A stretch of DNA of 64,000 nucleotides from Muricauda sp. SCSIO 64092 (GTDB lineage: Bacteria > Bacteroidota > Bacteroidia > Flavobacteriales > Flavobacteriaceae): assembly GCF_023016285.1 (NCBI RefSeq), contig NZ_CP095413.1:1054001-1118000 (forward strand). Direction: 5' to 3'. The position numbers and the translations under genes were made by a program. The notes under the pieces were generated by a model. That model was given only the letters and a program-made list of their open reading frames with translations. It was not told the origin of the DNA and did not search any database. Shown here one piece after another: positions 1 to 64,000 of this stretch (position 1 is its first letter; every line of letters begins with the position of its first letter).

Positions 1-7
1 AAACAAA

Positions 8-1264
8 TTGTCTAAAATTTATAGTTTCCTCAAAAGCCTTGGACCCGGACTTTTATTTGCCAGTATGGCCATTGGCACATCCCATTTGGTGCTGTCCACC
101 AAAGCTGGCGCGCAGTACGGTTGGATCATGATCGTTCCGATCCTGCTTGCCAATCTTTTGAAGTACCCTTTTTTTGAATTTGGTATTCGCTACACCAATG
201 TCACTAAAAAAAGCCTTATTGAAGGTTATCAAAACCTTGGGAAACGCTACTTGTGGTTATATGCCTTTATTACCCTCATTTCCACTTTTACCATCCTAGC
301 GGCATTGTACATTGTTACGGCGGGGCTTTTTGCCAATCTTTTTAAAATTTCCGGCATTCCTGTCCATATTATTGCTTTGGGATTATTTGCCCTAATTAGT
401 TTGGTACTGATCATTGGACGTTATCGGCTATTGGAGAACTCACTAAAGCTGGTGGTCAGTATACTGTTTGTCTCCCTTTTGATCACCACTGTTCTGGTAT
501 TTTATAAAGGTCAGGTTGCCCCTGTTCCGGATTTTACGCCCCCTCCTATTTTTGATGAAGTCGGAGTCCTGTTTTTGATTGGACTTATTGGTTGGATGCC
601 AACAGCGGTGGAGGCTTCTGGATGGGTTAGCCTTTGGGGTATGGAAAAATTAAAATCAATGGATCGACCACCCACCACCAAACAGGCTTTACAGGAATTC
701 AACCTTGGTTATTTTTTGACTACCGCTTTAGCCGTATTCTTTATGGTGATTGGGTGGAAAACCTTATACGGAACCCAAACCGAGTTAAGTGGAAATGCCG
801 TGGTTTTTGCCGATCAGGTAGTCACCCTATTTACGGCACATATAGGAAACTGGTCGTACTTTCTCATTGCCGTAGCGGCATTTGCCACCATGTTCAGTAC
901 TTGCATGACCGCCCATGATGCCATAACACGTGTAAGTCTTGATGTTTTGGATAAACTTTTTGATACCCATAGGTTTGGCCAAAACAAAAAGGCGTTTACC
1001 CTGGGAGTTTTGACTATGGCCGTAATCAATTGGGTGGTCATTACACTTTTAGGTGCCAATATGGGGAATCTTGTAGCCTTGGCCACATTCGTTTCATTTG
1101 TCTTTGCCCCCATTTTGGGTTGGATGAACCATAAAACCATCATCTCCAAAGACGTTCCCCATACGTCCCAACCAGGAAAAACCTTACGAATATTAAGCTA
1201 TTTGGGCATATTCTTTCTCAGTGCATTTGCACTTTATTATTGCTGGATAAGCTTCTTTTCCTAA
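8..1264 (+). CDS. Divergent Nramp-family metal-ion transporter homologue
   Basis: A 418-aa polytopic membrane protein with about 11 hydrophobic segments. The N-terminal GPGLL segment and the following AGAQYGW match the first transmembrane helix of the Nramp (SLC11) family, and a WMP motif at residues 196-198 matches the unwound helix 6. The Asp-Pro-Gly-Asn motif that coordinates Mn/Fe in canonical Nramp proteins is replaced by Gly-Thr-Ser-His at residues 23-26, and the histidine after Met-Pro in helix 6 is a threonine. The Met of helix 6 is kept. Substrate is therefore uncertain: classical Mn2+/Fe2+ transport cannot be assumed. The start used is a TTG seven bases from the window edge, so the true start may lie outside the window. 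Fold assignment is fairly sure, substrate is not. Confidence 0.8.
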   Translation: MSKIYSFLKSLGPGLLFASMAIGTSHLVLSTKAGAQYGWIMIVPILLANLLKYPFFEFGIRYTNVTKKSLIEGYQNLGKRYLWLYAFITLISTFTILAALYIVTAGLFANLFKISGIPVHIIALGLFALISLVLIIGRYRLLENSLKLVVSILFVSLLITTVLVFYKGQVAPVPDFTPPPIFDEVGVLFLIGLIGWMPTAVEASGWVSLWGMEKLKSMDRPPTTKQALQEFNLGYFLTTALAVFFMVIGWKTLYGTQTELSGNAVVFADQVVTLFTAHIGNWSYFLIAVAAFATMFSTCMTAHDAITRVSLDVLDKLFDTHRFGQNKKAFTLGVLTMAVINWVVITLLGANMGNLVALATFVSFVFAPILGWMNHKTIISKDVPHTSQPGKTLRILSYLGIFFLSAFALYYCWISFFS

Positions 1265-1902
1265 AGTTGACTTAGGGCCCGTTTAGGAATTTCAGGCCAT
1301 TTTTAGTGCGGAAAGAGGCACGACATAGCGAAAGCTATGGGCGAGTTGGGGCGATGGAAAGGCATAGCCATGGTTATGGCCCAAAATTTCAACGATGTGC
1401 CGTGCAAAAAAGGACATAAGAAAACAATTGACAAATTCCCAAACAGGCTCTTAATTCTTCAAATTTAAAATTGCCCATAGTTAAAAAAAGAATGGTGAGT
1501 ACCAAATAACTTCTAAACTCGCCAACATATTTAGTACTGCCCAAAGTTTGAAATGAGAATATCCCCCATAGATGATTCCCTAATAGGATTATGGAATTGA
1601 ATAGGCTATAATTTATTTTTGATTTTCTATCAGTTTTACTATAAAAACAATCTTTTCATGGGCGATCGAATTCAGCCTTGACAGATTTCTTAATCAGATA
1701 TTTTCTTTTATTTATCGCATCTTATTTGTTACCTAATACAATCAGAATAAACAAAGCTAAACCAGGGATGATGTCATTATTTATGTGACTGGGATAACTT
1801 AAAAATGGTGAATCCAATAATAAAAACATGAACCCTTTTTAAAATAATCGTCAAAGAAAATACCACGTAGGTTGGCAAAAGTTCAAATACTATTGCTAGT
1901 TA
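1265..1902. other. AT-rich spacer with a MITE-like repeat, no clear gene
   Basis: About 640 bases between the Nramp-like gene and the converging glycosyltransferase gene. The first 190 bases hold a structured inverted-repeat element (listed separately). The rest is AT-rich. On the minus strand there is a roughly 50-codon open stretch (about 1655 down to 1450) rich in Leu, Ile and Phe that runs into the repeat, with no convincing start. It might be a decayed membrane-protein fragment or chance. No promoter, tRNA or terminator is convincing here. Confidence 0.5.
1272..1454. repeat. MITE/REP-like element with imperfect terminal inverted repeats
   Basis: The ends at about 1272-1293 and 1432-1454 are imperfect inverted repeats: one side reads TTAGGGCCCGTTTAGGAATT and the reverse complement of the other reads TTAAGAGCCTGTTTGGGAA followed by TTT. 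Inside are further nested palindromes: a short CATAGC/GCTATG stem near 1326-1342, a near-palindrome around 1361-1382, and a GGCACGACAT/ATGTGCCGTGC pair enclosing them. The unit has no coding capacity. Size, terminal symmetry and internal stems fit a non-autonomous mobile element or a structured intergenic repeat. No second copy was seen in this window. Confidence 0.55.
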
Positions 1903-3402
1903 TTAGTCAAAAAAATTTACAAGCAACAGTAATGAAGAAACAACCAATATTAAAAGAAATGACCTATATACTTCTTTGTTCTCCCAAAATGGAAATAATA
2001 AAGAAACAAGGGGAGGTTCATTTGACTTGGGCGTATCCATTTGTGAATATAGGAGATAAAATAGATAAACGAGCATACCATTCCTACTTGACAAGAGTAA
2101 AGTGCCCAATAAACTAGGTTTTCCTAATTTGATTGCTGATTTGCTTATAATATCACTATCGTATAAATATGGAAAAATAATTATGCTCAATAATAATATG
2201 AAAAGCCATAACAAGCCAATACCGTAATGCTTGTTTGGAAATAATATAGCTATAAAAGAAATTGGCAATAAAAAGTATTGTGTAGATAATACCTTACTTC
2301 CAATTAAAAAAAATAATAATGTAAGCAGGTAACCTGTACCAATTATTACGGGCTTGGTCGAAGCAATACAAGACGAACTTTTAACTCTTTTGTTAGAAAG
2401 AAATTGAAAAATTTTGAAGAAGACCCCCATACAGCCAAAAAAAATTATAAAAAATGATAATTTGGAAATAAAAGGGGAAACTATTGATACAACATTTTGA
2501 CTTCCAAAGGAAGTTTCCAGTTCGTAAGAAAGTCCAAAAAGACCGATTAATTGTATAATAGTACTATATAAAGATTCTATTTGAATCCCTCGATTACCGT
2601 GATAGCCCAAAAAGGAAAAAGCATATGACCCATAAACCCAATAACAAGAACCTAGTATCCCTAAACTAAAAATTATCAAGTACCATAAAGATTTCAATAC
2701 AAATGTGTATTGTTTAAAACACTTAAAGTCTATTATTCTACAGTCAAAATTAGACAACCAACCTAGAGTCCAAATCGGTAATAACAAAAGAGGGATCAGT
2801 TTAAAACAAATACCAATCGAAAGAAAAAATGCAGAAAGCAAAAGGCGTCCTTGAATTTGAAAATAGAAGCACACAGTTATTAGAAAGAGTAGTACCATGT
2901 CTAGGCGGTCGTAGATTAAATCAATAAATATGACAGTACTCAACAGGTAAAGAATACCTCCCAAGAATAAGTAAGAGATATAAGTATTTTCGTTTAAGTA
3001 TAATCTACGAATTATAAGTAATAAAAATGTAAAATTGGCAAAATCAATAAAACAGAGGATTCCACGGTAGCTTTTTATATAGAGGTCCAAATAAGAAGTA
3101 AAGGGAAGTGAAGTGTCCCAAATCAGATAATTTGGTGTGTACAAGAAAGCAACAGCCAAAGGAGGATATTCAAGTGAAGTTATATCGTAAATAGTCAGCC
3201 CTTTTTCTTTGGCAGTTAAAGATTGATAGCCAATTGTTGCATAGTATTCTATGTCCGATTGTAATGCATGTTTGTTTATAATACAAGTTCTGGTAAGAAC
3301 AAATGCCAACCCAAGTAAAAGCAAACATTTTTTTTCAGGTGTCAAAGACTTCAAATGGAAATTATATGATTTACATCGGTTAAGGAAATTCAATAGAATC
3401 AT
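1903..3402 (-). CDS. Polytopic membrane glycosyltransferase (GT87/DUF2029-like)
   Basis: A 499-aa protein with about ten hydrophobic segments and few charged loops. An acidic residue early in the first periplasmic loop (Ser-Asp-Ile-Glu-Tyr-Tyr) and an Glu-Tyr-Pro-Pro-Leu motif near residue 79 are typical of GT-C superfamily enzymes of the GT87/DUF2029 group, which transfer mannose or other sugars from polyprenyl-phosphate donors on the outer face of the inner membrane. The gene diverges from a second GT-C type gene at 3674, with 271 bases between the starts. Codon use is AT-rich, like its island neighbours. Substrate and acceptor are not predictable, and GT39/GT83 would be alternatives. Confidence 0.65.
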   Translation of the reverse strand: MILLNFLNRCKSYNFHLKSLTPEKKCLLLLGLAFVLTRTCIINKHALQSDIEYYATIGYQSLTAKEKGLTIYDITSLEYPPLAVAFLYTPNYLIWDTSLPFTSYLDLYIKSYRGILCFIDFANFTFLLLIIRRLYLNENTYISYLFLGGILYLLSTVIFIDLIYDRLDMVLLFLITVCFYFQIQGRLLLSAFFLSIGICFKLIPLLLLPIWTLGWLSNFDCRIIDFKCFKQYTFVLKSLWYLIIFSLGILGSCYWVYGSYAFSFLGYHGNRGIQIESLYSTIIQLIGLFGLSYELETSFGSQNVVSIVSPFISKLSFFIIFFGCMGVFFKIFQFLSNKRVKSSSCIASTKPVIIGTGYLLTLLFFLIGSKVLSTQYFLLPISFIAILFPNKHYGIGLLWLFILLLSIIIFPYLYDSDIISKSAIKLGKPSLLGTLLLSSRNGMLVYLFYLLYSQMDTPKSNEPPLVSLLFPFWENKEVYRSFLLILVVSSLLLLVNFFD

Positions 3403-3628
3403 TTAGTGTATTCCTGTTTTATTATCCTGTCAAACAATTTCTATCCGAGCAAATAGAAAGAAATGAAGTAGTACGCCTTTTACAATTCAAACCCAATAGC
3501 CATATCCCAACAAAATTTATTCAAGGACCAATTACTGGATAGGAATTGAGGAAGATTAAAATTCCTTTAAAACCACCAATTTAAAAAATAAAGAATATTA
3601 GTAAAATATTAATTCTTACAAATAATAA

Positions 3629-3663
3629 AAGATTAAACTTACAATTTTTGTAAATTTAATCTT
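3629..3663 (+). promoter_or_regulatory. Inverted repeat followed by a T-run upstream of a glycosyltransferase gene
   Basis: A 15-bp stem with one mismatch (AAGATTAAACTTACA at 3629-3643, TGTAAATTTAATCTT at 3649-3663) encloses a five-base loop and is followed by A and seven T residues. The ATG of the next gene is at 3674. No plus-strand gene lies upstream for it to terminate, so it could be an attenuator in the leader or an operator for a dimeric regulator. The stem is almost entirely A/T, so chance in an AT-rich spacer is possible. Confidence 0.4.
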
Positions 3664-3673
3664 ATTTTTTTAA

Positions 3674-4993
3674 ATGGACATTCATCCTCTTTTTCTTAAA
3701 TATAGGTACTTGATTCTTATTATTTTAGTATCACTGGTTCACTGTCCAACATTGCATAATGATTTTCAAGAGTTTTGGGACGATCAATGGGCCATTACCA
3801 ACAATCCTTATATTCTAAATCCTACATGGGAGAATATGAACATTTTATTTACTACATTTTATAATGGCCAATATGCTCCACTAAACGTTCTATACTACCT
3901 TGGAATTCATCAATTGTTTGGATTTAATCCTGCTATATTTCATCTTTTTTCTTTGCTTTTTCATCTACTAAATGTCTACTTAGTTTATCTAATTGTTTAT
4001 AAACTGATAAAACAATTAAAAAAAGCGTCTAGCGAAAACGCAAATAAAATCTACGCTTTTTTGGTTGCACTCATTTTCGGTATTCATCCTCTTCAAGTGG
4101 AATCTGTCGCTTGGGTTAGTGCGTCAAAAGTTTTACTTTACTCTACTTTTTATCTACTTTCCATATTATTATACATAAGGTATTTGCGTAGCAGAAACCT
4201 TTTCCTAATAATGGGTGTTTTCTTTTTATACACCATCAGTATTGGTTTTAAGGAACAGGGAATAGTACTCCCATTAACGCTAATTTTACTAGATTTTTCT
4301 TATAACCGTCTTTCGTTAAGAATAGGAAGCATCTCCCCATTTCTTAAAGCTATAGGTGAGAAAATTCCATTTTTTTTAATTGCATTATCCTATTGGATTT
4401 TTTCTTCCCAATTTGATGTGGGTAACCTTAGATTGGAAGATGGGTATCCCTTACCGCAAAGAATTCTATTTGGTACCGAGAGTTTGATGGACTACTTATT
4501 TCGTTTCCTTGCACCTATTAATTTATATTATTATTATCCTTTTCCCAACAATCAATTTCAATCCTTTATGGATATTCAAATAGTTTTAGATTTCGTTTTA
4601 GTCTTAGCAATTTTGGGTTATTTCATAAAGCAATATTATACTGCAAATCGGATCTTAGTATTTGCATTCCTCTTTTTTACCATAAACATTTTTTTGGTTC
4701 TTCATGTTATACCAATTCCAAGAACTGTATTAACAGCGGACAGATATATCTATATGGCAATAATAGGACCGTCATTAGCAACTATTTGCATTTTGGATTC
4801 GATGATTACTAAGCAGTTCAGTCAATCATCTTTAATTAAAATTTGGATTGCGACAATCACATTCATGGCCTTAGGTCTAAGAACTTTTATCAGAACTATT
4901 GATTGGAAAGATTCCAAAAGCTTAAAAATGAGCACACTATATCATAAATATGAACAGCCAACAGAAAATAGAAAAGGGATAAAACCGATTTAG
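3674..4993 (+). CDS. TMTC/DUF1736-like membrane glycosyltransferase without TPR tail
   Basis: A 439-aa multi-spanning protein. The first periplasmic loop has Trp-Asp-Asp around residue 38, followed by ITNNPYI and NGQYAPL, and then FHLFSLLFHLLNVYLVY and GIHPLQVESVAWVS. These are the landmarks of the TMTC-type O-mannosyltransferase family (GT-C fold), in which the paired acidic residues are catalytic and bind a polyprenyl-phosphate sugar. Most family members continue into a long TPR domain after the last helix. This one stops about 30 residues after the last helix, in a basic, polar tail. It may be a naturally short form or a truncated gene; I saw no TPR-coding sequence downstream in another frame. 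It diverges from the GT87-like gene and may act in the same surface-glycan process. Confidence 0.65.
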   Translation: MDIHPLFLKYRYLILIILVSLVHCPTLHNDFQEFWDDQWAITNNPYILNPTWENMNILFTTFYNGQYAPLNVLYYLGIHQLFGFNPAIFHLFSLLFHLLNVYLVYLIVYKLIKQLKKASSENANKIYAFLVALIFGIHPLQVESVAWVSASKVLLYSTFYLLSILLYIRYLRSRNLFLIMGVFFLYTISIGFKEQGIVLPLTLILLDFSYNRLSLRIGSISPFLKAIGEKIPFFLIALSYWIFSSQFDVGNLRLEDGYPLPQRILFGTESLMDYLFRFLAPINLYYYYPFPNNQFQSFMDIQIVLDFVLVLAILGYFIKQYYTANRILVFAFLFFTINIFLVLHVIPIPRTVLTADRYIYMAIIGPSLATICILDSMITKQFSQSSLIKIWIATITFMALGLRTFIRTIDWKDSKSLKMSTLYHKYEQPTENRKGIKPI

Positions 4994-5552
4994 AATATCA
5001 ATTTTTAAAACATATAAAATCCATTATCCAGAGTTCCTTAAAAACTTGTAATGCATTAAAAAAATCAGAAGCTAAATAACTATGGGTTGTAAAAACTATA
5101 TGTCTGCTTTAAGCAAAGAAATTGCTTTTTTAAACATATACGCATAACAAGTTAAAAGAGTGCCAGAACAAAACAATGTTAAAAGATTTGAAGAAACTAA
5201 AAACCCCACAGTTTCCTAAATATTGAAGCTAATGAAGTGAGTTGGGCTTTGAGTAGAAAACTAATTCCAAAAAAAGCAATTTTTTCTATTAACCATTTTA
5301 TCTGTTTACTAAATATACTTAATGAAGGTTTTTTGCTTATCGATAATGGGAAAGTTGACCAACGCTTTTAGGAAAATCTGTGGCTATCAAACTTTAAACA
5401 TAATTCTAATTGAGAAAGGAGGTAAAATGAAGAAAGTAATAAATATTTAAGCCAAAGATGTTGACCCTCAGGGCCAGCCCTGAATCCGATAAAAAATCGA
5501 GACAAGTTAAAAAGTACTTAAAAAAAAGACAATTATTTTTAAAACAAATATT
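4994..5552. other. AT-rich spacer upstream of the NVEALA-like locus
   Basis: About 560 bases without a convincing gene. It contains a small stem (AAGCAA/TTGCTT, 5111-5127) followed by T residues; a roughly 57-codon open stretch on the plus strand (about 5198-5371) that has no start codon; a 34-codon frame starting with ATG at 5346; and within the same frame an ATG at 5427 preceded by AAAGGAGGT, which would give only MKKVINI. A TCAGGG/CCCTGA palindrome lies at about 5468-5483. These may be debris of an older gene. The promoter of the 5553 gene should lie here but no clear Bacteroidota -33/-7 pair stands out. Confidence 0.4.
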
Positions 5553-5789
5553 ATGCCTACAAAAGTGAATAAAATTTTAAACGGTTTCCTGATCATGGTT
5601 TTCTTGGCCGCATTTGCAATGAATATCAATATGTCTATTGATGATGGGCCACAATTTGCAACCATAGAAGCGAACGCGTCAAGTTCCTATAAAGGCCCTC
5701 TTTGTAGTAACTCTTCTGGAGACACCTATTGCTGCAAAGACAGTTCTGGTGATTGTGGGGCTGGTGCTAGTTGCTCGGATTGCCGATAA
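5553..5789 (+). CDS. Small secreted cysteine-rich NVEALA-like peptide precursor
   Basis: A 78-aa protein. Residues 4-26 form a short basic stretch and a hydrophobic helix typical of an export signal. Residues 36-43 read FATIEANA, resembling the Asn-(Val/Ile)-Glu-Ala-Leu-Ala block of the Bacteroidota NVEALA family of small exported proteins. The last 30 residues are Gly/Ser-rich and hold six cysteines (C51, C60, C61, C68, C74, C77), an even number compatible with three disulfides or metal binding. It heads a cluster with a beta-propeller lipoprotein, a CxxC thioredoxin-like protein and a signal peptidase. A strong hairpin follows it, which would let the small gene be expressed more than those downstream. 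The mature product and its function are unknown; family assignment is by motif only. Confidence 0.65.
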   Translation: MPTKVNKILNGFLIMVFLAAFAMNINMSIDDGPQFATIEANASSSYKGPLCSNSSGDTYCCKDSSGDCGAGASCSDCR

Positions 5790-5806
5790 ATATTTGAATT
5801 TAACAG

Positions 5807-5836
5807 AAAGGTTGCCAACTTGATTTGGCAACCTTT
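5807..5836 (+). terminator. Perfect 12-bp hairpin after the NVEALA-like gene
   Basis: AAAGGTTGCCAA (5807-5818) and TTGGCAACCTTT (5825-5836) form a perfect 12-bp stem with a six-base loop, 17 bases after the stop codon of the peptide gene. There is no long T-run after it, so it may be a partial terminator, an mRNA 3'-end stabiliser, or a processing site that sets unequal expression of the peptide and the three genes that follow. Confidence 0.6.
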
Positions 5837-6036
5837 ACAAAATGTGGTGCTTTTTTTTAAGCATTTAACTAACTCATGACAATAATCAATTCTTTTAATG
5901 AATTAAAGAGTAAATCTTAATTGTTCCAATCGCAAAATCAATACTAGTAAAAATTCGTTTAGTGCGAAATCACTTTATAATTTACAACAAGGGTTTATAG
6001 ATAAAAAGTATGTGAGTAAATTAAAAGAATCATTCT

Positions 6037-7254
6037 ATGAAGCTAATTAATGGAGTTATATTTTGTTTTCTACTTCTTCTTGCCTGTAAAAAGGACACTA
6101 AAATTAACGGAAACAAAATGAATAATAATTTAAATCTCAAATCAATTGAGGTCGACCTTTCTAAAACCAATAGGATTTCCCTTAGTCAATTATATGATAG
6201 TATAAATTTGATTCCTCTCGAAACAACCTTTAACAATGTTCTTGACGAAGTACTTAAACTATCTTTTCATAAGGACAAATTTTACTTGCAAACTTCTACA
6301 ACATTATCAATATATTCTCAAAATGGAAAGTATATTAATTCTATAGATAGTCAAGGAATAGGAGAAGGTAAATATATTAACATATCTGATTTTCATGTTA
6401 ATAAAGATGAATCTTTAGAGATTTATGACAGTAAATCAAAAAAGATTCTAAAATATAACAAGAGAGGAAACTATATCGATGAAATTAATGCAATATTGGA
6501 TGGATACTCTTTTGCCAAGTTGAGTGACAGTCTTTATGCTTTATATATAGGGTCTTTAGCCCATAACAGAGACTCTCATTTTAAACTAAATGTCATTAAT
6601 AAGAAAGAAGAAATTGTAAAAAGATATATCAGAATAAAAGATAATCAAGCTCGATTTATGCATCTTGGTGATTTAAGAAACTTTCAGAGTTTAGAATCCT
6701 CGAATTCATTCTTTTATAGCTTTAATGATACAATATATAAGATAACAAATAAGGGAGATGTTTTTCCAAGTTACTATATAGACTTTGGAAATCATAAGTT
6801 ACCTGAAACTTATCTTAATGAAAATTATGGAAACATTATGGAGTTTTTGGAGCCTCTTAAAAAAACTGATTATGCCTACAGAATAATAGGTTTTTTAGAA
6901 ACAAACGGTTTTATGGCTTTTGGTTTCATGAATAAAGGTGAGATACCCCACTTCTATTATTCTATCAGTGACAATAAAGGATATCTTGTCAATTCCATAA
7001 GTTACGATTTGCTTTTACCTGGACTAGTTATGAAAGCTTCGATTGATAATTTACCCATGGCCGTAAGTGGCAGAAAATCGTATTCGATTATAAATGCCAA
7101 TACTCTGATTAAAGAAATAGATTCGCTGCGAATGTCAATGAGTACAGTGGAATGGGATAAGTATTCTGAAACAAAAAAAAAAATTGTTTCAATTTATAAT
7201 AGTATTGACATTGAAGATAATCCCCTGATTATAGAGGGCTATTTAAAACTATAG
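6037..7254 (+). CDS. 6-bladed beta-propeller lipoprotein (BF3164/DUF5128-like)
   Basis: A 405-aa protein with a lipoprotein signal: hydrophobic residues 8-16, LLAC lipobox, Cys17 followed by Lys-Lys-Asp. The mature part begins with IPLETT at residues 58-63, then repeated four-strand motifs of the kind FYLQTSTTLSIYSQNGKYI, GIGEGKY and ILKYNKRGNYIDEI, which are hallmarks of the Bacteroidota 6-bladed beta-propeller family (DUF4934/DUF5128). Such lipoproteins are often encoded beside NVEALA peptides, which fits the gene at 5553. The next gene starts two bases after its stop, so they are co-transcribed. Probable site is the periplasm or outer membrane; ligand unknown. Confidence 0.75.
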   Translation: MKLINGVIFCFLLLLACKKDTKINGNKMNNNLNLKSIEVDLSKTNRISLSQLYDSINLIPLETTFNNVLDEVLKLSFHKDKFYLQTSTTLSIYSQNGKYINSIDSQGIGEGKYINISDFHVNKDESLEIYDSKSKKILKYNKRGNYIDEINAILDGYSFAKLSDSLYALYIGSLAHNRDSHFKLNVINKKEEIVKRYIRIKDNQARFMHLGDLRNFQSLESSNSFFYSFNDTIYKITNKGDVFPSYYIDFGNHKLPETYLNENYGNIMEFLEPLKKTDYAYRIIGFLETNGFMAFGFMNKGEIPHFYYSISDNKGYLVNSISYDLLLPGLVMKASIDNLPMAVSGRKSYSIINANTLIKEIDSLRMSMSTVEWDKYSETKKKIVSIYNSIDIEDNPLIIEGYLKL

Positions 7255-7256
7255 AA

Positions 7257-7883
7257 ATGAAGAAATACTATTATCCATTTTTGTTCCTTGGTCTTACCTT
7301 ACTTTATGTCCTTACAATATATAATTACTTTAAAATTAAGAGGATATACGAAAGAAAGGAAGTGCTTTACACTAAACAAATTAATGACCTGAAATCGGTA
7401 AAAGCATTATTTAATACTGAAAATCAGCTTAACTTTGAGTCAACTTATAGATTTGGGAATAAATACATTAGCGACGATATCAAGCTCTATCGAGGAAAGA
7501 ACGAAAAATATTCTTTAGAAGACATTAATAAGAATCCAAAGTTAGTCTATCGGATATCAGATAATGTCTGTGAAATATGCTATGACAATGTTTTAGCTCA
7601 GTTAATTGAATTTGAATCTAAAAATCAAAATGAAAATAACATTATCATATTGGTTCCTTTAGATAGAATTCGTGAATTAAAGGTTTATTTAACTAAAAAC
7701 AATTTAAACATTCCCTATTATGGTATAAAAGAGGATACTCTAGGTATAGGGGTCAGCAAATTCCATCCATATTTTTTCATTTTAGAAAATAATATTGCAC
7801 AGCATATTTTTGTACCTTCTAAAAATGAGATAAAAAGCACTGAAAAGTATCTTGATATAATTTGGACACGATATTTTTCTTAA
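7257..7883 (+). CDS. Membrane-anchored thioredoxin-like protein with CxxC
   Basis: A 208-aa protein with one N-terminal transmembrane helix (residues 7-26), a short charged linker and a periplasmic domain. Cys105 and Cys108 form a Cys-Glu-Ile-Cys motif, preceded by a hydrophobic strand (LVYRIS) and followed by a helix, as in thioredoxin-fold proteins. Later segments (IIILVPLD, then HPYFFILENN) match the beta3 and beta4 strands of redoxins, with a Pro close to the expected cis-proline position. It may oxidise, reduce or isomerise disulfides, and the six-cysteine peptide encoded upstream is the obvious candidate substrate (inference). It lies two bases after the propeller gene and 29 bases before the signal peptidase gene. 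Confidence 0.55.
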   Translation: MKKYYYPFLFLGLTLLYVLTIYNYFKIKRIYERKEVLYTKQINDLKSVKALFNTENQLNFESTYRFGNKYISDDIKLYRGKNEKYSLEDINKNPKLVYRISDNVCEICYDNVLAQLIEFESKNQNENNIIILVPLDRIRELKVYLTKNNLNIPYYGIKEDTLGIGVSKFHPYFFILENNIAQHIFVPSKNEIKSTEKYLDIIWTRYFS

Positions 7884-7912
7884 CGTTGGTTAACTATTAA
7901 CGAAAACACTGT

Positions 7913-9058
7913 GTGAGGAAGATAATTGGTTTTTTTTTGTGCACAATATTGTTACTGCTTATCTTAAGAATATTTTGGTTGGCTTTGGGCCTGCTTGGCT
8001 TTGGACTTGTTTTTTTACTTCTTGCCTCAAATTTGGGTCTAGTTAAAATGATTAAGAAAAAACGTTGGCTGTTTTATTTCTTGATTTTTTTTTTCGTGTT
8101 TGCATTTGCCGTATCACTGAGAGTATTTGTGATAGAAATGTATAAAATCCCGAGCGGTTCCATGGAGAACACTTTGGCTACTGGCGACATGATTTTGGTA
8201 AGTAAACTCAACTATGGCCCTCGTTTGCCAAAAACACTATTTGAAATTCCTTGGCTGAATACTTTTAACACCACAGGTAAATCTTACATTAACGATTATG
8301 GTGTCAACTCAAAGGATAGAAGGCTAAAAGGATTTTCAAAGGTTACCAATAATGAGGTTGTTGTTTTTGAACACCCTAGGGAGCCTGGAAATTATTTAGC
8401 TAAAAGGTGTGTTGGAATACCAGGTGATTCTTTAAGCATTCTTGACGGTTTTGTACATATTAATGGGGTTGAGATAGACAAGTCTAAAAGCCTCAAAAGG
8501 AAGTATAGGGTTTGGATTAAAAACAACCTATCACATTGTGAAAAAAAAAATCCAAACACTTCGATCCTGAATTTAAGCTTTTATGATATCCTTCGAAAAA
8601 AATTGGAAATAAATATTACAAATGATTACCATAGATTACTGGAAAATTTACATTTGTTTGATTCTATTACACTAATTGATACTCCTATAGAAACAGATCC
8701 AAATGGCAAAATAAACTGGTCTTTACACAATTGGGAAGCGACGGTGGTACCACATAAAAATCAAAAAATAATACTAGATGTAAATAATTACGCTTTCTAT
8801 AAAGGTATAATTGAAAAATTTGAGGAAGTAAAAATAGTATTCCATAAAAAAAAATTTTATGTAAATGGGAAACGAATTAAGTCATATAAGTTCAAAAGGA
8901 ATTACTATTTTATGTTAGGTGATAATAGAAATTACTCGATTGATTCAAGACATTGGGGATTAGTGCCCGAAGAGAAAATTATTGGCAAAGTTATACTTAC
9001 CTTATATTCAATTAATAGAGATTCGGAATTGGAACGTTTGTTCAAAGTAACAAGATGA
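7913..9058 (+). CDS. lepB: Type I signal peptidase, second copy-type
   Basis: A 381-aa S26-family signal peptidase. Two N-terminal hydrophobic segments (about 4-40 and 51-68) precede the catalytic region. Box B is KIPSGSMENTL with catalytic Ser83, box D is YLAKRCVGIPGDS with general-base Lys164, and box E is GDNRNYSIDSRHWG at 336-349. About 155 residues lie between boxes D and E, a long insertion seen in Bacteroidota enzymes. GTG start at 7913, chosen because it precedes the first membrane segment; no ATG alternative precedes Ser83 in a good position. As it lies in the NVEALA-like cluster, not in a housekeeping setting, it may be dedicated to processing the peptide at 5553 or to one of its partners. 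That role is inferred from context only. Confidence 0.85.
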   Translation: MRKIIGFFLCTILLLLILRIFWLALGLLGFGLVFLLLASNLGLVKMIKKKRWLFYFLIFFFVFAFAVSLRVFVIEMYKIPSGSMENTLATGDMILVSKLNYGPRLPKTLFEIPWLNTFNTTGKSYINDYGVNSKDRRLKGFSKVTNNEVVVFEHPREPGNYLAKRCVGIPGDSLSILDGFVHINGVEIDKSKSLKRKYRVWIKNNLSHCEKKNPNTSILNLSFYDILRKKLEINITNDYHRLLENLHLFDSITLIDTPIETDPNGKINWSLHNWEATVVPHKNQKIILDVNNYAFYKGIIEKFEEVKIVFHKKKFYVNGKRIKSYKFKRNYYFMLGDNRNYSIDSRHWGLVPEEKIIGKVILTLYSINRDSELERLFKVTR

Positions 9059-9138
9059 AATTAGTATAACATCTTTCAACCGGATTGAATACGGGATTAT
9101 CAAATGTTTCGGTCCAAGATGTAAAACAGGCAAAGTTT

Positions 9139-11436
9139 TTATTCTTTCCTTATTTCGTTTATAGGGTTCATCATCATGGTTTTTGCGACTTGCAAGCTTA
9201 GTGTAACTGAAGATACTACTATTACGATTAATACTGATATCGCGAAAATCCAAAAATTAAGCTCAATCTTATTTGCAAAACCCATTAACCATTGATTCAT
9301 TAAGTAATACCCAATGGGTATGGCTATAATAAAGGCTATAAGTATTCGCCTTGTAAATGTTATGGTCAACAAGTTTAAAATATCGATTGAGGTTGCACCA
9401 AGCACTTTACGAATTCCCATTTCCTTGGAACGATTTTGAGTCACCGCCCAGGAAAGAGCAAACAGACCAAAACACGATAATAGAATACTAATGATTGAGA
9501 AGGTGACAATTAACTTGAAGAAAAAAGTATCTTCCTTGTATTTTTTCCTAAGTTCCTCCTCAAGAATGCTATATTTAAAATAATTGGAGGAAAATACCTT
9601 GCTCCACTCTTTTTCTATCATGGGGAGTACTGTTTTTAAATTGTTCCCTTGATAGTCTATTAATAATGATTTTCCTGTATCATAATAAGAAATAATAACA
9701 GGGGGGATTTCTTCTTTGAAGGATCCACATGTAAAATCTTGTACAACTCCAATAATTATATCTTCCGTACCTGGTACTTTCTTACCTATTGGTTTTTCCA
9801 AATTGAATTGACGTATTAATTTTTGGTTAACAAGCTTTCCGTGACGGACATTTGAAGGCAATTCCCCTTCCAGTAAAGTTAAATCCAATGTTTTGAGAAA
9901 ATCTTCATCTCCTCCGAACAAAAATGGTGTATAAGTTTTGCCATTATCTAGTTCGTAGCGACTTATCATATTTCCCGTAATCGGGTTTCCTCCACTGACG
10001 GTCAAATTATCGATGAAAGGCAAACTTGCTATATTTTGTTTAATAATATGAAGCTTTTCAGAAAAATCTTGGCTTGGTGCGTCTAACTGTATAATGCTAC
10101 GATTGAAACCTAAAGATGCATTTTCCAAGAAATTCATTTGTTGTACTAGGGTAATCGAACAAATTGCCAATGTTATGGAAATGATGAATTGAACTGTAAA
10201 TAAAAATCTGTTGAACGTTATTCTTGAGGACTCTTTTGCCATCAAATTCACTGGTTGAATACGCAATTGTTTTGACACAGAAAACATCACAGTCATTACC
10301 CCACAGACAAACAAAAAAAGGCTCAAATAGACAACAACTTTTGTGTTAAGTAGATATTCCATAGAAAAGTTGTATTCGAAAACTGAATTAAAAACAGGGA
10401 TTATAAGAATTGTAATTCCTAGCGATACTATAAAACTGACCAGAATATAAAACCCAGCTTCAGTAATCGAAAAACCAAATAGTCCTTTTTTGGAAATCCC
10501 CAATGTTTTTTTTATTCCCACCTCCTTTTTTCTTTCTTGCCAAAAAAGCAAAAAAAGATTGATGAAGTTAAAACCTGCAATAAAAATTACTAGTAAACAG
10601 GCGATATACCCAATTTTCAAAAAAGTTGGATTTCTTGTTTTCATGAAATCCATTTTATTTTCAAGTCGAAAATATGATTCTTCAAGAGCTCCAAAGAAAT
10701 AATTAATTTTCCCAGGCCCTATAAGTCCTGGCCTGTTGATATCATTATTGATTTTCATCTCCAAGGATTCGGACAGATTGGAATCTGTTAGCAGCGCATA
10801 ACTAGGACCGCCACGCCATTTATCTGGAAAAGTAGAGTTGTGCATTATAGCGTCAAAATTCAGATGGCTGTTCACACTAGGTCTGCGTGTGACAGCTGAG
10901 ACCATAAGTTTTAGGGTACTGTCTGGGGTTATGACCGTAATTGGTTGACCGACAACTTCAGATTTGCCGAATAATATTTCAGCCTTTTTCTCCGAAATCA
11001 CTATGTTTCCCGGAGCCAAACATTCGCTTCTGTTTCCGTAAACGATAGGGAAATCAAAAATTGAAAAAAAAGACTTGTCAGCCAACAATACAGTGAAATC
11101 ACGGAATGTATTTTTTCCTACCTCTAAATTTAAATCTTTCAAACTGGCAAGTTGAGTAACTTCTTCGATTTCTGCATAGTTCTCGATTAGATAATCGGAA
11201 AAAAAACTGGGTATATAAACAATGTGACTATCCCCATTAAATGGATCACCACTAAAAATCTGAAAAATTTGATTTTTTTTTGAGTGAAATGAATCTGTAT
11301 CGGTTTCGTAGGTAAGAAAGGATATTAGGATATTTGAGCAGACAAATGCAACTATTAGACTTAATAATATAATAGAGGTATAAATCTTCTTACCCCATAA
11401 ATTCCTCAAAATAAATTTAAGATTGTATCTTAACAT
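9139..11436 (-). CDS. FtsX/MacB-type ABC transporter permease (large form)
   Basis: About 765 aa when started at ATG 11436; an in-frame TTG at 11484 would add 16 residues. The chosen start gives MLRYNLKFILRNLW, the usual beginning of this Bacteroidota permease type. Order: helix 1 (about 20-40), periplasmic MacB core domain, three helices of the first FtsX domain around residues 270-400, a second periplasmic domain, and a second FtsX domain ending near the C-terminus with the signature KEMGIRKVLGA. No ATP-binding subunit or adaptor is encoded next to it. It converges on the signal peptidase gene with an 80-base gap. Mechanotransmission or efflux is likely for the family; the substrate is unknown. 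A role with the Cys-rich peptide is possible but unsupported. Confidence 0.8.
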   Translation of the reverse strand: MLRYNLKFILRNLWGKKIYTSIILLSLIVAFVCSNILISFLTYETDTDSFHSKKNQIFQIFSGDPFNGDSHIVYIPSFFSDYLIENYAEIEEVTQLASLKDLNLEVGKNTFRDFTVLLADKSFFSIFDFPIVYGNRSECLAPGNIVISEKKAEILFGKSEVVGQPITVITPDSTLKLMVSAVTRRPSVNSHLNFDAIMHNSTFPDKWRGGPSYALLTDSNLSESLEMKINNDINRPGLIGPGKINYFFGALEESYFRLENKMDFMKTRNPTFLKIGYIACLLVIFIAGFNFINLFLLFWQERKKEVGIKKTLGISKKGLFGFSITEAGFYILVSFIVSLGITILIIPVFNSVFEYNFSMEYLLNTKVVVYLSLFLFVCGVMTVMFSVSKQLRIQPVNLMAKESSRITFNRFLFTVQFIISITLAICSITLVQQMNFLENASLGFNRSIIQLDAPSQDFSEKLHIIKQNIASLPFIDNLTVSGGNPITGNMISRYELDNGKTYTPFLFGGDEDFLKTLDLTLLEGELPSNVRHGKLVNQKLIRQFNLEKPIGKKVPGTEDIIIGVVQDFTCGSFKEEIPPVIISYYDTGKSLLIDYQGNNLKTVLPMIEKEWSKVFSSNYFKYSILEEELRKKYKEDTFFFKLIVTFSIISILLSCFGLFALSWAVTQNRSKEMGIRKVLGATSIDILNLLTITFTRRILIAFIIAIPIGYYLMNQWLMGFANKIELNFWIFAISVLIVIVVSSVTLSLQVAKTMMMNPINEIRKE

Positions 11437-11484
11437 TAGATTAACAATACGAAGTGTTTGCAGATGACCTACTCCTTTTATCAA

Positions 11485-11941
11485 CCAAATGTAAAATACA
11501 AATTCCTGTCCATATTTTTATAATATGGATGTTAAAAACTCTTAGATATGAAGTCTTACCATTCATAACTACCAACCAATAATGGAAACTTAAATTGATT
11601 TGATGATATTGAACCCGCCTTGAGTTCATAAGATTTACTGCAAAAATAGCTGCCTGCCCCCTGGGTACAAAATCTTGTTTTTTGAACTAAAGGCGGGTTC
11701 ATTTTCCCCAAAACCGTTGAATTCCGTTTATTGTTTTAGTTGAATCCCTTAGGAGGAACGTTTATTCGGACAAAAATCTGCATCTTGCTACTCTTTACAT
11801 TTTGCCGGTACGTTTGAAAGAGGAGATGGCAAGAACCCTGTAGGATGGGAATTTTCAAAAAATAACTTTTTAGGATTCAAATCGGTGTTAATTGTACTTT
11901 TTAAATTGTCATTTACAAAAAGTTGTTCTCCTAAAGCTGAT
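11485..11941. other. Spacer with a long inverted repeat, no clear gene
   Basis: About 460 bases between the permease gene and the OmpA-family gene. It holds the 18-bp inverted repeat listed separately. On the minus strand, from inside the end of the OmpA gene down to about 11785, a frame of roughly 55 codons is open but lacks a start; on the plus strand a roughly 40-codon open stretch overlaps it. Either could be a decayed gene fragment. I recognise neither. Confidence 0.4.
11611..11700. repeat. 90-bp element bounded by 18-bp inverted repeats
   Basis: GAACCCGCCTTGAGTTCA (11611-11628) pairs with TGAACTAAAGGCGGGTTC (11683-11700) at 16 of 18 positions, with about 54 bases between. The GC-rich ends stand out in an AT-rich spacer. 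It could be a MITE-like element, a large hairpin terminator for the OmpA operon, or the footprint of an excised element. Confidence 0.5.
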
Positions 11942-13879
11942 CTAGTCAAACAAAATATTGTCGTTTAGGATTACGATAAGGGAGCGTCTATTTTGTCGAT
12001 GTAGCATTTCCAAACAATACACCCCATTTTTACAATTGTTCAGGATTTTATCTTCACCGTAACCAATGGAATATAATATATTGCTTGAGGGAACACCATG
12101 ATTCGCGAGATAGTCCTTAATGGCATCTGAACGCGCCTGCGTAAGTCTAAAATTGGCGGCAGCACTACCTTGACTGTCCGTATGGCTTTCTATTCGTAAC
12201 TGAACCGCTGGAAAACGCTCTACAAAATCAACTACCTTGTCCAATTCAATGGCAATATCCGGGGTAACTTTTGATTCACCATTCCCAAAGAAAAACTTTT
12301 TGAGTTTTACAACTTTCTGTCCTTCCCTTTCTTCGACCAAATCATCATAAAGTGCAATTCCAATATTCAGGTTCCCCTTTTGAACCGCCTCTATTTGTTC
12401 TCCTTCAAATATTGCCGAAAAGATGGAGAATCTGTCCTTGGCAGCCTCAACACGTACTTTTGATTGCGATGGAATTTCAATGGAATAGTCCCCTCGATCG
12501 TTGGAAAGTGTTTCCAGCAAAAGTTCACCTCCTGGCCCATACACTTTAATACGGGCATTGGATACGCCCTGCATATTGTTCAATCTTACGACCTTCCCAT
12601 TCAATGCAAAGGTCTTGATTCCCGGTTTTTCGTCGACAAAAAATCCAAATACATCATCTTTTCCTTTGCCACCTGCCCTATTGGAAGAAAAATACCCCTG
12701 TAGCCCGTTTTCATGATTTTTGATGATAAACCCAAAATCGTCTGTTTCCGAATTAATGGGTTTGCCGAGATTCACGGGAATGGTAAAACCACCTTCCTTG
12801 AAATTTGCCTTATAAATGTCCATCCCTCCAAGACCATAGAAAACATCCGTGGAAAAATAAAAAACACCTTCAAAAATGTATGGGGCTATTTCATTGCCCG
12901 GGGTATTTATTTTTGGCCCTAGATTTATGGGGGCGGACATTATTTGACCGTTACTGGTATTTACATAATAAATATCGGTACCTCCATAACCATCTTTCAG
13001 ATTAGCGGAAAAGTAGAGTCTAGACGTGTTATCATCGTAAAAGGGATAATAAAACGAAGTACTCAAATCCCTCCAAAGGAATTTAAAACTGCCCCCTATT
13101 TTTTGCATCCCTATGGAAAGTGCATTTTTTCCGCTTTCATCAAATTCAAGTTCTCCTTCGAGTGTATTGGAAAGCACATAAAAGATACTGTTCAGGTCTT
13201 CTGAAAAATAGGGCGTGGCCTTATGATAATCCGAATCCCGAATGGCATTGAGCCTATCTACCTTGGCCACTTGGCCATTTGCGGCAATCTCACCCTCAAA
13301 AACATCCAAGTAGGCCTCACCCATAGGTTCGTAACTTTCGCCCTTTCCCAGAGGGCGCCCGCTGGTAAACAATAGACCGTTTCGATAAAAAGCTGGTGAA
13401 AAATCGGACTGGGTACTGTTGGCATCCAAATTAAACACCCTGTAATTATGGTCTTCATCGTTCTTTTTTGAAGTCAACAATTCCATGTTAAACTTGGCAT
13501 TCTCCTGTAATTCCCTGGAGAAGTCCAACTTGTTGTCATTAAGAAAAGTGGTCAGTCTTTCTTTGTTGGAGGTCCTTCCCAGTCCCTGTAGCAACATATT
13601 AAGATGATCCCCTTCCATTATGCTGTCCTGGGCAAACAGTTCGAGATAAATATCCGTTGCCTTTTCGAACTTATTGGTTTTAAAATAAGAGTCTGCCAAA
13701 TTCAAATATTGCCTTGGGGACAAACTGCCCCCTTTTTCCAAATCCCTTTCGTAGGCCGCAATGGCATCCGAATAGGCGTAGGAAAAGAAATAACCATCGC
13801 CCTTGGATTCCTTGTACTGTCCATGGAGCATTGCAAATCCGAGGACAAAGCAAAAAAGTGTGTTCATCTTCATACACAT
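11942..13879 (-). CDS. OmpA-family protein with TPR and PD40 repeats
   Basis: A 645-aa exported protein: signal peptide at about 1-20, TPR-like helices to about 120, then a WD40/PD40-like propeller (about 155-430, with repeated segments such as DDNTSRLYFSANLKDGYGG), a carboxypeptidase-regulatory-like beta domain (about 430-510), and an OmpA/MotB peptidoglycan-binding domain at the C-terminus (IESHTDSQG, then RSDAIKDYL). This architecture regularly follows PorP/SprF genes in Flavobacteriia and is thought to link the outer-membrane part of T9SS adhesin modules to the cell wall. Three nearby Met codons make the exact start uncertain by up to four residues. The PorP/SprF gene ends 10 bases upstream, so they share an operon. 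Confidence 0.88.
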   Translation of the reverse strand: MCMKMNTLFCFVLGFAMLHGQYKESKGDGYFFSYAYSDAIAAYERDLEKGGSLSPRQYLNLADSYFKTNKFEKATDIYLELFAQDSIMEGDHLNMLLQGLGRTSNKERLTTFLNDNKLDFSRELQENAKFNMELLTSKKNDEDHNYRVFNLDANSTQSDFSPAFYRNGLLFTSGRPLGKGESYEPMGEAYLDVFEGEIAANGQVAKVDRLNAIRDSDYHKATPYFSEDLNSIFYVLSNTLEGELEFDESGKNALSIGMQKIGGSFKFLWRDLSTSFYYPFYDDNTSRLYFSANLKDGYGGTDIYYVNTSNGQIMSAPINLGPKINTPGNEIAPYIFEGVFYFSTDVFYGLGGMDIYKANFKEGGFTIPVNLGKPINSETDDFGFIIKNHENGLQGYFSSNRAGGKGKDDVFGFFVDEKPGIKTFALNGKVVRLNNMQGVSNARIKVYGPGGELLLETLSNDRGDYSIEIPSQSKVRVEAAKDRFSIFSAIFEGEQIEAVQKGNLNIGIALYDDLVEEREGQKVVKLKKFFFGNGESKVTPDIAIELDKVVDFVERFPAVQLRIESHTDSQGSAAANFRLTQARSDAIKDYLANHGVPSSNILYSIGYGEDKILNNCKNGVYCLEMLHRQNRRSLIVILNDNILFD

Positions 13880-13889
13880 GGATTTGAAA

Positions 13890-14867
13890 TTAAAAAAACC
13901 TTGGCGAATCTATTTGTTTTGGTTTGCCTTTTAACTTATTAATTCTTTTGTTCCTTGCCCTGGAACCTCCATCACCGCGCCCTAAATAAAACTTTACTAT
14001 GGCCTCATGTGAAGCGCCTCCAAACTCCCCAAGACCATTGGTACTGTAATCATACGAATAGCCAAAAAATATACTGTTCGAAACTTGTAGTCCCGCCACA
14101 CCACTAATTGAGTTGTTGATTCGATAATTGGCCCCCAACGTCAAAGCGTCCAAAAAGAGGAAATTTGCCGACAGGTTAAAGTTAACGGGGATTCCTGGAA
14201 GGTAGTTCAGTAAAACGGCCGGTTTAAATTTGGTTCGGTCAGAGATATTGAAAATACAGCCTGCTATAAAATTATATTGCAGATCGTTGTCCACAACAGA
14301 CTCCAATTCTGCCTCATAGATTCCTAAGGTCAAAAAATTGGGAATGGACAAACCTGCATACCATTGCTCTCCATACATAAACAATCCCGCCCCGACAACT
14401 GGATAAAACTCATTGAAGTTCTGGCCTCCAATCAAAGGTTCTCCCGGATTCTGAAAATTCCCTTTGGAAAAGTCCAAATCCAAGATGGATCCCCCTGCAT
14501 CGATACCAAAGGATAGCCAGGAGTCATTGGACATTTTTATTTGGTAGGAATAGGCAACATCAATGAACGTTTGGGTGGATGGCCCCAACACATCACTCAC
14601 CACATTAAATCCAAGTCCCATTTTTTCATTGGAAAAGGGAATATTGGCACCGAACCTAATATTTCTTGGAGCGCCGGGAATATCTACCCATTGTGCCCTA
14701 TACAATCCCGAAAATTCCGCTGATTCCACGGAACCTACATAAGCGGGATTAAAACTCCCTATATTGTACATATATTGGGTATATTGAGGTTCCTGTTGAG
14801 CACGCACCATACACCAGACCATGCTGAATGTAAGGGTTAAATAGATATAATGCTGTTTTTTAAACAT
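13890..14867 (-). CDS. PorP/SprF-family outer-membrane protein (T9SS associated)
   Basis: A 325-aa protein with a signal peptide (about 1-23) and the family opening QQEPQYTQYMYNIGSFNPAY, followed by alternating strands of an outer-membrane beta-barrel. PorP/SprF proteins bind and help secrete or anchor substrates with type B (CHU_C) T9SS sorting domains. It sits 10 bases after a giant gene of exactly that type and 10 bases before the OmpA/PD40 gene, forming the standard adhesin, PorP/SprF, OmpA trio. A basic tail after residue 295 is slightly long for the family. Confidence 0.9.
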   Translation of the reverse strand: MFKKQHYIYLTLTFSMVWCMVRAQQEPQYTQYMYNIGSFNPAYVGSVESAEFSGLYRAQWVDIPGAPRNIRFGANIPFSNEKMGLGFNVVSDVLGPSTQTFIDVAYSYQIKMSNDSWLSFGIDAGGSILDLDFSKGNFQNPGEPLIGGQNFNEFYPVVGAGLFMYGEQWYAGLSIPNFLTLGIYEAELESVVDNDLQYNFIAGCIFNISDRTKFKPAVLLNYLPGIPVNFNLSANFLFLDALTLGANYRINNSISGVAGLQVSNSIFFGYSYDYSTNGLGEFGGASHEAIVKFYLGRGDGGSRARNKRINKLKGKPKQIDSPRFF

Positions 14868-14877
14868 GCTCTTCCAG

Positions 14878-17800
14878 TTATTTTATGATTTGAATCCACC
14901 CCTTTGTTGCATCCGAACCATCACCTAAATCCAAAACATAAAAGTAGGTTCCCTTGGGCAAATCCCCATTATCCCCAGTACCGTCCCATGTGCTATCATA
15001 TGCTTGTTCTTCATAGACCAAATTGCCATATCGGTCAAAAATTTGAAGGTTATTGTTAGGGAAATTTTGATGTCCCACCAGGATTAAGGTATCATTTATG
15101 CCGTCACCATTTGGGGAAAACAGATTGCATAAAGTCCCTTGATCAACACATTCACTTTGAGATGAATTGATTTCCACCGTTGCTGAATTATTGGAATTAT
15201 CCCCATCTATTGGTATAGAGCTGATTAAACTGGCCGTATTCCCCAACCTTCCCAATTGGGCCACCCTTACCGAAATAAACAAATTGGTGGAGGCTTCCCC
15301 CAATAATTCCGGTATGGTCCAAAGACCTGTCGTACTATCATAAATCCCAGATTCTGCATTGGTTGACACAATCTCAAAACCTGAATCCCCATCAATTAAA
15401 TCCAAAACCACAATATCTATTCCCCTTTCCATACTTAGGTTGGTTGCCGTAATCGTAAAATTGATGATATCCCCAATTAGCGGTTCGGGGGAATCCACTG
15501 ATTTTTCAACCAAAATATCTATAGGTTCTGCACTGCAATCCGCGGTTAGGAAGGGGTCACAATCATCCAGGGGATCACTTGCCCTCTCCGGAACTGCATC
15601 AGTAGTGGGATCGTCCTCAACCAAAACTTCCTCCCCATCCGTCAATCCATCATCATCGGAATCCGCATCAAAAGGATTTGTCCCCAAATCAATTTCCTCA
15701 GCATTGGTAAGACCATCCATATCACAATCACTATCCCCGAGAGGGGTTCCCCCTACGGAATCACAATCGTCCAATGGATCGGTCGCGTCCACGTTCACTT
15801 CCTGACCATCTTCAATACCATCACCATCGGTATCGGGATTATTGGGATCGGTTCCCAAATCTATTTCAACGTCATCATCCAATCCATCAAAATCCGCATC
15901 CAGCAAACAATCGATAACATTGACCGTCACTTCCACAGATTCATTGGTACACGGAGCTTGTGCCCCATTGGTGGTATATACAAACACATAGCTTCCCTCT
16001 GGCAATCCGGAAAAATCAACCGTATTATCCGCATTTATGGATATCGATCCATTGGAAGGATCTGTACCAACGGCCCAAAATCCTGGATCTGCACCTGTTA
16101 GAGTGGTGTCCAAATCCAAAATAGTCGTACCTCCAGGACCAACTTGCGAACAAGCCGTAGTATCGGTAGGTGTTCCAGGGGAGGGTTGGATATTGACCGT
16201 GGCAATAACCTCGGTACGTGGAGATGGACAACCATTTTCCGTGGCCTCCACGTAAAAAGAAGTGGTGCTGGTCAATGTTGGTGTGGTAAAAGAACCCCCA
16301 GAACCTAATATTGTTGTTGATGTGGGCGAATCGAACCAATTTATGACTGCACCTAGCGATGCTGTTGCCGTTAGTGTTAGTTCACCCCGACCACAGAGGA
16401 TTCCCCCGGCAGTAGACAGAATTGAAGGTGTTGTGTTGATGACCAGTGTAACTTCCACCGTTGGACTGAAACAACTATCATCACGATCCAAATAAAAACC
16501 ATAAAATGTACCTGGGAAAGAAACCCTACTGGGCCTGTAGGCACTACTCAGCGTTTGGTCCGGATTTGTACTCCATATTAACTCAGCATCCGGAGGGGGG
16601 GGTCCAATGATGTAGTCATTCAAATCCACGGCCAACATATCACAAAAATTGGTGGGCTGAGCAGTGTCAAGAATTGGGGATGGCAAACAATTGTCATCGT
16701 CTAAAATAGTTCCCGTGGCCGTACCTCCATCAGACAAAAGCACCCCATCGCTTGGCGTACCCAATTGCACCGTAAAAGTTTCACTGTTTTCCAACGCGTT
16801 ATCATCAATAATAGGAACTACAATTAATTGGGTCTCTCCGCTATTTCCCAAAAAAACTATGGAACCTCCAGTATTGTCATAGTCCACTCCCCCGGTAGCA
16901 GAACCATCCAGTAAGGTATATGGCACACTAAATCCTCCTGGTTTTTCGATGTCCAGTATAACCGGAATGTTGAGTTCCCCTGAAGCCGAATCTTCCTCTA
17001 TGGCTGCGTCACTTATGGACACCACTGCCTGGTCGTTATCTTCATTTACTATTTGGAGATCAGGTACATCTGCCCCCGTAAGTGCATCGTAAGCAGCATC
17101 TGTTGAGGTAACATCTCCTGTATTGATCGTATAGGCAATATCACCGTCATCAATTAAATCATCCTCTCCCATGACTATAATTTCAACCCCGGTCTCCCAA
17201 TTGGTTGGAGTAAGTACCACCTGGCTAGGGCCGTTGCCCTCCGTACCATCATATCCGGTCAATGGAATGACCACATTATCGGTTGGGCTGGCATCCAAAG
17301 TAAAGGTAAAAGTTACGGAACCTCCTATTTCCGTGGTGTTCCCTGAAGTATTATCAACCCTGACCCCTGGCATATCATCATCCAAATTTGTGGCTGCCAC
17401 CAACCCATCAGGCACAAGATCATAGGCATCGTCACTGGTTCCATCCAAAACTCGAACACGAACGGTATAGCCCTCTGTTCCATCCACTACATCATCATCT
17501 TCCCCTGTAACCGTAACGGTTTGTGGAACGTTCCAATTGCCGTTGGTGAATGTCAATAGTGCAGGTGTGACCGTGCCTTCCCCGGTATCAAGGGAAACCA
17601 CACTTAAACGTACGTTGGTCAACGGCTGTGCCGTAAGTGCTACCGTAAAAGTATCAGATGTTCCGGATTCGCTGGTCGTCGTACTTCCAAGACTTTGGAT
17701 TATTGTGAGGCCTGCGTTGTCGTCATTGGTTATTGTTCCTACTCCTACGCCATCCCCTATTGTACCATTGGTCACCCCACTGAGCGTCACGTTAAAGGTT

Positions 17801-19509
17801 TCGTTGCCCTCAACAACGCTATCACCATTCACCTGGATGGTCACCGTAGTACTGGGAGTGCCGTTCAATATGGTACCGCTGCCGTTAGTAATTGCTGCAT
17901 AGTCCGTGCCCGCGGTGGCCGTGCCGCCGCCCGTGTTCACTGTGAAGCCGATGTCTCCCACCGCATTGCCCCCGTCAACACTGACCGTGAACCCGAAGTT
18001 CGTCGTCCCGGCGTTGCCCTCCGCCAATGTCACATCACTGATGCTTATCGACTGGCTGTCGTCGTCCGTGAAGGAACTGTTCCCCACCGCCACCGAGATG
18101 CTCGCGTTGGCGCTCTGGTTGCTCAGGGTCACGCTGACAGCCTCGTCACCCTCAACCACCGTGTCCCCGGTGGTCGTCACGCTGACCGTCTGGCTCAGCA
18201 CCAATGTGTTCGCAGGGAAGGTCAGGGTGTTCCCCGTGCCGTCCTCGTTGCCACCGGAAATGAGGTAGTCCACCGTAATCGGGGAAACAGGGTCCGCCGC
18301 GTCTATGCTCACCGTGAAGTCTATCTGCGAGGGGCCCGCATCACCCTCCGGGACCGCGGCCGGACTGTCTATGCTGATATCAAAGGTGTCGTCGTCCGTG
18401 AAGGAGCTGTTCCCCACCGCCACCGAGATGCTCGCGTTGGCGCTCTGGTTGCTCAGGGTAACGCTGACCGCCTCGTCGCCCTCGACCACCGTGTCCCCGG
18501 TGGTCGTCACGCTGACCGTCTGGCTCAGCACCAATGTGTTCGCAGGGAAGGTCAGGGTGTTCCCCGTACCGTCCTCGTTGCCCCCGGAAATCAGGTAGTC
18601 CACCGTGATCGGGGAAACAGGGTCCGCCGCGTCTATGCTCACCGTGAAGTCTATCTGCGAGGGGCCAGCATCGCCCTCGGGGACCGCGGCCGGGCTGTCT
18701 ATGCTGATATCAAAGGTGTCGTCGTCCGTGAAGGAGCTGTTCCCCACCGCCACCGAGATGCTCGCGTTGGCGCTCTGGTTGCTCAGGGTAACGCTGACAG
18801 CCTCGTCACCCTCGACCACCGTGTCCCCGGTGGTCGTCACGCTGACCGTCTGGCTCAGCACCAATGTGTTCGCAGGGAAGGTCAGGGTGTTCCCGGTGCC
18901 GTCCTCGTTGCCCCCGGAAATGAGGTAGTCCACCGTGATCGGGGAAACAGGGTCCGCCGCGTCTATGCTCACCGTAAAGTCTATCTGCGAGGGGCCAGCA
19001 TCGCCCTCCGGGACCGCAGCCGGGCTGTCTATGCTGATATCAAAGGTGTCGTCGTCCGTGAAGGAGCTGTTCCCCACCGCCACCGAGATGCTCGCGTTGG
19101 CGCTCTGGTTGCTCAGGGTCACGCTGACCGCCTCGTCGCCCTCGACCACCGTGTCCCCGGTGGTCGTCACGCTGACCGTCTGGCTCAGCACCAATGTGTT
19201 CGCAGGGAAGGTCAGGGTGTTCCCCGTGCCGTCCTCGTTGCCCCCGGAAATGAGGTAGTCCACCGTGATCGGGGAAACAGGGTCCGCCGCGTCTATGCTC
19301 ACCGTAAAGTCTATCTGCGAGGGGCCAGCATCGCCCTCCGGGACCGCGGCCGGGCTGTCTATGCTGATATTAGATTGTCCTAATCCGAAAAAGCACGCAA
19401 ACAAAAAGAGTATAAAAACAAGTCTTTGTAAAGAGGTGCTTTTTAAAGTGAAATAAAGAATCCCTAAGTAGGATTTTATTTGTTCTGTTAGATTATGGAC
19501 TAAAACCAC
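14878..19509 (-). CDS. Giant Calx-beta adhesin with type B T9SS C-terminal domain
   Basis: A 1543-aa secreted protein. Order: signal segment to about residue 45; four identical 110-aa Calx-beta-like repeats (about 46-485, each with DTVVEGDEAVSVTLSN); further Calx-beta units to about 890; Ig-like beta domains; an acidic calcium-binding thrombospondin-3-like block (for example DADFDGLDDD and DTDGDGIEDG) near 1195-1295; a DUF11-type beta domain; and a C-terminal gliding-motility/CHU_C domain starting LFSPNGDGINDTL and ending with KGTYFYVLDLG. That last domain is a type B sorting signal read by the T9SS. Probable role: surface adhesin in gliding or attachment, stabilised by Ca2+. The first codon is GTG at 19509; no Met exists before the signal helix, so the true start is uncertain. 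It leads the adhesin, PorP/SprF, OmpA operon. Confidence 0.88.
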   Translation of the reverse strand: MVLVHNLTEQIKSYLGILYFTLKSTSLQRLVFILFLFACFFGLGQSNISIDSPAAVPEGDAGPSQIDFTVSIDAADPVSPITVDYLISGGNEDGTGNTLTFPANTLVLSQTVSVTTTGDTVVEGDEAVSVTLSNQSANASISVAVGNSSFTDDDTFDISIDSPAAVPEGDAGPSQIDFTVSIDAADPVSPITVDYLISGGNEDGTGNTLTFPANTLVLSQTVSVTTTGDTVVEGDEAVSVTLSNQSANASISVAVGNSSFTDDDTFDISIDSPAAVPEGDAGPSQIDFTVSIDAADPVSPITVDYLISGGNEDGTGNTLTFPANTLVLSQTVSVTTTGDTVVEGDEAVSVTLSNQSANASISVAVGNSSFTDDDTFDISIDSPAAVPEGDAGPSQIDFTVSIDAADPVSPITVDYLISGGNEDGTGNTLTFPANTLVLSQTVSVTTTGDTVVEGDEAVSVTLSNQSANASISVAVGNSSFTDDDSQSISISDVTLAEGNAGTTNFGFTVSVDGGNAVGDIGFTVNTGGGTATAGTDYAAITNGSGTILNGTPSTTVTIQVNGDSVVEGNETFNVTLSGVTNGTIGDGVGVGTITNDDNAGLTIIQSLGSTTTSESGTSDTFTVALTAQPLTNVRLSVVSLDTGEGTVTPALLTFTNGNWNVPQTVTVTGEDDDVVDGTEGYTVRVRVLDGTSDDAYDLVPDGLVAATNLDDDMPGVRVDNTSGNTTEIGGSVTFTFTLDASPTDNVVIPLTGYDGTEGNGPSQVVLTPTNWETGVEIIVMGEDDLIDDGDIAYTINTGDVTSTDAAYDALTGADVPDLQIVNEDNDQAVVSISDAAIEEDSASGELNIPVILDIEKPGGFSVPYTLLDGSATGGVDYDNTGGSIVFLGNSGETQLIVVPIIDDNALENSETFTVQLGTPSDGVLLSDGGTATGTILDDDNCLPSPILDTAQPTNFCDMLAVDLNDYIIGPPPPDAELIWSTNPDQTLSSAYRPSRVSFPGTFYGFYLDRDDSCFSPTVEVTLVINTTPSILSTAGGILCGRGELTLTATASLGAVINWFDSPTSTTILGSGGSFTTPTLTSTTSFYVEATENGCPSPRTEVIATVNIQPSPGTPTDTTACSQVGPGGTTILDLDTTLTGADPGFWAVGTDPSNGSISINADNTVDFSGLPEGSYVFVYTTNGAQAPCTNESVEVTVNVIDCLLDADFDGLDDDVEIDLGTDPNNPDTDGDGIEDGQEVNVDATDPLDDCDSVGGTPLGDSDCDMDGLTNAEEIDLGTNPFDADSDDDGLTDGEEVLVEDDPTTDAVPERASDPLDDCDPFLTADCSAEPIDILVEKSVDSPEPLIGDIINFTITATNLSMERGIDIVVLDLIDGDSGFEIVSTNAESGIYDSTTGLWTIPELLGEASTNLFISVRVAQLGRLGNTASLISSIPIDGDNSNNSATVEINSSQSECVDQGTLCNLFSPNGDGINDTLILVGHQNFPNNNLQIFDRYGNLVYEEQAYDSTWDGTGDNGDLPKGTYFYVLDLGDGSDATKGWIQIIK
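18061..19380 (-). repeat. Four tandem 330-bp repeats in the adhesin gene
   Basis: Units begin at 18061, 18391, 18721 and 19051 and repeat with an exact 330-bp period. They encode identical 110-aa Calx-beta modules. The few differences I could see are at third codon positions (for example GAA/GAG and GTC/GTA) and are silent. The tract is clearly richer in G and C than the rest of the gene. Confidence 0.93.
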
Positions 19510-19629
19510 GCTTTCGTTTTCTGCATTTGGGGAAAGCCAATATTACTAAAATCCAAAGGATTGCACCAACATAAAAGATTAAATCCAAGTTTCCTTGGAT
19601 AAACTGTCCAATTGCCAAACAATATGGAT

Positions 19630-20514
19630 TTAGCCCAATTGTGCAGAACTGGTTTCCATAGTGGAATCTATCTTTCTCACCAGTCCCTGAAGCACTTTTC
19701 CCGGGCCTACTTCCACAAAACTTTTAGCGCCATCCGCAACCATATTTTGAACACTTTGCGTCCATTTCACGGGGGCCGTTAATTGGGCAATAAGGTTTTC
19801 CTTTATTTCTTTGGACACGGTAACTCCCTTTGTGGTCACATTTTGATAAACGGGACAGTTGGGTTCGTGAAAATTGGTGTTATCGATGGCAGTGGCCAAT
19901 TCCTCCCGCGCAGGTTCCATCAATGGGGAATGGAATGCACCTCCAACGGGAAGTACCAACGCCCTTCTGGCACCGGCCTCCTTCAGTTTTTCGCAGGCCA
20001 CATCAATGGCGGCCACTTCGCCGGAAATCACCAACTGACCAGGACAGTTGTAATTGGCGGGGACAACAATTCCGTCTACGCCATTGCATATTTCTTCGAC
20101 AATTTTATCCTCCAATCCTAAAACGGCGGCCATGGTACTGGGTTGCAGTTCACATGCTTTTTGCATGGCCTGTGCCCGCTGTGAGACCAATTTTAGACCG
20201 TCCTCAAAATTTAAGGTTCCATTGGCGACCAGGGCGGAAAATTCCCCTAACGAATGTCCTGCAACCATATCGGGTTGAAACGCATCCCCCAATACCTTAC
20301 TCAATATCACGGAGTGCAGGAATATGGCGGGTTGTGTTACTTTGGTCTGTTTTAGGTCTTCCGCAGTGCCCTCAAACATAATATCCGTAATGGAAAATCC
20401 TAAGATTTCGTTGGCCCGTTCGAATAATTCTTGGGCCTGTGGATGACCTTCGTACAAATCCAATCCCATTCCTACAAACTGGGCACCTTGACCTGGAAAA
20501 ACATATGCGTTCAT
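19630..20514 (-). CDS. fabD: Malonyl-CoA:ACP transacylase
   Basis: About 294 aa starting at ATG 20514 (an upstream in-frame start at 20532 would add six residues, but the family begins with AYVFPGQGAQ). Transfers malonyl from CoA to acyl carrier protein at the start of fatty-acid elongation, in the cytosol. GHSLGEFSA carries the nucleophilic Ser (residue 88 from this start), and GGAFHSPLM carries the catalytic His. Gln of the GQGAQ motif forms the oxyanion hole. Length is normal. It is followed by nothing in its direction until the spacer before the adhesin gene. Confidence 0.95.
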   Translation of the reverse strand: MNAYVFPGQGAQFVGMGLDLYEGHPQAQELFERANEILGFSITDIMFEGTAEDLKQTKVTQPAIFLHSVILSKVLGDAFQPDMVAGHSLGEFSALVANGTLNFEDGLKLVSQRAQAMQKACELQPSTMAAVLGLEDKIVEEICNGVDGIVVPANYNCPGQLVISGEVAAIDVACEKLKEAGARRALVLPVGGAFHSPLMEPAREELATAIDNTNFHEPNCPVYQNVTTKGVTVSKEIKENLIAQLTAPVKWTQSVQNMVADGAKSFVEVGPGKVLQGLVRKIDSTMETSSAQLG

Positions 20515-20571
20515 GATACTTATTTTTGGCAAAAATAGAAAAAGGTACTGATTGCCATCGACCTTAAAACA

Positions 20572-21081
20572 TTATTTGAACCAGCTGCTGTATTTTACGT
20601 AGTTGTTGGCAATACGGTCAATTTCCCCAGCACTTAATTCTGGACTTACATCCTTGAGTTTTTTCGCAGGCATTCCGGCATAAATGGTTCCGGAGGGGAC
20701 ATGGGTTCCCTGGGTAACCACCGCTCCCGCGGCTATTATGGAATTGCTTTCCACAACACAGTCGTCCATCACAATGGCCCCCATACCAATGAGCACATTG
20801 TCATGAAGGGTACAACCATGTACAATTGCGTTATGGCCAATGGATACGTTGTTCCCAATGGTTGTTGGAAACTTTTGATAGGTACAATGAATTACGGCAC
20901 CATCCTGAACATTGACCTTGTCTCCCATTTTGATAAAGTGCACATCACCCCGAAGCACTGCATTGAACCATATACTGCATTGATTTCCCATAGTGACTTC
21001 ACCAACAATAGTGGCATTTTCGGCTACAAAGCAATCCTTTCCCAGTTGTGGTGCTTTTCCATTTACTGATCGAACTATCAT
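20572..21081 (-). CDS. Gamma-carbonic anhydrase-like hexapeptide-repeat protein
   Basis: A 169-aa left-handed beta-helix protein of the PaaY/YrdA/gamma-CA group. Hexapeptide turns occur throughout from residue 20 to 140. The presumed zinc ligands are present: His in VIHCTYQ, and two His in GHNAIVHG. The two glutamates of the archaeal Cam enzyme are not obviously present, as in most bacterial homologues, so real carbonic anhydrase activity is uncertain. It lies 39 bases upstream of fabD and 30 bases downstream of the response regulator, same strand, so co-transcription is possible. Confidence 0.85.
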   Translation of the reverse strand: MIVRSVNGKAPQLGKDCFVAENATIVGEVTMGNQCSIWFNAVLRGDVHFIKMGDKVNVQDGAVIHCTYQKFPTTIGNNVSIGHNAIVHGCTLHDNVLIGMGAIVMDDCVVESNSIIAAGAVVTQGTHVPSGTIYAGMPAKKLKDVSPELSAGEIDRIANNYVKYSSWFK

Positions 21082-21111
21082 TATATTTTAATTTAAAAAT
21101 AGGGGACCAAT

Positions 21112-21846
21112 CTACTGAAAATGCGAAAGCAAATTGGCCTTTTTAGTGGCCGAAACGGAAAGTTCTTTACCAATGGACAGTACAACGCTCCCTCCCTTGC
21201 CCTTTTTGTATGTAATGATTTCATTAAGGTTGACCAAATACGATTTATGGATACGAACAAAGGGAAAGTCCGAAAGGGCCTCTTCAAAATATTTTAAGGT
21301 CTTGCTCACCACAATCCTTTTGTCCTTTACATAGATTTCCGTGTAATTGTCATCTGCTTTGCAGTAATAAATATCCGAGACTTCCAAAACACGAAACCCG
21401 TCCTGTTGGGGAATGGTAATCTTACCTTCGGTTTTTGCAAAGTTTGATTTCAAGACCTTGCCCTCCAAGGCATTTTCCTTCTTTTTTATATTTTCCACGT
21501 ATTCCACCCCTTTGATCAATTCATCAATATTTATGGGCTTCATTAAATAATACGCCGCATGGTGGTTTAGGGCGTCCATGGCGTAATGGTTGTAAGCGGT
21601 TACAAATATGGTCTCAAAAGTTCTATTGGGAACTTGTTCCAATAAATCAAAGGCATTTCCAAAGGGCATTTCCACATCCAGAAATATGAGATCCAATGCA
21701 TGCCTTTCTATCAGTTCCAAACCTTCTTTAATCGCTGCGGCTTCTCCGACCAAAACCACATTGGGGCAGTATTTCCCTAGATAGTTCCTTAGGATTTCCC
21801 TACTACTTGCTTCGTCCTCAACAATAATGGCTTTTAATTTCATCAA
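21112..21846 (-). CDS. LytTR-family response regulator
   Basis: A 244-aa protein: receiver domain (1-120, acidic pocket Glu10/Asp11, phospho-acceptor Asp57 in LIFLDVEMP, Lys near 103 in YYLMKP) followed by a LytTR DNA-binding domain (about 140-240, with YCKADDNYTEIY and FVRIHKSYLVN). Its gene overlaps the histidine kinase gene by four bases, so the two form a two-component pair. The target genes are not evident; LytTR regulators often act on direct repeats upstream of their target, and none was clear near here. Confidence 0.93.
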   Translation of the reverse strand: MMKLKAIIVEDEASSREILRNYLGKYCPNVVLVGEAAAIKEGLELIERHALDLIFLDVEMPFGNAFDLLEQVPNRTFETIFVTAYNHYAMDALNHHAAYYLMKPINIDELIKGVEYVENIKKKENALEGKVLKSNFAKTEGKITIPQQDGFRVLEVSDIYYCKADDNYTEIYVKDKRIVVSKTLKYFEEALSDFPFVRIHKSYLVNLNEIITYKKGKGGSVVLSIGKELSVSATKKANLLSHFQ

Positions 21847-24044
21847 TCCTTTTTAAGTTTTACGACCACTTTGGTGCCTGTTTTATCCAAGGTTAAATCT
21901 GAAATGGAGACACTCACCTTATTACTGTACATTTCATTCAAAATTCCTATCCGTTTTGTGATATTGCCCATGCCCTTGGACTTCTGCTTTCTTTGATTCT
22001 GGGTTTTTAATTCCGCGGACTTCTTTCTTCCAATTCCATCATCGGTTATGGTAATGGTCAAAAGTGACCCACTGGGCTGATTGACAGTGATATTCAGAAA
22101 CCCTTTATCCTTCTTGTACCGCAAACCGTGCCAAATGGCATTCTCCACATAGGGCTGAATGAGCATTGGGGGAATCTCAAACTCCTCTATCCTAATATCA
22201 TCATCCACATCTATCCTGTAATCGAACTTTTCGGTAAAGCGGGAGTGTTCCAACTTCACATATAGCTTTAAAAGTTCCAGTTCCTTTGAAAAGGGGATGA
22301 AATCCTCTTCTGAATTTTCAAGTACGGTTCGCATCAGCACTGAAAATTCGCTTAAAAATCGGTTTGCACTCCGTTCATCATTTTTCGCAATGTAATTGTT
22401 CACAGAATTTAGCGCATTAAAAATAAAATGGGGATTCATTTGGGAACGCAACGATTTTAATGCCAATAGATTATTGGTGAGTTTTTGTTGTTTGTTGGTT
22501 CGATAAAAGAAGAAAACGGTCAATGCCAATAAAAGCATCGCAAAAATCAACGAATAGATGAGCCATGTTTGCCATTTTGTCCTGGTCTCAAAAAGCTGTT
22601 GCTCCGTTAAGGCCAAATTATATTTGCTTTGGGAGAGTTCCCGTTCTTGTTCCAAACTCGAAATTCGGTTCTGCTTGGTGGCAATTTCCCGATTTAATCG
22701 TGCCAGTCGACTAATTTCCTGCTCTTTACGAACATAAAGGGTATCCACCAATGTCACGTAATCCTGATAGGTCTCAAATGCTTTTGAAAAATCGCCCTTG
22801 TATTCATATACTTCCGATAATTTCCGAGTAGCTTCCTTTTGTATCAATAGGTCGTCCTCACTATCCGCTTCCACAATACTTTTTTGAAGATAAGGAATGG
22901 CCTCGTTCAATCTGTTTTGGGCAACATAGGCCCTTCCTATTTTGTAGTTTATACGTTGGGAGGTAATGGTGTCCTCCACCGCAATCCCCTTGTCCCTGAC
23001 AACAGCCTCATCTCCCAGTTTATTGAGTTCATTAAGACTGCTCTTCCGTTGCTTGATTTCATCGGAGTACCTATTGGCCCTATTGTAAAAATCGGCCACC
23101 TTCTCACTTTCCTGAATGGCACGCTTGGGGCTCTCTTTTTTGGAAAGCTCCAATGAACTGTCAAAATATCCCTCCGCCTCGATCCTTCGGTCGGCCAAGG
23201 CATAGGTTTCCGCTATTTTTGAGGTCAAATCCGTAACCTTTGGGGTAACCTGATTTTTTTTGGCTATCCGTAGTCCTTCTTCATAGTATTCCAGGGCCAG
23301 GTCCATTTCACCCATCCCCTTTTTTGTATCGCCCAAAAACTCATAAAGGTTTATTCTTTGGTACGGGACCAACTTTTTTTTGTCCAACAATTCCTTCAAC
23401 TCCCTTTCTGCATCGGGATATTGTTTGTCCAACAACAGTGCTTCCCCCAATAACAATTGGGTCTTTATCGTTTTATTGGCCGTAAGGGCATCCTCAAAAT
23501 TGCCAATGGCCAAATCAAACTGCTGGTGGTACAAATAGATTTCCCCAAGATTGGTCAATGATCGCGCCAAAAGCCGTTTATTTGGATTCTTCCCTAGCAC
23601 TGAAATTGATTGTGCAATGAAATCAATGCTTTTCTCAATATCATTTTTCTTGTGGTAGTTGGCAGAATCCAGTAATTGCTGGTGCGAAGCATCCCTTGAG
23701 GTCCTTCCTTTTTGTACTGGACCCTGATAGTTTTCCACGACCAAACGGATATCTTCATTTGAGGTTATTCGATGTATGACCATTTCAAAATCGGGGCTCT
23801 GAAAAATCAATTGATCCCCTATTTGGGCCTTAATGACAAACTCCCCCAGCCCGTCCGTTCTGGTATACGCCCCGCCGTCCGTAAGTACCTCTACACCAGA
23901 AATGGGGGCATAGGTCTTTTCCTCCACTACTGAGCCCCTAAGCACAATTCCCCTGGATTGATTGGGATTTTGCGCCTTTAAAACTGGTAGCAGCACAACC
24001 ATTAAAAAACAAAAGACCACAATATGAAGTCCCTTCACCTTCAT
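21843..24044 (-). CDS. LytS-type histidine kinase with TPR sensor region
   Basis: A 733-aa protein. Signal peptide (1-24); a carboxypeptidase-regulatory-like beta domain (about 33-105, with PISGVEVLTDGGAYTRTDG); TPR repeats (about 120-430); a coiled coil (about 440-485); one transmembrane helix (about 494-515); His_kinase domain with His539 in QMNPHFIFNALNS; and an HATPase domain with the DDGIGRKKS ATP-lid motif. The TPR region therefore lies in the periplasm, where it may sense a protein or glycan. Partner of the overlapping LytTR regulator. The leading beta domain is an addition to the common Bacteroidota TPR kinase layout. Confidence 0.92.
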   Translation of the reverse strand: MKVKGLHIVVFCFLMVVLLPVLKAQNPNQSRGIVLRGSVVEEKTYAPISGVEVLTDGGAYTRTDGLGEFVIKAQIGDQLIFQSPDFEMVIHRITSNEDIRLVVENYQGPVQKGRTSRDASHQQLLDSANYHKKNDIEKSIDFIAQSISVLGKNPNKRLLARSLTNLGEIYLYHQQFDLAIGNFEDALTANKTIKTQLLLGEALLLDKQYPDAERELKELLDKKKLVPYQRINLYEFLGDTKKGMGEMDLALEYYEEGLRIAKKNQVTPKVTDLTSKIAETYALADRRIEAEGYFDSSLELSKKESPKRAIQESEKVADFYNRANRYSDEIKQRKSSLNELNKLGDEAVVRDKGIAVEDTITSQRINYKIGRAYVAQNRLNEAIPYLQKSIVEADSEDDLLIQKEATRKLSEVYEYKGDFSKAFETYQDYVTLVDTLYVRKEQEISRLARLNREIATKQNRISSLEQERELSQSKYNLALTEQQLFETRTKWQTWLIYSLIFAMLLLALTVFFFYRTNKQQKLTNNLLALKSLRSQMNPHFIFNALNSVNNYIAKNDERSANRFLSEFSVLMRTVLENSEEDFIPFSKELELLKLYVKLEHSRFTEKFDYRIDVDDDIRIEEFEIPPMLIQPYVENAIWHGLRYKKDKGFLNITVNQPSGSLLTITITDDGIGRKKSAELKTQNQRKQKSKGMGNITKRIGILNEMYSNKVSVSISDLTLDKTGTKVVVKLKKD

Positions 24045-24245
24045 AACGTAAACTTAGTTCTTTTACAAAGCATTAAAAAATGACTTCTCGGGGATATCGC
24101 CCTTTTTACCTAAAGATTTACAGGCTTTACTCAGTATCGTTTTCACTTTACGAAGTGATATCCATCATTCACTCATTCTTGATTTTTTATCAAAAAGCTT
24201 GGTTATAGTTTGGCCCCAAAATCTTATGGATAAAAGCAAATCGTT

Positions 24246-25424
24246 ATGGAAAAATTAAGGAACATACTAGCGGCTACACTATTCATTGCGGTAGTGGGAA
24301 ACTGTTTTACCAGTGAGGTAAGCGCATCAAATTTTTCGAAAAAACAACGCGTGGTTGAACCTATGGATCGTGGTGATCGGAAACCTGCGAAGCAATTTGT
24401 GAAAATCGCCCTTTTATTGGATACCAGTAACAGTATGGATGGGTTGATCAATCAGGCCAAGGCACAGCTCTGGGACATTGTGAATGAATTCACTTATGCA
24501 AAATGTGGCAATCATACCAGGCCCGAACTCCAAATTGCGTTGTACGAATACGGGAATGACGACCTTTCCTCTGCAGAGGGGTATATAAGACAGGTGCTGG
24601 GGTTCAGCAGCGATTTGGACGAAATCTCCGAAAAGCTTTTTTCCCTCTCCACCAATGGCGGTGAGGAATACTGTGGTACGGTCATCCACACCTCCCTTAA
24701 ACAATTGGACTGGGGTAAAAACCCCGATGATCTAAAACTGATTTTTATTGCCGGGAACGAACCTTTCACCCAAGGAAAACTGAATTATCGCAATGCTACC
24801 TCCCAGGCCAAGGAGAAGGATGTGGTAGTGAACACCATTTTTTGTGGAAACTATGAACAGGGCATTTCAACCCATTGGAAAGATGGCGCCGTCCGTACAG
24901 GAGGTGATTATATGGCCATTGATCATAATCAGGAAATCGTCCATATTGCCACACCTTATGATGATATTATTATTCGGTTGAACAAAAAGCTTAACGGAAC
25001 CTATATCGCATATGGAAGTATGGGCGCATCAAAGATCATGGCCCAGGAGGTACAGGATTCCAATGCCTATGAGATGGAGGAGTCGGTTGCCGTAAAAAGG
25101 GCCGTAAGCAAAAGTTCCAGATTCTACAAAAATTCCAATTGGGACCTGGTCGATGCCCTTGAAGATGACGAACAGGCCCTTGATAAGCTGGAAACCAAAG
25201 CATTACCAAAGGAACTTCAGGGTAAATCGAAAAAGGAAATCAAGGAGTTTTTGGAAGGTAAACAGGTAGAACGCACCAAAATCCAAAAGGAAATTCAAGA
25301 GATCAATGCAAAAAGGGAAGCTTATATTGCAGAACAGCAAAAGGGCCAAAGGGGTGAACTGGAAAATGCCATGGTAAAGGCCATTAAGAAGCAAGCTGCG
25401 AAAAAGAACTATACCTGGGAGTAA
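24246..25424 (+). CDS. Exported von Willebrand factor A domain protein
   Basis: A 392-aa protein with a signal peptide (about 1-28). The VWA domain (about 50-260) has the metal-ion-dependent adhesion site DTSNS (Asp59, Ser61, Ser63), a threonine-containing loop (CGTVIHTSL) and a later acidic loop. After it come a Lys/Glu-rich region predicted to be helical and coiled (about 295-375) and a short basic tail. Periplasmic VWA proteins bind protein partners through a metal ion; nothing shows the partner here. It diverges from the kinase gene with 201 bases between the starts, so a shared regulatory region is likely. Confidence 0.8.
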   Translation: MEKLRNILAATLFIAVVGNCFTSEVSASNFSKKQRVVEPMDRGDRKPAKQFVKIALLLDTSNSMDGLINQAKAQLWDIVNEFTYAKCGNHTRPELQIALYEYGNDDLSSAEGYIRQVLGFSSDLDEISEKLFSLSTNGGEEYCGTVIHTSLKQLDWGKNPDDLKLIFIAGNEPFTQGKLNYRNATSQAKEKDVVVNTIFCGNYEQGISTHWKDGAVRTGGDYMAIDHNQEIVHIATPYDDIIIRLNKKLNGTYIAYGSMGASKIMAQEVQDSNAYEMEESVAVKRAVSKSSRFYKNSNWDLVDALEDDEQALDKLETKALPKELQGKSKKEIKEFLEGKQVERTKIQKEIQEINAKREAYIAEQQKGQRGELENAMVKAIKKQAAKKNYTWE

Positions 25425-25441
25425 TTTTGGTTGGTGAATGT

Positions 25442-25507
25442 CATTTCGTCCCGTGTTCTAGGGAAGAAATCCGGAAAGGCTTCTTATACCCTTATGGAGG
25501 CGAAATG
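25442..25507. repeat. Small interspersed repeat-like element
   Basis: CATTTCG (25442-25448) and CGAAATG (25501-25507) are a perfect inverted pair around a segment containing GGGAAGAAATCC. Sequences of the type GTCATTTCG followed by GAAATC are a common intergenic repeat in Flavobacteriia. It sits in the short gap between two converging genes. Confidence 0.35.
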
Positions 25508-25516
25508 GTATTTCCA

Positions 25517-26518
25517 TTAGTAATTCGCGGCAGGACAGTAGCAGTCATACCTGTTCTCCGCCCGTTCACCCAAGTCATAACCTAAGGTGATTTGATGGAA
25601 GCCACCATTATCAAGACGGATATCCCCAGACTGATAACTGTAATTATAGGAAACCAAAAAACGGTTGATATTTACCCCAACTATGGGTGTAAACAATTGT
25701 AGACGTTGTTCCCCGAAACTTCCATTTTGTTGAAATTGTGCCCCATCAAAACTTCTTCTATAGGAAAGGCCTCCCCATAAAGTGGTGTTGGCATTCAAAT
25801 CCTTATACACCTTGGCATTGATATCAATGGTTCGCTCTCGGGTAAAATCCGTCATTTGAAATAATACCGAAGGTTCTATCCTAAGACTGCTTTTTCCAAA
25901 AACATATCCTGCGGAAATTAAATATCTTCTAAGGTTATCAAATTCGGCAGCGGTAAACAAATCCCGTCCGGTTCCCAATATATTGAGGATGGCCGCATGG
26001 GCATAAAACTCCAAATAGTTATAGGAGGCCCCCAAATCCACATTAAAGTAACTCACGGTATTTTTAACCCCTGATATGATCGGATCGGGAATCACCGAGC
26101 GAAATTCCGTTTCGTCCAAACTACTTAAGATTGCCACCGCACTTAATCCAAAGGACAATTGGTTCAACGTCCTGAAGTCCCCGGCCAACTGCAAATGGTG
26201 GGCGTATGTGGCCTTAAATCCGGTCTGGGAATGGAATCCATTGGAATCATTGAACAGGATACCCCCAACACCACTGCGTTCCCCTACCCTAAAATGGGCA
26301 TTAAATGTTTGTAAGTTAGGGGCGTTATCCACATCAAACCATTGTTGGCGGGCAGTAAGGCGAACCTTGCCCCCTTGCCCGATCCCCGCCATTGAAGGGT
26401 AGACCAAATAGTAATTATCCGCTAAATAATCGAAATATACAGGGATACCCTCCTGGGCTCGCAAAGTCCCACCAAGACATAGGGTGAGCAGTGATAATAT
26501 CAGTAATTTTTTCATCAA
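25517..26518 (-). CDS. PorP/SprF-family outer-membrane protein, orphan
   Basis: A 333-aa protein with signal peptide (1-21, ending RAQ) and family features: YLVYPSMAGIGQGGKVRL near the start, RQQWF, then beta-barrel strands up to a final aromatic-rich strand. It ends with Cys-Tyr-Cys-Pro, unusual for a barrel end. Unlike the gene at 13890 it has no adhesin or OmpA partner beside it, so its T9SS substrate must be encoded elsewhere. Confidence 0.85.
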   Translation of the reverse strand: MMKKLLILSLLTLCLGGTLRAQEGIPVYFDYLADNYYLVYPSMAGIGQGGKVRLTARQQWFDVDNAPNLQTFNAHFRVGERSGVGGILFNDSNGFHSQTGFKATYAHHLQLAGDFRTLNQLSFGLSAVAILSSLDETEFRSVIPDPIISGVKNTVSYFNVDLGASYNYLEFYAHAAILNILGTGRDLFTAAEFDNLRRYLISAGYVFGKSSLRIEPSVLFQMTDFTRERTIDINAKVYKDLNANTTLWGGLSYRRSFDGAQFQQNGSFGEQRLQLFTPIVGVNINRFLVSYNYSYQSGDIRLDNGGFHQITLGYDLGERAENRYDCYCPAANY

Positions 26519-26615
26519 GATATGGAGCTAAGAAAGCTGTATAGTGCTATCAAAACAAATACATAACGAAGCTTTTAAGATAATAGTATATATTTCAATC
26601 CCCATATTTCCTTTG

Positions 26616-26623
26616 TATTTTTG
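26616..26623 (+). promoter_or_regulatory. Possible Bacteroidota -7 promoter element
   Basis: TATTTTTG matches the Bacteroidota primary sigma factor -7 consensus TAnnTTTG and lies 14 bases before the ATG of the NifU-like gene. The -33 element upstream is weak, so this is tentative. Confidence 0.35.
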
Positions 26624-26637
26624 TAAAAATATCTGCT

Positions 26638-27534
26638 ATGAAAGAGTACAACATCACAGTGGTTGAAACCAATAATCCCGCAATATTGAAGTTTGAGGCC
26701 AATCATTTTTTGGTCAAGGACAATTATGAGTATAAAAATATTGATGAAGCCAAGGATTCGCCTTTGGCCCAACAATTGTTTTATCTGCCTTTTATCAAAA
26801 CAGTTTATGTGTCCGGCAATTTTATTGCCCTGGAGCGCTATGATATTGTGCAATGGAGTGATGTGAAGGACGAGGTAGCCCAAAACTTGGTGGAATACCT
26901 GAATTCCGGTGAGCCAGTGGTGCTGGAATCCAATTCGCAAAAGAAAATACCCATCACGGTATATGCAGAAGTTACGCCCAATCCGGCGGTAATGAAATAT
27001 GTGGCGAACAAAGCTATTGTCCCTTCCACTTTTGAATTCAAAAATATAGACGAAGCCAAAGACTCGGAACTTGCCAAAAAACTATTTCATTTTCCTTTTG
27101 TAAAGGAAGTGTTTTTAGACCAGAACTATGTTTCCATTACCAAGTACGATATGGCGGATTGGACTGATATCACCATGGAACTTCGTGAGTTTATCCGTGA
27201 TTTTTTAGCTCAGGGCCAAGAAGTGGTTTCAGTAGATTCCATAGCAAAAGCTGAAGAATCGTCTTCCAAGGAGAACGTCGACCAACCACAAGACGAAACT
27301 TCGCTCCAAATCATCAATATTTTGGAAGAATATGTAAAACCGGCAGTGGCCAGTGATGGAGGGAACATCCTATTTCAATCCTATGAGGAGGACAGTAAAA
27401 CGGTAAACGTTATCCTCCAGGGGGCCTGTAGTGGATGCCCTTCCTCTACCTTCACCCTTAAAAATGGCATAGAGACCATGCTCAAAAACATGTTGGGGGA
27501 CAAAGTGAATGAAGTTGTGGCATTGAACGGCTGA
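26638..27534 (+). CDS. NifU-like iron-sulfur scaffold with duplicated N-domain
   Basis: A 298-aa protein. Two copies of the Nfu N-terminal domain (about 5-95 and 106-195) share the pattern NPA-(I/V)-(L/M)-K, FKNIDEAKDS and LFxxPFxKxVxxxxN; the C-terminal NifU domain (about 222-298) has the cluster-binding CSGC motif with Cys264 and Cys267. The C-domain binds a 4Fe-4S cluster between two subunits and passes it to apo-proteins. The duplication of the N-domain gives a longer protein than the usual 180-200 aa Nfu. Monocistronic or followed by dodecin 59 bases downstream. Confidence 0.92.
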   Translation: MKEYNITVVETNNPAILKFEANHFLVKDNYEYKNIDEAKDSPLAQQLFYLPFIKTVYVSGNFIALERYDIVQWSDVKDEVAQNLVEYLNSGEPVVLESNSQKKIPITVYAEVTPNPAVMKYVANKAIVPSTFEFKNIDEAKDSELAKKLFHFPFVKEVFLDQNYVSITKYDMADWTDITMELREFIRDFLAQGQEVVSVDSIAKAEESSSKENVDQPQDETSLQIINILEEYVKPAVASDGGNILFQSYEEDSKTVNVILQGACSGCPSSTFTLKNGIETMLKNMLGDKVNEVVALNG

Positions 27535-27593
27535 TACCATCGGGGAATTTGCCCAAATTCCGTATCTTGAAGGAATTCTAAAATTCACTGACT

Positions 27594-27794
27594 ATGGCAA
27601 TATTAAAAGTAATCGAAGTCTTGGCCAATTCCAGTAAAAGTTGGGAAGACGCCACAAGCAGGGCAGTAGAACAAGCATCAAAATCGGTTAAGAATATTCG
27701 TTCGGTATATGTAAACGAACAAAGCTGTACCGTTAAAGATGGCAAAGTGGATGAATATCGTGTAAACGTTAAAATTACGTTTGAAGTAAATTAA
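27594..27794 (+). CDS. Dodecin family flavin-binding protein
   Basis: A 66-aa protein that is almost entirely the dodecin fold: a first strand (LKVIEVLANSSKSWEDA), a helix with SWEDATSRAVEQASKSVKN, and two strands ending YRVNVKITFEV. Dodecins form hollow dodecamers that store and protect flavins such as riboflavin or FMN. The Trp in the SW pair stacks against the flavin in characterised members. A terminator follows directly. Confidence 0.93.
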   Translation: MAILKVIEVLANSSKSWEDATSRAVEQASKSVKNIRSVYVNEQSCTVKDGKVDEYRVNVKITFEVN

Positions 27795-27814
27795 TCCACC
27801 TAAGAACATACCTT

Positions 27815-27842
27815 AGCGCCATATCCATTGGCGCTTTTTTTT
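27815..27842 (+). terminator. Rho-independent terminator after dodecin
   Basis: AGCGCCA (27815-27821) pairs with TGGCGCT (27829-27835) with a seven-base loop, then eight T residues. It lies 20 bases after the dodecin stop codon. Confidence 0.9.
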
Positions 27843-27862
27843 GTGCTTAATCCAACTATGGA

Positions 27863-29962
27863 ATGAAAAAAACTAGTGGTCTTCTTTTATTGATTCTTAT
27901 CGTTTTGGGTTGCTCCCAAAAACCTGAAAAAATGAAACACAAGTACACCAACGCCCTTGTACATGAAACCAGCCCCTATTTATTACAACATGCCCATAAC
28001 CCCGTTAATTGGGAAGCTTGGAAACCAGAGGTTTTGGAACGGGCCAAAAAAGAGAACAAACCCTTATTGATAAGTATCGGTTATGCGGCATGCCACTGGT
28101 GCCATGTAATGGAAGATGAATGTTTTGAGGATGAAGAGGTGGCCCAAATGATGAATGAAAACTTCATTACCATAAAAATAGATCGTGAAGAACGACCGGA
28201 TGTGGATCAAATTTACATGGACGCCATCCAAATGATGACAGGTAATGGAGGGTGGCCCTTAAATGTAGTTGCCCTACCGGATGGAAGGCCGTTTTGGGGA
28301 GCTACCTATCTGCCCAAGGAGAACTGGATCAAATCATTGGAAAAACTTATTGAGCTGTACAAAACGGATTCCAAAAAGGTCGAGGAATATGCTACCAATC
28401 TTGAACGGGGGATAAAAGCCGTTAATCTTGTTGAAATCAATACGGACAACGGAAATTTCACCCTGGAGGAGCTAAGGGGTTCGGTCTCCAAATGGTCCAC
28501 CTATTTTGATACCTATTTAGGGGGGTACAAAAGGGCGCCCAAGTTTATGATGCCCAATAATCTTGAGTTTCTTATGCATTATGCGGTTTCCGAAGAAAAT
28601 GACAGTATCATGGAGTATGTGAATACCACACTCACCAGAATGGCCTATGGGGGGATTTTTGACCCTATTGATGGTGGTTTTTCCAGGTACTCCGTCGATA
28701 CCAAATGGCATGTACCCCATTTTGAAAAAATGTTGTACGATAATGGCCAATTGGTAAGCCTATATGCCAGGTCCTATGCCCTAACAAAAAATCCGTTGTA
28801 CAGGCAAGTCGTTGAAAAGTCCATTGGTTTTGTGGAAACCGAATTGTTGGACAAAAACGGTGGATTTTATTCCTCCCTTGATGCCGATAGTTACAATGCC
28901 TCCAATGAACTGGAAGAAGGTGCATTTTACGTTTGGAAAGAACGGGAATTGGATTCCATTTTAGGAGCGGATTTTCCTGTTTTCAAAGACTACTACAACA
29001 TCAATCCCTATGGCCTTTGGGAAGAGGGAAATTATGTACTTATCCGGGATAAGTCGGACAAAGAGATTGCCGATAAGCACCAAATTTCGATGGATGGGTT
29101 GAATTCGCAAATTTCCACCTCACTACAGAAGCTCAAAGCAGTTCGTGATGAACGTCCCAAACCCCGGCTTGATGACAAAATCCTGGCTTCCTGGAATGGA
29201 TTGATGCTCAAGGGTTTGGTCGATGCCCATCGCTACCTCCAAAACGAGCGTTATTTAACATTGGCCATAAACAATGCCAAATTTATAGAAAAGGAAATGG
29301 TAAAAGGTGATGGAACACTGTACAGAAACCATAAAAACGGGGAGAGTACCATCAATGCCTTTCTAGATGATTATGCCACCGTAATTGAGGGTTATTTAAG
29401 TTTGTATGAAGTGACCTTTGACCAGCAGTGGTTGTCCAGGGCCAAAGAATTGACCAATACGGCCATTTCCCATTTTAAGGATGGTGAAAGTGGTATGTTT
29501 TTTTATACTTCAAATCAAGATGAAGATTTGATCAGAAGGTCCATTGAAGTAAACGACAATGTTATTTCCGCCTCCAACTCCATTATGGCCATAAACCTAT
29601 TGAAGCTTCACAAATTGTTTCCTGAGGAAGGTTACGGAGAACAGGCGGGCCAAATGGTCCGAAACGTTCAGGACAATTTTCCGGACAATGGACAGAGTTT
29701 CGCCAATTGGTTACATCTGGTGCTTTTCCAAAACAAAAACTTCTATGAAATTGCCGTAGTCGGCGACGATTACAAATCACTGGGAAAAGAGCTATCTTCC
29801 CATTACCTTCCCAATAGCATATTGGTTGGATCGCAGCGGGAAGGTTCCATGGATTTGCTCAAAAACAGGTACAACGAGGGGCAAACCTTGATCTATGTCT
29901 GTATTGAAGGTACTTGTAAATTGCCGGTAACTTCCATCGAGCGTGTACTGGCGCAACTCTAG
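27863..29962 (+). CDS. DUF255/YyaL-type thioredoxin-domain lipoprotein
   Basis: A 699-aa protein. Lipobox VLGC with Cys17, unusual because most YyaL/SSP411 homologues are cytosolic. Residues 25-185 are the DUF255 thioredoxin-like domain, with the family landmark NPVNWEAW and the active-site-like CHWCH (Cys77, Cys80), followed by [13 protein letters not shown] and [10 protein letters not shown]. Residues 190-690 form the alpha/alpha-barrel resembling glycoside hydrolases and N-acylglucosamine epimerases, with [11 protein letters not shown]. The family is widespread but its reaction is not established. The 20-base gap to the dodecin terminator implies its own promoter. Confidence 0.9.
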
Positions 29963-29999
29963 TCGCGACAGAAGTTTAACCAAAGTTTAAAATCCATTA

Positions 30000-30031
30000 T
30001 TTGATATCGAGTCTTTATTAACGTATTTTTT
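30000..30031 (+). promoter_or_regulatory. Possible promoter of the MscS gene
   Basis: TTTG at 30000-30003 and TATTTTTT at 30024-30031, 20 bases apart, resemble the Bacteroidota -33 TTTG and -7 TAnnTTTG elements (the last G is replaced by T). The ATG is at 30047. Confidence 0.4.
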
Positions 30032-30046
30032 TCAAAATCCCAAACG

Positions 30047-30880
30047 ATGTTAGAAGAACTGAACAACTACGAACAGCATATTGAAAAAGCCATAGATTGG
30101 TTTTGGAACCTACTCCCCAATCTTATTTTGGCCGTTGTCATTTTAATTATAGGCCTTTGGGTAATCAAGTTCATCAATAGGATTGTACGAAAGTTCTTTG
30201 AACGAAAGGACTACGATCTTGCCTTGGAGTCCTTTCTACAGAGTTTTATAAATATCACCTTAAAAGTATTGTTGGCCGTACTGGTGGTAACCCAGTTGGG
30301 GGTTAAGACCTCTTCCCTTATTGCCATGTTAGGGGCCGCAGGCCTCGCCATTGGTCTTGCCTTACAAGGCTCGCTGGCCAATTTTGCAGGTGGTGTGCTC
30401 ATCTTGTTGTTCAAACCATTCAAAGTAGGCGATTGGATTTCTGCACAGGGCGTGGATGGATCGGTAAAGGAAATATCCATTTTTAATACCAAGCTCAACA
30501 CTTTTGGTAATCAAATTGCTATTGTTCCCAATGGTATCCTTGCCAATGGCAATATTGTTAACTACAGTGCAGAACCCAACAGAAGGGAAAACTACAAGGT
30601 AGGTATAGGCTACGGTTCCAATATCAAAACGGCCAAAGACATCCTATTGGACATTTGTGCCCAGGACGATCGAATCCTCAAGGAACCTGCCCCTGAGGTT
30701 TATGTGGACAGTCTTGGGGACAGTTCCGTTAACCTCACGTTGCGTTTTTGGGCCCCCAACGATGTGTTTTGGCCCGCCCGGTTTGATCTAATTGAACAAT
30801 CAAAATTGCGATTTGATGAGGCCGGAATAGAAATCCCATTCCCACAACGGGTAGTTCATCAGATTCCTGGGGAAGATTAA
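30047..30880 (+). CDS. Small-conductance mechanosensitive channel (MscS family)
   Basis: A 277-aa inner-membrane channel of typical MscS length. Three transmembrane helices (about 25-45, 65-85, 92-120), the last being the Gly/Ala-rich pore helix GAAGLAIGLALQGSLANFAGG, followed by the beta domain (KVGDWI) and the C-terminal alpha/beta domain (TLRFWAP). It opens under hypo-osmotic stress to release solutes. It converges on tsaB with an eight-base gap. Confidence 0.94.
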   Translation: MLEELNNYEQHIEKAIDWFWNLLPNLILAVVILIIGLWVIKFINRIVRKFFERKDYDLALESFLQSFINITLKVLLAVLVVTQLGVKTSSLIAMLGAAGLAIGLALQGSLANFAGGVLILLFKPFKVGDWISAQGVDGSVKEISIFNTKLNTFGNQIAIVPNGILANGNIVNYSAEPNRRENYKVGIGYGSNIKTAKDILLDICAQDDRILKEPAPEVYVDSLGDSSVNLTLRFWAPNDVFWPARFDLIEQSKLRFDEAGIEIPFPQRVVHQIPGED

Positions 30881-30888
30881 GGGCCTGT

Positions 30889-31566
30889 CTAAGCCTTTTT
30901 TCTGCTTTGGAGGACAAAATCCTTGAGATAATACGGTTCAAAATAGGCCATATCCTCAAAGTCCTTGGTTTCATATTTTTTAGTTGCTATGGTGACCATT
31001 TCCTTTGCGGAAGGGACAATGCTTCCATCAATGTGGATGTTATCATGTGATAGCACACCACGGCATTTTTCCGCTCCATTGCCTATTAAATGGACTCGTG
31101 GGGCCATCATGTAATCCGAGAAGGAACCCTCATTGATGATTTCTGCCCGGGTTTCACGGATTTCGGTATGGGCTGCGTCAAAAACAGCAGCATACACCTC
31201 CATTCTTCTTGCATCGATAAGTGGAACAATAACTTCTCCCGTTTCAACTTTTAACTGGTGGGCCATGCCCAATAAGGTAGGGGTTGCGATCAAAGGCAAA
31301 TCCAGGGAAAAACATAAGCCTTTGGCTGAAGATACGCCTATTCTTAAACCCGTGTAGGAACCCGGTCCCTTACTTACGGCAACCGCATCCAAATCCGAAA
31401 AAGATAATGATGCCTCGATCAGTACTTGCTCAACAAAAATGTGCAATTGTTCCGAATGGGAATAATTCGGCGAATTTTCTTCCACCAAACCAACCACTTC
31501 CCCATTTACACCCAAAGCCACCGAGCAATTGGTGGTCGCCGTTTCCAAACAAAGGATTTTTGCCAT
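30889..31566 (-). CDS. tsaB: tRNA t6A biosynthesis protein TsaB
   Basis: A 225-aa member of the ASKHA fold. Opens with ILCLETATTNCSVAL, then SKGPGSYTGLRIGVSSAKGL, the TsaB hallmark. TsaB with TsaD and TsaE transfers threonylcarbamoyl to A37 of tRNAs reading ANN codons. Length is normal. It lies upstream of nothing else in its operon; the efflux operon ahead of it ends with a terminator at 31622-31640. Confidence 0.94.
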   Translation of the reverse strand: MAKILCLETATTNCSVALGVNGEVVGLVEENSPNYSHSEQLHIFVEQVLIEASLSFSDLDAVAVSKGPGSYTGLRIGVSSAKGLCFSLDLPLIATPTLLGMAHQLKVETGEVIVPLIDARRMEVYAAVFDAAHTEIRETRAEIINEGSFSDYMMAPRVHLIGNGAEKCRGVLSHDNIHIDGSIVPSAKEMVTIATKKYETKDFEDMAYFEPYYLKDFVLQSRKKA

Positions 31567-31603
31567 AGGGCAAAGATAGAGGACCTACTGCTATTTTATA
31601 AAA

Positions 31604-31640
31604 GGTTGGGCGAAACAAAAACCCCTCCAAATAGGAGGGG
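31604..31640 (-). terminator. Terminator of the efflux operon
   Basis: On the minus strand CCCCTCC and GGAGGGG form a 7-bp GC stem (31622-31628 with 31634-31640, five-base loop) followed by TTTTTGTTT. It lies 12 bases after the tolC-family stop codon. Confidence 0.88.
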
Positions 31641-31652
31641 ACAACTTTAAAT

Positions 31653-33020
31653 TTAGTTGAGTTGAATCGGAAGTCCAAAATAGAACTCCAATATTTTTAA
31701 TCGGAAGATATAATCGTATTTACTTCTAATGACACTGGCGCGAGCATCATCCAGACGGGCCTGGGACTGCCCAAAATCAAACGCATTTAAAAGCCCAACG
31801 TCAAATCGGTCCTTGGCATATTGGTAGGCGACTTCCCTGGCCTCCAAGGTTTTTTCCGCTGCTTCATACGCTTTCCCAAACGTGGTGACATCAACATAGG
31901 CCTGTTGAATGGTTGCTTCCAGCGTTAGTTTGTCCAATTCAAATTGAAGTTTGGTCCGTTCCAAATTGATTTTTGAACGTTTTACGCTGTTTCGGGTGTT
32001 CCACCCGTTAAAAATTGGAACATTTACTTGCGCCCCATAAGAAATACCATCAAAAATCCATAATTGATCTTTAAAACTTGGCGTAAAAAATTCTTGGGGT
32101 ACGTCCGGGCCAAGTCCGGATACAGGAATGAGTGCATTATCGGAATACCGGGTACCGTAATTAAAAAAGGCACCAATTGTTGGCAAATAGGCTCCTTTTG
32201 CGATTTCCAGGTCCTTTTCGGCCAAAGCTACATTGGTTTCCGAAAATCTGATGTCATTCCTAAACTCCATTGCCTTGGCAAAAATGGATTTTGCCGAATT
32301 GTTCAAAATATCTGATGGAGGTACCTCAAAACCTTCATCCACTACATCAAAATTTTCGTAATCCGTAATCTGCAAAAGCTGGGCCAGGTTTATTCTGGAA
32401 ATGGTGACCAAGCCCTCATTATTTACGATCTGTTGTTCTTGCGTGGCGGCCGTAGCCTCAATTTCCAATAAGTCCCCACGGGGAACCACCCCGGATTCCA
32501 CCAATTCCCGGTTCCGTTTCATATCCTGTTCCGTCACGGCATATTGCGCCCGGGCCACATTTAAGGCTTCCTTATTGCTTATCACTTGTAAATAGGCATC
32601 GGCTACACGCAAACGTATATCATCCTTTAGATCATCCAACCGGTATTGGTTGGCAATTGCGTTCATCTTGGCACGTTGCAATTGCTTTATGTTCCTTAGA
32701 CCATCAAACAAGGTAAGGTTGGAACCAAACCCACCATTTACGTTGTTTTGGGTTTCATTGGTCGGTAAGTTGTTCGTTGGGTTAATGGAGAAACCGGTGT
32801 TACTGGAGGCGCTGATATTACCATTTAAATCGGGCAGTAAGCTCCCAATTGCATCGGATTTATCAATTTTGGCATTCTCCAAATCCAATTCAAACTGTTC
32901 TACGGTCAAGTTGTTCTCTACAGCATAAATCACACATTCCTCCAACGTCCATTTCTTTACTTGTGCATTCATTGAAAAAATGGCACAAAAAAGTACTAGT
33001 ACTGAAACTTTTGATTTCAT
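31653..33020 (-). CDS. TolC-family outer-membrane efflux protein
   Basis: A 455-aa exported protein (signal peptide about 1-19, ending MNAQ). Two OEP repeats: the first opens WTLEECVIYAVENNLTVEQ, and long heptad-like helices follow (for example NVARAQYAVTEQDMKRNRELV and YEAAEKTLEAREVAYQYA, the second copy). It forms the outer-membrane channel and periplasmic tunnel of a tripartite pump. It is the last gene of the eight-gene efflux operon, 38 bases after the second adaptor. Confidence 0.94.
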   Translation of the reverse strand: MKSKVSVLVLFCAIFSMNAQVKKWTLEECVIYAVENNLTVEQFELDLENAKIDKSDAIGSLLPDLNGNISASSNTGFSINPTNNLPTNETQNNVNGGFGSNLTLFDGLRNIKQLQRAKMNAIANQYRLDDLKDDIRLRVADAYLQVISNKEALNVARAQYAVTEQDMKRNRELVESGVVPRGDLLEIEATAATQEQQIVNNEGLVTISRINLAQLLQITDYENFDVVDEGFEVPPSDILNNSAKSIFAKAMEFRNDIRFSETNVALAEKDLEIAKGAYLPTIGAFFNYGTRYSDNALIPVSGLGPDVPQEFFTPSFKDQLWIFDGISYGAQVNVPIFNGWNTRNSVKRSKINLERTKLQFELDKLTLEATIQQAYVDVTTFGKAYEAAEKTLEAREVAYQYAKDRFDVGLLNAFDFGQSQARLDDARASVIRSKYDYIFRLKILEFYFGLPIQLN

Positions 33021-33058
33021 TCGTTTTTTGATTTTTGATATGTTATTTGGTTGGTCTA

Positions 33059-34171
33059 TTAAGAATCTTCGTCGCTCTTTTTCTCGAGTTTATTCCAAAC
33101 CTTGATTTTGGCTTCCTCGTCTATTCCCGACAAAATCTCCACATCAATCCCATCACTGACGCCTAATTCCAGCTCTTTTTTCTCAAATTCATTTTCGGCA
33201 ACTTCGACTTCCACAAATGGTTTATCGGTTTCCTCATCAAACTGGAGAAGGGCTTCCTTAATGGCCAAAACATCTTTTTTCTCTTCTAAAACAATGGAGG
33301 CATTTGCACTATAGCCCGCGCGGACATAGGTACTATCGCTTACAACCAAATCCCCTTCGATCTTGAATTGAACGGCCCCTTCTTCCTCAACCCCCTTGGG
33401 AGCAATAAACTTTAGTTTTGCATCAAACTTATCTTTTTCCAATGCGCCCAAGCTTATTTCCAAAGGCATGCCAACATTAAGTTTACCCACTTCTGCCTCA
33501 TCCACTTCACCTTCAAAAATCATTTTGGTCATATCTGCAATAGTGGCTATTGTAGTCCCATCATTGAAGTTGTTACTTTGAATGACCTGATCTCCTTCTT
33601 TGACCGGGATTTCCAGTATGGTGCCCGATACGGTGGCCTTAATGTCCGTATTGGCACTGACCGATCCCCCAACGGAACCCTTCAAAATGATCTTATAGTC
33701 GTTTTGCGCATTTTCCAATTCCAGTTTGGCCTGCTGGTACGTCAATTCTATGTTCTGAAAATCCTGGGCCGCTACAACACCTTTGGCAAATAAGTCCTTA
33801 TTTCGGTTAAATTCCAATTCGGCATTACTAAGGGCAACCCTGGCATTGTTGACGCGTCCCTTTGCCTGGTATAGGGACTGCTCATTGGGCACTACCTTAA
33901 TAACCGCAATCAACTCGCCCGCCTTGACCTCGGCGCCTTCATCCAAATAAATTTTGTCAATGATTCCCGTAATTTGAGGCTTGATGTTGATTTCGTCCTC
34001 TGGAATAACTTTTCCCGTTACGATTACTTTGTTCACAATATCCTTTCGCTCCACGGTTTCTGTTTCGTATAGCTGCTTAGGTGTGCTGTTCTGCTTAAGA
34101 AAGTACACTATGGCGTACAAAATACCCACACATAAAACACCTATTAATCCGTACTTAACATACTTGTTCAT
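33059..34171 (-). CDS. HlyD/MacA-type periplasmic adaptor, copy 2
   Basis: A 370-aa membrane-fusion protein: N-terminal anchor (5-25), split lipoyl domain (ITGIIDKIYLDEGAEVKAGE and VSGTILEIPVKEGDQV), an intervening helical hairpin (about 95-165), a beta-barrel (MIFEGEVDEAEVGKL), and a membrane-proximal domain. It is clearly paralogous to the adaptor at 37491 (same NFN(D/E)GTTIA segment and MIFEGxVDExEVG block). Links the permease complex to the TolC channel. Lies between a permease and the tolC gene. Confidence 0.93.
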   Translation of the reverse strand: MNKYVKYGLIGVLCVGILYAIVYFLKQNSTPKQLYETETVERKDIVNKVIVTGKVIPEDEINIKPQITGIIDKIYLDEGAEVKAGELIAVIKVVPNEQSLYQAKGRVNNARVALSNAELEFNRNKDLFAKGVVAAQDFQNIELTYQQAKLELENAQNDYKIILKGSVGGSVSANTDIKATVSGTILEIPVKEGDQVIQSNNFNDGTTIATIADMTKMIFEGEVDEAEVGKLNVGMPLEISLGALEKDKFDAKLKFIAPKGVEEEGAVQFKIEGDLVVSDSTYVRAGYSANASIVLEEKKDVLAIKEALLQFDEETDKPFVEVEVAENEFEKKELELGVSDGIDVEILSGIDEEAKIKVWNKLEKKSDEDS

Positions 34172-34207
34172 TGCTCTCTATTTGATTGTTATTTAATTCT
34201 AAATTGG

Positions 34208-35464
34208 TTATTCTTCTCTAAGTGCTTCTATGGGCCGCACTTTAATGGCCCTATTGGCGGGCAATAGTCCTATCAATACACTGAGACCCACCATTAATAA
34301 AAAGGATATACTGAACTGGGGAATACTGACCATAGGATTTGCAAAAGGGAAATCATCACCACTGCCCCATAAACTATTCAATATGGCCAAAATACCCACG
34401 GAGATCGCAAAACCGATCAAGCCGGCAAAAGCCGTTAGTACAATGGCCTCAACAACAATTTGGCGTTTTACCACAATTGGAGTAGCCCCAAGTGCCCTCC
34501 TGACCCCAATCTCCTTGGTTCGCTCCTTTACGGTAATCAAGAGGATATTACTAATGGCGATAACACCTGCCAGTAAGGTAAAGATGCCCACAAAGAACGA
34601 GAAGCCTTTTAACACGTTGGTGAATGCACTGATATTGTTGAAAATCTCGGACATATCAAAACTTCCAATGGCCCTTTCATCATTGGGGGCAATATCATAT
34701 TTGTTCTTGAGAATGGCCTTAATTTGGTTCTCTACGACGGCAACTTTGGTACTGGGGTCCACCGCAATGGCCATCCAGCCCATTCTGTCCCCGGAATTAA
34801 AGGCCTTTTGGAAAGTTGTAAAGGGAATAAAAACGGCATTTTCACCATCAATATTAATATTGTTGTTGGGCTTATAAATCCCAACCACGGAAAAGAAAAC
34901 CCCATTTATCCTGATATCTTCCCCGATGGCGTCTTCCCCTTTTTCAAAAAGGAGTTTATAGGTCTCTTCACCAATAACACATACTTTCTTGGAGTGTTCA
35001 ATGTCGTTATCGTTCAAAAAACGTCCTTCGACCAACTTCTTTTTAGTGATATTATCGATTTCCGGATAGTCCCCATAAACCGAGGACCCACTGGTTTGCC
35101 CTTTTCTATAAACCGTCACGATATCCCTATGACTGCCCAATTCTATTCTAGGGGCCAATACTTCAATTTCAGGAATTTGTTCCTTCAATATGCTTGCATC
35201 CTCAATTTTATACCGAATCCTACGTCCTCGCTCAAATCCTTTATAAGGTTCGGAAGTCCGCTGGCCCCAGACAAATAGACTGTTGGAAGCGGTTCCCGCA
35301 AAAATCTTGTCAAATCCATTGCTCATCCCATTGGCAGAACCCAAGAGGAGTACCAAAATCATCATTGCAAAGATGACCCCCAGCATGGTCAGGAAAGTCC
35401 GGAACATGTTTTTGCCCAGGGTGTGGAAAATCTCAAACCATAAATCTCTATCGAACAGCCACAT
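34208..35464 (-). CDS. MacB-type ABC permease D
   Basis: A 418-aa permease with one N-terminal helix (about 21-43), a periplasmic MacB core domain (about 50-265) and three C-terminal helices of an FtsX domain with the motif RTKEIGVRRALGATP. In its N-terminal part (FRTFLTMLGV, then NSLFVWGQRTSEPYKGF) it resembles permease B at 38647 more than permease C beside it. Two bases separate it from permease C, so C and D are probably a heterodimer. Confidence 0.92.
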   Translation of the reverse strand: MWLFDRDLWFEIFHTLGKNMFRTFLTMLGVIFAMMILVLLLGSANGMSNGFDKIFAGTASNSLFVWGQRTSEPYKGFERGRRIRYKIEDASILKEQIPEIEVLAPRIELGSHRDIVTVYRKGQTSGSSVYGDYPEIDNITKKKLVEGRFLNDNDIEHSKKVCVIGEETYKLLFEKGEDAIGEDIRINGVFFSVVGIYKPNNNINIDGENAVFIPFTTFQKAFNSGDRMGWMAIAVDPSTKVAVVENQIKAILKNKYDIAPNDERAIGSFDMSEIFNNISAFTNVLKGFSFFVGIFTLLAGVIAISNILLITVKERTKEIGVRRALGATPIVVKRQIVVEAIVLTAFAGLIGFAISVGILAILNSLWGSGDDFPFANPMVSIPQFSISFLLMVGLSVLIGLLPANRAIKVRPIEALREE

Positions 35465-35466
35465 AA

Positions 35467-36696
35467 TTATTTATCACTTAAGGCAACAATAGGTTTCACG
35501 TTGGCCGCCTTTATAGCAGGGATAAGTCCCGCCAAAACACCGGCAATAATCAAGACTATCGTTGCGGTAATTACTGTTGAAGCACTCACGTTGGGATTGG
35601 TAAATGCCGGGGTATTGATTGTTGGCCCCACCAAGGAAAGGATGAGCCACGCAAACAACAAACCTATAAAACCGGAAAGTGCCGTTATAAAAATGGATTC
35701 CAATAAAACCAGGTTAACAATTTGATTGGGTCTTGCTCCCAATGCCTTACGTACCCCAATCTCCTTGGTTCGTTCTTTAATGGTAAAGACCATAATATTA
35801 CCGATACCCACAATCCCGGCAATTAAAATCAAAAAACCGACCCCAATGCCTATGGCTTTTAAAACTGAAGTGAAGTTGCTGATATCATCAAAGGCCTCCG
35901 CATAGTTCCAAACAAAGAGCCCTGCCTGATCTTCTGGAGCCACTTTATGTCTTCTTTTCATGACGGTCTCGAGTTTATCGGAAAACTCCAGGGCCTTGGT
36001 CAAATCATAGTTGGGATTGTAAGTCAAAAGGATGGCATTAATATCGTTTGTATTTCCATATATGCGTTGGTAGGTACTTATGGGCGCATAAATACGTCTT
36101 TCGGCATTGTCATCACCTTCGTCAATAAAAACCCCAATAACTTTGAAAGGAAGACCGTTGAATTCCACAAACTGTCCTATGGGGTCCTCTTTGTCAAAAA
36201 GATCTTCGGCAACTTTTCTTCCAATCACAGCCACCTTTGCTTTGTTTATTTGATCGGCTTCATTGATAAATCGGCCGGAAATGACTATGGTTTTCTCTAT
36301 AATTTGATGGTCCGGATGTACAGCTTGTACAGAATACGTTCCCGTTTCAGCTTTATATCTTGCCACGGTATTGGCATAATACCTCCCGCTTATCTCCACA
36401 AAATCTTCCGGAAAACTTTTTTCGATAAACTCGATATCATCATTTTTGAACTGCACCCGTCGTCCTGCTTCAAAACCCGCATAAGCTTCTGAAGTAGTTC
36501 CTGGCCTTACAAAAATGGAATTGGTGGCATCATCATTAAACTGGGAATAAAACCCGTTTTGCATGCCATTGACAGAGGCCAACAACATCACCAAAATGAA
36601 AATCGCCCACCCCACTGAGAAACCGGTTAAAAAGGTTCTTAGCTTGTTCTTTTTGATGGTATTAAATATTTCTTGCCAAATATCCCTATCAAACAT
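35467..36696 (-). CDS. MacB-type ABC permease C
   Basis: A 409-aa permease, same layout as its neighbours: N-terminal helix, MacB periplasmic domain, FtsX helices with RTKEIGVRKALGARP. Its N-terminus (WQEIFNTIKKNKLRTFLTG) is close to permease A at 39909 (WQEIFDTIRKNKLRTFLTG), marking A and C as one type and B and D as the other. The start overlaps the ATPase gene by eight bases. Confidence 0.92.
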   Translation of the reverse strand: MFDRDIWQEIFNTIKKNKLRTFLTGFSVGWAIFILVMLLASVNGMQNGFYSQFNDDATNSIFVRPGTTSEAYAGFEAGRRVQFKNDDIEFIEKSFPEDFVEISGRYYANTVARYKAETGTYSVQAVHPDHQIIEKTIVISGRFINEADQINKAKVAVIGRKVAEDLFDKEDPIGQFVEFNGLPFKVIGVFIDEGDDNAERRIYAPISTYQRIYGNTNDINAILLTYNPNYDLTKALEFSDKLETVMKRRHKVAPEDQAGLFVWNYAEAFDDISNFTSVLKAIGIGVGFLILIAGIVGIGNIMVFTIKERTKEIGVRKALGARPNQIVNLVLLESIFITALSGFIGLLFAWLILSLVGPTINTPAFTNPNVSASTVITATIVLIIAGVLAGLIPAIKAANVKPIVALSDK

Positions 36697-37390
36697 ACTC
36701 CTGGGCCCTTACTTGTTCAATTTTCTTGTCTTCTACAATAACACCATCCCTGAGGTGTACAATTCTTTTGCACATATGCGCTATATCCTTCTCGTGTGTG
36801 ACTACCAAAATAGTATTCCCATCATCGTTGATTTTTTGGATCAGGTCCATGACCTCATAAGACGTTTTACTGTCAAGGGCCCCTGTTGGTTCATCTGCCA
36901 AAAGTACCTTTGGTTCTGCTGCCATTGCCCTAGCTATGGCTACCCTTTGTTTTTGGCCCCCCGAAAGTTCTGAGGGTAAGTGGGTAGCCCACTCTTTTAA
37001 ACCTACCCTATCCAAATAATTCAGGGCTTTATCCTGACGCTCTTTCCTGCCCACTTTCTGATAGTATAGTGGTAGTGCGACATTTTCCAATGCCGATTTA
37101 TAATTGATAAGGTTGAACGACTGAAAAACGAAACCAAGAAATTTGTTCCGATACTGGGCAGCTTTTTTCTCACTAAGGTCCTTAATGGGGACACCATCCA
37201 AAAAGTACTCACCGGAATCTGCACCATCCAACATTCCCAAAATATTAAGTAGGGTGGATTTACCCGATCCCGAAGATCCCATAATGGCCACTAATTCTCC
37301 CTCTTCCACATTAAAATTAATTCCCTTTAAAACATGCAGGGAATTGCTTCCCATTTTATAGGACTTGTGAAGATCTTTGATTTCTATCAT
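36689..37390 (-). CDS. MacB-like ABC transporter ATP-binding protein
   Basis: A 233-aa ATPase of the LolD/MacB group. Walker A GSSGSGKST (38-46), Q-loop near Gln90, signature LSGGQ (142-146), Walker B LLADEPTG with Asp166 and Glu167, and His of the H-loop in VTHEKDIA. It is the only ATPase in an operon with four permeases. It couples ATP hydrolysis to movement of the permease periplasmic domains; cargo is unknown. Confidence 0.95.
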   Translation of the reverse strand: MIEIKDLHKSYKMGSNSLHVLKGINFNVEEGELVAIMGSSGSGKSTLLNILGMLDGADSGEYFLDGVPIKDLSEKKAAQYRNKFLGFVFQSFNLINYKSALENVALPLYYQKVGRKERQDKALNYLDRVGLKEWATHLPSELSGGQKQRVAIARAMAAEPKVLLADEPTGALDSKTSYEVMDLIQKINDDGNTILVVTHEKDIAHMCKRIVHLRDGVIVEDKKIEQVRAQEYV

Positions 37391-37490
37391 GATTGGTTTG
37401 TTAGCTATCTGGACTTGAAATCCACCTATAGGACTGACAAGTTGCAGAAATGTTACAAGATTAGTTTAAAAGTTATGTTAAATGATGGTA

Positions 37491-38600
37491 TCAGCTGCCC
37501 GCCTGGTCTTCGACATTGTTCCAGACCTTTATTTTGTCATCGTCTGAAATCCCAGATTTCACCTCAACAAAAATACCATCACTAATTCCCAACTCAACTT
37601 CCTTGCGTTCAAATTGTTGGTCTCCGACTTCAACCTCTACAAAGGGTTTTTTGGTATCGTCATCAAATTGGACCAGGGCCTCTTTTAAGGCCAGCACACT
37701 ATCGGCCCTGGCTAAAATTATGGAGGCATTTGCACTCAATCCCGCCCTTATGAAGGTGGTGTCCTGTTTGGTCAGTGTTCCTTTTATTTCAAATTGAATG
37801 GCACCATTCTCTTCTACTCCCTTGGGCGCTATATAATCCAATACCGCATCAAAAACCTGATCTTCAATGGCACCTACGGTTATTTCCAACGGCAAATCCT
37901 CTTTTATTTTTCCAACCTCGGATTCATCGACCTTTCCCTCAAAAATCATTTTCTCTACATCGGCAATAGAAGCGATGGTCGTACCTTCGTTAAAATTATT
38001 GCTTTCTATCACCTGATTTCCTTTTTCCACGGGAACGTCCAGCACCATACCACTGACTGTGGACCGTATCAAGGTATTTGCCTGATTACCGTACCCTTTT
38101 GAAGTACCTGTTTTAATAATATCCAAACGTTGGTTGGCTGCTTTAAAAGTTTGCTTTGCCTGGTCATAGGCCACTTCGGCATTTTCCAAATCCGCTTTTG
38201 AGATTACCCCTCTCTGAAATATTGATAATTGGCGATCGTAGTTTCGTTTCTGGTTCTCAACATCGATTCTTGCCCTTTCTATAGCATCCCTGGCATCGTT
38301 TAGGGCACTTAAATTTGGAACGACCTTGATTTTGGCCAAGAGATCACCTGTTTTAACATAATCGCCACCCTCAACAAAAACCTCTTCTATTACCCCTGAG
38401 ATATTGGGTTTGATGAGTACTTCTTCCAAGGGCAGGATACTTCCCGTGGCCACCGCTTTTTTTACTATGCTCTGCTTGGTCGGCACTTCCGTTTGATAAA
38501 CAATGGGGTCCTCTGAGTTCTTTTGGTACAAGTAATACATGGCCCCTGCAAAAGCAACAACAATAAATACTAGTATTACAATGGTAACCGACTTTTTCAT
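37491..38600 (-). CDS. HlyD/MacA-type periplasmic adaptor, copy 1
   Basis: A 369-aa membrane-fusion protein with N-terminal anchor (about 5-25), split lipoyl domain (ISGVIEEVFVEGGDYVKTG; VSGMVLDVPVEKGNQV), helical hairpin (about 95-165) and beta-barrel. Paralogue of the adaptor at 33059. It follows permeases A and B, with a short repeat between, and precedes the ATPase by 100 bases. Confidence 0.93.
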   Translation of the reverse strand: MKKSVTIVILVFIVVAFAGAMYYLYQKNSEDPIVYQTEVPTKQSIVKKAVATGSILPLEEVLIKPNISGVIEEVFVEGGDYVKTGDLLAKIKVVPNLSALNDARDAIERARIDVENQKRNYDRQLSIFQRGVISKADLENAEVAYDQAKQTFKAANQRLDIIKTGTSKGYGNQANTLIRSTVSGMVLDVPVEKGNQVIESNNFNEGTTIASIADVEKMIFEGKVDESEVGKIKEDLPLEITVGAIEDQVFDAVLDYIAPKGVEENGAIQFEIKGTLTKQDTTFIRAGLSANASIILARADSVLALKEALVQFDDDTKKPFVEVEVGDQQFERKEVELGISDGIFVEVKSGISDDDKIKVWNNVEDQAGS

Positions 38601-38610
38601 TTTTATGGTT

Positions 38611-38640
38611 TTTGACCCTTCGACTCCGCTCAGGGCTGGT
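38611..38640. repeat. Short interspersed repeat inside the efflux operon
   Basis: The gap between permease B and adaptor 1 contains GACCCTTCGACTCCGCTCAG, followed by GGCTGG. ACCCTTCGACTCCGCTCAGGG-type sequences are common dispersed repeats in Bacteroidota genomes, with a CCCT/AGGG stem. It may affect mRNA stability between the two modules. Confidence 0.5.
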
Positions 38641-38646
38641 TATTAA

Positions 38647-39906
38647 TTATTCGTTTCTCAAGGCTTCAATGGGCCTTACCCGAATGGCACTGTTGGCAGG
38701 TATGAACCCTGCCAATAGCCCGGAGATGACCAAAGCCATTAGCGCACTTGCCACCACACCGACACTTACACTGGGGCTAAGGAACATATCAACAGGCCCC
38801 ACACTATCCAGTAAGGCATTAATTCCATAGATAATCAGGGCCCCAAAAATAATACCCGTCATACCCGAAATGATCGTCAGGAAAATGGATTCCATCAATA
38901 TCTGTTTTTTAATGGACCATGGGGACTCCCCCAAAGCCCGCCGAATTCCAATTTCCTTGGTACGTTCCTTTACCACAATGAGCATAATATTGCTTACCCC
39001 TATTATTCCGGAAATCAAAACAAATGTCCCTACGATAATCGCAATCCATCGAATACCCGAAAACAGACTCTCCACCCTATTGTATTGTTCATAAAGATCA
39101 AAGTACCCAATGGCCCTATTGTCCTCTGGATGGACCTTGTGTTTTTTCTTCATTACATTGATGATCTTTTCCTTCAGAACGGAAATGGAACTTCCGTCCT
39201 TGGCGGTAATGGCCATCCAGCCCACATCTTCCCCTCGATTGAAAGCCTGCGAAAATGCCGTGAAAGGCACAAAAATCTCCTTTTGCGCCTCTTCCCCACC
39301 GTCACTGGAATTTTTCTTATAGGTTCCCACCACCAAGAAATTGACACCCTGAATTTTTATATAGGTCCCCAGTACCTCTTCACCTTTTTCGTATAAATCG
39401 TTTTTCACGCCCTGACCTATAATGGCAATCTTTCGTTTTTCGTTGATATCATTGTAATTGATGAACCTCCCCGAGGTCACTGTCATTGGGTCTTGATTGA
39501 TGATTTCCGGATAATCCCCGTAGACATTATAAGCCCCGGAATTCAAACCCCTAACCACATTATTACCGCCTGAACTAAAGCCTCCCAATTGGTTTCTTGG
39601 GGAAATGAACCTTAGGTTGGGGACATTATCCCTTATTGCCCGAACATCCTCTCGCTGAAATTCAAAACTTCTGTCCTTTGGCAATCCCTGATAAGGTTTG
39701 GTCGTCCTTCTTGTCCACATGAACATGGTATTGGTAGCAATATCACCAAAATCAGCATTGATACCATTTTCCAGTCCCTTGCCAGCAGCAAGCAGTAGAA
39801 TAAGAATGAATATTCCCCAGAATACGCCAAAAGCGGTCAATACCGTCCTAAACCAATTGGAGGTAAGTACTTCAAGAATTTCTTTCCAACGATCTCTGTT
39901 AAACAT
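38647..39906 (-). CDS. MacB-type ABC permease B
   Basis: A 419-aa permease: N-terminal helix (about 20-43), MacB core domain, FtsX helices with RTKEIGIRRALGESP. Resembles permease D (NTMFMWTRRTTKPYQGL versus NSLFVWGQRTSEPYKGF). It follows permease A after two bases. The pair A and B would be the second heterodimer of the operon. Confidence 0.92.
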   Translation of the reverse strand: MFNRDRWKEILEVLTSNWFRTVLTAFGVFWGIFILILLLAAGKGLENGINADFGDIATNTMFMWTRRTTKPYQGLPKDRSFEFQREDVRAIRDNVPNLRFISPRNQLGGFSSGGNNVVRGLNSGAYNVYGDYPEIINQDPMTVTSGRFINYNDINEKRKIAIIGQGVKNDLYEKGEEVLGTYIKIQGVNFLVVGTYKKNSSDGGEEAQKEIFVPFTAFSQAFNRGEDVGWMAITAKDGSSISVLKEKIINVMKKKHKVHPEDNRAIGYFDLYEQYNRVESLFSGIRWIAIIVGTFVLISGIIGVSNIMLIVVKERTKEIGIRRALGESPWSIKKQILMESIFLTIISGMTGIIFGALIIYGINALLDSVGPVDMFLSPSVSVGVVASALMALVISGLLAGFIPANSAIRVRPIEALRNE

Positions 39907-39908
39907 CC

Positions 39909-41153
39909 CTATTCGTCCTTTAGTGCTTCAATAGTATGTACCCGTGCCGCCCGCCATGCCGGGAAAAAACCGGCCAAGGTCCCTGCGATCACCAATACGA
40001 TCACCGTGGTAAAGGCAACGGTAAAGTTTACTGAAGGATTTACTACATAATCAATTTCAATATGGGGCCCTACGACTTCCAATAGCGCCATGCTAAAAAT
40101 GAGCCCTCCAAAGCCAGAGATTGCGGTCACAAAAATGGCCTCGTGCAAAATCATTCCAATAATGGACCATGGTTTTGCGCCAAGTGCCTTTCGGATACCT
40201 ATCTCCCTTGTGCGCTCCTTGACCACGATCAGCATGATATTACTTACCCCTACAACCCCTGCTATTATGGTACATACCCCTACAAACCAAAAGAACAGTT
40301 TTATGTTTCCCGTAAGGCTATAGTATCTTTTGGCCTCTTCCATGGCACTCCAGACCTCTACCGCACTAGTATCGTCCGGTGCTACCGTATGTACCTGTTG
40401 CAAATAGGTTTTAAGGTTATTCTTAAAATCCACGGCCTGGGCCACAGCTTGGTCAAAATTTTCCACAGCGGGCAAGGTAAAGGACATATTGTTTACCCGG
40501 TCACCACCATTAAAAACTTTTTGGGCAGTTGAAATAGGAATGTAGATTCGTTCCTCTTCACGGTCTTCATATTCTTTGTACACCCCAATAATCTTGAAAG
40601 GAATGCCAGAAATGTCAATATATTCACCAATGGGGGTTTCCACTTCATTGAATACGTCCGATCTTATTTTTTTGCCAACAATGGCCACCTTTGCAGTTGA
40701 CATTTCATCTTGGTAATTGATAAAACGACCATCTATCATTTTTGCGTTTTCAATGAATTGAAAATTGGAGGCCACTCCTTGAATACTATAGACCAGGGAC
40801 TCTTTACCATAATTTACCGTAACCCCGCGCACAAAAATGCGAGGGGAATTGTATTCTATGGTTTCATTGAACAGGGCAACGGAGTTATTGAAGTTTTCAT
40901 TGGTCAATTGAATGCGTCTGCCCGGATTCATTCCTTTGTATTCCTTGGAAGTTACCCCTGGCCATACCCATACACTGGTGGCGGCATCCTGCTCAAACTC
41001 TTGCTCAATACCATTGCGCATGCCTTGTCCAAAACCTAAGAGGATAACCAGAATAAAGATACCTGAAGCTACGGATATTCCCGTAAGGAACGTCCGCAAT
41101 TTATTTTTACGGATAGTGTCAAAAATCTCTTGCCACCTTTCGATGTCAAACAT
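39909..41153 (-). CDS. MacB-type ABC permease A, first gene of the efflux operon
   Basis: A 414-aa permease: N-terminal helix (about 21-45), MacB core domain and FtsX helices with RTREIGIRKALGAKP. It is most like permease C. With B, adaptor 1, ATPase, C, D, adaptor 2 and the TolC protein it forms an eight-gene minus-strand operon; the promoter should lie in the 102 bases between it and the small gene at 41256, but none is clear. Confidence 0.92.
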   Translation of the reverse strand: MFDIERWQEIFDTIRKNKLRTFLTGISVASGIFILVILLGFGQGMRNGIEQEFEQDAATSVWVWPGVTSKEYKGMNPGRRIQLTNENFNNSVALFNETIEYNSPRIFVRGVTVNYGKESLVYSIQGVASNFQFIENAKMIDGRFINYQDEMSTAKVAIVGKKIRSDVFNEVETPIGEYIDISGIPFKIIGVYKEYEDREEERIYIPISTAQKVFNGGDRVNNMSFTLPAVENFDQAVAQAVDFKNNLKTYLQQVHTVAPDDTSAVEVWSAMEEAKRYYSLTGNIKLFFWFVGVCTIIAGVVGVSNIMLIVVKERTREIGIRKALGAKPWSIIGMILHEAIFVTAISGFGGLIFSMALLEVVGPHIEIDYVVNPSVNFTVAFTTVIVLVIAGTLAGFFPAWRAARVHTIEALKDE

Positions 41154-41255
41154 TTGGGCTGGTTTTTTGATTGATGAAATACGAAAACGTACATCAATAA
41201 GACTAACGCTAGCCTAAAATGTTACAGTTTTTCCCAATTTTTTGCAAAAGTATTC

Positions 41256-41474
41256 CTAACCCTTTACCCTTCTGTAGATGAAATAGAACAATCCGCCAAC
41301 CAAAATGTAGGGGATTGCCATTAAATAAACGATACCATTGTTCACACCTTCGGCCTGACTGTTATCCGCCTCACTCTCCAATGCGGCCCTACACATGGCG
41401 CATTGTGCCTCTACCAGGTCAGGGTTGCACAATAGGACCATAAAAAGAAAAAAAACAAACTTCTTAGTGGACAT
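41256..41474 (-). CDS. Small exported CxxC membrane protein of the oxidase cluster
   Basis: A 72-aa protein: signal peptide (about 1-23, ending EAQ), then a CAMC motif right after the predicted cleavage site, a short polar stretch and one C-terminal transmembrane helix with a basic end. The start overlaps the DUF420 gene by 11 bases. Position after SCO and DUF420 suggests a role in copper handling or thiol chemistry during cytochrome oxidase assembly (inference). No named family is recognised. Confidence 0.75.
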   Translation of the reverse strand: MSTKKFVFFLFMVLLCNPDLVEAQCAMCRAALESEADNSQAEGVNNGIVYLMAIPYILVGGLFYFIYRRVKG

Positions 41475-41997
41475 AATATGGGGAAATCATTAGATATACA
41501 ATCACTCCCGTTACCGCTACGTACAACCAGATCGGAAATGTATATTTTGCCCATCTTCGGTGTGCTTCAAAATCCTTTAAATACGTCTTGCTATACGTTA
41601 TAAGCACCAAAGGGATAATAATTATGGACAATAAAATATGGGACAGCAGAATAAAATAATAAACGTATTTGATGGCCCCCTCACCTCCAAAGGGTGTTGA
41701 ATCGGAGGTCATGTGATAGGCCACGTACATCACCAGAAATGCCAAAGAAAGAAAAATACAAGTGGTCATCAAATTCTGATGTAATTTCAGTTTCCCGTTC
41801 TTTATGGCCACTACGGCCATTACCAACAACAGCGCGGTAAGTCCGTTTATCGTTGCGTAAATGGGCGGTAGAAATGAAAGCGGTTTGGCATCCGGAATCT
41901 TATATCCAAACAGGATGGCAACAACCAACGGTATTGCTATGGAAAGAACCGTTATCCAAATCTTGATTTTTTTTTCTTCTTTTAAAGTGGTCTCCAT
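41464..41997 (-). CDS. DUF420 membrane protein
   Basis: A 177-aa protein with five predicted helices. The features YATINGLTALLL, LHQNLMTTCIFLSLAFLV and YHMTSDSTPFGGEG, with conserved His residues near helix ends, match DUF420 (CtaM-like) proteins, which are found in cytochrome oxidase clusters and are thought to help heme or copper insertion. One-base overlap with the SCO gene. Confidence 0.88.
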   Translation of the reverse strand: METTLKEEKKIKIWITVLSIAIPLVVAILFGYKIPDAKPLSFLPPIYATINGLTALLLVMAVVAIKNGKLKLHQNLMTTCIFLSLAFLVMYVAYHMTSDSTPFGGEGAIKYVYYFILLSHILLSIIIIPLVLITYSKTYLKDFEAHRRWAKYTFPIWLYVAVTGVIVYLMISPYYVH

Positions 41998-42740
41998 TAT
42001 TCTTCCAATAACTTTTTAATGTCTTCTTTCAACATTGTGATTTGTTGGGGCTCCCCTTCTTGGTTCGTTCCCTGTTTTTCGGTAATCGTTCCCCTATAAT
42101 AAATCAAGGGATTGCCAAATCCATCCATCCTGGAACGGATGTAACCTTCCTTATCGACCAAAGCGAACATTCCGGAATGTTCAAATCCCCCAGGGGCATC
42201 CTCCGCTTCGCTGGCCAAAATATAGAAGCCTTCCCTTGCCAATTCATATATTTTTTCCTGTTCCCCTGTAAGCAAATTCCAATTTGGATTGTTTACCCCA
42301 TATTTTTCACCGTACTTTTTTAACACATGCGGCGTGTCATAGCGAGGATTGATGGTAAAGGATGCTACGGCAAAATTGTCCCTTTCCTTGAAGGTTTCCT
42401 GCAATTCCACCAGGTTCTGGGTCATTGTTGGACAAATTGTAGGACAGGTGGTAAAAAAGAAATCAACCACGTAAACCTTACCCAAGTAGTCTTTGTTGGT
42501 GACCAATACACTATCCTGATTGATAAAGGAAAAATTGGGAACCTTTCGCTTTTGGCCGTTATTGACTATGTAGGACAGGTCATCAATGGCCGATGTCCCT
42601 ATCATCCGGTCCTTGTCCACCAGACTGTCGTTATTTATCCGTTCCGCAACTTCCTTTACGGTAAAAATCCCAAAGACAAGGATTACTGCAGAAACCCAGA
42701 CGTAGGTATACTTTTTTTTGTTACTTGCTCCTTGAGGCAT
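41997..42740 (-). CDS. SCO1/SenC-family copper chaperone
   Basis: A 247-aa protein anchored by one helix (about 11-28) with a periplasmic thioredoxin fold. The copper-binding CPTIC motif has Cys99 and Cys103, and the third ligand is His188 in FEHSGMFALVD. It delivers copper to the CuA site of cytochrome c oxidase subunit II. Its start overlaps the upstream gene by 20 bases. The C-terminal tail after the fold is short and acidic. Confidence 0.94.
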   Translation of the reverse strand: MPQGASNKKKYTYVWVSAVILVFGIFTVKEVAERINNDSLVDKDRMIGTSAIDDLSYIVNNGQKRKVPNFSFINQDSVLVTNKDYLGKVYVVDFFFTTCPTICPTMTQNLVELQETFKERDNFAVASFTINPRYDTPHVLKKYGEKYGVNNPNWNLLTGEQEKIYELAREGFYILASEAEDAPGGFEHSGMFALVDKEGYIRSRMDGFGNPLIYYRGTITEKQGTNQEGEPQQITMLKEDIKKLLEE

Positions 42741-43374
42741 TGTTCTTTTTTAGTGCAAGACGATATTCCGCTAGGATTATTTTTACATCGTCTTCCATTT
42801 TATTGTTGAGTTCAGCAACCGAAGTGGCCTTAAATCCATATTTCACCCCTTCATCCTCATCATCGTCCCTTCCCCTAAGGTTTCTGTCCTTATCAATAAT
42901 GAAAACATAGGGAGAACCCATATCACTCCCTAAGCTTAAATCCGTATGTAAACTTGAAAACAGCTGCTGAATCTGAAGGTCCTCGGCAAAGACAAAGTTC
43001 CATCTGGAAATATCTTCCAGTTGGCTCAATTCATATTTTAACTCCTCCGCCTCATCCTCCATGCCCTTTGGGACCAACATCATAAACTGAAAGTCAGTGA
43101 ACTCAAAAAAGGGTTTATATATTTTTTGATTTAGGTTTAGGGCGATTGTTTTTTGGTTTTCCAACCGATTCCCCAAAAATCCGAGAATGGTAATTTTTCC
43201 GTCCAATGTTTTTGAGGGATCTATTGAAGAGATATCATCAATATTTTCCGTGAGTATGGGTAAGCGGCCAAAATTGTTTACCCCGGAAGCGAAGAAGAGA
43301 TACGCCACCAAAGGAAAGATGAAAAGCACAACCAGGACAAAAGTCTTTTTCACAGCATTGTTGTTGGTATGCAA
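42721..43374 (-). CDS. SCO-like membrane-anchored protein without cysteines
   Basis: A 217-aa protein: basic N-terminus, one helix (about 11-30) and a periplasmic domain. The run KITILGFLGNRLENQK occupies the place where SCO has the copper motif but has no cysteine; later segments (WNFVFAEDLQIQQLF, then SPYVFIIDKDRNLRGR) match strands and helices of the SCO fold. It has no cysteine anywhere. It could have structural or partner-binding roles for the true SCO encoded next to it. First gene after a terminator, so it starts the assembly-factor operon. Confidence 0.65.
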   Translation of the reverse strand: MHTNNNAVKKTFVLVVLFIFPLVAYLFFASGVNNFGRLPILTENIDDISSIDPSKTLDGKITILGFLGNRLENQKTIALNLNQKIYKPFFEFTDFQFMMLVPKGMEDEAEELKYELSQLEDISRWNFVFAEDLQIQQLFSSLHTDLSLGSDMGSPYVFIIDKDRNLRGRDDDEDEGVKYGFKATSVAELNNKMEDDVKIILAEYRLALKKNNASRSK

Positions 43375-43384
43375 AAATAAAAAA

Positions 43385-43404
43385 AGGCGGTCTTTTGACC
43401 ACCT
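43385..43404 (-). terminator. Terminator after the oxidase subunit genes
   Basis: On the minus strand AGGTGGTC, a four-base loop and GACCGCCT (one G-U pair) are followed by a T-rich run. It lies about 22 bases after the subunit IV-type gene and separates it from the assembly-factor operon. Confidence 0.85.
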
Positions 43405-43425
43405 TAAAACTTGTTAATCCCCAGT

Positions 43426-43809
43426 TTAAAAATCCCAGGCCAGGAAACCGTCCCTAAAAACCTCGAAAACATAGGTAGCTTCAAAAAGCAAGATAAAAAT
43501 AAGGTAAGAGACCAGGAAAACCGGAGTCCATACAATGGTCCTTCGAAGTGCGCTTTTTTCATCTCGAAGATGCATGAAATCCCAAGCAATATAATACGCT
43601 TTCACCAAGGTAAGGACAATGAAAATCCAGTTGAGGAGCTTCATATCCAGAAAATAATTTCCTGCCAAAATAGCCGGTTTAAATATCCCCAACAATACCT
43701 CCACCGCAGTTACAATGGACAAAAAGATAAGGACACCCCAGATTTTTTGGGTGTTGGACTTAAATTTCAATAGTCCTCTAAAAATTTCTAGTTTATGTTC
43801 GTGTGCCAT
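43426..43809 (-). CDS. Cytochrome c oxidase subunit IV-type protein
   Basis: A 127-aa membrane protein with three helices and a conserved HLRDEKSALRRTI loop between helix 2 and helix 3, typical of the prokaryotic subunit IV family (caa3/CtaF-like). It lies 53 bases after the subunit III gene. It stabilises the oxidase; it has no cofactor ligands. Confidence 0.88.
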   Translation of the reverse strand: MAHEHKLEIFRGLLKFKSNTQKIWGVLIFLSIVTAVEVLLGIFKPAILAGNYFLDMKLLNWIFIVLTLVKAYYIAWDFMHLRDEKSALRRTIVWTPVFLVSYLIFILLFEATYVFEVFRDGFLAWDF

Positions 43810-43862
43810 AAGTTATCTCAAACAATTTTTTAAATTCCAACCGCAATCGGAATGCCTATAAT

Positions 43863-44837
43863 TTATACCAGGTAAAAGAACGTAAATACAAATACCCAAA
43901 CCAAATCCACAAAGTGCCAGTAGAGTCCTACCTTTTCCACCATTTCATAATGGCCCCTTCTCTCATAGGTTCCCAATATCACATTAAAGAATATGATAAT
44001 ATTGAATACCACACCAGAGAATACGTGGAAACCGTGAAAACCGGTAATGAAGAAGAAAAAGTCGGCAAATAAGCGGCTACCGTATTCATTGCGAATAAGA
44101 TTGGCCCCTTCAACTACACGCACAGCGTCTTTTAACCTGGCCAGCGATTGTTTTCTATCCAGAACGGTCTTTTCACCTTCTTCATTGATTTTCTCCGTTC
44201 TGATCAATATGGATGGGTTTGATTTAAAACCTTCAACAACCTCATTTAAGGAGTAGGATGTTTGGTAACCTTCTTTTTCAAACCATATCCCTTCACTACT
44301 GGTATGCTTTATTCGGTCCTCCGGCAGTGCGGTGGAAAAATCCGCCAGGGCCGCACGTTCGCCCGTCTCCGCATTTACAAACTGCAGGACCCTTCCCCCT
44401 TTGGTCTCCAAAGCGCCATAATCCCCTTTTATAAAGGTGGCCCATTCCCAAGCTTGGGAGCCAACGAAAATTGCACCACCAATAATGGTCAAAAATAAGT
44501 AGAGTATAACCTTGTTCTGCTTCATGTTATGTCCGGCATCCACCGCCAGTACCATGGTCACGGAAGACATAATAAGGATAAAGGTCATGAACGCCACATA
44601 GATCATGGGGAAATTCCCATGAAAAAAAGGAATGTGGGTAAATACCTCATCGGCAATGGGCCAGGTCTCTATGAATTTGAACCTTGAAAAACCATAGGCC
44701 GCAAGAAATCCGGAGAAGGTCAATGCATCCGAGACTATAAAAAACCACATCATAAGTTTTCCATAACTCGCTCCCAGTGGTCTGTTGCCACCTCCCCAAA
44801 CGTTTTCTCCCGAATCGGTAGTTACCGTAGTGTCCAT
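43863..44837 (-). CDS. Cytochrome c oxidase subunit III with soluble insertion
   Basis: A 324-aa protein. Helices at about 28-48, 72-95, 108-130, and then three helices after residue 245 (FFFFITGFHGFHVFSGVVFN and WHFVDLVWVFVFTFF). The subunit III hallmarks GFHGFHVFSG and WHFVDLVW are clear. Between the third and fourth helices lies an extra hydrophilic stretch of about 110 residues (about 138-245), absent from most subunit III proteins. It lies 92 bases after the shorter subunit III-like gene. Confidence 0.92.
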   Translation of the reverse strand: MDTTVTTDSGENVWGGGNRPLGASYGKLMMWFFIVSDALTFSGFLAAYGFSRFKFIETWPIADEVFTHIPFFHGNFPMIYVAFMTFILIMSSVTMVLAVDAGHNMKQNKVILYLFLTIIGGAIFVGSQAWEWATFIKGDYGALETKGGRVLQFVNAETGERAALADFSTALPEDRIKHTSSEGIWFEKEGYQTSYSLNEVVEGFKSNPSILIRTEKINEEGEKTVLDRKQSLARLKDAVRVVEGANLIRNEYGSRLFADFFFFITGFHGFHVFSGVVFNIIIFFNVILGTYERRGHYEMVEKVGLYWHFVDLVWVFVFTFFYLV

Positions 44838-44929
44838 GAAACTCTTTCTTTTTAATAAGATTTCAGCAAAAATAACCGTTTTCTCCTTTAATAAAAGGGC
44901 AGTCCAAAGAAAACTTCACAATCCTTGAT

Positions 44930-45517
44930 TTATTTTACAAAGAACATAAACAATATTAAATACACCCATAAGAAATCCAGGAAGTGCCAGAAAGTGGCCC
45001 CCAGTTCCAGTCCCAATGTGTTATTTGGTGTGTATTTGCCCTTTATTTGTTTGAACAGCACTACCAATAATGAAATCAATCCTGCGACCACGTGAAGAAT
45101 GTGCACAAAGGCGATCAAAAAAACATAGGACATTTTTATGTTACTGGTAGGACCCGTAAAATAATAGCCGCTTCCCAACATTTGGGAAAACCCATAGAAT
45201 TGTAGTACTATAAATACTATCCCCAATGCCAAAGTGGCCAACAACCATCTTGTGGCCATTTTTTGGCTATTTTTCTTTACTGCTTTTTTCGCCAAAATAT
45301 AGGTAAGACTACTGATCAGGATAATTGCCGTGCTTATAAAAAAGGCCTGGGGCAATTCAATGGTCTCCAGCCAGTCCTTTCGTTTACTACTTACGATGTA
45401 AGCACTGGTCCAACCGGCAAAGGCCATAATTAAGCTCACAATACCGAACCAGAGCATCATCTTTTTTGCCCGTGCATTTTTTTCCTGTGGTGTACCTTGG
45501 GTCAAGTCCACTCCCAT
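44930..45517 (-). CDS. Cytochrome c oxidase subunit III-like protein (short form)
   Basis: A 195-aa five-helix membrane protein with FVHILHVVAGLISLLVVLF and TFWHFLDFLWVYLILFMFF, the subunit III family signature. It lacks the insertion of the next gene. Two subunit III paralogues side by side are common in Bacteroidota oxidase clusters. It lies two bases after the heme o synthase gene. Confidence 0.92.
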   Translation of the reverse strand: MGVDLTQGTPQEKNARAKKMMLWFGIVSLIMAFAGWTSAYIVSSKRKDWLETIELPQAFFISTAIILISSLTYILAKKAVKKNSQKMATRWLLATLALGIVFIVLQFYGFSQMLGSGYYFTGPTSNIKMSYVFLIAFVHILHVVAGLISLLVVLFKQIKGKYTPNNTLGLELGATFWHFLDFLWVYLILFMFFVK

Positions 45518-45519
45518 GT

Positions 45520-46416
45520 CTAAATAAATTTATCAATTACAAAGACCACCTGCATCAACGTGATGTAAGATACACTGGCCAACATTAGCTTTCTGGCAGA
45601 TGTATTATCCCTATTTTCATAGAGTTTGAATGCAAAAAACAACATTCCCAATCCCATCATAAAAACAATGATTGCCGCTGGTACGGACAATAACAACCTT
45701 CCGGTAAAACCGAAAACGGGCATTATGGAAATGACGATCATCCAGATGGTGTATAAAATGATTTGGAGTGCGGTCCCGGTATCTTTACTTCCCGTGGGAA
45801 GCATTTTGAAGCCCCCTCTTTTGTAATCATCATCCAACATCCATCCCAGAGCCCAAAAATGGGGGAATTGCCAAAAGAACTGAATCATGAAGAGGGTGCC
45901 AGGTTCAATCCCAAAGCTATTTGTAGCAGCCACCCATCCCAACATAAATGGTATGGCCCCTGGAATTGCCCCTACAAAAACGGATAATGGGGTAATGGTT
46001 TTTAAAGGGGTATAGACACTGGTGTACAAAAAAATTGAAATTGCCCCGAACAATGCCGTTTTTGGGTTTAGTAAATACAGTGATACAAGGCCTAAGATGG
46101 TCATCGTAATGGCTGTGACAAGGGCCATTGAAACCGTGATTCTTCCTGCCGGCAGGGGTCTGTTCCTGGTACGCTTCATCAATGCATCCAGGTCCTTCTC
46201 AATAATTTGATTGTAGGCATTGGAAGCACCTACCATACAATACCCGCCAAAGGCCAAAAGTATAACGGAAAACAATTCTATTTGGTAAGCACCAAGAAAA
46301 TAACCCGCAATGGAAGAGAAGACCACGCTTACGGCGAGACGTACTTTGGTCAATTCCTTAAAATCTGAAAAGACCAAGGCCCATGATTTGTTAAGCGTTC
46401 CTACGGCAGACTTCAT
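45520..46416 (-). CDS. ctaB: Heme o synthase (protoheme IX farnesyltransferase)
   Basis: About 298 aa from ATG 46416; an in-frame start at 46446 would add ten residues, but the family homology begins in the FKELTKVRLAVSVVFSSIAG segment. UbiA-fold prenyltransferase with nine helices. First Asp-rich motif NAYNQIIEKDLDALMKRT, second motif DDDYKRGGFKMLP. It farnesylates heme b to heme o for cytochrome oxidase. It heads the oxidase gene group transcribed toward 43426. Confidence 0.95.
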   Translation of the reverse strand: MKSAVGTLNKSWALVFSDFKELTKVRLAVSVVFSSIAGYFLGAYQIELFSVILLAFGGYCMVGASNAYNQIIEKDLDALMKRTRNRPLPAGRITVSMALVTAITMTILGLVSLYLLNPKTALFGAISIFLYTSVYTPLKTITPLSVFVGAIPGAIPFMLGWVAATNSFGIEPGTLFMIQFFWQFPHFWALGWMLDDDYKRGGFKMLPTGSKDTGTALQIILYTIWMIVISIMPVFGFTGRLLLSVPAAIIVFMMGLGMLFFAFKLYENRDNTSARKLMLASVSYITLMQVVFVIDKFI

Positions 46417-46486
46417 CCAGTTGAGTATTGGCCTGCAAAGATACACCCGAAGCCTTTTTCATGCAACAGCCCATTTTATCTACAAT

Positions 46487-46516
46487 ACAAAAAACCGACT
46501 TGCGTCGGTTTTTTGT
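46487..46516 (-). terminator. Terminator after tonB
   Basis: AAAAACCGAC and GTCGGTTTTT form a 10-bp stem with a short loop, flanked by A and T runs on both sides, so it could act in either direction. It lies 23 bases after the tonB-like stop on the minus strand. Confidence 0.88.
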
Positions 46517-46538
46517 ATTAGTTTAATTTTAGCCTTTC

Positions 46539-47243
46539 TTACTGCAACTTAAAGTTGATAGGAATACTGAATGGCACTTTTACCGCTCTTCCCCTTTGCT
46601 TTCCAGGAGTCATCTTGGGTAGTTTTTCTATGATCCTTCTTGCCTCAGCTTCCAGATTTTTGTCCGGACCCCTTAGTCTAACATTACCTATGCTACCATC
46701 CTTCTGAATGGTGAACATAACGGCTACCCTTCCCTGGATTCCCATTTCCTGGGCAATTTCAGGATACCTGAAATTTTTACGAATGTGCTTCTGCATCATT
46801 TCCTGAAAGCATGCCTTTTTATTGCTTGAACCTTCGCAACCTGGAAATACGGGCACGTCCTCAATTACGGCAAAAGGAACCGAAATGTCTTCTTCTACTT
46901 CTTCAACCTCCACTTCCTCAACTTCCATAACCTCTTCTTCCTGACTGGTCTCTGTAGACTCTATGACCGTTTCCTCTACCTCCTCTTCATCTTCAACAAC
47001 CTCAATTACTTCCGGAGCGGCCGGAGGTGGTGGTGGTGGTGGTGTTTTGATCTGTTCCGTCATAGGTACTTCTTCGTCCAATTGGTCCTCAACATTCAAA
47101 GAAATGTCATAGTCGTTGGTTTTATCATATTTCTTCCACTCCAATCCTCTCCATACCAATAACATTACAATGGCCAGACCAATTACAAAATACAGGGCAC
47201 TATTTCTTCCTACGTCAGCTTTTGGGTTCTTTTTTGGTTCCAT
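46539..47243 (-). CDS. tonB: TonB-family energy transducer
   Basis: A 234-aa protein: cytosolic N-terminus, one helix (about 16-30), a PPPPPPP stretch followed by a long Glu/Val-rich linker (about 75-130), and a C-terminal TonB domain (about 150-234, with YPEIAQEMGIQGRVAVMFTI and KVPFSIPINFKL). It transmits proton-motive force to outer-membrane receptors or secretion components. No ExbB or ExbD nearby. The acidic rather than Pro-Lys linker is usual for Flavobacteriia. Confidence 0.94.
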   Translation of the reverse strand: MEPKKNPKADVGRNSALYFVIGLAIVMLLVWRGLEWKKYDKTNDYDISLNVEDQLDEEVPMTEQIKTPPPPPPPAAPEVIEVVEDEEEVEETVIESTETSQEEEVMEVEEVEVEEVEEDISVPFAVIEDVPVFPGCEGSSNKKACFQEMMQKHIRKNFRYPEIAQEMGIQGRVAVMFTIQKDGSIGNVRLRGPDKNLEAEARRIIEKLPKMTPGKQRGRAVKVPFSIPINFKLQ

Positions 47244-47309
47244 ATCCTTTTTTTAATCTTCGCTAATTTAACCAAATATTTAAAACAGCCACAATTTAAC
47301 CATTCATTT

Positions 47310-47699
47310 TCATGTGTCAATGAGTGAACGGTACCTTTGAATGAGTAAACCGCCCATTACAGCTCCTGCCAAATTTGCCAAAACATCCCAAACTTCCGCT
47401 GTGCGACCAAAGGGCATTATGGATTGGAGCAGCTCGATAAGCACTCCATAGCTAGTGGAAAAACCGATAAGAAGTCCTACCCTTTTTCCCATGGATAGGT
47501 GTTTATGGAAATTCTCCTTGAGGAACAAAACCCCTAAAACCACCAAAAAGAGATGAAACACAACATGTACGATTTTGTCCAAATTGGGAAACCAAATCAT
47601 GTCCTCACCTTCTGATGAAAATGAAAAAAGGCTGAGTGAAGTTATCAACACCAGCCAACCTATGAACAAAATTGTGAATTTTCTTTTTTTAAGCACCAA
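47310..47699 (-). CDS. VanZ-family membrane protein
   Basis: A 129-aa protein with four helices and the VanZ signature: [13 protein letters not shown], then [29 protein letters not shown]. Function in most bacteria is unknown (VanZ gives low-level teicoplanin resistance in enterococci). Its start overlaps the gcvH stop by 11 bases. Confidence 0.9.
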
Positions 47700-48075
47700 C
47701 TAAAGCCTTATAGTCACTATCACTGAGTAACTCCTCCGCTTCTTCGGGGTTTGACAATTTTATTTTGATCATCCATCCTTCTCCATAAGGATCGGAATTC
47801 ACTTTTTCCGGTTCATCTTCCAAGCTTTCATTAAATTCAATGATCTCACCGCTTAAGGGCAAAAACAGATCGGATACCGTTTTTACGGCTTCCACCGTAC
47901 CAAAGACTTCTTCCTTGTCCAAGGTCTCGTCCAAGGTTTCCACTTCCACATAAACGATGTCCCCCAATTCCCCTTGGGCAAAATCAGTGATTCCTACAGT
48001 GGCCACATCACCTTCTATTTTTACCCATTCGTGGTCTTTGGTGTATTTTAATTCTACCGGAATATTCATTTGCAA
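47689..48075 (-). CDS. gcvH: Glycine cleavage system H protein
   Basis: A 128-aa lipoyl-carrier protein. Starts near [20 protein letters not shown]; the lipoylated Lys65 lies in [21 protein letters not shown] is the C-terminal hallmark. A second Met two residues in is an equally possible start. It shuttles the methylamine group of glycine among the P, T and L proteins. P, T and L are not in the window. Confidence 0.96.
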
Positions 48076-48166
48076 CTAATTTTGAGTCTCGACAAAGTTA
48101 AATTAATAAGGGAATCGGCAAAGGGTTTTTTGGGTTTTCTATTATAATCCATCCATTACCCTAAGG

Positions 48167-51100
48167 TCAATTTCCAAAGTTGTACCTTAACGTAAAACCG
48201 GCATTTATGGTAGTCTGTGGGAATGCCGTGGAAACCTTGAACTGCGAAAAGGAATGATCGTAAAAGAAAATGGCATTCAGACTGCGGCTCAAGGCGTAAT
48301 CCGCATTTAATTTAATGGACCATAATTCCTGGCCCGCAGTAATCTGATTGTTGTCAATATCCAAATTTCGAATAATGGTAATATTGTCCCGCAGTGAAAG
48401 ATCGGCCCTGATATTTAAATCCCCTTTCAGTCGCGTTCGCTCCCCCCCAATATTGGTGACAAATTTTACATCCTTAAAGCGGTACCCCAAGCCCAAGGTG
48501 TATTCCTTTCCGTTGATTTCCGTGAGCAGGCTGTTGTCAAAACTCAACGACAATGTTCGATCCGTACGGACCTCGGCAAGGACACTAAAGGAGCTTTTCA
48601 TTTCAAAATCCAGTCGCATCAAGGGGTTGAATTCATCCATTAGGACCACATTGTTGATGATATTCTCTGGCAATATATTCCCTGTTTCCGAATTAATTGC
48701 AGGAAGTCCATCATTGAGCAATTGCTCCCTTTCCAGATTGGTCTGAAATGAATTGACGCTATAGGACGAACGATAACCGTGTTGCAATGAAAAACGTTTG
48801 AATTTCTTCTTGAACCATCGGTTTTTCATCAATCCCGTATATTTAATGTTCCAGTTGGGGATAGGTATTTCCCTAAAGGCATCCAGGTTAACCCGATTCA
48901 CATCCTGACCGGTATACGCCGCAAAAAAGGCCGGCAACAACACTTCCTGACTTGTTTTACCGTAACCCACAGGGAAGCCTTCCTCATCCCTGTCCTGAAC
49001 ATTTATTCCCCTGTCGGCAATAATCCTATTGGCAATTGTCAATCGGTTGTCCTTAAATTCCTCAAAGGTTTGGGAATCAAATTCATCACTTTTTTTGAAA
49101 ATCGTCCCCAACATCATGGTGGAAATGCTAAAATTGCCCATATCGTTGATCAGGCCTGTTTGTCCCTGGGCCCACAGATTGGGCACATAGTTCTCCTGCA
49201 GACTATTTGAAATTTGACGGTCTGCCAGGATATCAATGGTCAAATCCTGTGTGGGCTGTGCCGTAGCGGTAATGTTCAGGTTCTTGGTACTGTTCTGCAA
49301 ATATTGGGAGTTGAATTCCGGAAAATAGGTCAACCATCCCCGTCTCGCCGCCTCAAAACGAACATTGCTTTGGCTACCAAACACAAAACCCAAGGTTGGC
49401 CTGGAAGTTCCTATAAAACCTATGGATTGGGAATATCCCGGCAATACCTTTCCATTGTTTTCACTGTAATTGACATTGACCCGTTTGACCATGGTCAAAA
49501 TGTCCACCAGGGTATTCCATGTTTTGGTGGTCTTCCCTTTTGGTTTTTTATCTTCCCCATCCTCGGTGGCACCCCTTGGTGGTGCAATACCCCCGGACAG
49601 TTTACCACTGCGTTTCTTTAAGCCTATAAGATCGTAGAAACTTTGCATGGTCAAATTGGCCGTTAGGTTGTGGGTGTTCGCATTTTGGACCGTATTCACC
49701 TGAGCATTGGGATCGTTCAAAGCCTGTGCGGCCACTTCATTTATGGCATCGCCCCCCCGTTGCCAATCAAAATTACTGGTGTAGGTATACTGCGCATTGA
49801 TAAAACTGAGGAATGGGAACTTGTTAAAGGGCAATTCATAGTTCAACTGCATTTGTTGCGAATGCCTATTGGGCTCCCCAACATCAAAAAAGCCATCCCA
49901 TAAATCCAAGGTATTGTCAATTATGGGCCTTCCCTCAAAATCCGCTTCGGAAGTGAAATAGTTCCTTACAATATTGTTGTTTGAAGCGGTCAGATTTAAC
50001 CTCAAGGACCTTGTGATGCTATAATTTAAAGCGTATTGCCAATTAAAAAGATAATTTCGTTGCTGTAAAACGGGTAAATTCAAGGCCTCCACTCCAGGTT
50101 CCAGGACATCCCTAAAACGCTGTTGGTTAAAAGAACGGTTATAATTGGCATTCAACGAAATACTTGTTGGTAGTACATTAAAGTTGAAATCCTTTAACCA
50201 CTGCCAGTACTTCCCTGTTAACAAAGAATCCGATTTTGCCAAAGGCGCTACCGTGGCCGGCTTAAAATTATGGTTATATACAAACCCCGTATTTACATTT
50301 TCGTCCTGTAGGTCGGCAATTTCAAAATCCCTGTGGTTGGTTTTATTGTACGAATAATTAAACGTAAAATTTTCAATGTCATAAAAATTGGCATCGGCCT
50401 CTTCGCCCCTATTTTTCCGAACCCCAATAAGGTTGATACTCCTTCTCTTGGTATAATCCTCTGCTTGCTCCCTGGTTTGTTCCGCATCTTCCGATGTTTG
50501 TGCAGCATCAATAAGGTCATCCAATTTTAGATCATCGAATACGGGATCAAATTCCGGGGTGATCAATGTTTCCGAAATACCAAAATTGAACGGTATTTGG
50601 AGCCCCCATTGTTTGGGGAACAATTGGCCAACGTTCACATTGGTCACCACATCATAGGAAATGGCATCCTCCCGGGCCCTTTCGTTGGGCAATTGGTCCA
50701 GGGTACCAAAACCGGAGGTACTTGTACTCGCTGTGGCACTTACATTGGCAAAATCGGCCATATTGGCATCCAAGGCTGCAATAGCGGCCCAACCTCCATT
50801 ATTGTCCAATCCCGCCAAGCGTAGTTCGTTGAACCATACCTCGCCCCTGGCAGGGAGATCATCAGTGTTTTTAATTCCCACCATCATCGCACGTAGACTA
50901 CCAAAGGAAGGATTTCCCTTAATTCCAATCCTGTTCACTCCCAAGGTTCTTGGTGCAAACTCATCCACTTCCACAACATCGCCATTGACCACTTCATAAA
51001 AGCGTAGTTCATTTAAAGGTACACCATCATTACGCTGTGCGATACGTAAGGACTTTACCTTGTTTAAATCGGAAAGGTCAATATCAATTTCATTTACGGA

Positions 51101-54100
51101 AGGCCATATCTCTTCTGCCGTAGAAGAACCAAAGGGGGTAAATTGTAATGCCCTTTCAATCTGGTAAAAATTCTCTGAAAAATCAGTTCCAATCCTTAAA
51201 AATCCCACCAATGGGGTATCATCATCGGAATAGTCCGAATTGAATAATTTCTCGGCATGCATAAACATTTTAATACGCTCATACTGCCGTACGTCTATAT
51301 TCACATTTTTAAAAACCCCCCGACTGTCCTGGGATTCCAGATTTTCCACCAAAAACGAAAGTGATTGTTCATTTTGACGGATAATGGTATTGTTATTGTT
51401 CAATTGCTCTCGAATAACCCCCGGGGGCAGCACATATGGAATGGGTATCCTTCCACTATTTTCCTCAATATTTACGGTGTTCACATCAATCAATGTGCCA
51501 TCGTCCGAAGGAATATCATCCACACCTGGCTGTAAGGTGTTGGTATAACTACGCCAGTCCCCACGCACCAAATCCAAGGTGGCGAAACGAAGTACCACAT
51601 TATCTGAAAATCCTGTAAGGTACATCCGCATAAAACTTATGGACCTGAAATCGGTAATGCCACCAACGGCATCCGTAAAATCCGTCAATGGTATCTTATA
51701 TTGGATCCATCGATAATCTACCTCCCCTCCATTTGGTATTCGATTACCTCTAGCTGTACCTTCTACAATATCCGTTACATAACGGTCATCCGTTGTGGTA
51801 TTGGGACCAATGGGAATCCTATACTCGTAGTAGCTATTGATCGTGTTCATGGTCAAATCCCGATCGACATCCTCAACATCCGGCAAAGTCGTAGAGCCCC
51901 TATCCGTATTGGTAACGGTTACCGGGGAATTGCCCTGTGGGTTGTTAAAATCCAGATAACGTTCCAATATGCCCCCTTCCCGATTCAAATAATAGATATA
52001 ATTGTCCAGGGCGGGGTCATCAGCGGGCCCATTGTATATCGCCGCTTCCTGTGCATCATCAATACCGTCCAAACCCAGATCTTGCTGCGTTCTATTGGTC
52101 TCATCGGCATCAAAGGCATAGACCAGGGATTGGGTGGAAGGTACCTGCCCCCAAATAGTTTCCCTTGGGATTTCATTATTTGTGCTGGCCGGTAACCCAT
52201 TTTCGTATTGTTTTCTTCCGTCCTTAAGGATATCCTCAGAAATATTTCCCATATTCAGCACCAATTCCCCTGTATTTGCACCCGTTGTTTCGCCGTCCAC
52301 ATAAGGGTCCAATACCCAGAACTGTACAAACTCCACATTGGATTGCTCAAAATTGGTACTGCTCAAGGAACGCATAATCCCCCCCCAGTTATCCTGGGGT
52401 GTTCCGTCAAAGGAAGGATTTGCGTTGTACGGTCCTTTTTGGTTCGGGTAGTAGGCAATGTCCAAAGTTCCCTGGACCGTAGTTTGACCTTGCGGTACAT
52501 CCACTGGAGGAAAAACCTCGTCGATAAAAATCCTTCTGGTAGTGTTCAATGAGATATCATCGTCCGTTATCCCACTCGGTCTTTGATTGGTATAAAAGAT
52601 GGGATCTATCGTATACCACGACATTTTGGCACGTTCAAATCCCACATCCAAACCTGTGAGTCCATTGGCAAACTCTTCGGGCGGGCTGGCCAAAAACCAG
52701 CCGAGGGACGATCTAATATCAATCAATGCCTGGGCCCCTTCAAAATCGTCCAGGAAAGTAGTGGTTTCCCCTTGGAAGTCCGCATTTTTAGGCGAATTGG
52801 GGCTTAAAAAGGCAAATTCCCCCCTAACGGATAGGTTGGAAGGGACATCGGTATCGATATTGGGTAATTTATTGGCCAAACGGGTCAGAAAGGGAAGTTC
52901 GGTGCTAAAGTTTCCATTGAGACCAAAAATGGTATTGTTCACCGGTTCTATTCCAAAATTCGCCTTTTGGGTCAATGGCCTTTCATTAAGATTAAGCAAA
53001 GTGGCCCCCAAAACAAAATTTTCATTGAACTGGTGTTCCACATTGATGCCCGTGAACCTCCTCGTCTGCTGGCCAAACACGGCATTGTTCTCCACGGAAA
53101 TGTTTATGGGTGTATTGGAAGCCTCCAAACTGGGGTCCAATAGTTGAACGGTCCCTGCCTGGTAGTTTACCGTATAGTCTATTCCCTCCTGCAATTGCCT
53201 ACCACCGGCAGTTACCCGAACAGAACCCCTGGGCACGTTGAATGCACCAATGGGAATACCATTATTGCCCTGTGATTTGTAACGTCCCTTGATTTGAAAG
53301 CGGTTTTTTTCGGCATCCTGTAAAGAGGCGGCCTTGGTCTTGGCGTACATATTTCGGAATACATACCGCTGCTGGTTTACGTTATAGCCCTGGTCATTCT
53401 CCACGTCATAGGTACCTCCTCCCAACAAATCGAACAAAAACTCCCCAAAGGGTTCAACCTTGGTAAAAATGATTCGTCCCGTTTGGCTGTCAATGGTAAT
53501 CCCAGGCAGGTAATCAAAGAAGCCATCACCTCCGGACTGTACATCATTGTAAATGTTCAATCGATCCAGATTGAACACATTGATCAAAATCCTATCTTCC
53601 AGATTACTGGGCCAACCGACGTTCGGATCTACGGGAAGGATGTAGTTTCTTGGTGTGGGATCGGTATAGAGAATATTCATCCTAAAATCCTCCTGACTCA
53701 ATTGAAAAGCGCCTGTGGAATAGATATTCTTCATCATCAAATCCCAAATGGGGTCGTCCACGTTGGTAATGTTGCTCTTTAAAAGCTTTAAGACCAAGGT
53801 ATTGTTTTCTATGATTGGTGTTGCCCCTCCGGAAACCGTTGTAGCATCTATACCTCCATTGGCAAATTCACCCACCTGGAAGACCTCCCCATTGAACGTA
53901 TATTGAAATGCTACCGCCAAAACCTCGTCATTGCTCAACCGTTGGTTCAACGAGATATACCCCAGTTGGGAATTGAATTGATAATCCCGAACCACTTCCA
54001 ACTTTCTGGCATTTTCCAAAAAGGCATAATCAAATCCCTGAGTGGGGTTATAGCCTCCGGTAGCCGCCAAGTTAAATCCCTGTTCCACCGTTGCGATATC

Positions 54101-55363
54101 CCTGATATTTTCGTTCAATGCCCCCCCATTTCCAATTAATGCAGGATCGTAGTCGTTGGCATTGTTTCTAGGTAAAATACCATTGCCCATCACATTAAAG
54201 AACGCAGCAGGGGGTGGTGATCCCAATCTGTTTCCCTCAATCTGTATCCTGGTTTTTTCTTGACCATTTATTCCCAATCGCCCCTCTCCCAAATCCTGGA
54301 TTGCCACAACGTTTCGCACGTTCAAGGTCTGCTGGTTTCGGTTGGTCACCCAAACTTCCAACCGGGTAATCTGTACCTGACTGTTGATAAAGGGGTAATT
54401 TTCCAAAGCACGGTCATAATTGTCCCTAAAGTATTGTGCCAAAAAGAAGTGTCTGTCCTCATCGTAGTCCAAAGCCGTAAGGGCAAACTCATTCAACGTT
54501 CCCCCTCCCTGGGCCACTACTGTATTGTTTTGGGACTGTTGCTCGGAAAATACCGCGGTTACCGTGGTTCTTCCAAATTGTAGTTGCGTCTTTACACCAA
54601 AAAGACTTTGCGCTCCTTGAATCAACGAACTGTTCAGGGGCATATTGACATTACCAATCTCTATTTTTCTAAGGATATCGTCTTCTGTAGGGGTATAGTC
54701 CAATTTTACCAAATTCTGGAAATCGAAAGTAGCCTCGGTATCATAATTGGCCGTCACTTGAAGCCGTTCCCCTACTTTTCCGAGCATACTGAGGCTGATT
54801 CGCTGATCAAAATCAAAGGATAGATTGGTCCTATTTCTCGGGGATAGGGCCGGATTATCATTTTTCTGCCAAATAACGCCCAAATCCATAGCAACGGACC
54901 CTTGTGGAATCACCTCAATGGTGTTACCACCAAAAACAGATTCAAAGAAACTGCTGTTCACATAAAAATTGGGCAGTAGGTTTTTCCGGGCCTCTTCACT
55001 ACCTTCCTTTTTACCCGTAAACGCGTCTATTTTCTCCTTGAAATAGGATTTCATGCTTTCCTTCTGAATCAGGTCATAATACTGTTCCGGAGTTAAGAAA
55101 AGTGGATAGTTTACATTGAAGTTACCGACACTTTCGGTATATACATACCTATCGATCTTAGGGTCATAGGAGTATTTTGAGACGATACTTTCCGGATTGT
55201 CCAAGAGAATTTTTCCAAGGGCCGCCCCAGTCTTCACCGAGTCTTGCGCCTGTTCATTAGCCTCTTGGGCACTAAGGTGTAACCCGAGTCCCAATAGTAG
55301 TACAACAAAGAATAGTGGCTTAAACCCAAAAGGTTTAAGTTGTGGTAATGCCCCTCTCTTCAA
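48167..55363 (-). CDS. sprA: SprA/Sov, T9SS outer-membrane translocon
   Basis: A 2398-aa protein with signal peptide (about 1-33, ending LSAQ). Beta-rich throughout, with many alternating strand motifs and repeated phrases typical of SprA such as NLSFDFDQRISLSMLGKVGE, DYTVNYQAGTVQLLDP and FLDDFEGAQALIDIRSSLGW, and a final strand TTINAGFTLRYNFGN. SprA (Sov in Porphyromonas) forms the giant 36-strand outer-membrane channel through which T9SS substrates leave; length matches the 2300-2500 aa of Flavobacterium homologues. It follows ruvA by five bases. The adhesin encoded at 14878 would be a substrate. Confidence 0.97.
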   Translation of the reverse strand: MKRGALPQLKPFGFKPLFFVVLLLGLGLHLSAQEANEQAQDSVKTGAALGKILLDNPESIVSKYSYDPKIDRYVYTESVGNFNVNYPLFLTPEQYYDLIQKESMKSYFKEKIDAFTGKKEGSEEARKNLLPNFYVNSSFFESVFGGNTIEVIPQGSVAMDLGVIWQKNDNPALSPRNRTNLSFDFDQRISLSMLGKVGERLQVTANYDTEATFDFQNLVKLDYTPTEDDILRKIEIGNVNMPLNSSLIQGAQSLFGVKTQLQFGRTTVTAVFSEQQSQNNTVVAQGGGTLNEFALTALDYDEDRHFFLAQYFRDNYDRALENYPFINSQVQITRLEVWVTNRNQQTLNVRNVVAIQDLGEGRLGINGQEKTRIQIEGNRLGSPPPAAFFNVMGNGILPRNNANDYDPALIGNGGALNENIRDIATVEQGFNLAATGGYNPTQGFDYAFLENARKLEVVRDYQFNSQLGYISLNQRLSNDEVLAVAFQYTFNGEVFQVGEFANGGIDATTVSGGATPIIENNTLVLKLLKSNITNVDDPIWDLMMKNIYSTGAFQLSQEDFRMNILYTDPTPRNYILPVDPNVGWPSNLEDRILINVFNLDRLNIYNDVQSGGDGFFDYLPGITIDSQTGRIIFTKVEPFGEFLFDLLGGGTYDVENDQGYNVNQQRYVFRNMYAKTKAASLQDAEKNRFQIKGRYKSQGNNGIPIGAFNVPRGSVRVTAGGRQLQEGIDYTVNYQAGTVQLLDPSLEASNTPINISVENNAVFGQQTRRFTGINVEHQFNENFVLGATLLNLNERPLTQKANFGIEPVNNTIFGLNGNFSTELPFLTRLANKLPNIDTDVPSNLSVRGEFAFLSPNSPKNADFQGETTTFLDDFEGAQALIDIRSSLGWFLASPPEEFANGLTGLDVGFERAKMSWYTIDPIFYTNQRPSGITDDDISLNTTRRIFIDEVFPPVDVPQGQTTVQGTLDIAYYPNQKGPYNANPSFDGTPQDNWGGIMRSLSSTNFEQSNVEFVQFWVLDPYVDGETTGANTGELVLNMGNISEDILKDGRKQYENGLPASTNNEIPRETIWGQVPSTQSLVYAFDADETNRTQQDLGLDGIDDAQEAAIYNGPADDPALDNYIYYLNREGGILERYLDFNNPQGNSPVTVTNTDRGSTTLPDVEDVDRDLTMNTINSYYEYRIPIGPNTTTDDRYVTDIVEGTARGNRIPNGGEVDYRWIQYKIPLTDFTDAVGGITDFRSISFMRMYLTGFSDNVVLRFATLDLVRGDWRSYTNTLQPGVDDIPSDDGTLIDVNTVNIEENSGRIPIPYVLPPGVIREQLNNNNTIIRQNEQSLSFLVENLESQDSRGVFKNVNIDVRQYERIKMFMHAEKLFNSDYSDDDTPLVGFLRIGTDFSENFYQIERALQFTPFGSSTAEEIWPSVNEIDIDLSDLNKVKSLRIAQRNDGVPLNELRFYEVVNGDVVEVDEFAPRTLGVNRIGIKGNPSFGSLRAMMVGIKNTDDLPARGEVWFNELRLAGLDNNGGWAAIAALDANMADFANVSATASTSTSGFGTLDQLPNERAREDAISYDVVTNVNVGQLFPKQWGLQIPFNFGISETLITPEFDPVFDDLKLDDLIDAAQTSEDAEQTREQAEDYTKRRSINLIGVRKNRGEEADANFYDIENFTFNYSYNKTNHRDFEIADLQDENVNTGFVYNHNFKPATVAPLAKSDSLLTGKYWQWLKDFNFNVLPTSISLNANYNRSFNQQRFRDVLEPGVEALNLPVLQQRNYLFNWQYALNYSITRSLRLNLTASNNNIVRNYFTSEADFEGRPIIDNTLDLWDGFFDVGEPNRHSQQMQLNYELPFNKFPFLSFINAQYTYTSNFDWQRGGDAINEVAAQALNDPNAQVNTVQNANTHNLTANLTMQSFYDLIGLKKRSGKLSGGIAPPRGATEDGEDKKPKGKTTKTWNTLVDILTMVKRVNVNYSENNGKVLPGYSQSIGFIGTSRPTLGFVFGSQSNVRFEAARRGWLTYFPEFNSQYLQNSTKNLNITATAQPTQDLTIDILADRQISNSLQENYVPNLWAQGQTGLINDMGNFSISTMMLGTIFKKSDEFDSQTFEEFKDNRLTIANRIIADRGINVQDRDEEGFPVGYGKTSQEVLLPAFFAAYTGQDVNRVNLDAFREIPIPNWNIKYTGLMKNRWFKKKFKRFSLQHGYRSSYSVNSFQTNLEREQLLNDGLPAINSETGNILPENIINNVVLMDEFNPLMRLDFEMKSSFSVLAEVRTDRTLSLSFDNSLLTEINGKEYTLGLGYRFKDVKFVTNIGGERTRLKGDLNIRADLSLRDNITIIRNLDIDNNQITAGQELWSIKLNADYALSRSLNAIFFYDHSFSQFKVSTAFPQTTINAGFTLRYNFGN

Positions 55364-55368
55364 ACTAT

Positions 55369-55950
55369 TTATAAATTTTTCAGCGCCTGTTTAATTGTTT
55401 CCTCGACGCTAAGGGAGGAATCTTGGGAAAGCACTCGGTCAACGACCTTTTCAGATAGCCTTCTGGTGAATCCAAGAACCTCTAAAGCAGATAACGCTTC
55501 TTCTTTGGTTGTATTGTTTGATGGAAGGGAAACTTCGCCCATATCATGGACCTTTAAAATCTTGTCTTTCAATTCCACTATGACCCGCTGTGCGGTCTTG
55601 GTGCCAATCCCCTTTACTGCCTGAATTTTCGCCACATCACCACCCGCAATGGCATCCCTTACCTGGACAGGGTTTAGGGAAGAAAGCATGGTCCTTGCAA
55701 TGCTGGGACCTATCCCAGAGACGGAAATCAACAATAGAAAGATTTCCCGCTCCGTTTTTTCCATAAAACCAAATAGCGTATGTGAATCTTCCTTGACTTG
55801 GAGGTGGGTATAAACTTTTATGTTTTCGTTCTCCGGAAGCAAGGAAAATGTATGGAGGGAAATGTTCAAAAAGTAACCCACTCCATTGCATTCCACGATG
55901 ATGTAGGTAGGATTTTTTTCAACTAGCTTACCTGATAGGTGTGTAATCAT
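55369..55950 (-). CDS. ruvA: Holliday junction DNA helicase subunit RuvA
   Basis: A 193-aa protein of standard length: OB-fold domain I (1-63), two helix-hairpin-helix motifs in domain II (VSGIGPSIARTML and VKGIGTKTAQRVIVELKDK), an acidic/polar linker, and domain III (about 145-193) that binds RuvB. It shares four bases with the malic enzyme gene and lies five bases before sprA. The C-terminus of ruvB is also in this window, at the far end, about 8 kb away. Confidence 0.96.
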   Translation of the reverse strand: MITHLSGKLVEKNPTYIIVECNGVGYFLNISLHTFSLLPENENIKVYTHLQVKEDSHTLFGFMEKTEREIFLLLISVSGIGPSIARTMLSSLNPVQVRDAIAGGDVAKIQAVKGIGTKTAQRVIVELKDKILKVHDMGEVSLPSNNTTKEEALSALEVLGFTRRLSEKVVDRVLSQDSSLSVEETIKQALKNL

Positions 55951-58244
55951 GCATTCTCTAATTTTGCCTTTTTTCTTTTCTCCCTTTCTTGGGCATCAAT
56001 AGCTGCCACGGCCGCCATATTGACCATTTCGTCCACACTTGCTCCCAATTGTAAAATATGGACCGGTTTACGCAGGCCCAACATGATGGGACCAATGGAG
56101 TCTGCTTTGTTTAAGCCTTTCAACAACTTGTAGGTGATGTTGGCTGCATCCAAATTTGGAAAAATAAAGGTGTTCACCTTTTTTCCCGCCAATTTGGAAA
56201 ATGGAAAGTTATTGTGACAGAGCTCTTGGTCCAGGGCAAAATCGGTCTGGATTTCACCGTCAACAATGAGGTCCGGACTTTTATCATGAAGTATTTCCAC
56301 CGCTTCCCTAACCTTTACCGCTTCTTTATGATTGGAGGAACCAAAATTGGCATAGGAAAGTAAGGCTATAACTGGGTCAAAACCAAAGGTACGGGCCACA
56401 TTGGCCGTCATTTGGGCTATTTCTGCCAATTCCTCTGCATTGGGATCGATATTGATCGAGGTATCTGCCAGGAACAAAGGACCATGTTCGGTAATCATAA
56501 TATTGACCGTTGATGCATTTTCCACACCATGGGCCCTTCCAATAACTTCGAAAACCGGACGAAGCACTTTTGGATAAGCCCTTGAATATCCCGAAATCAT
56601 ACCATCGGCCGCCCCTTCCAAAAGCATCATGGACCCAAAATAATTTCGCTTGCCCATATTTACCCTTGCACTATACTCCGTCTCTCCCTTGCGTTTTCGC
56701 AACTCCCAAAGCTTATGTGCATATTCGGTTCGTATTTCACTATATTCATCCGATCGCGGATCGATAATCTCGACTTCCGCGTCAAATTCAAGCTCAGCCT
56801 TTAGCTGTTGGATCGTAGTTTTATCCCCCAATAAAATGGGAATGGCAATCCCTTCCTCGTAAACAATTTGTGCTGCTTTTATCACATCCAAAAGTTCGGC
56901 CTCGGCAAAGACAATACGTTTTGGATTTACTTTGGCACGATTATGCAACATTCGAACTACTTTATTATCATTTCCTGAGCGTTGCATGAGTTGCTCCTCA
57001 TAAGCCTGCCAGTTTTTTATAGGTGCATTGGCCACCCCACTTTCCATAGCTGCCTTGGCTACGGCAGGAGGTATTTTGGCAATTAACCGGGGATCGAATG
57101 GCTTTGGAATGATATATTCCCTTCCAAAAGTCAGCCGGGTGGTATCATAGGTTATATTGACCTGTTCTGGAACGGGTTCTTTGGTCAAATCGGCCAACGC
57201 CCTTACGGCTGCCATCTTCATTTCTTCGTTGATCTTGGTTGCCCTAACATCCAAGGCCCCCCTAAAAATAAAGGGAAAGCCCAGTACATTGTTTACCTGG
57301 TTGGGATGGTCCGACCTTCCCGTGGCCATAATGATATCATTTCTAACGGAACAAGCCAAATCATAGGCGATTTCCGGATCGGGATTGGCCATGGCAAAAA
57401 CGATGGGATCCTTTGCCATGGATTCCAACATCCCTGGAGAAACGATGTCCGCAATGGAAAGGCCTATAAACACATCGGCATCCACCATTGCCTCATCCAG
57501 GGTATCTATTTTCCTGGCGGTCGCAAATTCGGCCTTTTGGGATGATAGGTTCTCCCGATCTTGCCGAATGACCCCTTTACTATCCAGCATTACCATATTC
57601 TTGGCCTGGGCGCCAAAAGCCCTGTACAGTCTGGAACACGAAATGGCGGCCGCTCCGGCACCGCTTATCACTATGCTGACCTCTTCAATCTTTTTTCCAG
57701 TCAGTTCCAAGGCATTCAACAATGCTGCCGCAGATATGATTGCCGTGCCATGTTGATCATCGTGCATGACGGGAATATCAAGCTCTTCCTTTAATCGTTG
57801 TTCTATTTCAAATGCTTCCGGGGCTTTGATATCCTCCAGGTTGATTCCTCCAAAAGTTGGGGCTATTGTTTTTACGGTTTCCACGAATTTGTCCACATTT
57901 TCCGTGTCCAATTCGATATCAATACCGTCAATGTCAGCGAATATTTTGAAAAGAAGGCTTTTACCTTCCATAACCGGTTTTGAAGCTTCCGGACCAATGT
58001 TTCCCAGTCCCAAAACTGCCGTTCCATTGGAAATCACCGCTACGGTATTCCCTTTGGAGGTGTATCGGTACACCTCTTCTTTGTTCTTTTCGATTTCCAA
58101 ACAGGGCTCGGCGACCCCGGGTGAGTATGCCAGGGCCAAATCCCGTTGTGTAGCATAGGGTTTTGTGGGAACCACCTTAATTTTACCAGGATGGGGCTTG
58201 GCATGATAAATAAGTGCTTCCCTCCGTTGTTTTTCTTTGCTCAT
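55947..58244 (-). CDS. maeB: NADP-dependent malic enzyme with phosphotransacetylase-like domain
   Basis: About 765 aa from ATG 58244 (an in-frame start at 58277 would add 11 residues ahead of MSKEKQRREALIYHA). N-terminal malic enzyme domain (about 1-415): PTKPYATQRDLALAYSPGVA, MHDDQHGTAIISAAALLNAL and IVISGAGAAAISCSRL for NADP binding. The C-terminal domain (about 430-760) resembles phosphate acetyltransferase but is regulatory in characterised MaeB proteins (binding acetyl-CoA). Converts malate to pyruvate with CO2 release and NADPH formation. It overlaps ruvA by four bases. Confidence 0.95.
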   Translation of the reverse strand: MSKEKQRREALIYHAKPHPGKIKVVPTKPYATQRDLALAYSPGVAEPCLEIEKNKEEVYRYTSKGNTVAVISNGTAVLGLGNIGPEASKPVMEGKSLLFKIFADIDGIDIELDTENVDKFVETVKTIAPTFGGINLEDIKAPEAFEIEQRLKEELDIPVMHDDQHGTAIISAAALLNALELTGKKIEEVSIVISGAGAAAISCSRLYRAFGAQAKNMVMLDSKGVIRQDRENLSSQKAEFATARKIDTLDEAMVDADVFIGLSIADIVSPGMLESMAKDPIVFAMANPDPEIAYDLACSVRNDIIMATGRSDHPNQVNNVLGFPFIFRGALDVRATKINEEMKMAAVRALADLTKEPVPEQVNITYDTTRLTFGREYIIPKPFDPRLIAKIPPAVAKAAMESGVANAPIKNWQAYEEQLMQRSGNDNKVVRMLHNRAKVNPKRIVFAEAELLDVIKAAQIVYEEGIAIPILLGDKTTIQQLKAELEFDAEVEIIDPRSDEYSEIRTEYAHKLWELRKRKGETEYSARVNMGKRNYFGSMMLLEGAADGMISGYSRAYPKVLRPVFEVIGRAHGVENASTVNIMITEHGPLFLADTSINIDPNAEELAEIAQMTANVARTFGFDPVIALLSYANFGSSNHKEAVKVREAVEILHDKSPDLIVDGEIQTDFALDQELCHNNFPFSKLAGKKVNTFIFPNLDAANITYKLLKGLNKADSIGPIMLGLRKPVHILQLGASVDEMVNMAAVAAIDAQEREKRKKAKLENA

Positions 58245-58316
58245 AGGTTCTCGATAAGGGGATAAAGATAAGGGCATTTCAACGTTTGGGAAACACCCTT
58301 ATTTTTTGGTCCGAAA

Positions 58317-60008
58317 TTAGGTGGATGATCCTCCCGTATCCAAAGCACTATCCAATTTATCCTTGGGCAAGTTCAAGCGCATGGCAAGAACTCCAGCAAT
58401 CATAAAGAAGATTCCTCCAAAAATAATGGCCTGGGTAGCATCATTGCCCAATACATTTTTAATGATTGGTCCAAAACTCACGGTTTGTATCAACATTGGG
58501 ATCACAATCATCATGTTCACGATTCCCATGTATACCCCCCGACGTTCCTCCGGTATTACTTTGGAAACCATAGCGTAAGGAATACCCATCATTGCGGCCC
58601 ATCCTATACCAAACAGCACCATAGGGATGAGCAACATCCATTTGTTCGCAATAAACGGCATACTCAGCATGGCAACAGCGGTTAGGAACAAACAGACCAC
58701 ATAGACCAGCTTTGATCCTATCTTGGCGGCCATGGGAACCAAAGCCAACGCAACGATCATGGTAATGAAATTATACGTTCCGTTCATTAATCCGGCATGA
58801 CCCAAGGCTTGTTCTGCCAAGGATTGCACATTTTGCGCAAAGGACATGTCATCGGCACTAATTTCGGCACCTGCTTTGCATGCTGCCATAATGGATTCGA
58901 ACTTTTCATTGTCTTCATTGGAAATCCCAAATAAGCTGGTACGCAACATTGGCGGCAAAAATTGCCAGTACACAAAAAGGGCGTACCATTGAAATAGATA
59001 AACTGCAGCCAGTTTCCATAGGAATCCCGGCATTTTACCTATGGCTTCCGCAGCCTCCAAAAGGGGATCCAAGGTATCCCCAAGTTTTTTTATTGTTCGA
59101 TTATTGGGATTGTTTTTAATAATTCGATAGAGCATGAATAACCAAAGAAAGGCAAATACCAATACAATAATTACCCATAGATTAATATTGTCCCACAATT
59201 GTGGCAGCCCACTTGCTACCAGGTACCCTAATAACAACGGCACGGAAAAAATTACAAAAAGAACACTCAAAATCTGAATGATTGGGGCGGGAGTCCCTTC
59301 ATTATGCTTTCTAATTTCTTCCAATTCTTCGGCTACGGGTGGAATTTCCGGTGTTTTCCATACGGACCACATCACTGTTCCTATGGATGCCAATGCTCCC
59401 AAGAAAAATGAGTAATACACCCATGTTGGAATGGACGAAACGTTTTCTGTGGCAGTGCTACAAAGTCCAGCCGTTTCATCCGCTGGGATACTAAACCAAT
59501 GCTGAAAAGCAAATAGCGAAAGATTGGCCAACGTAATACCTGCTCCCACAAATAGGCTTTGCATTTGATACCCGTACGTCAATTGCTCGTCCGGCAATTT
59601 ATCCCCTACAAAGGCACGGTAGGGCTCCATTGCCGTATTGTTACCGGCATCCAAAATCCAAAGAAGGCCAACTGCAAACCAGAGTTCCGGGCTAAATGGA
59701 AAAGCAAAGAGACAGAGGCTCGCCAAAATCGCACCGATCAGAAAAAAGGGCTTTCTTCTCCCTCCCCATTTTGGGGACCATGTCTTATCGGAAATTGCTC
59801 CAATGATAGGTTGAATCAAGAGCCCCGTAACAGGACCTGCCAGATTTAAAAGGGGCAGCTCGTCATGATGAGCTCCCAAAAAGGAGAAAATGGGACTTAC
59901 CGCCGTCTGTTGGAGGCCAAAACTGAATTGGATTCCGAAGAATCCCACATTCATATTCCAAATTTGCCAAAAGTTGAGTCTAGGCTTTTCAATTTTCATC
60001 ATAGCCAT
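58317..60008 (-). CDS. MFS sugar transporter (GPH/SLC45-like)
   Basis: A 563-aa, 12-helix transporter. The loop between helices 2 and 3 reads GLLIQPIIGAISDKTWSPKW followed by GGRRKP, which matches disaccharide/sucrose symporters of the SLC45 and GPH type. A long cytosolic loop lies near residues 225-245, with a second soluble insertion near 340-410. The family exchanges glucosides with protons. It sits next to a sucrose phosphorylase gene, so sucrose or a similar glucoside is the likely cargo. Start choice is uncertain by three residues (two Met codons). Confidence 0.88.
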   Translation of the reverse strand: MAMMKIEKPRLNFWQIWNMNVGFFGIQFSFGLQQTAVSPIFSFLGAHHDELPLLNLAGPVTGLLIQPIIGAISDKTWSPKWGGRRKPFFLIGAILASLCLFAFPFSPELWFAVGLLWILDAGNNTAMEPYRAFVGDKLPDEQLTYGYQMQSLFVGAGITLANLSLFAFQHWFSIPADETAGLCSTATENVSSIPTWVYYSFFLGALASIGTVMWSVWKTPEIPPVAEELEEIRKHNEGTPAPIIQILSVLFVIFSVPLLLGYLVASGLPQLWDNINLWVIIVLVFAFLWLFMLYRIIKNNPNNRTIKKLGDTLDPLLEAAEAIGKMPGFLWKLAAVYLFQWYALFVYWQFLPPMLRTSLFGISNEDNEKFESIMAACKAGAEISADDMSFAQNVQSLAEQALGHAGLMNGTYNFITMIVALALVPMAAKIGSKLVYVVCLFLTAVAMLSMPFIANKWMLLIPMVLFGIGWAAMMGIPYAMVSKVIPEERRGVYMGIVNMMIVIPMLIQTVSFGPIIKNVLGNDATQAIIFGGIFFMIAGVLAMRLNLPKDKLDSALDTGGSST

Positions 60009-60138
60009 TACGAAGTTTAGTTAGTTACGGATTGTATCTGAATCTTTCTGGATTCAAATTACCTTCCAATATAAGCTTTTTACCCTTTTGTTTAAAAATT
60101 TACCTCCAATGGAATCCAATTCTTACCCATGTATCCTG

Positions 60139-61599
60139 CTATACCTCCATAAGTGGTTTTACAACCCCATGTTCCGTCCCTAAGATCGTGAACCGTAACC
60201 CGATTAGGTCGGCTTCCAATGAAATCCTATTGTCCCCATCGGACCATTCGAGAGACAGTACATCATCCGGGGTTTTCCTAAGATTAAAATCCCCTTCAAA
60301 GGCACTATGTGTATTTCTCAGCTTCATCAGCAAAGCCAATTTTTGGAACATGGAACCCGACGTTTTCCTTACAATTTCGTCCTTGGTGTAATAATGCCGG
60401 TTGATATCCCGTCCTACGTTGGTTGCTTCCAACAACTGCATATCATTGGCATCACCAAAAAGCCCGACATAATAGACCTGAGGGACCCCAGGCACAAAAA
60501 ACTGGATGGCCCTTGCCATGAGATAGGCGTTTTCATCCTTACCCAGGGCTTCAAAATAGGTGCAGTTCACTTGGTAGAGATCAAGATTGGAAGCCGCGGC
60601 ACCGGTTGCTTTTAAACTACTCCCTTTACTATTCGCATGTACTTTGTCCACAATACCGTCCAAGGTCGAATCTGGAATAAGTCCTTGTTCGTCTCCCTCC
60701 GAAGCGACATCAACAATTCCGATACCATCATGGGTATCCAGTACGGTTATCACGTTTCTGGGAGCAATGTTCAGCCACTTTTTAAGATTTTCGGCATTGC
60801 CATGAAAAAGCGCATCCAAAACCAAAACCGGCAAGGCAAAGTCGTACACAAAATCCACTTTCTTCGCAATTTCAATTTGGGTCTTATAGAAAGCGTGTAT
60901 TTCCACAAGTACCTCAATACCCCTCTTCCTTGCTTTTTTGGTCAGTTCATCAATAAAGTCAAAAGTTTCCGGAATCATGAAACAAGAGGTTCCCGCACTT
61001 TTAATGGCGTAGCCAGCCGCATCCAACCGAATCATGGTTACCCCTGATGTTTGATAGCGGTCCAATATGGACTCCAAATAGTTTTTGCCTTCCTTGGAAT
61101 GGACATCGATATCTATTTGTTTTTGGGTGAAAGTGGTCCATATCAAACGTTGCTCCCCATTTGCCAGTTTAAACTTACTGAACGGAAATCCAGGTCTGGG
61201 CCTGTAAATGGTTAACAAGTCCTTTTCCGTAGCCCCATTGGGAAACACCTTTTCAAAGGTCAAAAACAAGGAGGCATATTCCGAATCCTCTCCCTTTATC
61301 AAATAATCCTTGAACTCGGCAGAATCTGCGGATACATGGTTCACAATTAAATCGGCCATGACATCAATGGACTGGCTCAGTTTTTTAATGGCATCCCAAT
61401 CCCCGAGCCTTGGATCGATCTTGAGATGGTCCATGGGATCAAAGCCTGCATCTGCACCATCGATTGGATAAAAAAATGGGAGGATATGAACTCCGCCAAA
61501 AAGTTCCTTTAGTTCAACATTCAAAAGCTGATCCAGTTCAGCAATATTTTTACAACCAATGCGGTCCACATAGGTAATGAGTTGGATCTGGTTTTTCAT
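60139..61599 (-). CDS. Sucrose phosphorylase (GH13 subfamily 18)
   Basis: A 486-aa enzyme with a TIM-barrel fold. Landmarks: GGVHILPFFYPIDGADAGFD, nucleophile Asp193 in RLDAAGY, acid/base Glu233 in VLVEIHAFY, transition-state Asp291 in LDTHDGIG, and NLDLYQVN, VYYVGL and NVGRDINRHYY. These align with Bifidobacterium adolescentis sucrose phosphorylase (Asp192, Glu232, Asp290). The enzyme cleaves sucrose with phosphate into glucose 1-phosphate and fructose. Close GH13_18 relatives act on glucosylglycerol or glucosylglycerate, so the acceptor is not settled. No signal peptide, so it is cytosolic, matching import by the MFS gene downstream (130-base gap). Confidence 0.9.
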   Translation of the reverse strand: MKNQIQLITYVDRIGCKNIAELDQLLNVELKELFGGVHILPFFYPIDGADAGFDPMDHLKIDPRLGDWDAIKKLSQSIDVMADLIVNHVSADSAEFKDYLIKGEDSEYASLFLTFEKVFPNGATEKDLLTIYRPRPGFPFSKFKLANGEQRLIWTTFTQKQIDIDVHSKEGKNYLESILDRYQTSGVTMIRLDAAGYAIKSAGTSCFMIPETFDFIDELTKKARKRGIEVLVEIHAFYKTQIEIAKKVDFVYDFALPVLVLDALFHGNAENLKKWLNIAPRNVITVLDTHDGIGIVDVASEGDEQGLIPDSTLDGIVDKVHANSKGSSLKATGAAASNLDLYQVNCTYFEALGKDENAYLMARAIQFFVPGVPQVYYVGLFGDANDMQLLEATNVGRDINRHYYTKDEIVRKTSGSMFQKLALLMKLRNTHSAFEGDFNLRKTPDDVLSLEWSDGDNRISLEADLIGLRFTILGTEHGVVKPLMEV

Positions 61600-61638
61600 G
61601 CCGTAGTTTGGATTTATAAAAAGTAAATGGGTGCGAAT

Positions 61639-62562
61639 CTACTTTTTCAAAAACTCAATATTACGCTTTAATCCAGAAAATTTTGTCCGTTTTACTGCCG
61701 ATTTCGCAAATAATTTTCCGAAAACGTTTGAAGTTATTTCTTCCCAATCCTTTTTGTCCATTGAGAGCAGTTCCGGATGCGGATTGAACAGGGGTTCCCG
61801 ATGTGGTGTTGAAAATCGATTCCATGGACATACGTCCTGACAAACATCACAACCGAACATCCAATCCTCAAACTGTCCACTGAATTCCGTGGGTATTTCA
61901 TTTTTTAACTCAATGGTAAAATAAGAAATGCACTTACTGCCGTCCACCACATAAGGTTCCACTATGGCCTGGGTGGGGCAGGCATCTAAACATGCGGTAC
62001 ACGTACCACAATGGTCCGTAGTTGGCGAATCATAATCCAATTCCAAATCAATGATCAACTCGGCAATGAAATAAAAAGAGCCCACCTCCTTGGTCAAAAG
62101 ATTGCTGTGTTTCCCCATCCATCCCAAACCACTTTTCGCAGCCCAGGCCTTGTCCAAAACGGGAGCGGAATCCACAAAGGCACGTCCGTGTACTTGTCCA
62201 ATTTCCGTTTCCACAAATTGCAATAGCTGTTTGAGCTTGTCCTTTATCACAAAATGATAATCCCTCCCATAAGCATACTTTGAAATTTTGTAGGATTCGG
62301 GGTTCTGCGTTTGCGAAGGAAAATAATTCAGTAGTAAAGAGATTACCGATTTTGCGCCTTCCACCAATTTTGTGGGATCCAGCCTTTTGTCAAAATGGTT
62401 TTCCATATACCGCATTTCCCCATGCATATTGTTGTTCAGCCATTTTTCCAAACGCGGGGCCTCTTCTTCCAAGTATTCGGCCTTGGATATACCACAGGAC
62501 AAAAAGCCCAGGCGTTTGGCCTCTGCTTTTATGGCATTGGTATATCTGGTCTTACTTAGCAC
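61639..62562 (-). CDS. queG: Epoxyqueuosine reductase QueG
   Basis: A 307-aa cobalamin- and Fe-S-dependent enzyme for the last step of queuosine synthesis in tRNA. Catalytic Asp131 in [12 protein letters not shown], cluster motifs [12 protein letters not shown] (Cys185, 188, 191, 195) and [10 protein letters not shown] (Cys238, 241, 245), plus Cys211. Slightly short relative to the E. coli protein because it lacks the C-terminal HEAT repeats. Its start overlaps the P450 gene by seven bases. Confidence 0.95.
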
Positions 62563-63890
62563 GGCACCCTTTTTTCAAATTCCAAAATGGCATTCTTTGG
62601 TCTTAAGGTAATCAATGGAAGGATTTCTATGGTCTTTGTAGTAGGAGTAATTTTTAGGTCCTTTATTAATTCCGAAATCACCATTTGCATCTCAAACATC
62701 GCAAAATTGTTGCCGATACACATTCTGGGCCCTCCCCCAAAGGGATAATAATGATCGGAATGTTGGTTTGGGGGACCCTCAAAACGCTCGGGTAAAAATT
62801 CCAAAGGGTCTTCCCAATACTTGCCATGCCTATGGATTTCAATCACCGAAAAAAGTAAGGGGGTTTTGGGCTTTAATGCCATGTTTTGAAATTCGTCCGC
62901 GTTGTGGTTCATTCGGTCTATAAAATAAGCGGGAGGATACAGTCGCATGGACTCTTCCAAGACATATCTGGTTATTTTCTGGGACATCAGTCCAGCCATC
63001 AAATCCTGACCTTCAAGTTGCTTGTTCTCTCTATAGATCCGTTCCTGGTATTTTGGATATTTCGCCAACAATTGGCAGGTAAAGCTCAGGGCATTACTCG
63101 TGGTTTCATGTCCCGCGGTGAAAAGGATCATGATTTCATCTATCATCTGTTCTACGTGCATGGAGGTTCCGTCCTCGTATCGTGCATCCAGCAGCATATC
63201 CAAAAGGTCGTCCTTTCGTTCCCCATCAGCTTTCCTTTTAACAATAAGTGCCCGTATCAGTTCCCTTGCTTCTTGGACCATTGCCAAATGCCTGTCCAAT
63301 ATACCACTGGCCTTGAACCACCACCCCAAATAGGGCTGTCGTAACTCCCGTACCAGCATTTTTTGGGAAGCTTCAACAATGGTCTGTAACCTATTGATGG
63401 CCACCTCGTCCACAGCTCCACTAAAAAGGGACTTCGCTACCACTTGAAAGGCCAGTCGACCAAAAATGGTTTCCACATTTACTTTTTTCCCTTCGGGGAT
63501 TACGGCAAGCTCCTGTTTTATCGTTTCCTGCATTATCCCCATTAACTGCGCTAAATGCCGTTTATGGAATGCCGGTTGGATAAGCTTTCGCTGTTTTTTC
63601 CAATGCTCCCCTTCCGAAGTCAACAATCCTTTTCCAATATACTTGGCAACATCCCTTGTCTGCACCCTGGATTTGGTGTAATTTCTTTGGTTCTTCTGAA
63701 GGGCATACTGAAGAAAAGCGGCATTTCTGGAAAAGAGGATCCGATTTCCAAATCCCAGATGTAGCTGGAAGGTATCCCCTTTTTCTTCAAAATTATCGTG
63801 ATGAAAGGGCAGTGGGTTTTTTACGATTTCCAATGCCCGTTTAAGGAAATCAAAAAAAGATACTTTAGGAATATGCCGACCCTTTTCCAT
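62556..63890 (-). CDS. Cytochrome P450
   Basis: A 444-aa soluble-type P450 without N-terminal anchor. I-helix AGHETTS (259-265), ExxR motif in EESMRLYP (Glu313, Arg316), PERF near 367, and the heme-binding loop [10 protein letters not shown] with ligand Cys391. Sequence style matches the CYP102-like/CYP4-like fatty-acid hydroxylase group often found in Bacteroidota, but the substrate cannot be told. No ferredoxin or reductase is encoded nearby, so electrons must come from elsewhere. It lies six bases after ruvB and overlaps queG. Confidence 0.93.
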
Positions 63891-63896
63891 TTGGTA

Positions 63897-64000
63897 TCAG
63901 AAAAGTCCGCCCTGGGTACCACCTTTAACGCGACCCAAATGTGTATATGCCAATTCCGTGACTTCCCGACCGCGCGGCGTACGCATAATAAATCCTTGCT
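63897..64000 (-). CDS. ruvB: RuvB C-terminus (partial)
   Basis: The minus-strand frame entering at the window edge reads [20 protein letters not shown] and ends at a TGA at 63897-63899. GFI-x-RTPRGR is the C-terminal winged-helix hallmark of the RuvB branch-migration ATPase. The rest lies outside the window. The P450 gene starts six bases after its stop. Confidence 0.93.

Follow-up and report, generated by a model that had tools for sequence, protein, structure and literature searches.

Four co-directional genes in a 64,000-nucleotide stretch of the genome of Muricauda sp. SCSIO 64092 (the window; Table 1) form, in our reasonably confident reading, a recurring and probably acquired module, predicted from its sequence to produce a secreted disulfide peptide and to trim and fold it by means of its own signal peptidase, a thioredoxin-like protein, and a partner propeller. 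The four plus-strand open reading frames, the gaps of 2 bases (propeller to CxxC gene) and 29 bases (CxxC to peptidase gene), the cysteine counts, and the catalytic residues given in the preliminary description were all confirmed in the sequence. The peptide and propeller genes are 247 bases apart with a strong hairpin in between, so the peptide need not be co-transcribed with the other three genes, and the hairpin may separate it from the operon. This hairpin is absent from the set of terminator-like sites, where the pattern requires a T run immediately after the stem. As a general trait of the module, a hairpin after the peptide was rejected, with perfect stems of at least 10 pairs in only 4/12 spacers scanned. 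The low GC content of the proposed AT-rich island is real (0.26–0.39 per 500 bases, vs. 0.39–0.47 outside it, measured up to 16 kb), but the AT-rich stretch, spanning approximately 1.5–11.7 kb of the window, extends beyond the four genes; it is patchy, and a decayed second locus was also observed.

Table 1. Features of the peptide locus, in positions of the window.
Feature	Position	Strand	Remarks
Small precursor peptide	5553..5789	+	ORF, 78 aa; hydrophobic core at about residues 12–23, linker, EANA|S at 39–43, followed by 36 aa carrying six Cys
Predicted mature disulfide peptide, residues 43–78	5679..5786	+	Putative; based on the conserved A-x-A motif and on where the P0023 match starts
Perfect 12-bp hairpin, then second hairpin and T run	5807..5836	+	Between peptide and propeller; attenuator/terminator candidate
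Six-bladed propeller lipoprotein (DUF5128/DUF4934)	6037..7254	+	405 aa; Pfam profile; lipobox LLLAC read in sequence
CxxC protein, thioredoxin-like, N-terminal hydrophobic anchor	7257..7883	+	208 aa; CEIC at 105–108; conserved P171
Accessory type I signal peptidase (S26)	7913..9058	+	381 aa; start GTG; Ser83/Lys164

The view that the four genes belong together as a unit was upheld by their recurrence, with order unchanged, in distant taxa: in Algibacter, in another relative of the same class whose peptides are bona fide NVEALA members, and on the Phocaeicola vulgatus plasmid pPvulCL10_1. The order peptide, DUF5128 propeller, CxxC protein, and signal peptidase was found at three loci of one genome (L172, L173, and L174, the peptides of the latter two taken from the ORF list), and again at L176 (genome G865), whose peptide scores 45.6 bits for NVEALA against a cut-off of 27. 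Since the same arrangement occurs in distant Bacteroidota, including on a human gut plasmid, the genes likely represent one mobile system that would make and mature diverse disulfide peptides. A variant with a DUF4221 propeller and a GLGCxGC lipoprotein, the sister CxxC family, shows the same order at L044, L045, and L051, inserted genes at L050 and L057, and other arrangements at L052, L055, and L056. A scan seeded with GLGCxGC retrieved 10 loci, two of them the query rows, and a signal peptidase lay 53 to 8,243 bases away in 7/8 of the others (criterion: within 10 kb). DUF4221 itself was rejected as a module marker, as these propellers have a peptidase nearby in just 2/26 regions. NVEALA peptides over the cut-off formed four clusters in 2/392 genomes, with a peptidase in three of the four. 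At L058, propeller and CxxC pieces lie at a contig edge, with no peptidase or peptide within the stretch examined. Across 18 module loci (318 kb, two loci overlapping and some selected for their peptides), 18 distinct Cys peptides were counted, vs. none in 145 kb around 29 housekeeping-type peptidases, a control set in which most loci are only 4 kb long and the window genome's own LepB is counted twice. A plasmid search matched 23 records, five of which were examined: H7 and H8 carry the module, the matches in H4 and H6 turned out to be pairs of LepB genes next to dapB, and in H2, which has no annotation, a tandem pair of peptidases was all that our profiles detected. The concern that the four genes might rarely co-occur was partly borne out: the parts are rare (a CxxC relative in 1/298 other genomes of the family, the peptidase in 0/10 congeners), but where found they are usually together.

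The window peptidase matches Peptidase_S26 (3.4e-36, 125.2 bits, cut-off 22.9) and TIGR02227 (124.1, cut-off 47), and Ser83 and Lys164 do not vary across an alignment of 13 S26 proteins (A2). It had been described as a second type I signal peptidase, and it is indeed not the sole LepB, as a separate 570-aa LepB is encoded elsewhere in the genome, with neighbours resembling ParA, ParB, and DapB by eye. Among the 11 genomes of the genus, the accessory type was detected in the window's own alone; its absence from the ten congeners suggests that the island was probably acquired horizontally. Short peptidases are present in at least five of 148 other genomes of the family, among the matches listed. 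Module peptidases share the domain and the Ser/Lys residues with LepB but are shorter (287–416 aa vs. approximately 510–590 aa for the Flavobacteriaceae LepB observed), fall in another part of the tree, and lie beside peptides. Length marks the accessory type within Flavobacteriaceae only; elsewhere many copies are approximately 350–400 aa, and therefore neighbourhood and trees were used instead. In a quick tree, one branch (SH-aLRT 98) split 19 module peptidases from 33 others, and in a more careful tree with additional Bacteroidales rows, two tandem Bacteroidales LepB rows on long branches fell inside the module group; the others in these trees include 17 rows whose role is unassigned. One common origin for the module peptidases is clean in the quick tree but not in the careful one, where 10% of bootstrap trees have a single change.

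All six Cys of the window peptide (residues 51, 60, 61, 68, 74, and 77) lie within its last 28 residues. Its description as NVEALA-like stands as regards leader and neighbours: the leader follows the NVEALA-type pattern of approximately 42 residues ending in [NT]-[VI]-E-A-x-A, with TIEANA ending at 42 and a variable Cys-rich tail after it, and the gene order, peptidase included, is that of L176 and pPvulCL10_1. However, it scores 12.5 bits against Pfam NVEALA (PF14055), below the cut-off of 27, and is therefore not filed as a member of the family. As a single query, the window peptide retrieved no database relative, and relatives were found only when an 11-row alignment was used. Scoring 41 of the 42 database relatives, many of them near copies and some the locus peptides themselves, with a script favouring those A-x-A sites that have E, Q, or D next, placed the end of A-x-A at residue 41–46 in 38/41, Glu directly after it in 40/41, and 189 of 192 Cys after the site (three before). 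Cys number is even in 40/41 of these relatives, but in 9/11 NVEALA peptides. The window peptide departs from its relatives in two ways, as Ser takes the place of Glu behind the site and the leader is divergent: it shares 24/36 residues (67–69%) with the mature part of relative P0023, in a match that begins at ANA, and 10/42 with its leader. Among 12 NVEALA rows (11 distinct, 66 pairs), mean identity was 0.44 for leaders, 0.23 for mature parts, and 0.17 for shuffled mature parts.

The distance from hydrophobic core to cut site is 19–34 residues in 12 locus peptides, vs. a median of 5 (IQR 3–7) in 87 other exported proteins, 15 of which were likewise given a gap of at least 15 by the crude script; this unusually long leader is apparently a new observation. 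The distal A-x-A site, the modular build of leader and core, the additional partner genes, and the copies on plasmids all go beyond the preliminary description. In a post hoc count over few loci, with leaders judged by eye and loci found through their peptidase excluded, a peptidase was present within 10 kb at 9/11 long-leader loci (L050, L051, L052, L055, L056, L057, L126/L179, L176, and L177) and at 0/3 short-leader loci (L129, L136, and L138). The two long-leader loci without one are L178, an NVEALA locus with no peptidase nearby, and L013, where none occurs up to the contig end and others are encoded elsewhere in the genome. The link is not strict, since the peptides of L046, L047, and L048 have short, ordinary leaders and accessory peptidases are nevertheless present.

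The precursor would enter the Sec pathway and remain anchored through its hydrophobic N-terminal segment. Ordinary processing would not be expected at an A-x-A site this distant from the segment, which suggests that the accessory peptidase would cut there. The CxxC protein may then form or correct the disulfides, a role that in sister loci could fall to the GLGCxGC lipoprotein, or possibly to a protein of the DUF1573 type. Its motif is C105-E-I-C108, and both cysteines and P171, assumed to be in the cis state, are invariant in eight aligned rows. As in the membrane thiol-disulfide oxidoreductases ResA and FetE, a CxxC motif is accompanied by a conserved later proline, but the window protein stays below cut-off in Pfam (AhpC-TSA, 16.9 bits, cut-off 26), and the profile of its own family matches ResA weakly (E 0.023). 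Its AF2 model is unusable (pLDDT 44); that of a GLGCxGC relative (pLDDT 84.7) suggests a thioredoxin-type fold for the sister family, with FetE (8t4c) as best match at E 5e-4 but a TM of only about 0.4. A first scan of genome contigs found no relative of the CxxC protein, a one-row query matched 2/299 family genomes, one being the window's own, and alignment A1 as query matched the window's own genome alone among 296 genomes of the order. The propeller matches DUF5128 over cut-off (4.4e-33, 115.3 bits, cut-off 22.9). Propellers, often one per peptide (peptides are more numerous at L046, L048, and L175), may bind the mature peptide, whether to carry it, to hold it at the surface, or for self-protection.

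Bacteriocin and RiPP loci have dedicated leader peptidases. The module resembles them in its conserved leader, variable core, protease, and, at some loci, export genes, but its leader looks Sec-type, a type I signal peptidase serves as its protease, and its chemistry would consist of disulfides. Bacteroidetes Q-rule substrates (PMC5837995), from the same phylum, are signal peptidase I substrates; they differ from the module peptides, in which Glu rather than Gln follows the site in 40/41 relatives and the site is distant from the hydrophobic core. A literature search for the NVEALA name found no paper, searches for the DUF and Pfam names gave only papers on other subjects, judged by title, and word combinations returned result listings in which the system is not described. 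NVEALA peptides and propellers are named in gut genomes, with no function found in the literature searched; a link to a dedicated signal peptidase and to a thiol protein would give them a testable pathway. The module would also provide an example of signal peptidase specialisation towards a propeptide site, and natural disulfide peptides might be obtained from it, in the gut as well as in other settings.

We think that the likeliest use of the module is contact with other cells, through competition or recognition, because cores vary more than leaders, several copies occur per genome, and plasmids carry it. More tentatively, and at slightly under even chances, it could be a phylum-wide mobile secretion and ripening system whose private type I signal peptidase would cut the distal A-x-A, releasing hypervariable disulfide peptides, every one of them paired with a propeller lipoprotein, as a polymorphic arsenal or for self-recognition; it would occur on Phocaeicola plasmids from the human gut and, judging from published gene names, probably as BT0662-BT0669 of B. 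thetaiotaomicron. A microcin-like antibacterial role for the mature peptide, with the propeller as its cognate immunity or carrier lipoprotein, is possible, though we do not favour it: the same core variability, copy number, and plasmid carriage are consistent with it, as are RND pumps at five loci (L013, L044, L046, L047, and L048) and a lanthipeptide dehydratase approximately 5 kb from the peptidase of L047, but a scan of nine peptides gave no bacteriocin-family match above the cut-off, and propellers are not known as a common fold of immunity proteins.

O-antigen-ligase-like and transglutaminase-like proteins may, like the pumps, take part elsewhere. Our own profiles placed a Wzy_C-TPR protein at L013, L045, L050–L053, L055–L057, L126, L176, L177, and L199, and a TGase-like protein at L043, L044, L050, L052, L055, L057, L126, L171, L176, L177, and L199; Pfam matches exceed the cut-off for Wzy_C in L013 and Transglut_core in L055, and not in L044 or L057. 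These many loci would fit attachment of the peptide to surface glycans or proteins, with the propeller holding it at the outer membrane, but this is unlikely; the first 16 kb of the window, the part searched, contained neither partner, and no RND pump is near in the window. Slightly less likely still is leader removal by the TGase-like protein or the housekeeping LepB instead of the accessory peptidase; the frequency of TGase-like proteins and the NVEALA peptide of L178, which has no peptidase nearby, speak for it, whereas the absence of such proteins from the first 16 kb of the window, L045, L051, and L056 speaks against it, and A-x-A is the signature of a type I signal peptidase. A chance gathering of unrelated genes in an unstable region, which the patchy AT-rich composition and decayed locus might suggest, is contradicted by the identical order in distant taxa and is most improbable.

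The four-gene locus of cysteine-rich peptide, propeller lipoprotein, CxxC protein and signal peptidase was confirmed as open reading frames in the form given in the preliminary description; the propeller and the peptidase were assigned above Pfam cut-offs, and the peptide and the CxxC protein scored below them. As had been proposed, this peptidase is accessory and not the sole LepB (the housekeeping enzyme), a separate LepB of 570 aa being encoded elsewhere in the genome beside genes whose products resemble ParA, ParB and DapB by eye. Around the module, the MacB/FtsX-type permease matched ADOP and the darobactin exporter DarB of NCBIfam, both under their own cut-offs, and a similar permease lies upstream at another locus (L045). 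Two many-pass membrane proteins fall within the AT-rich stretch of the module; a Pfam scan of both gave no match above cut-off.

Features of the window and of two compared loci
Sequence	Position	Strand	Feature
Window	1903-3402	-	Many-pass membrane protein, glycosyltransferase-like by eye
Window	3674-4993	+	Many-pass membrane protein, glycosyltransferase-like by eye
Window	5807-5836		Perfect 12-bp hairpin, then second hairpin with T run, just 3' of peptide gene
Window	9139-11484	-	MacB/FtsX-type permease adjoining module
Window	14878-19509	-	1543-aa protein, four near-identical ~105-residue repeats, gliding-type C-terminus (by eye)
L006 (same genome)	7587-11958		Second, decayed module
L047	8647-16480		Lanthipeptide dehydratase and double-glycine-like small peptide, ~2 to 6 kb from accessory signal peptidase

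The module recurs in other genomes but is rare. Seeding with the peptidase in 149 family genomes gave, as a lower bound among the matches listed, short copies in at least five others (G002, G018, G044, G118 and G131, the last with two copies), and cysteine peptides accompany five of these six loci, the exception being L043. The GLGCxGC lipoprotein, a CxxC-type sister family, retrieved ten loci from the genome collection, two of them query rows originally picked up via the peptidase; the other eight belong to Chitinophaga, Flaviramulus, Mucilaginibacter, three Bacteroidales/Bacteroidetes MAGs and two Tannerella MAGs. A signal peptidase lies 53 to 8,243 bases from the lipoprotein in seven of these eight, and six hold a cysteine peptide; L053 is without one, and at L058, where the match is partial and lies at the edge of a contig, neither peptidase nor cysteine peptide was found within the stretch scanned. 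NVEALA peptides exceeded the cut-off in 2/392 genomes, as four clusters, three of them with a peptidase. DUF4221 was present in 14/392 genomes, and the propeller alone was ruled out as a module marker because only 2 of the 26 DUF4221 regions scanned (25 retrieved by DUF4221, plus L047) contain a peptidase. The dehydratase region of L047 is near DUF1573 and RND genes. Genome G153 has four contigs of 3-4 kb (L172-L175), each with a peptide, a propeller, a CxxC protein and a complete or partial peptidase, the CxxC protein of L175 being recognised by eye. These contigs look as if the assembly had been broken by repeated module copies. The L172 peptide is the same as database relative P0029, whose source is given as Algibacter pacificus.

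The module peptidases largely group together. In a quick tree, one branch (SH-aLRT 98) parts 19 of them from 33 others. A careful tree of 57 rows supports (99/93) a group of 12 module rows that includes the window's peptidase, and it parts the full set of 20 module rows from the others (99/97) with two exceptions, long-branched tandem LepB rows of Bacteroidales that fall with the module rows. Bacteroidales loci L196 and L197 have a tandem signal peptidase pair adjoining dapB, the second copy of which is long-branched and groups near the module peptidases.

The peptides share a leader followed by a cysteine-rich core. M1, the two alanines of A-x-A and one cysteine are invariant across an alignment of 11 locus peptides. 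A profile search found 42 relatives, 41 with an A-x-A site, several of which are near copies rather than independent cases. With a scoring script that favoured A-x-A followed by E, Q or D, the cut was predicted at residue 41-46 in 38/41, with Glu next in 40/41; 3 cysteines precede the cut and 189 follow it, their number after it being even in 40/41. Even cysteine number is only a tendency, since it holds for 9 of 11 distinct NVEALA peptides, and two plasmid NVEALA peptides have six and five (manual count). Leader similarity exceeds core similarity in 61/66 NVEALA pairs and in 47/66 pairs of the other peptide set. The window core matches that of P0023 at 69% over 39 columns, beginning at ANA. 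In L047 and L129 a related G-x-YCC core follows a short leader, and in L146 it follows an NVEALA leader; cores and leaders may be exchanged. The recurrence of the module, the anatomy of the leader and the family of the peptidase are observed directly; how the peptide would be cut, folded, paired and used is our inference.

A tblastn search against plasmids matched 23 records and led to Phocaeicola vulgatus pPvulCL10_1, annotated independently with an NVEALA domain-containing protein, 6-bladed beta-propeller, redoxin domain-containing protein and signal peptidase I, followed by O-antigen ligase, a hypothetical protein and transglutaminase. This plasmid and the P. dorei plasmid pBdorCL06T03-4 are gut plasmids of 92-95 kb (L199 and L200) that carry the module; in the P. 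dorei copy the redoxin gene is apparently split by a transposase region. A SusD/TonB/fucosidase cluster is close to the module on the P. dorei plasmid. The iron-responsive genes tabulated for B. thetaiotaomicron include some annotated as O-antigen ligase (BT0662), hypothetical protein (BT0663), 6-bladed beta-propeller (BT0664), signal peptidase I (BT0667) and RND adaptor (BT0669); the reported responses go in both directions, with p-values mostly weak (PMC10434189). Acquisition of the module is likely, because none of ten congeners gave an accessory-type peptidase match (only a LepB-sized one), the module region is AT-rich and relatives occur on plasmids. The decayed second module, at 4.26 Mb in the window's own genome, has a frame that joins, by eye, a propeller-like end to an insertion-element-protein-like start, together with a GLGCQGC lipoprotein and an MG2-like protein; its signal peptidase is broken across two frames, with Pfam Peptidase_S26 found in the second piece.
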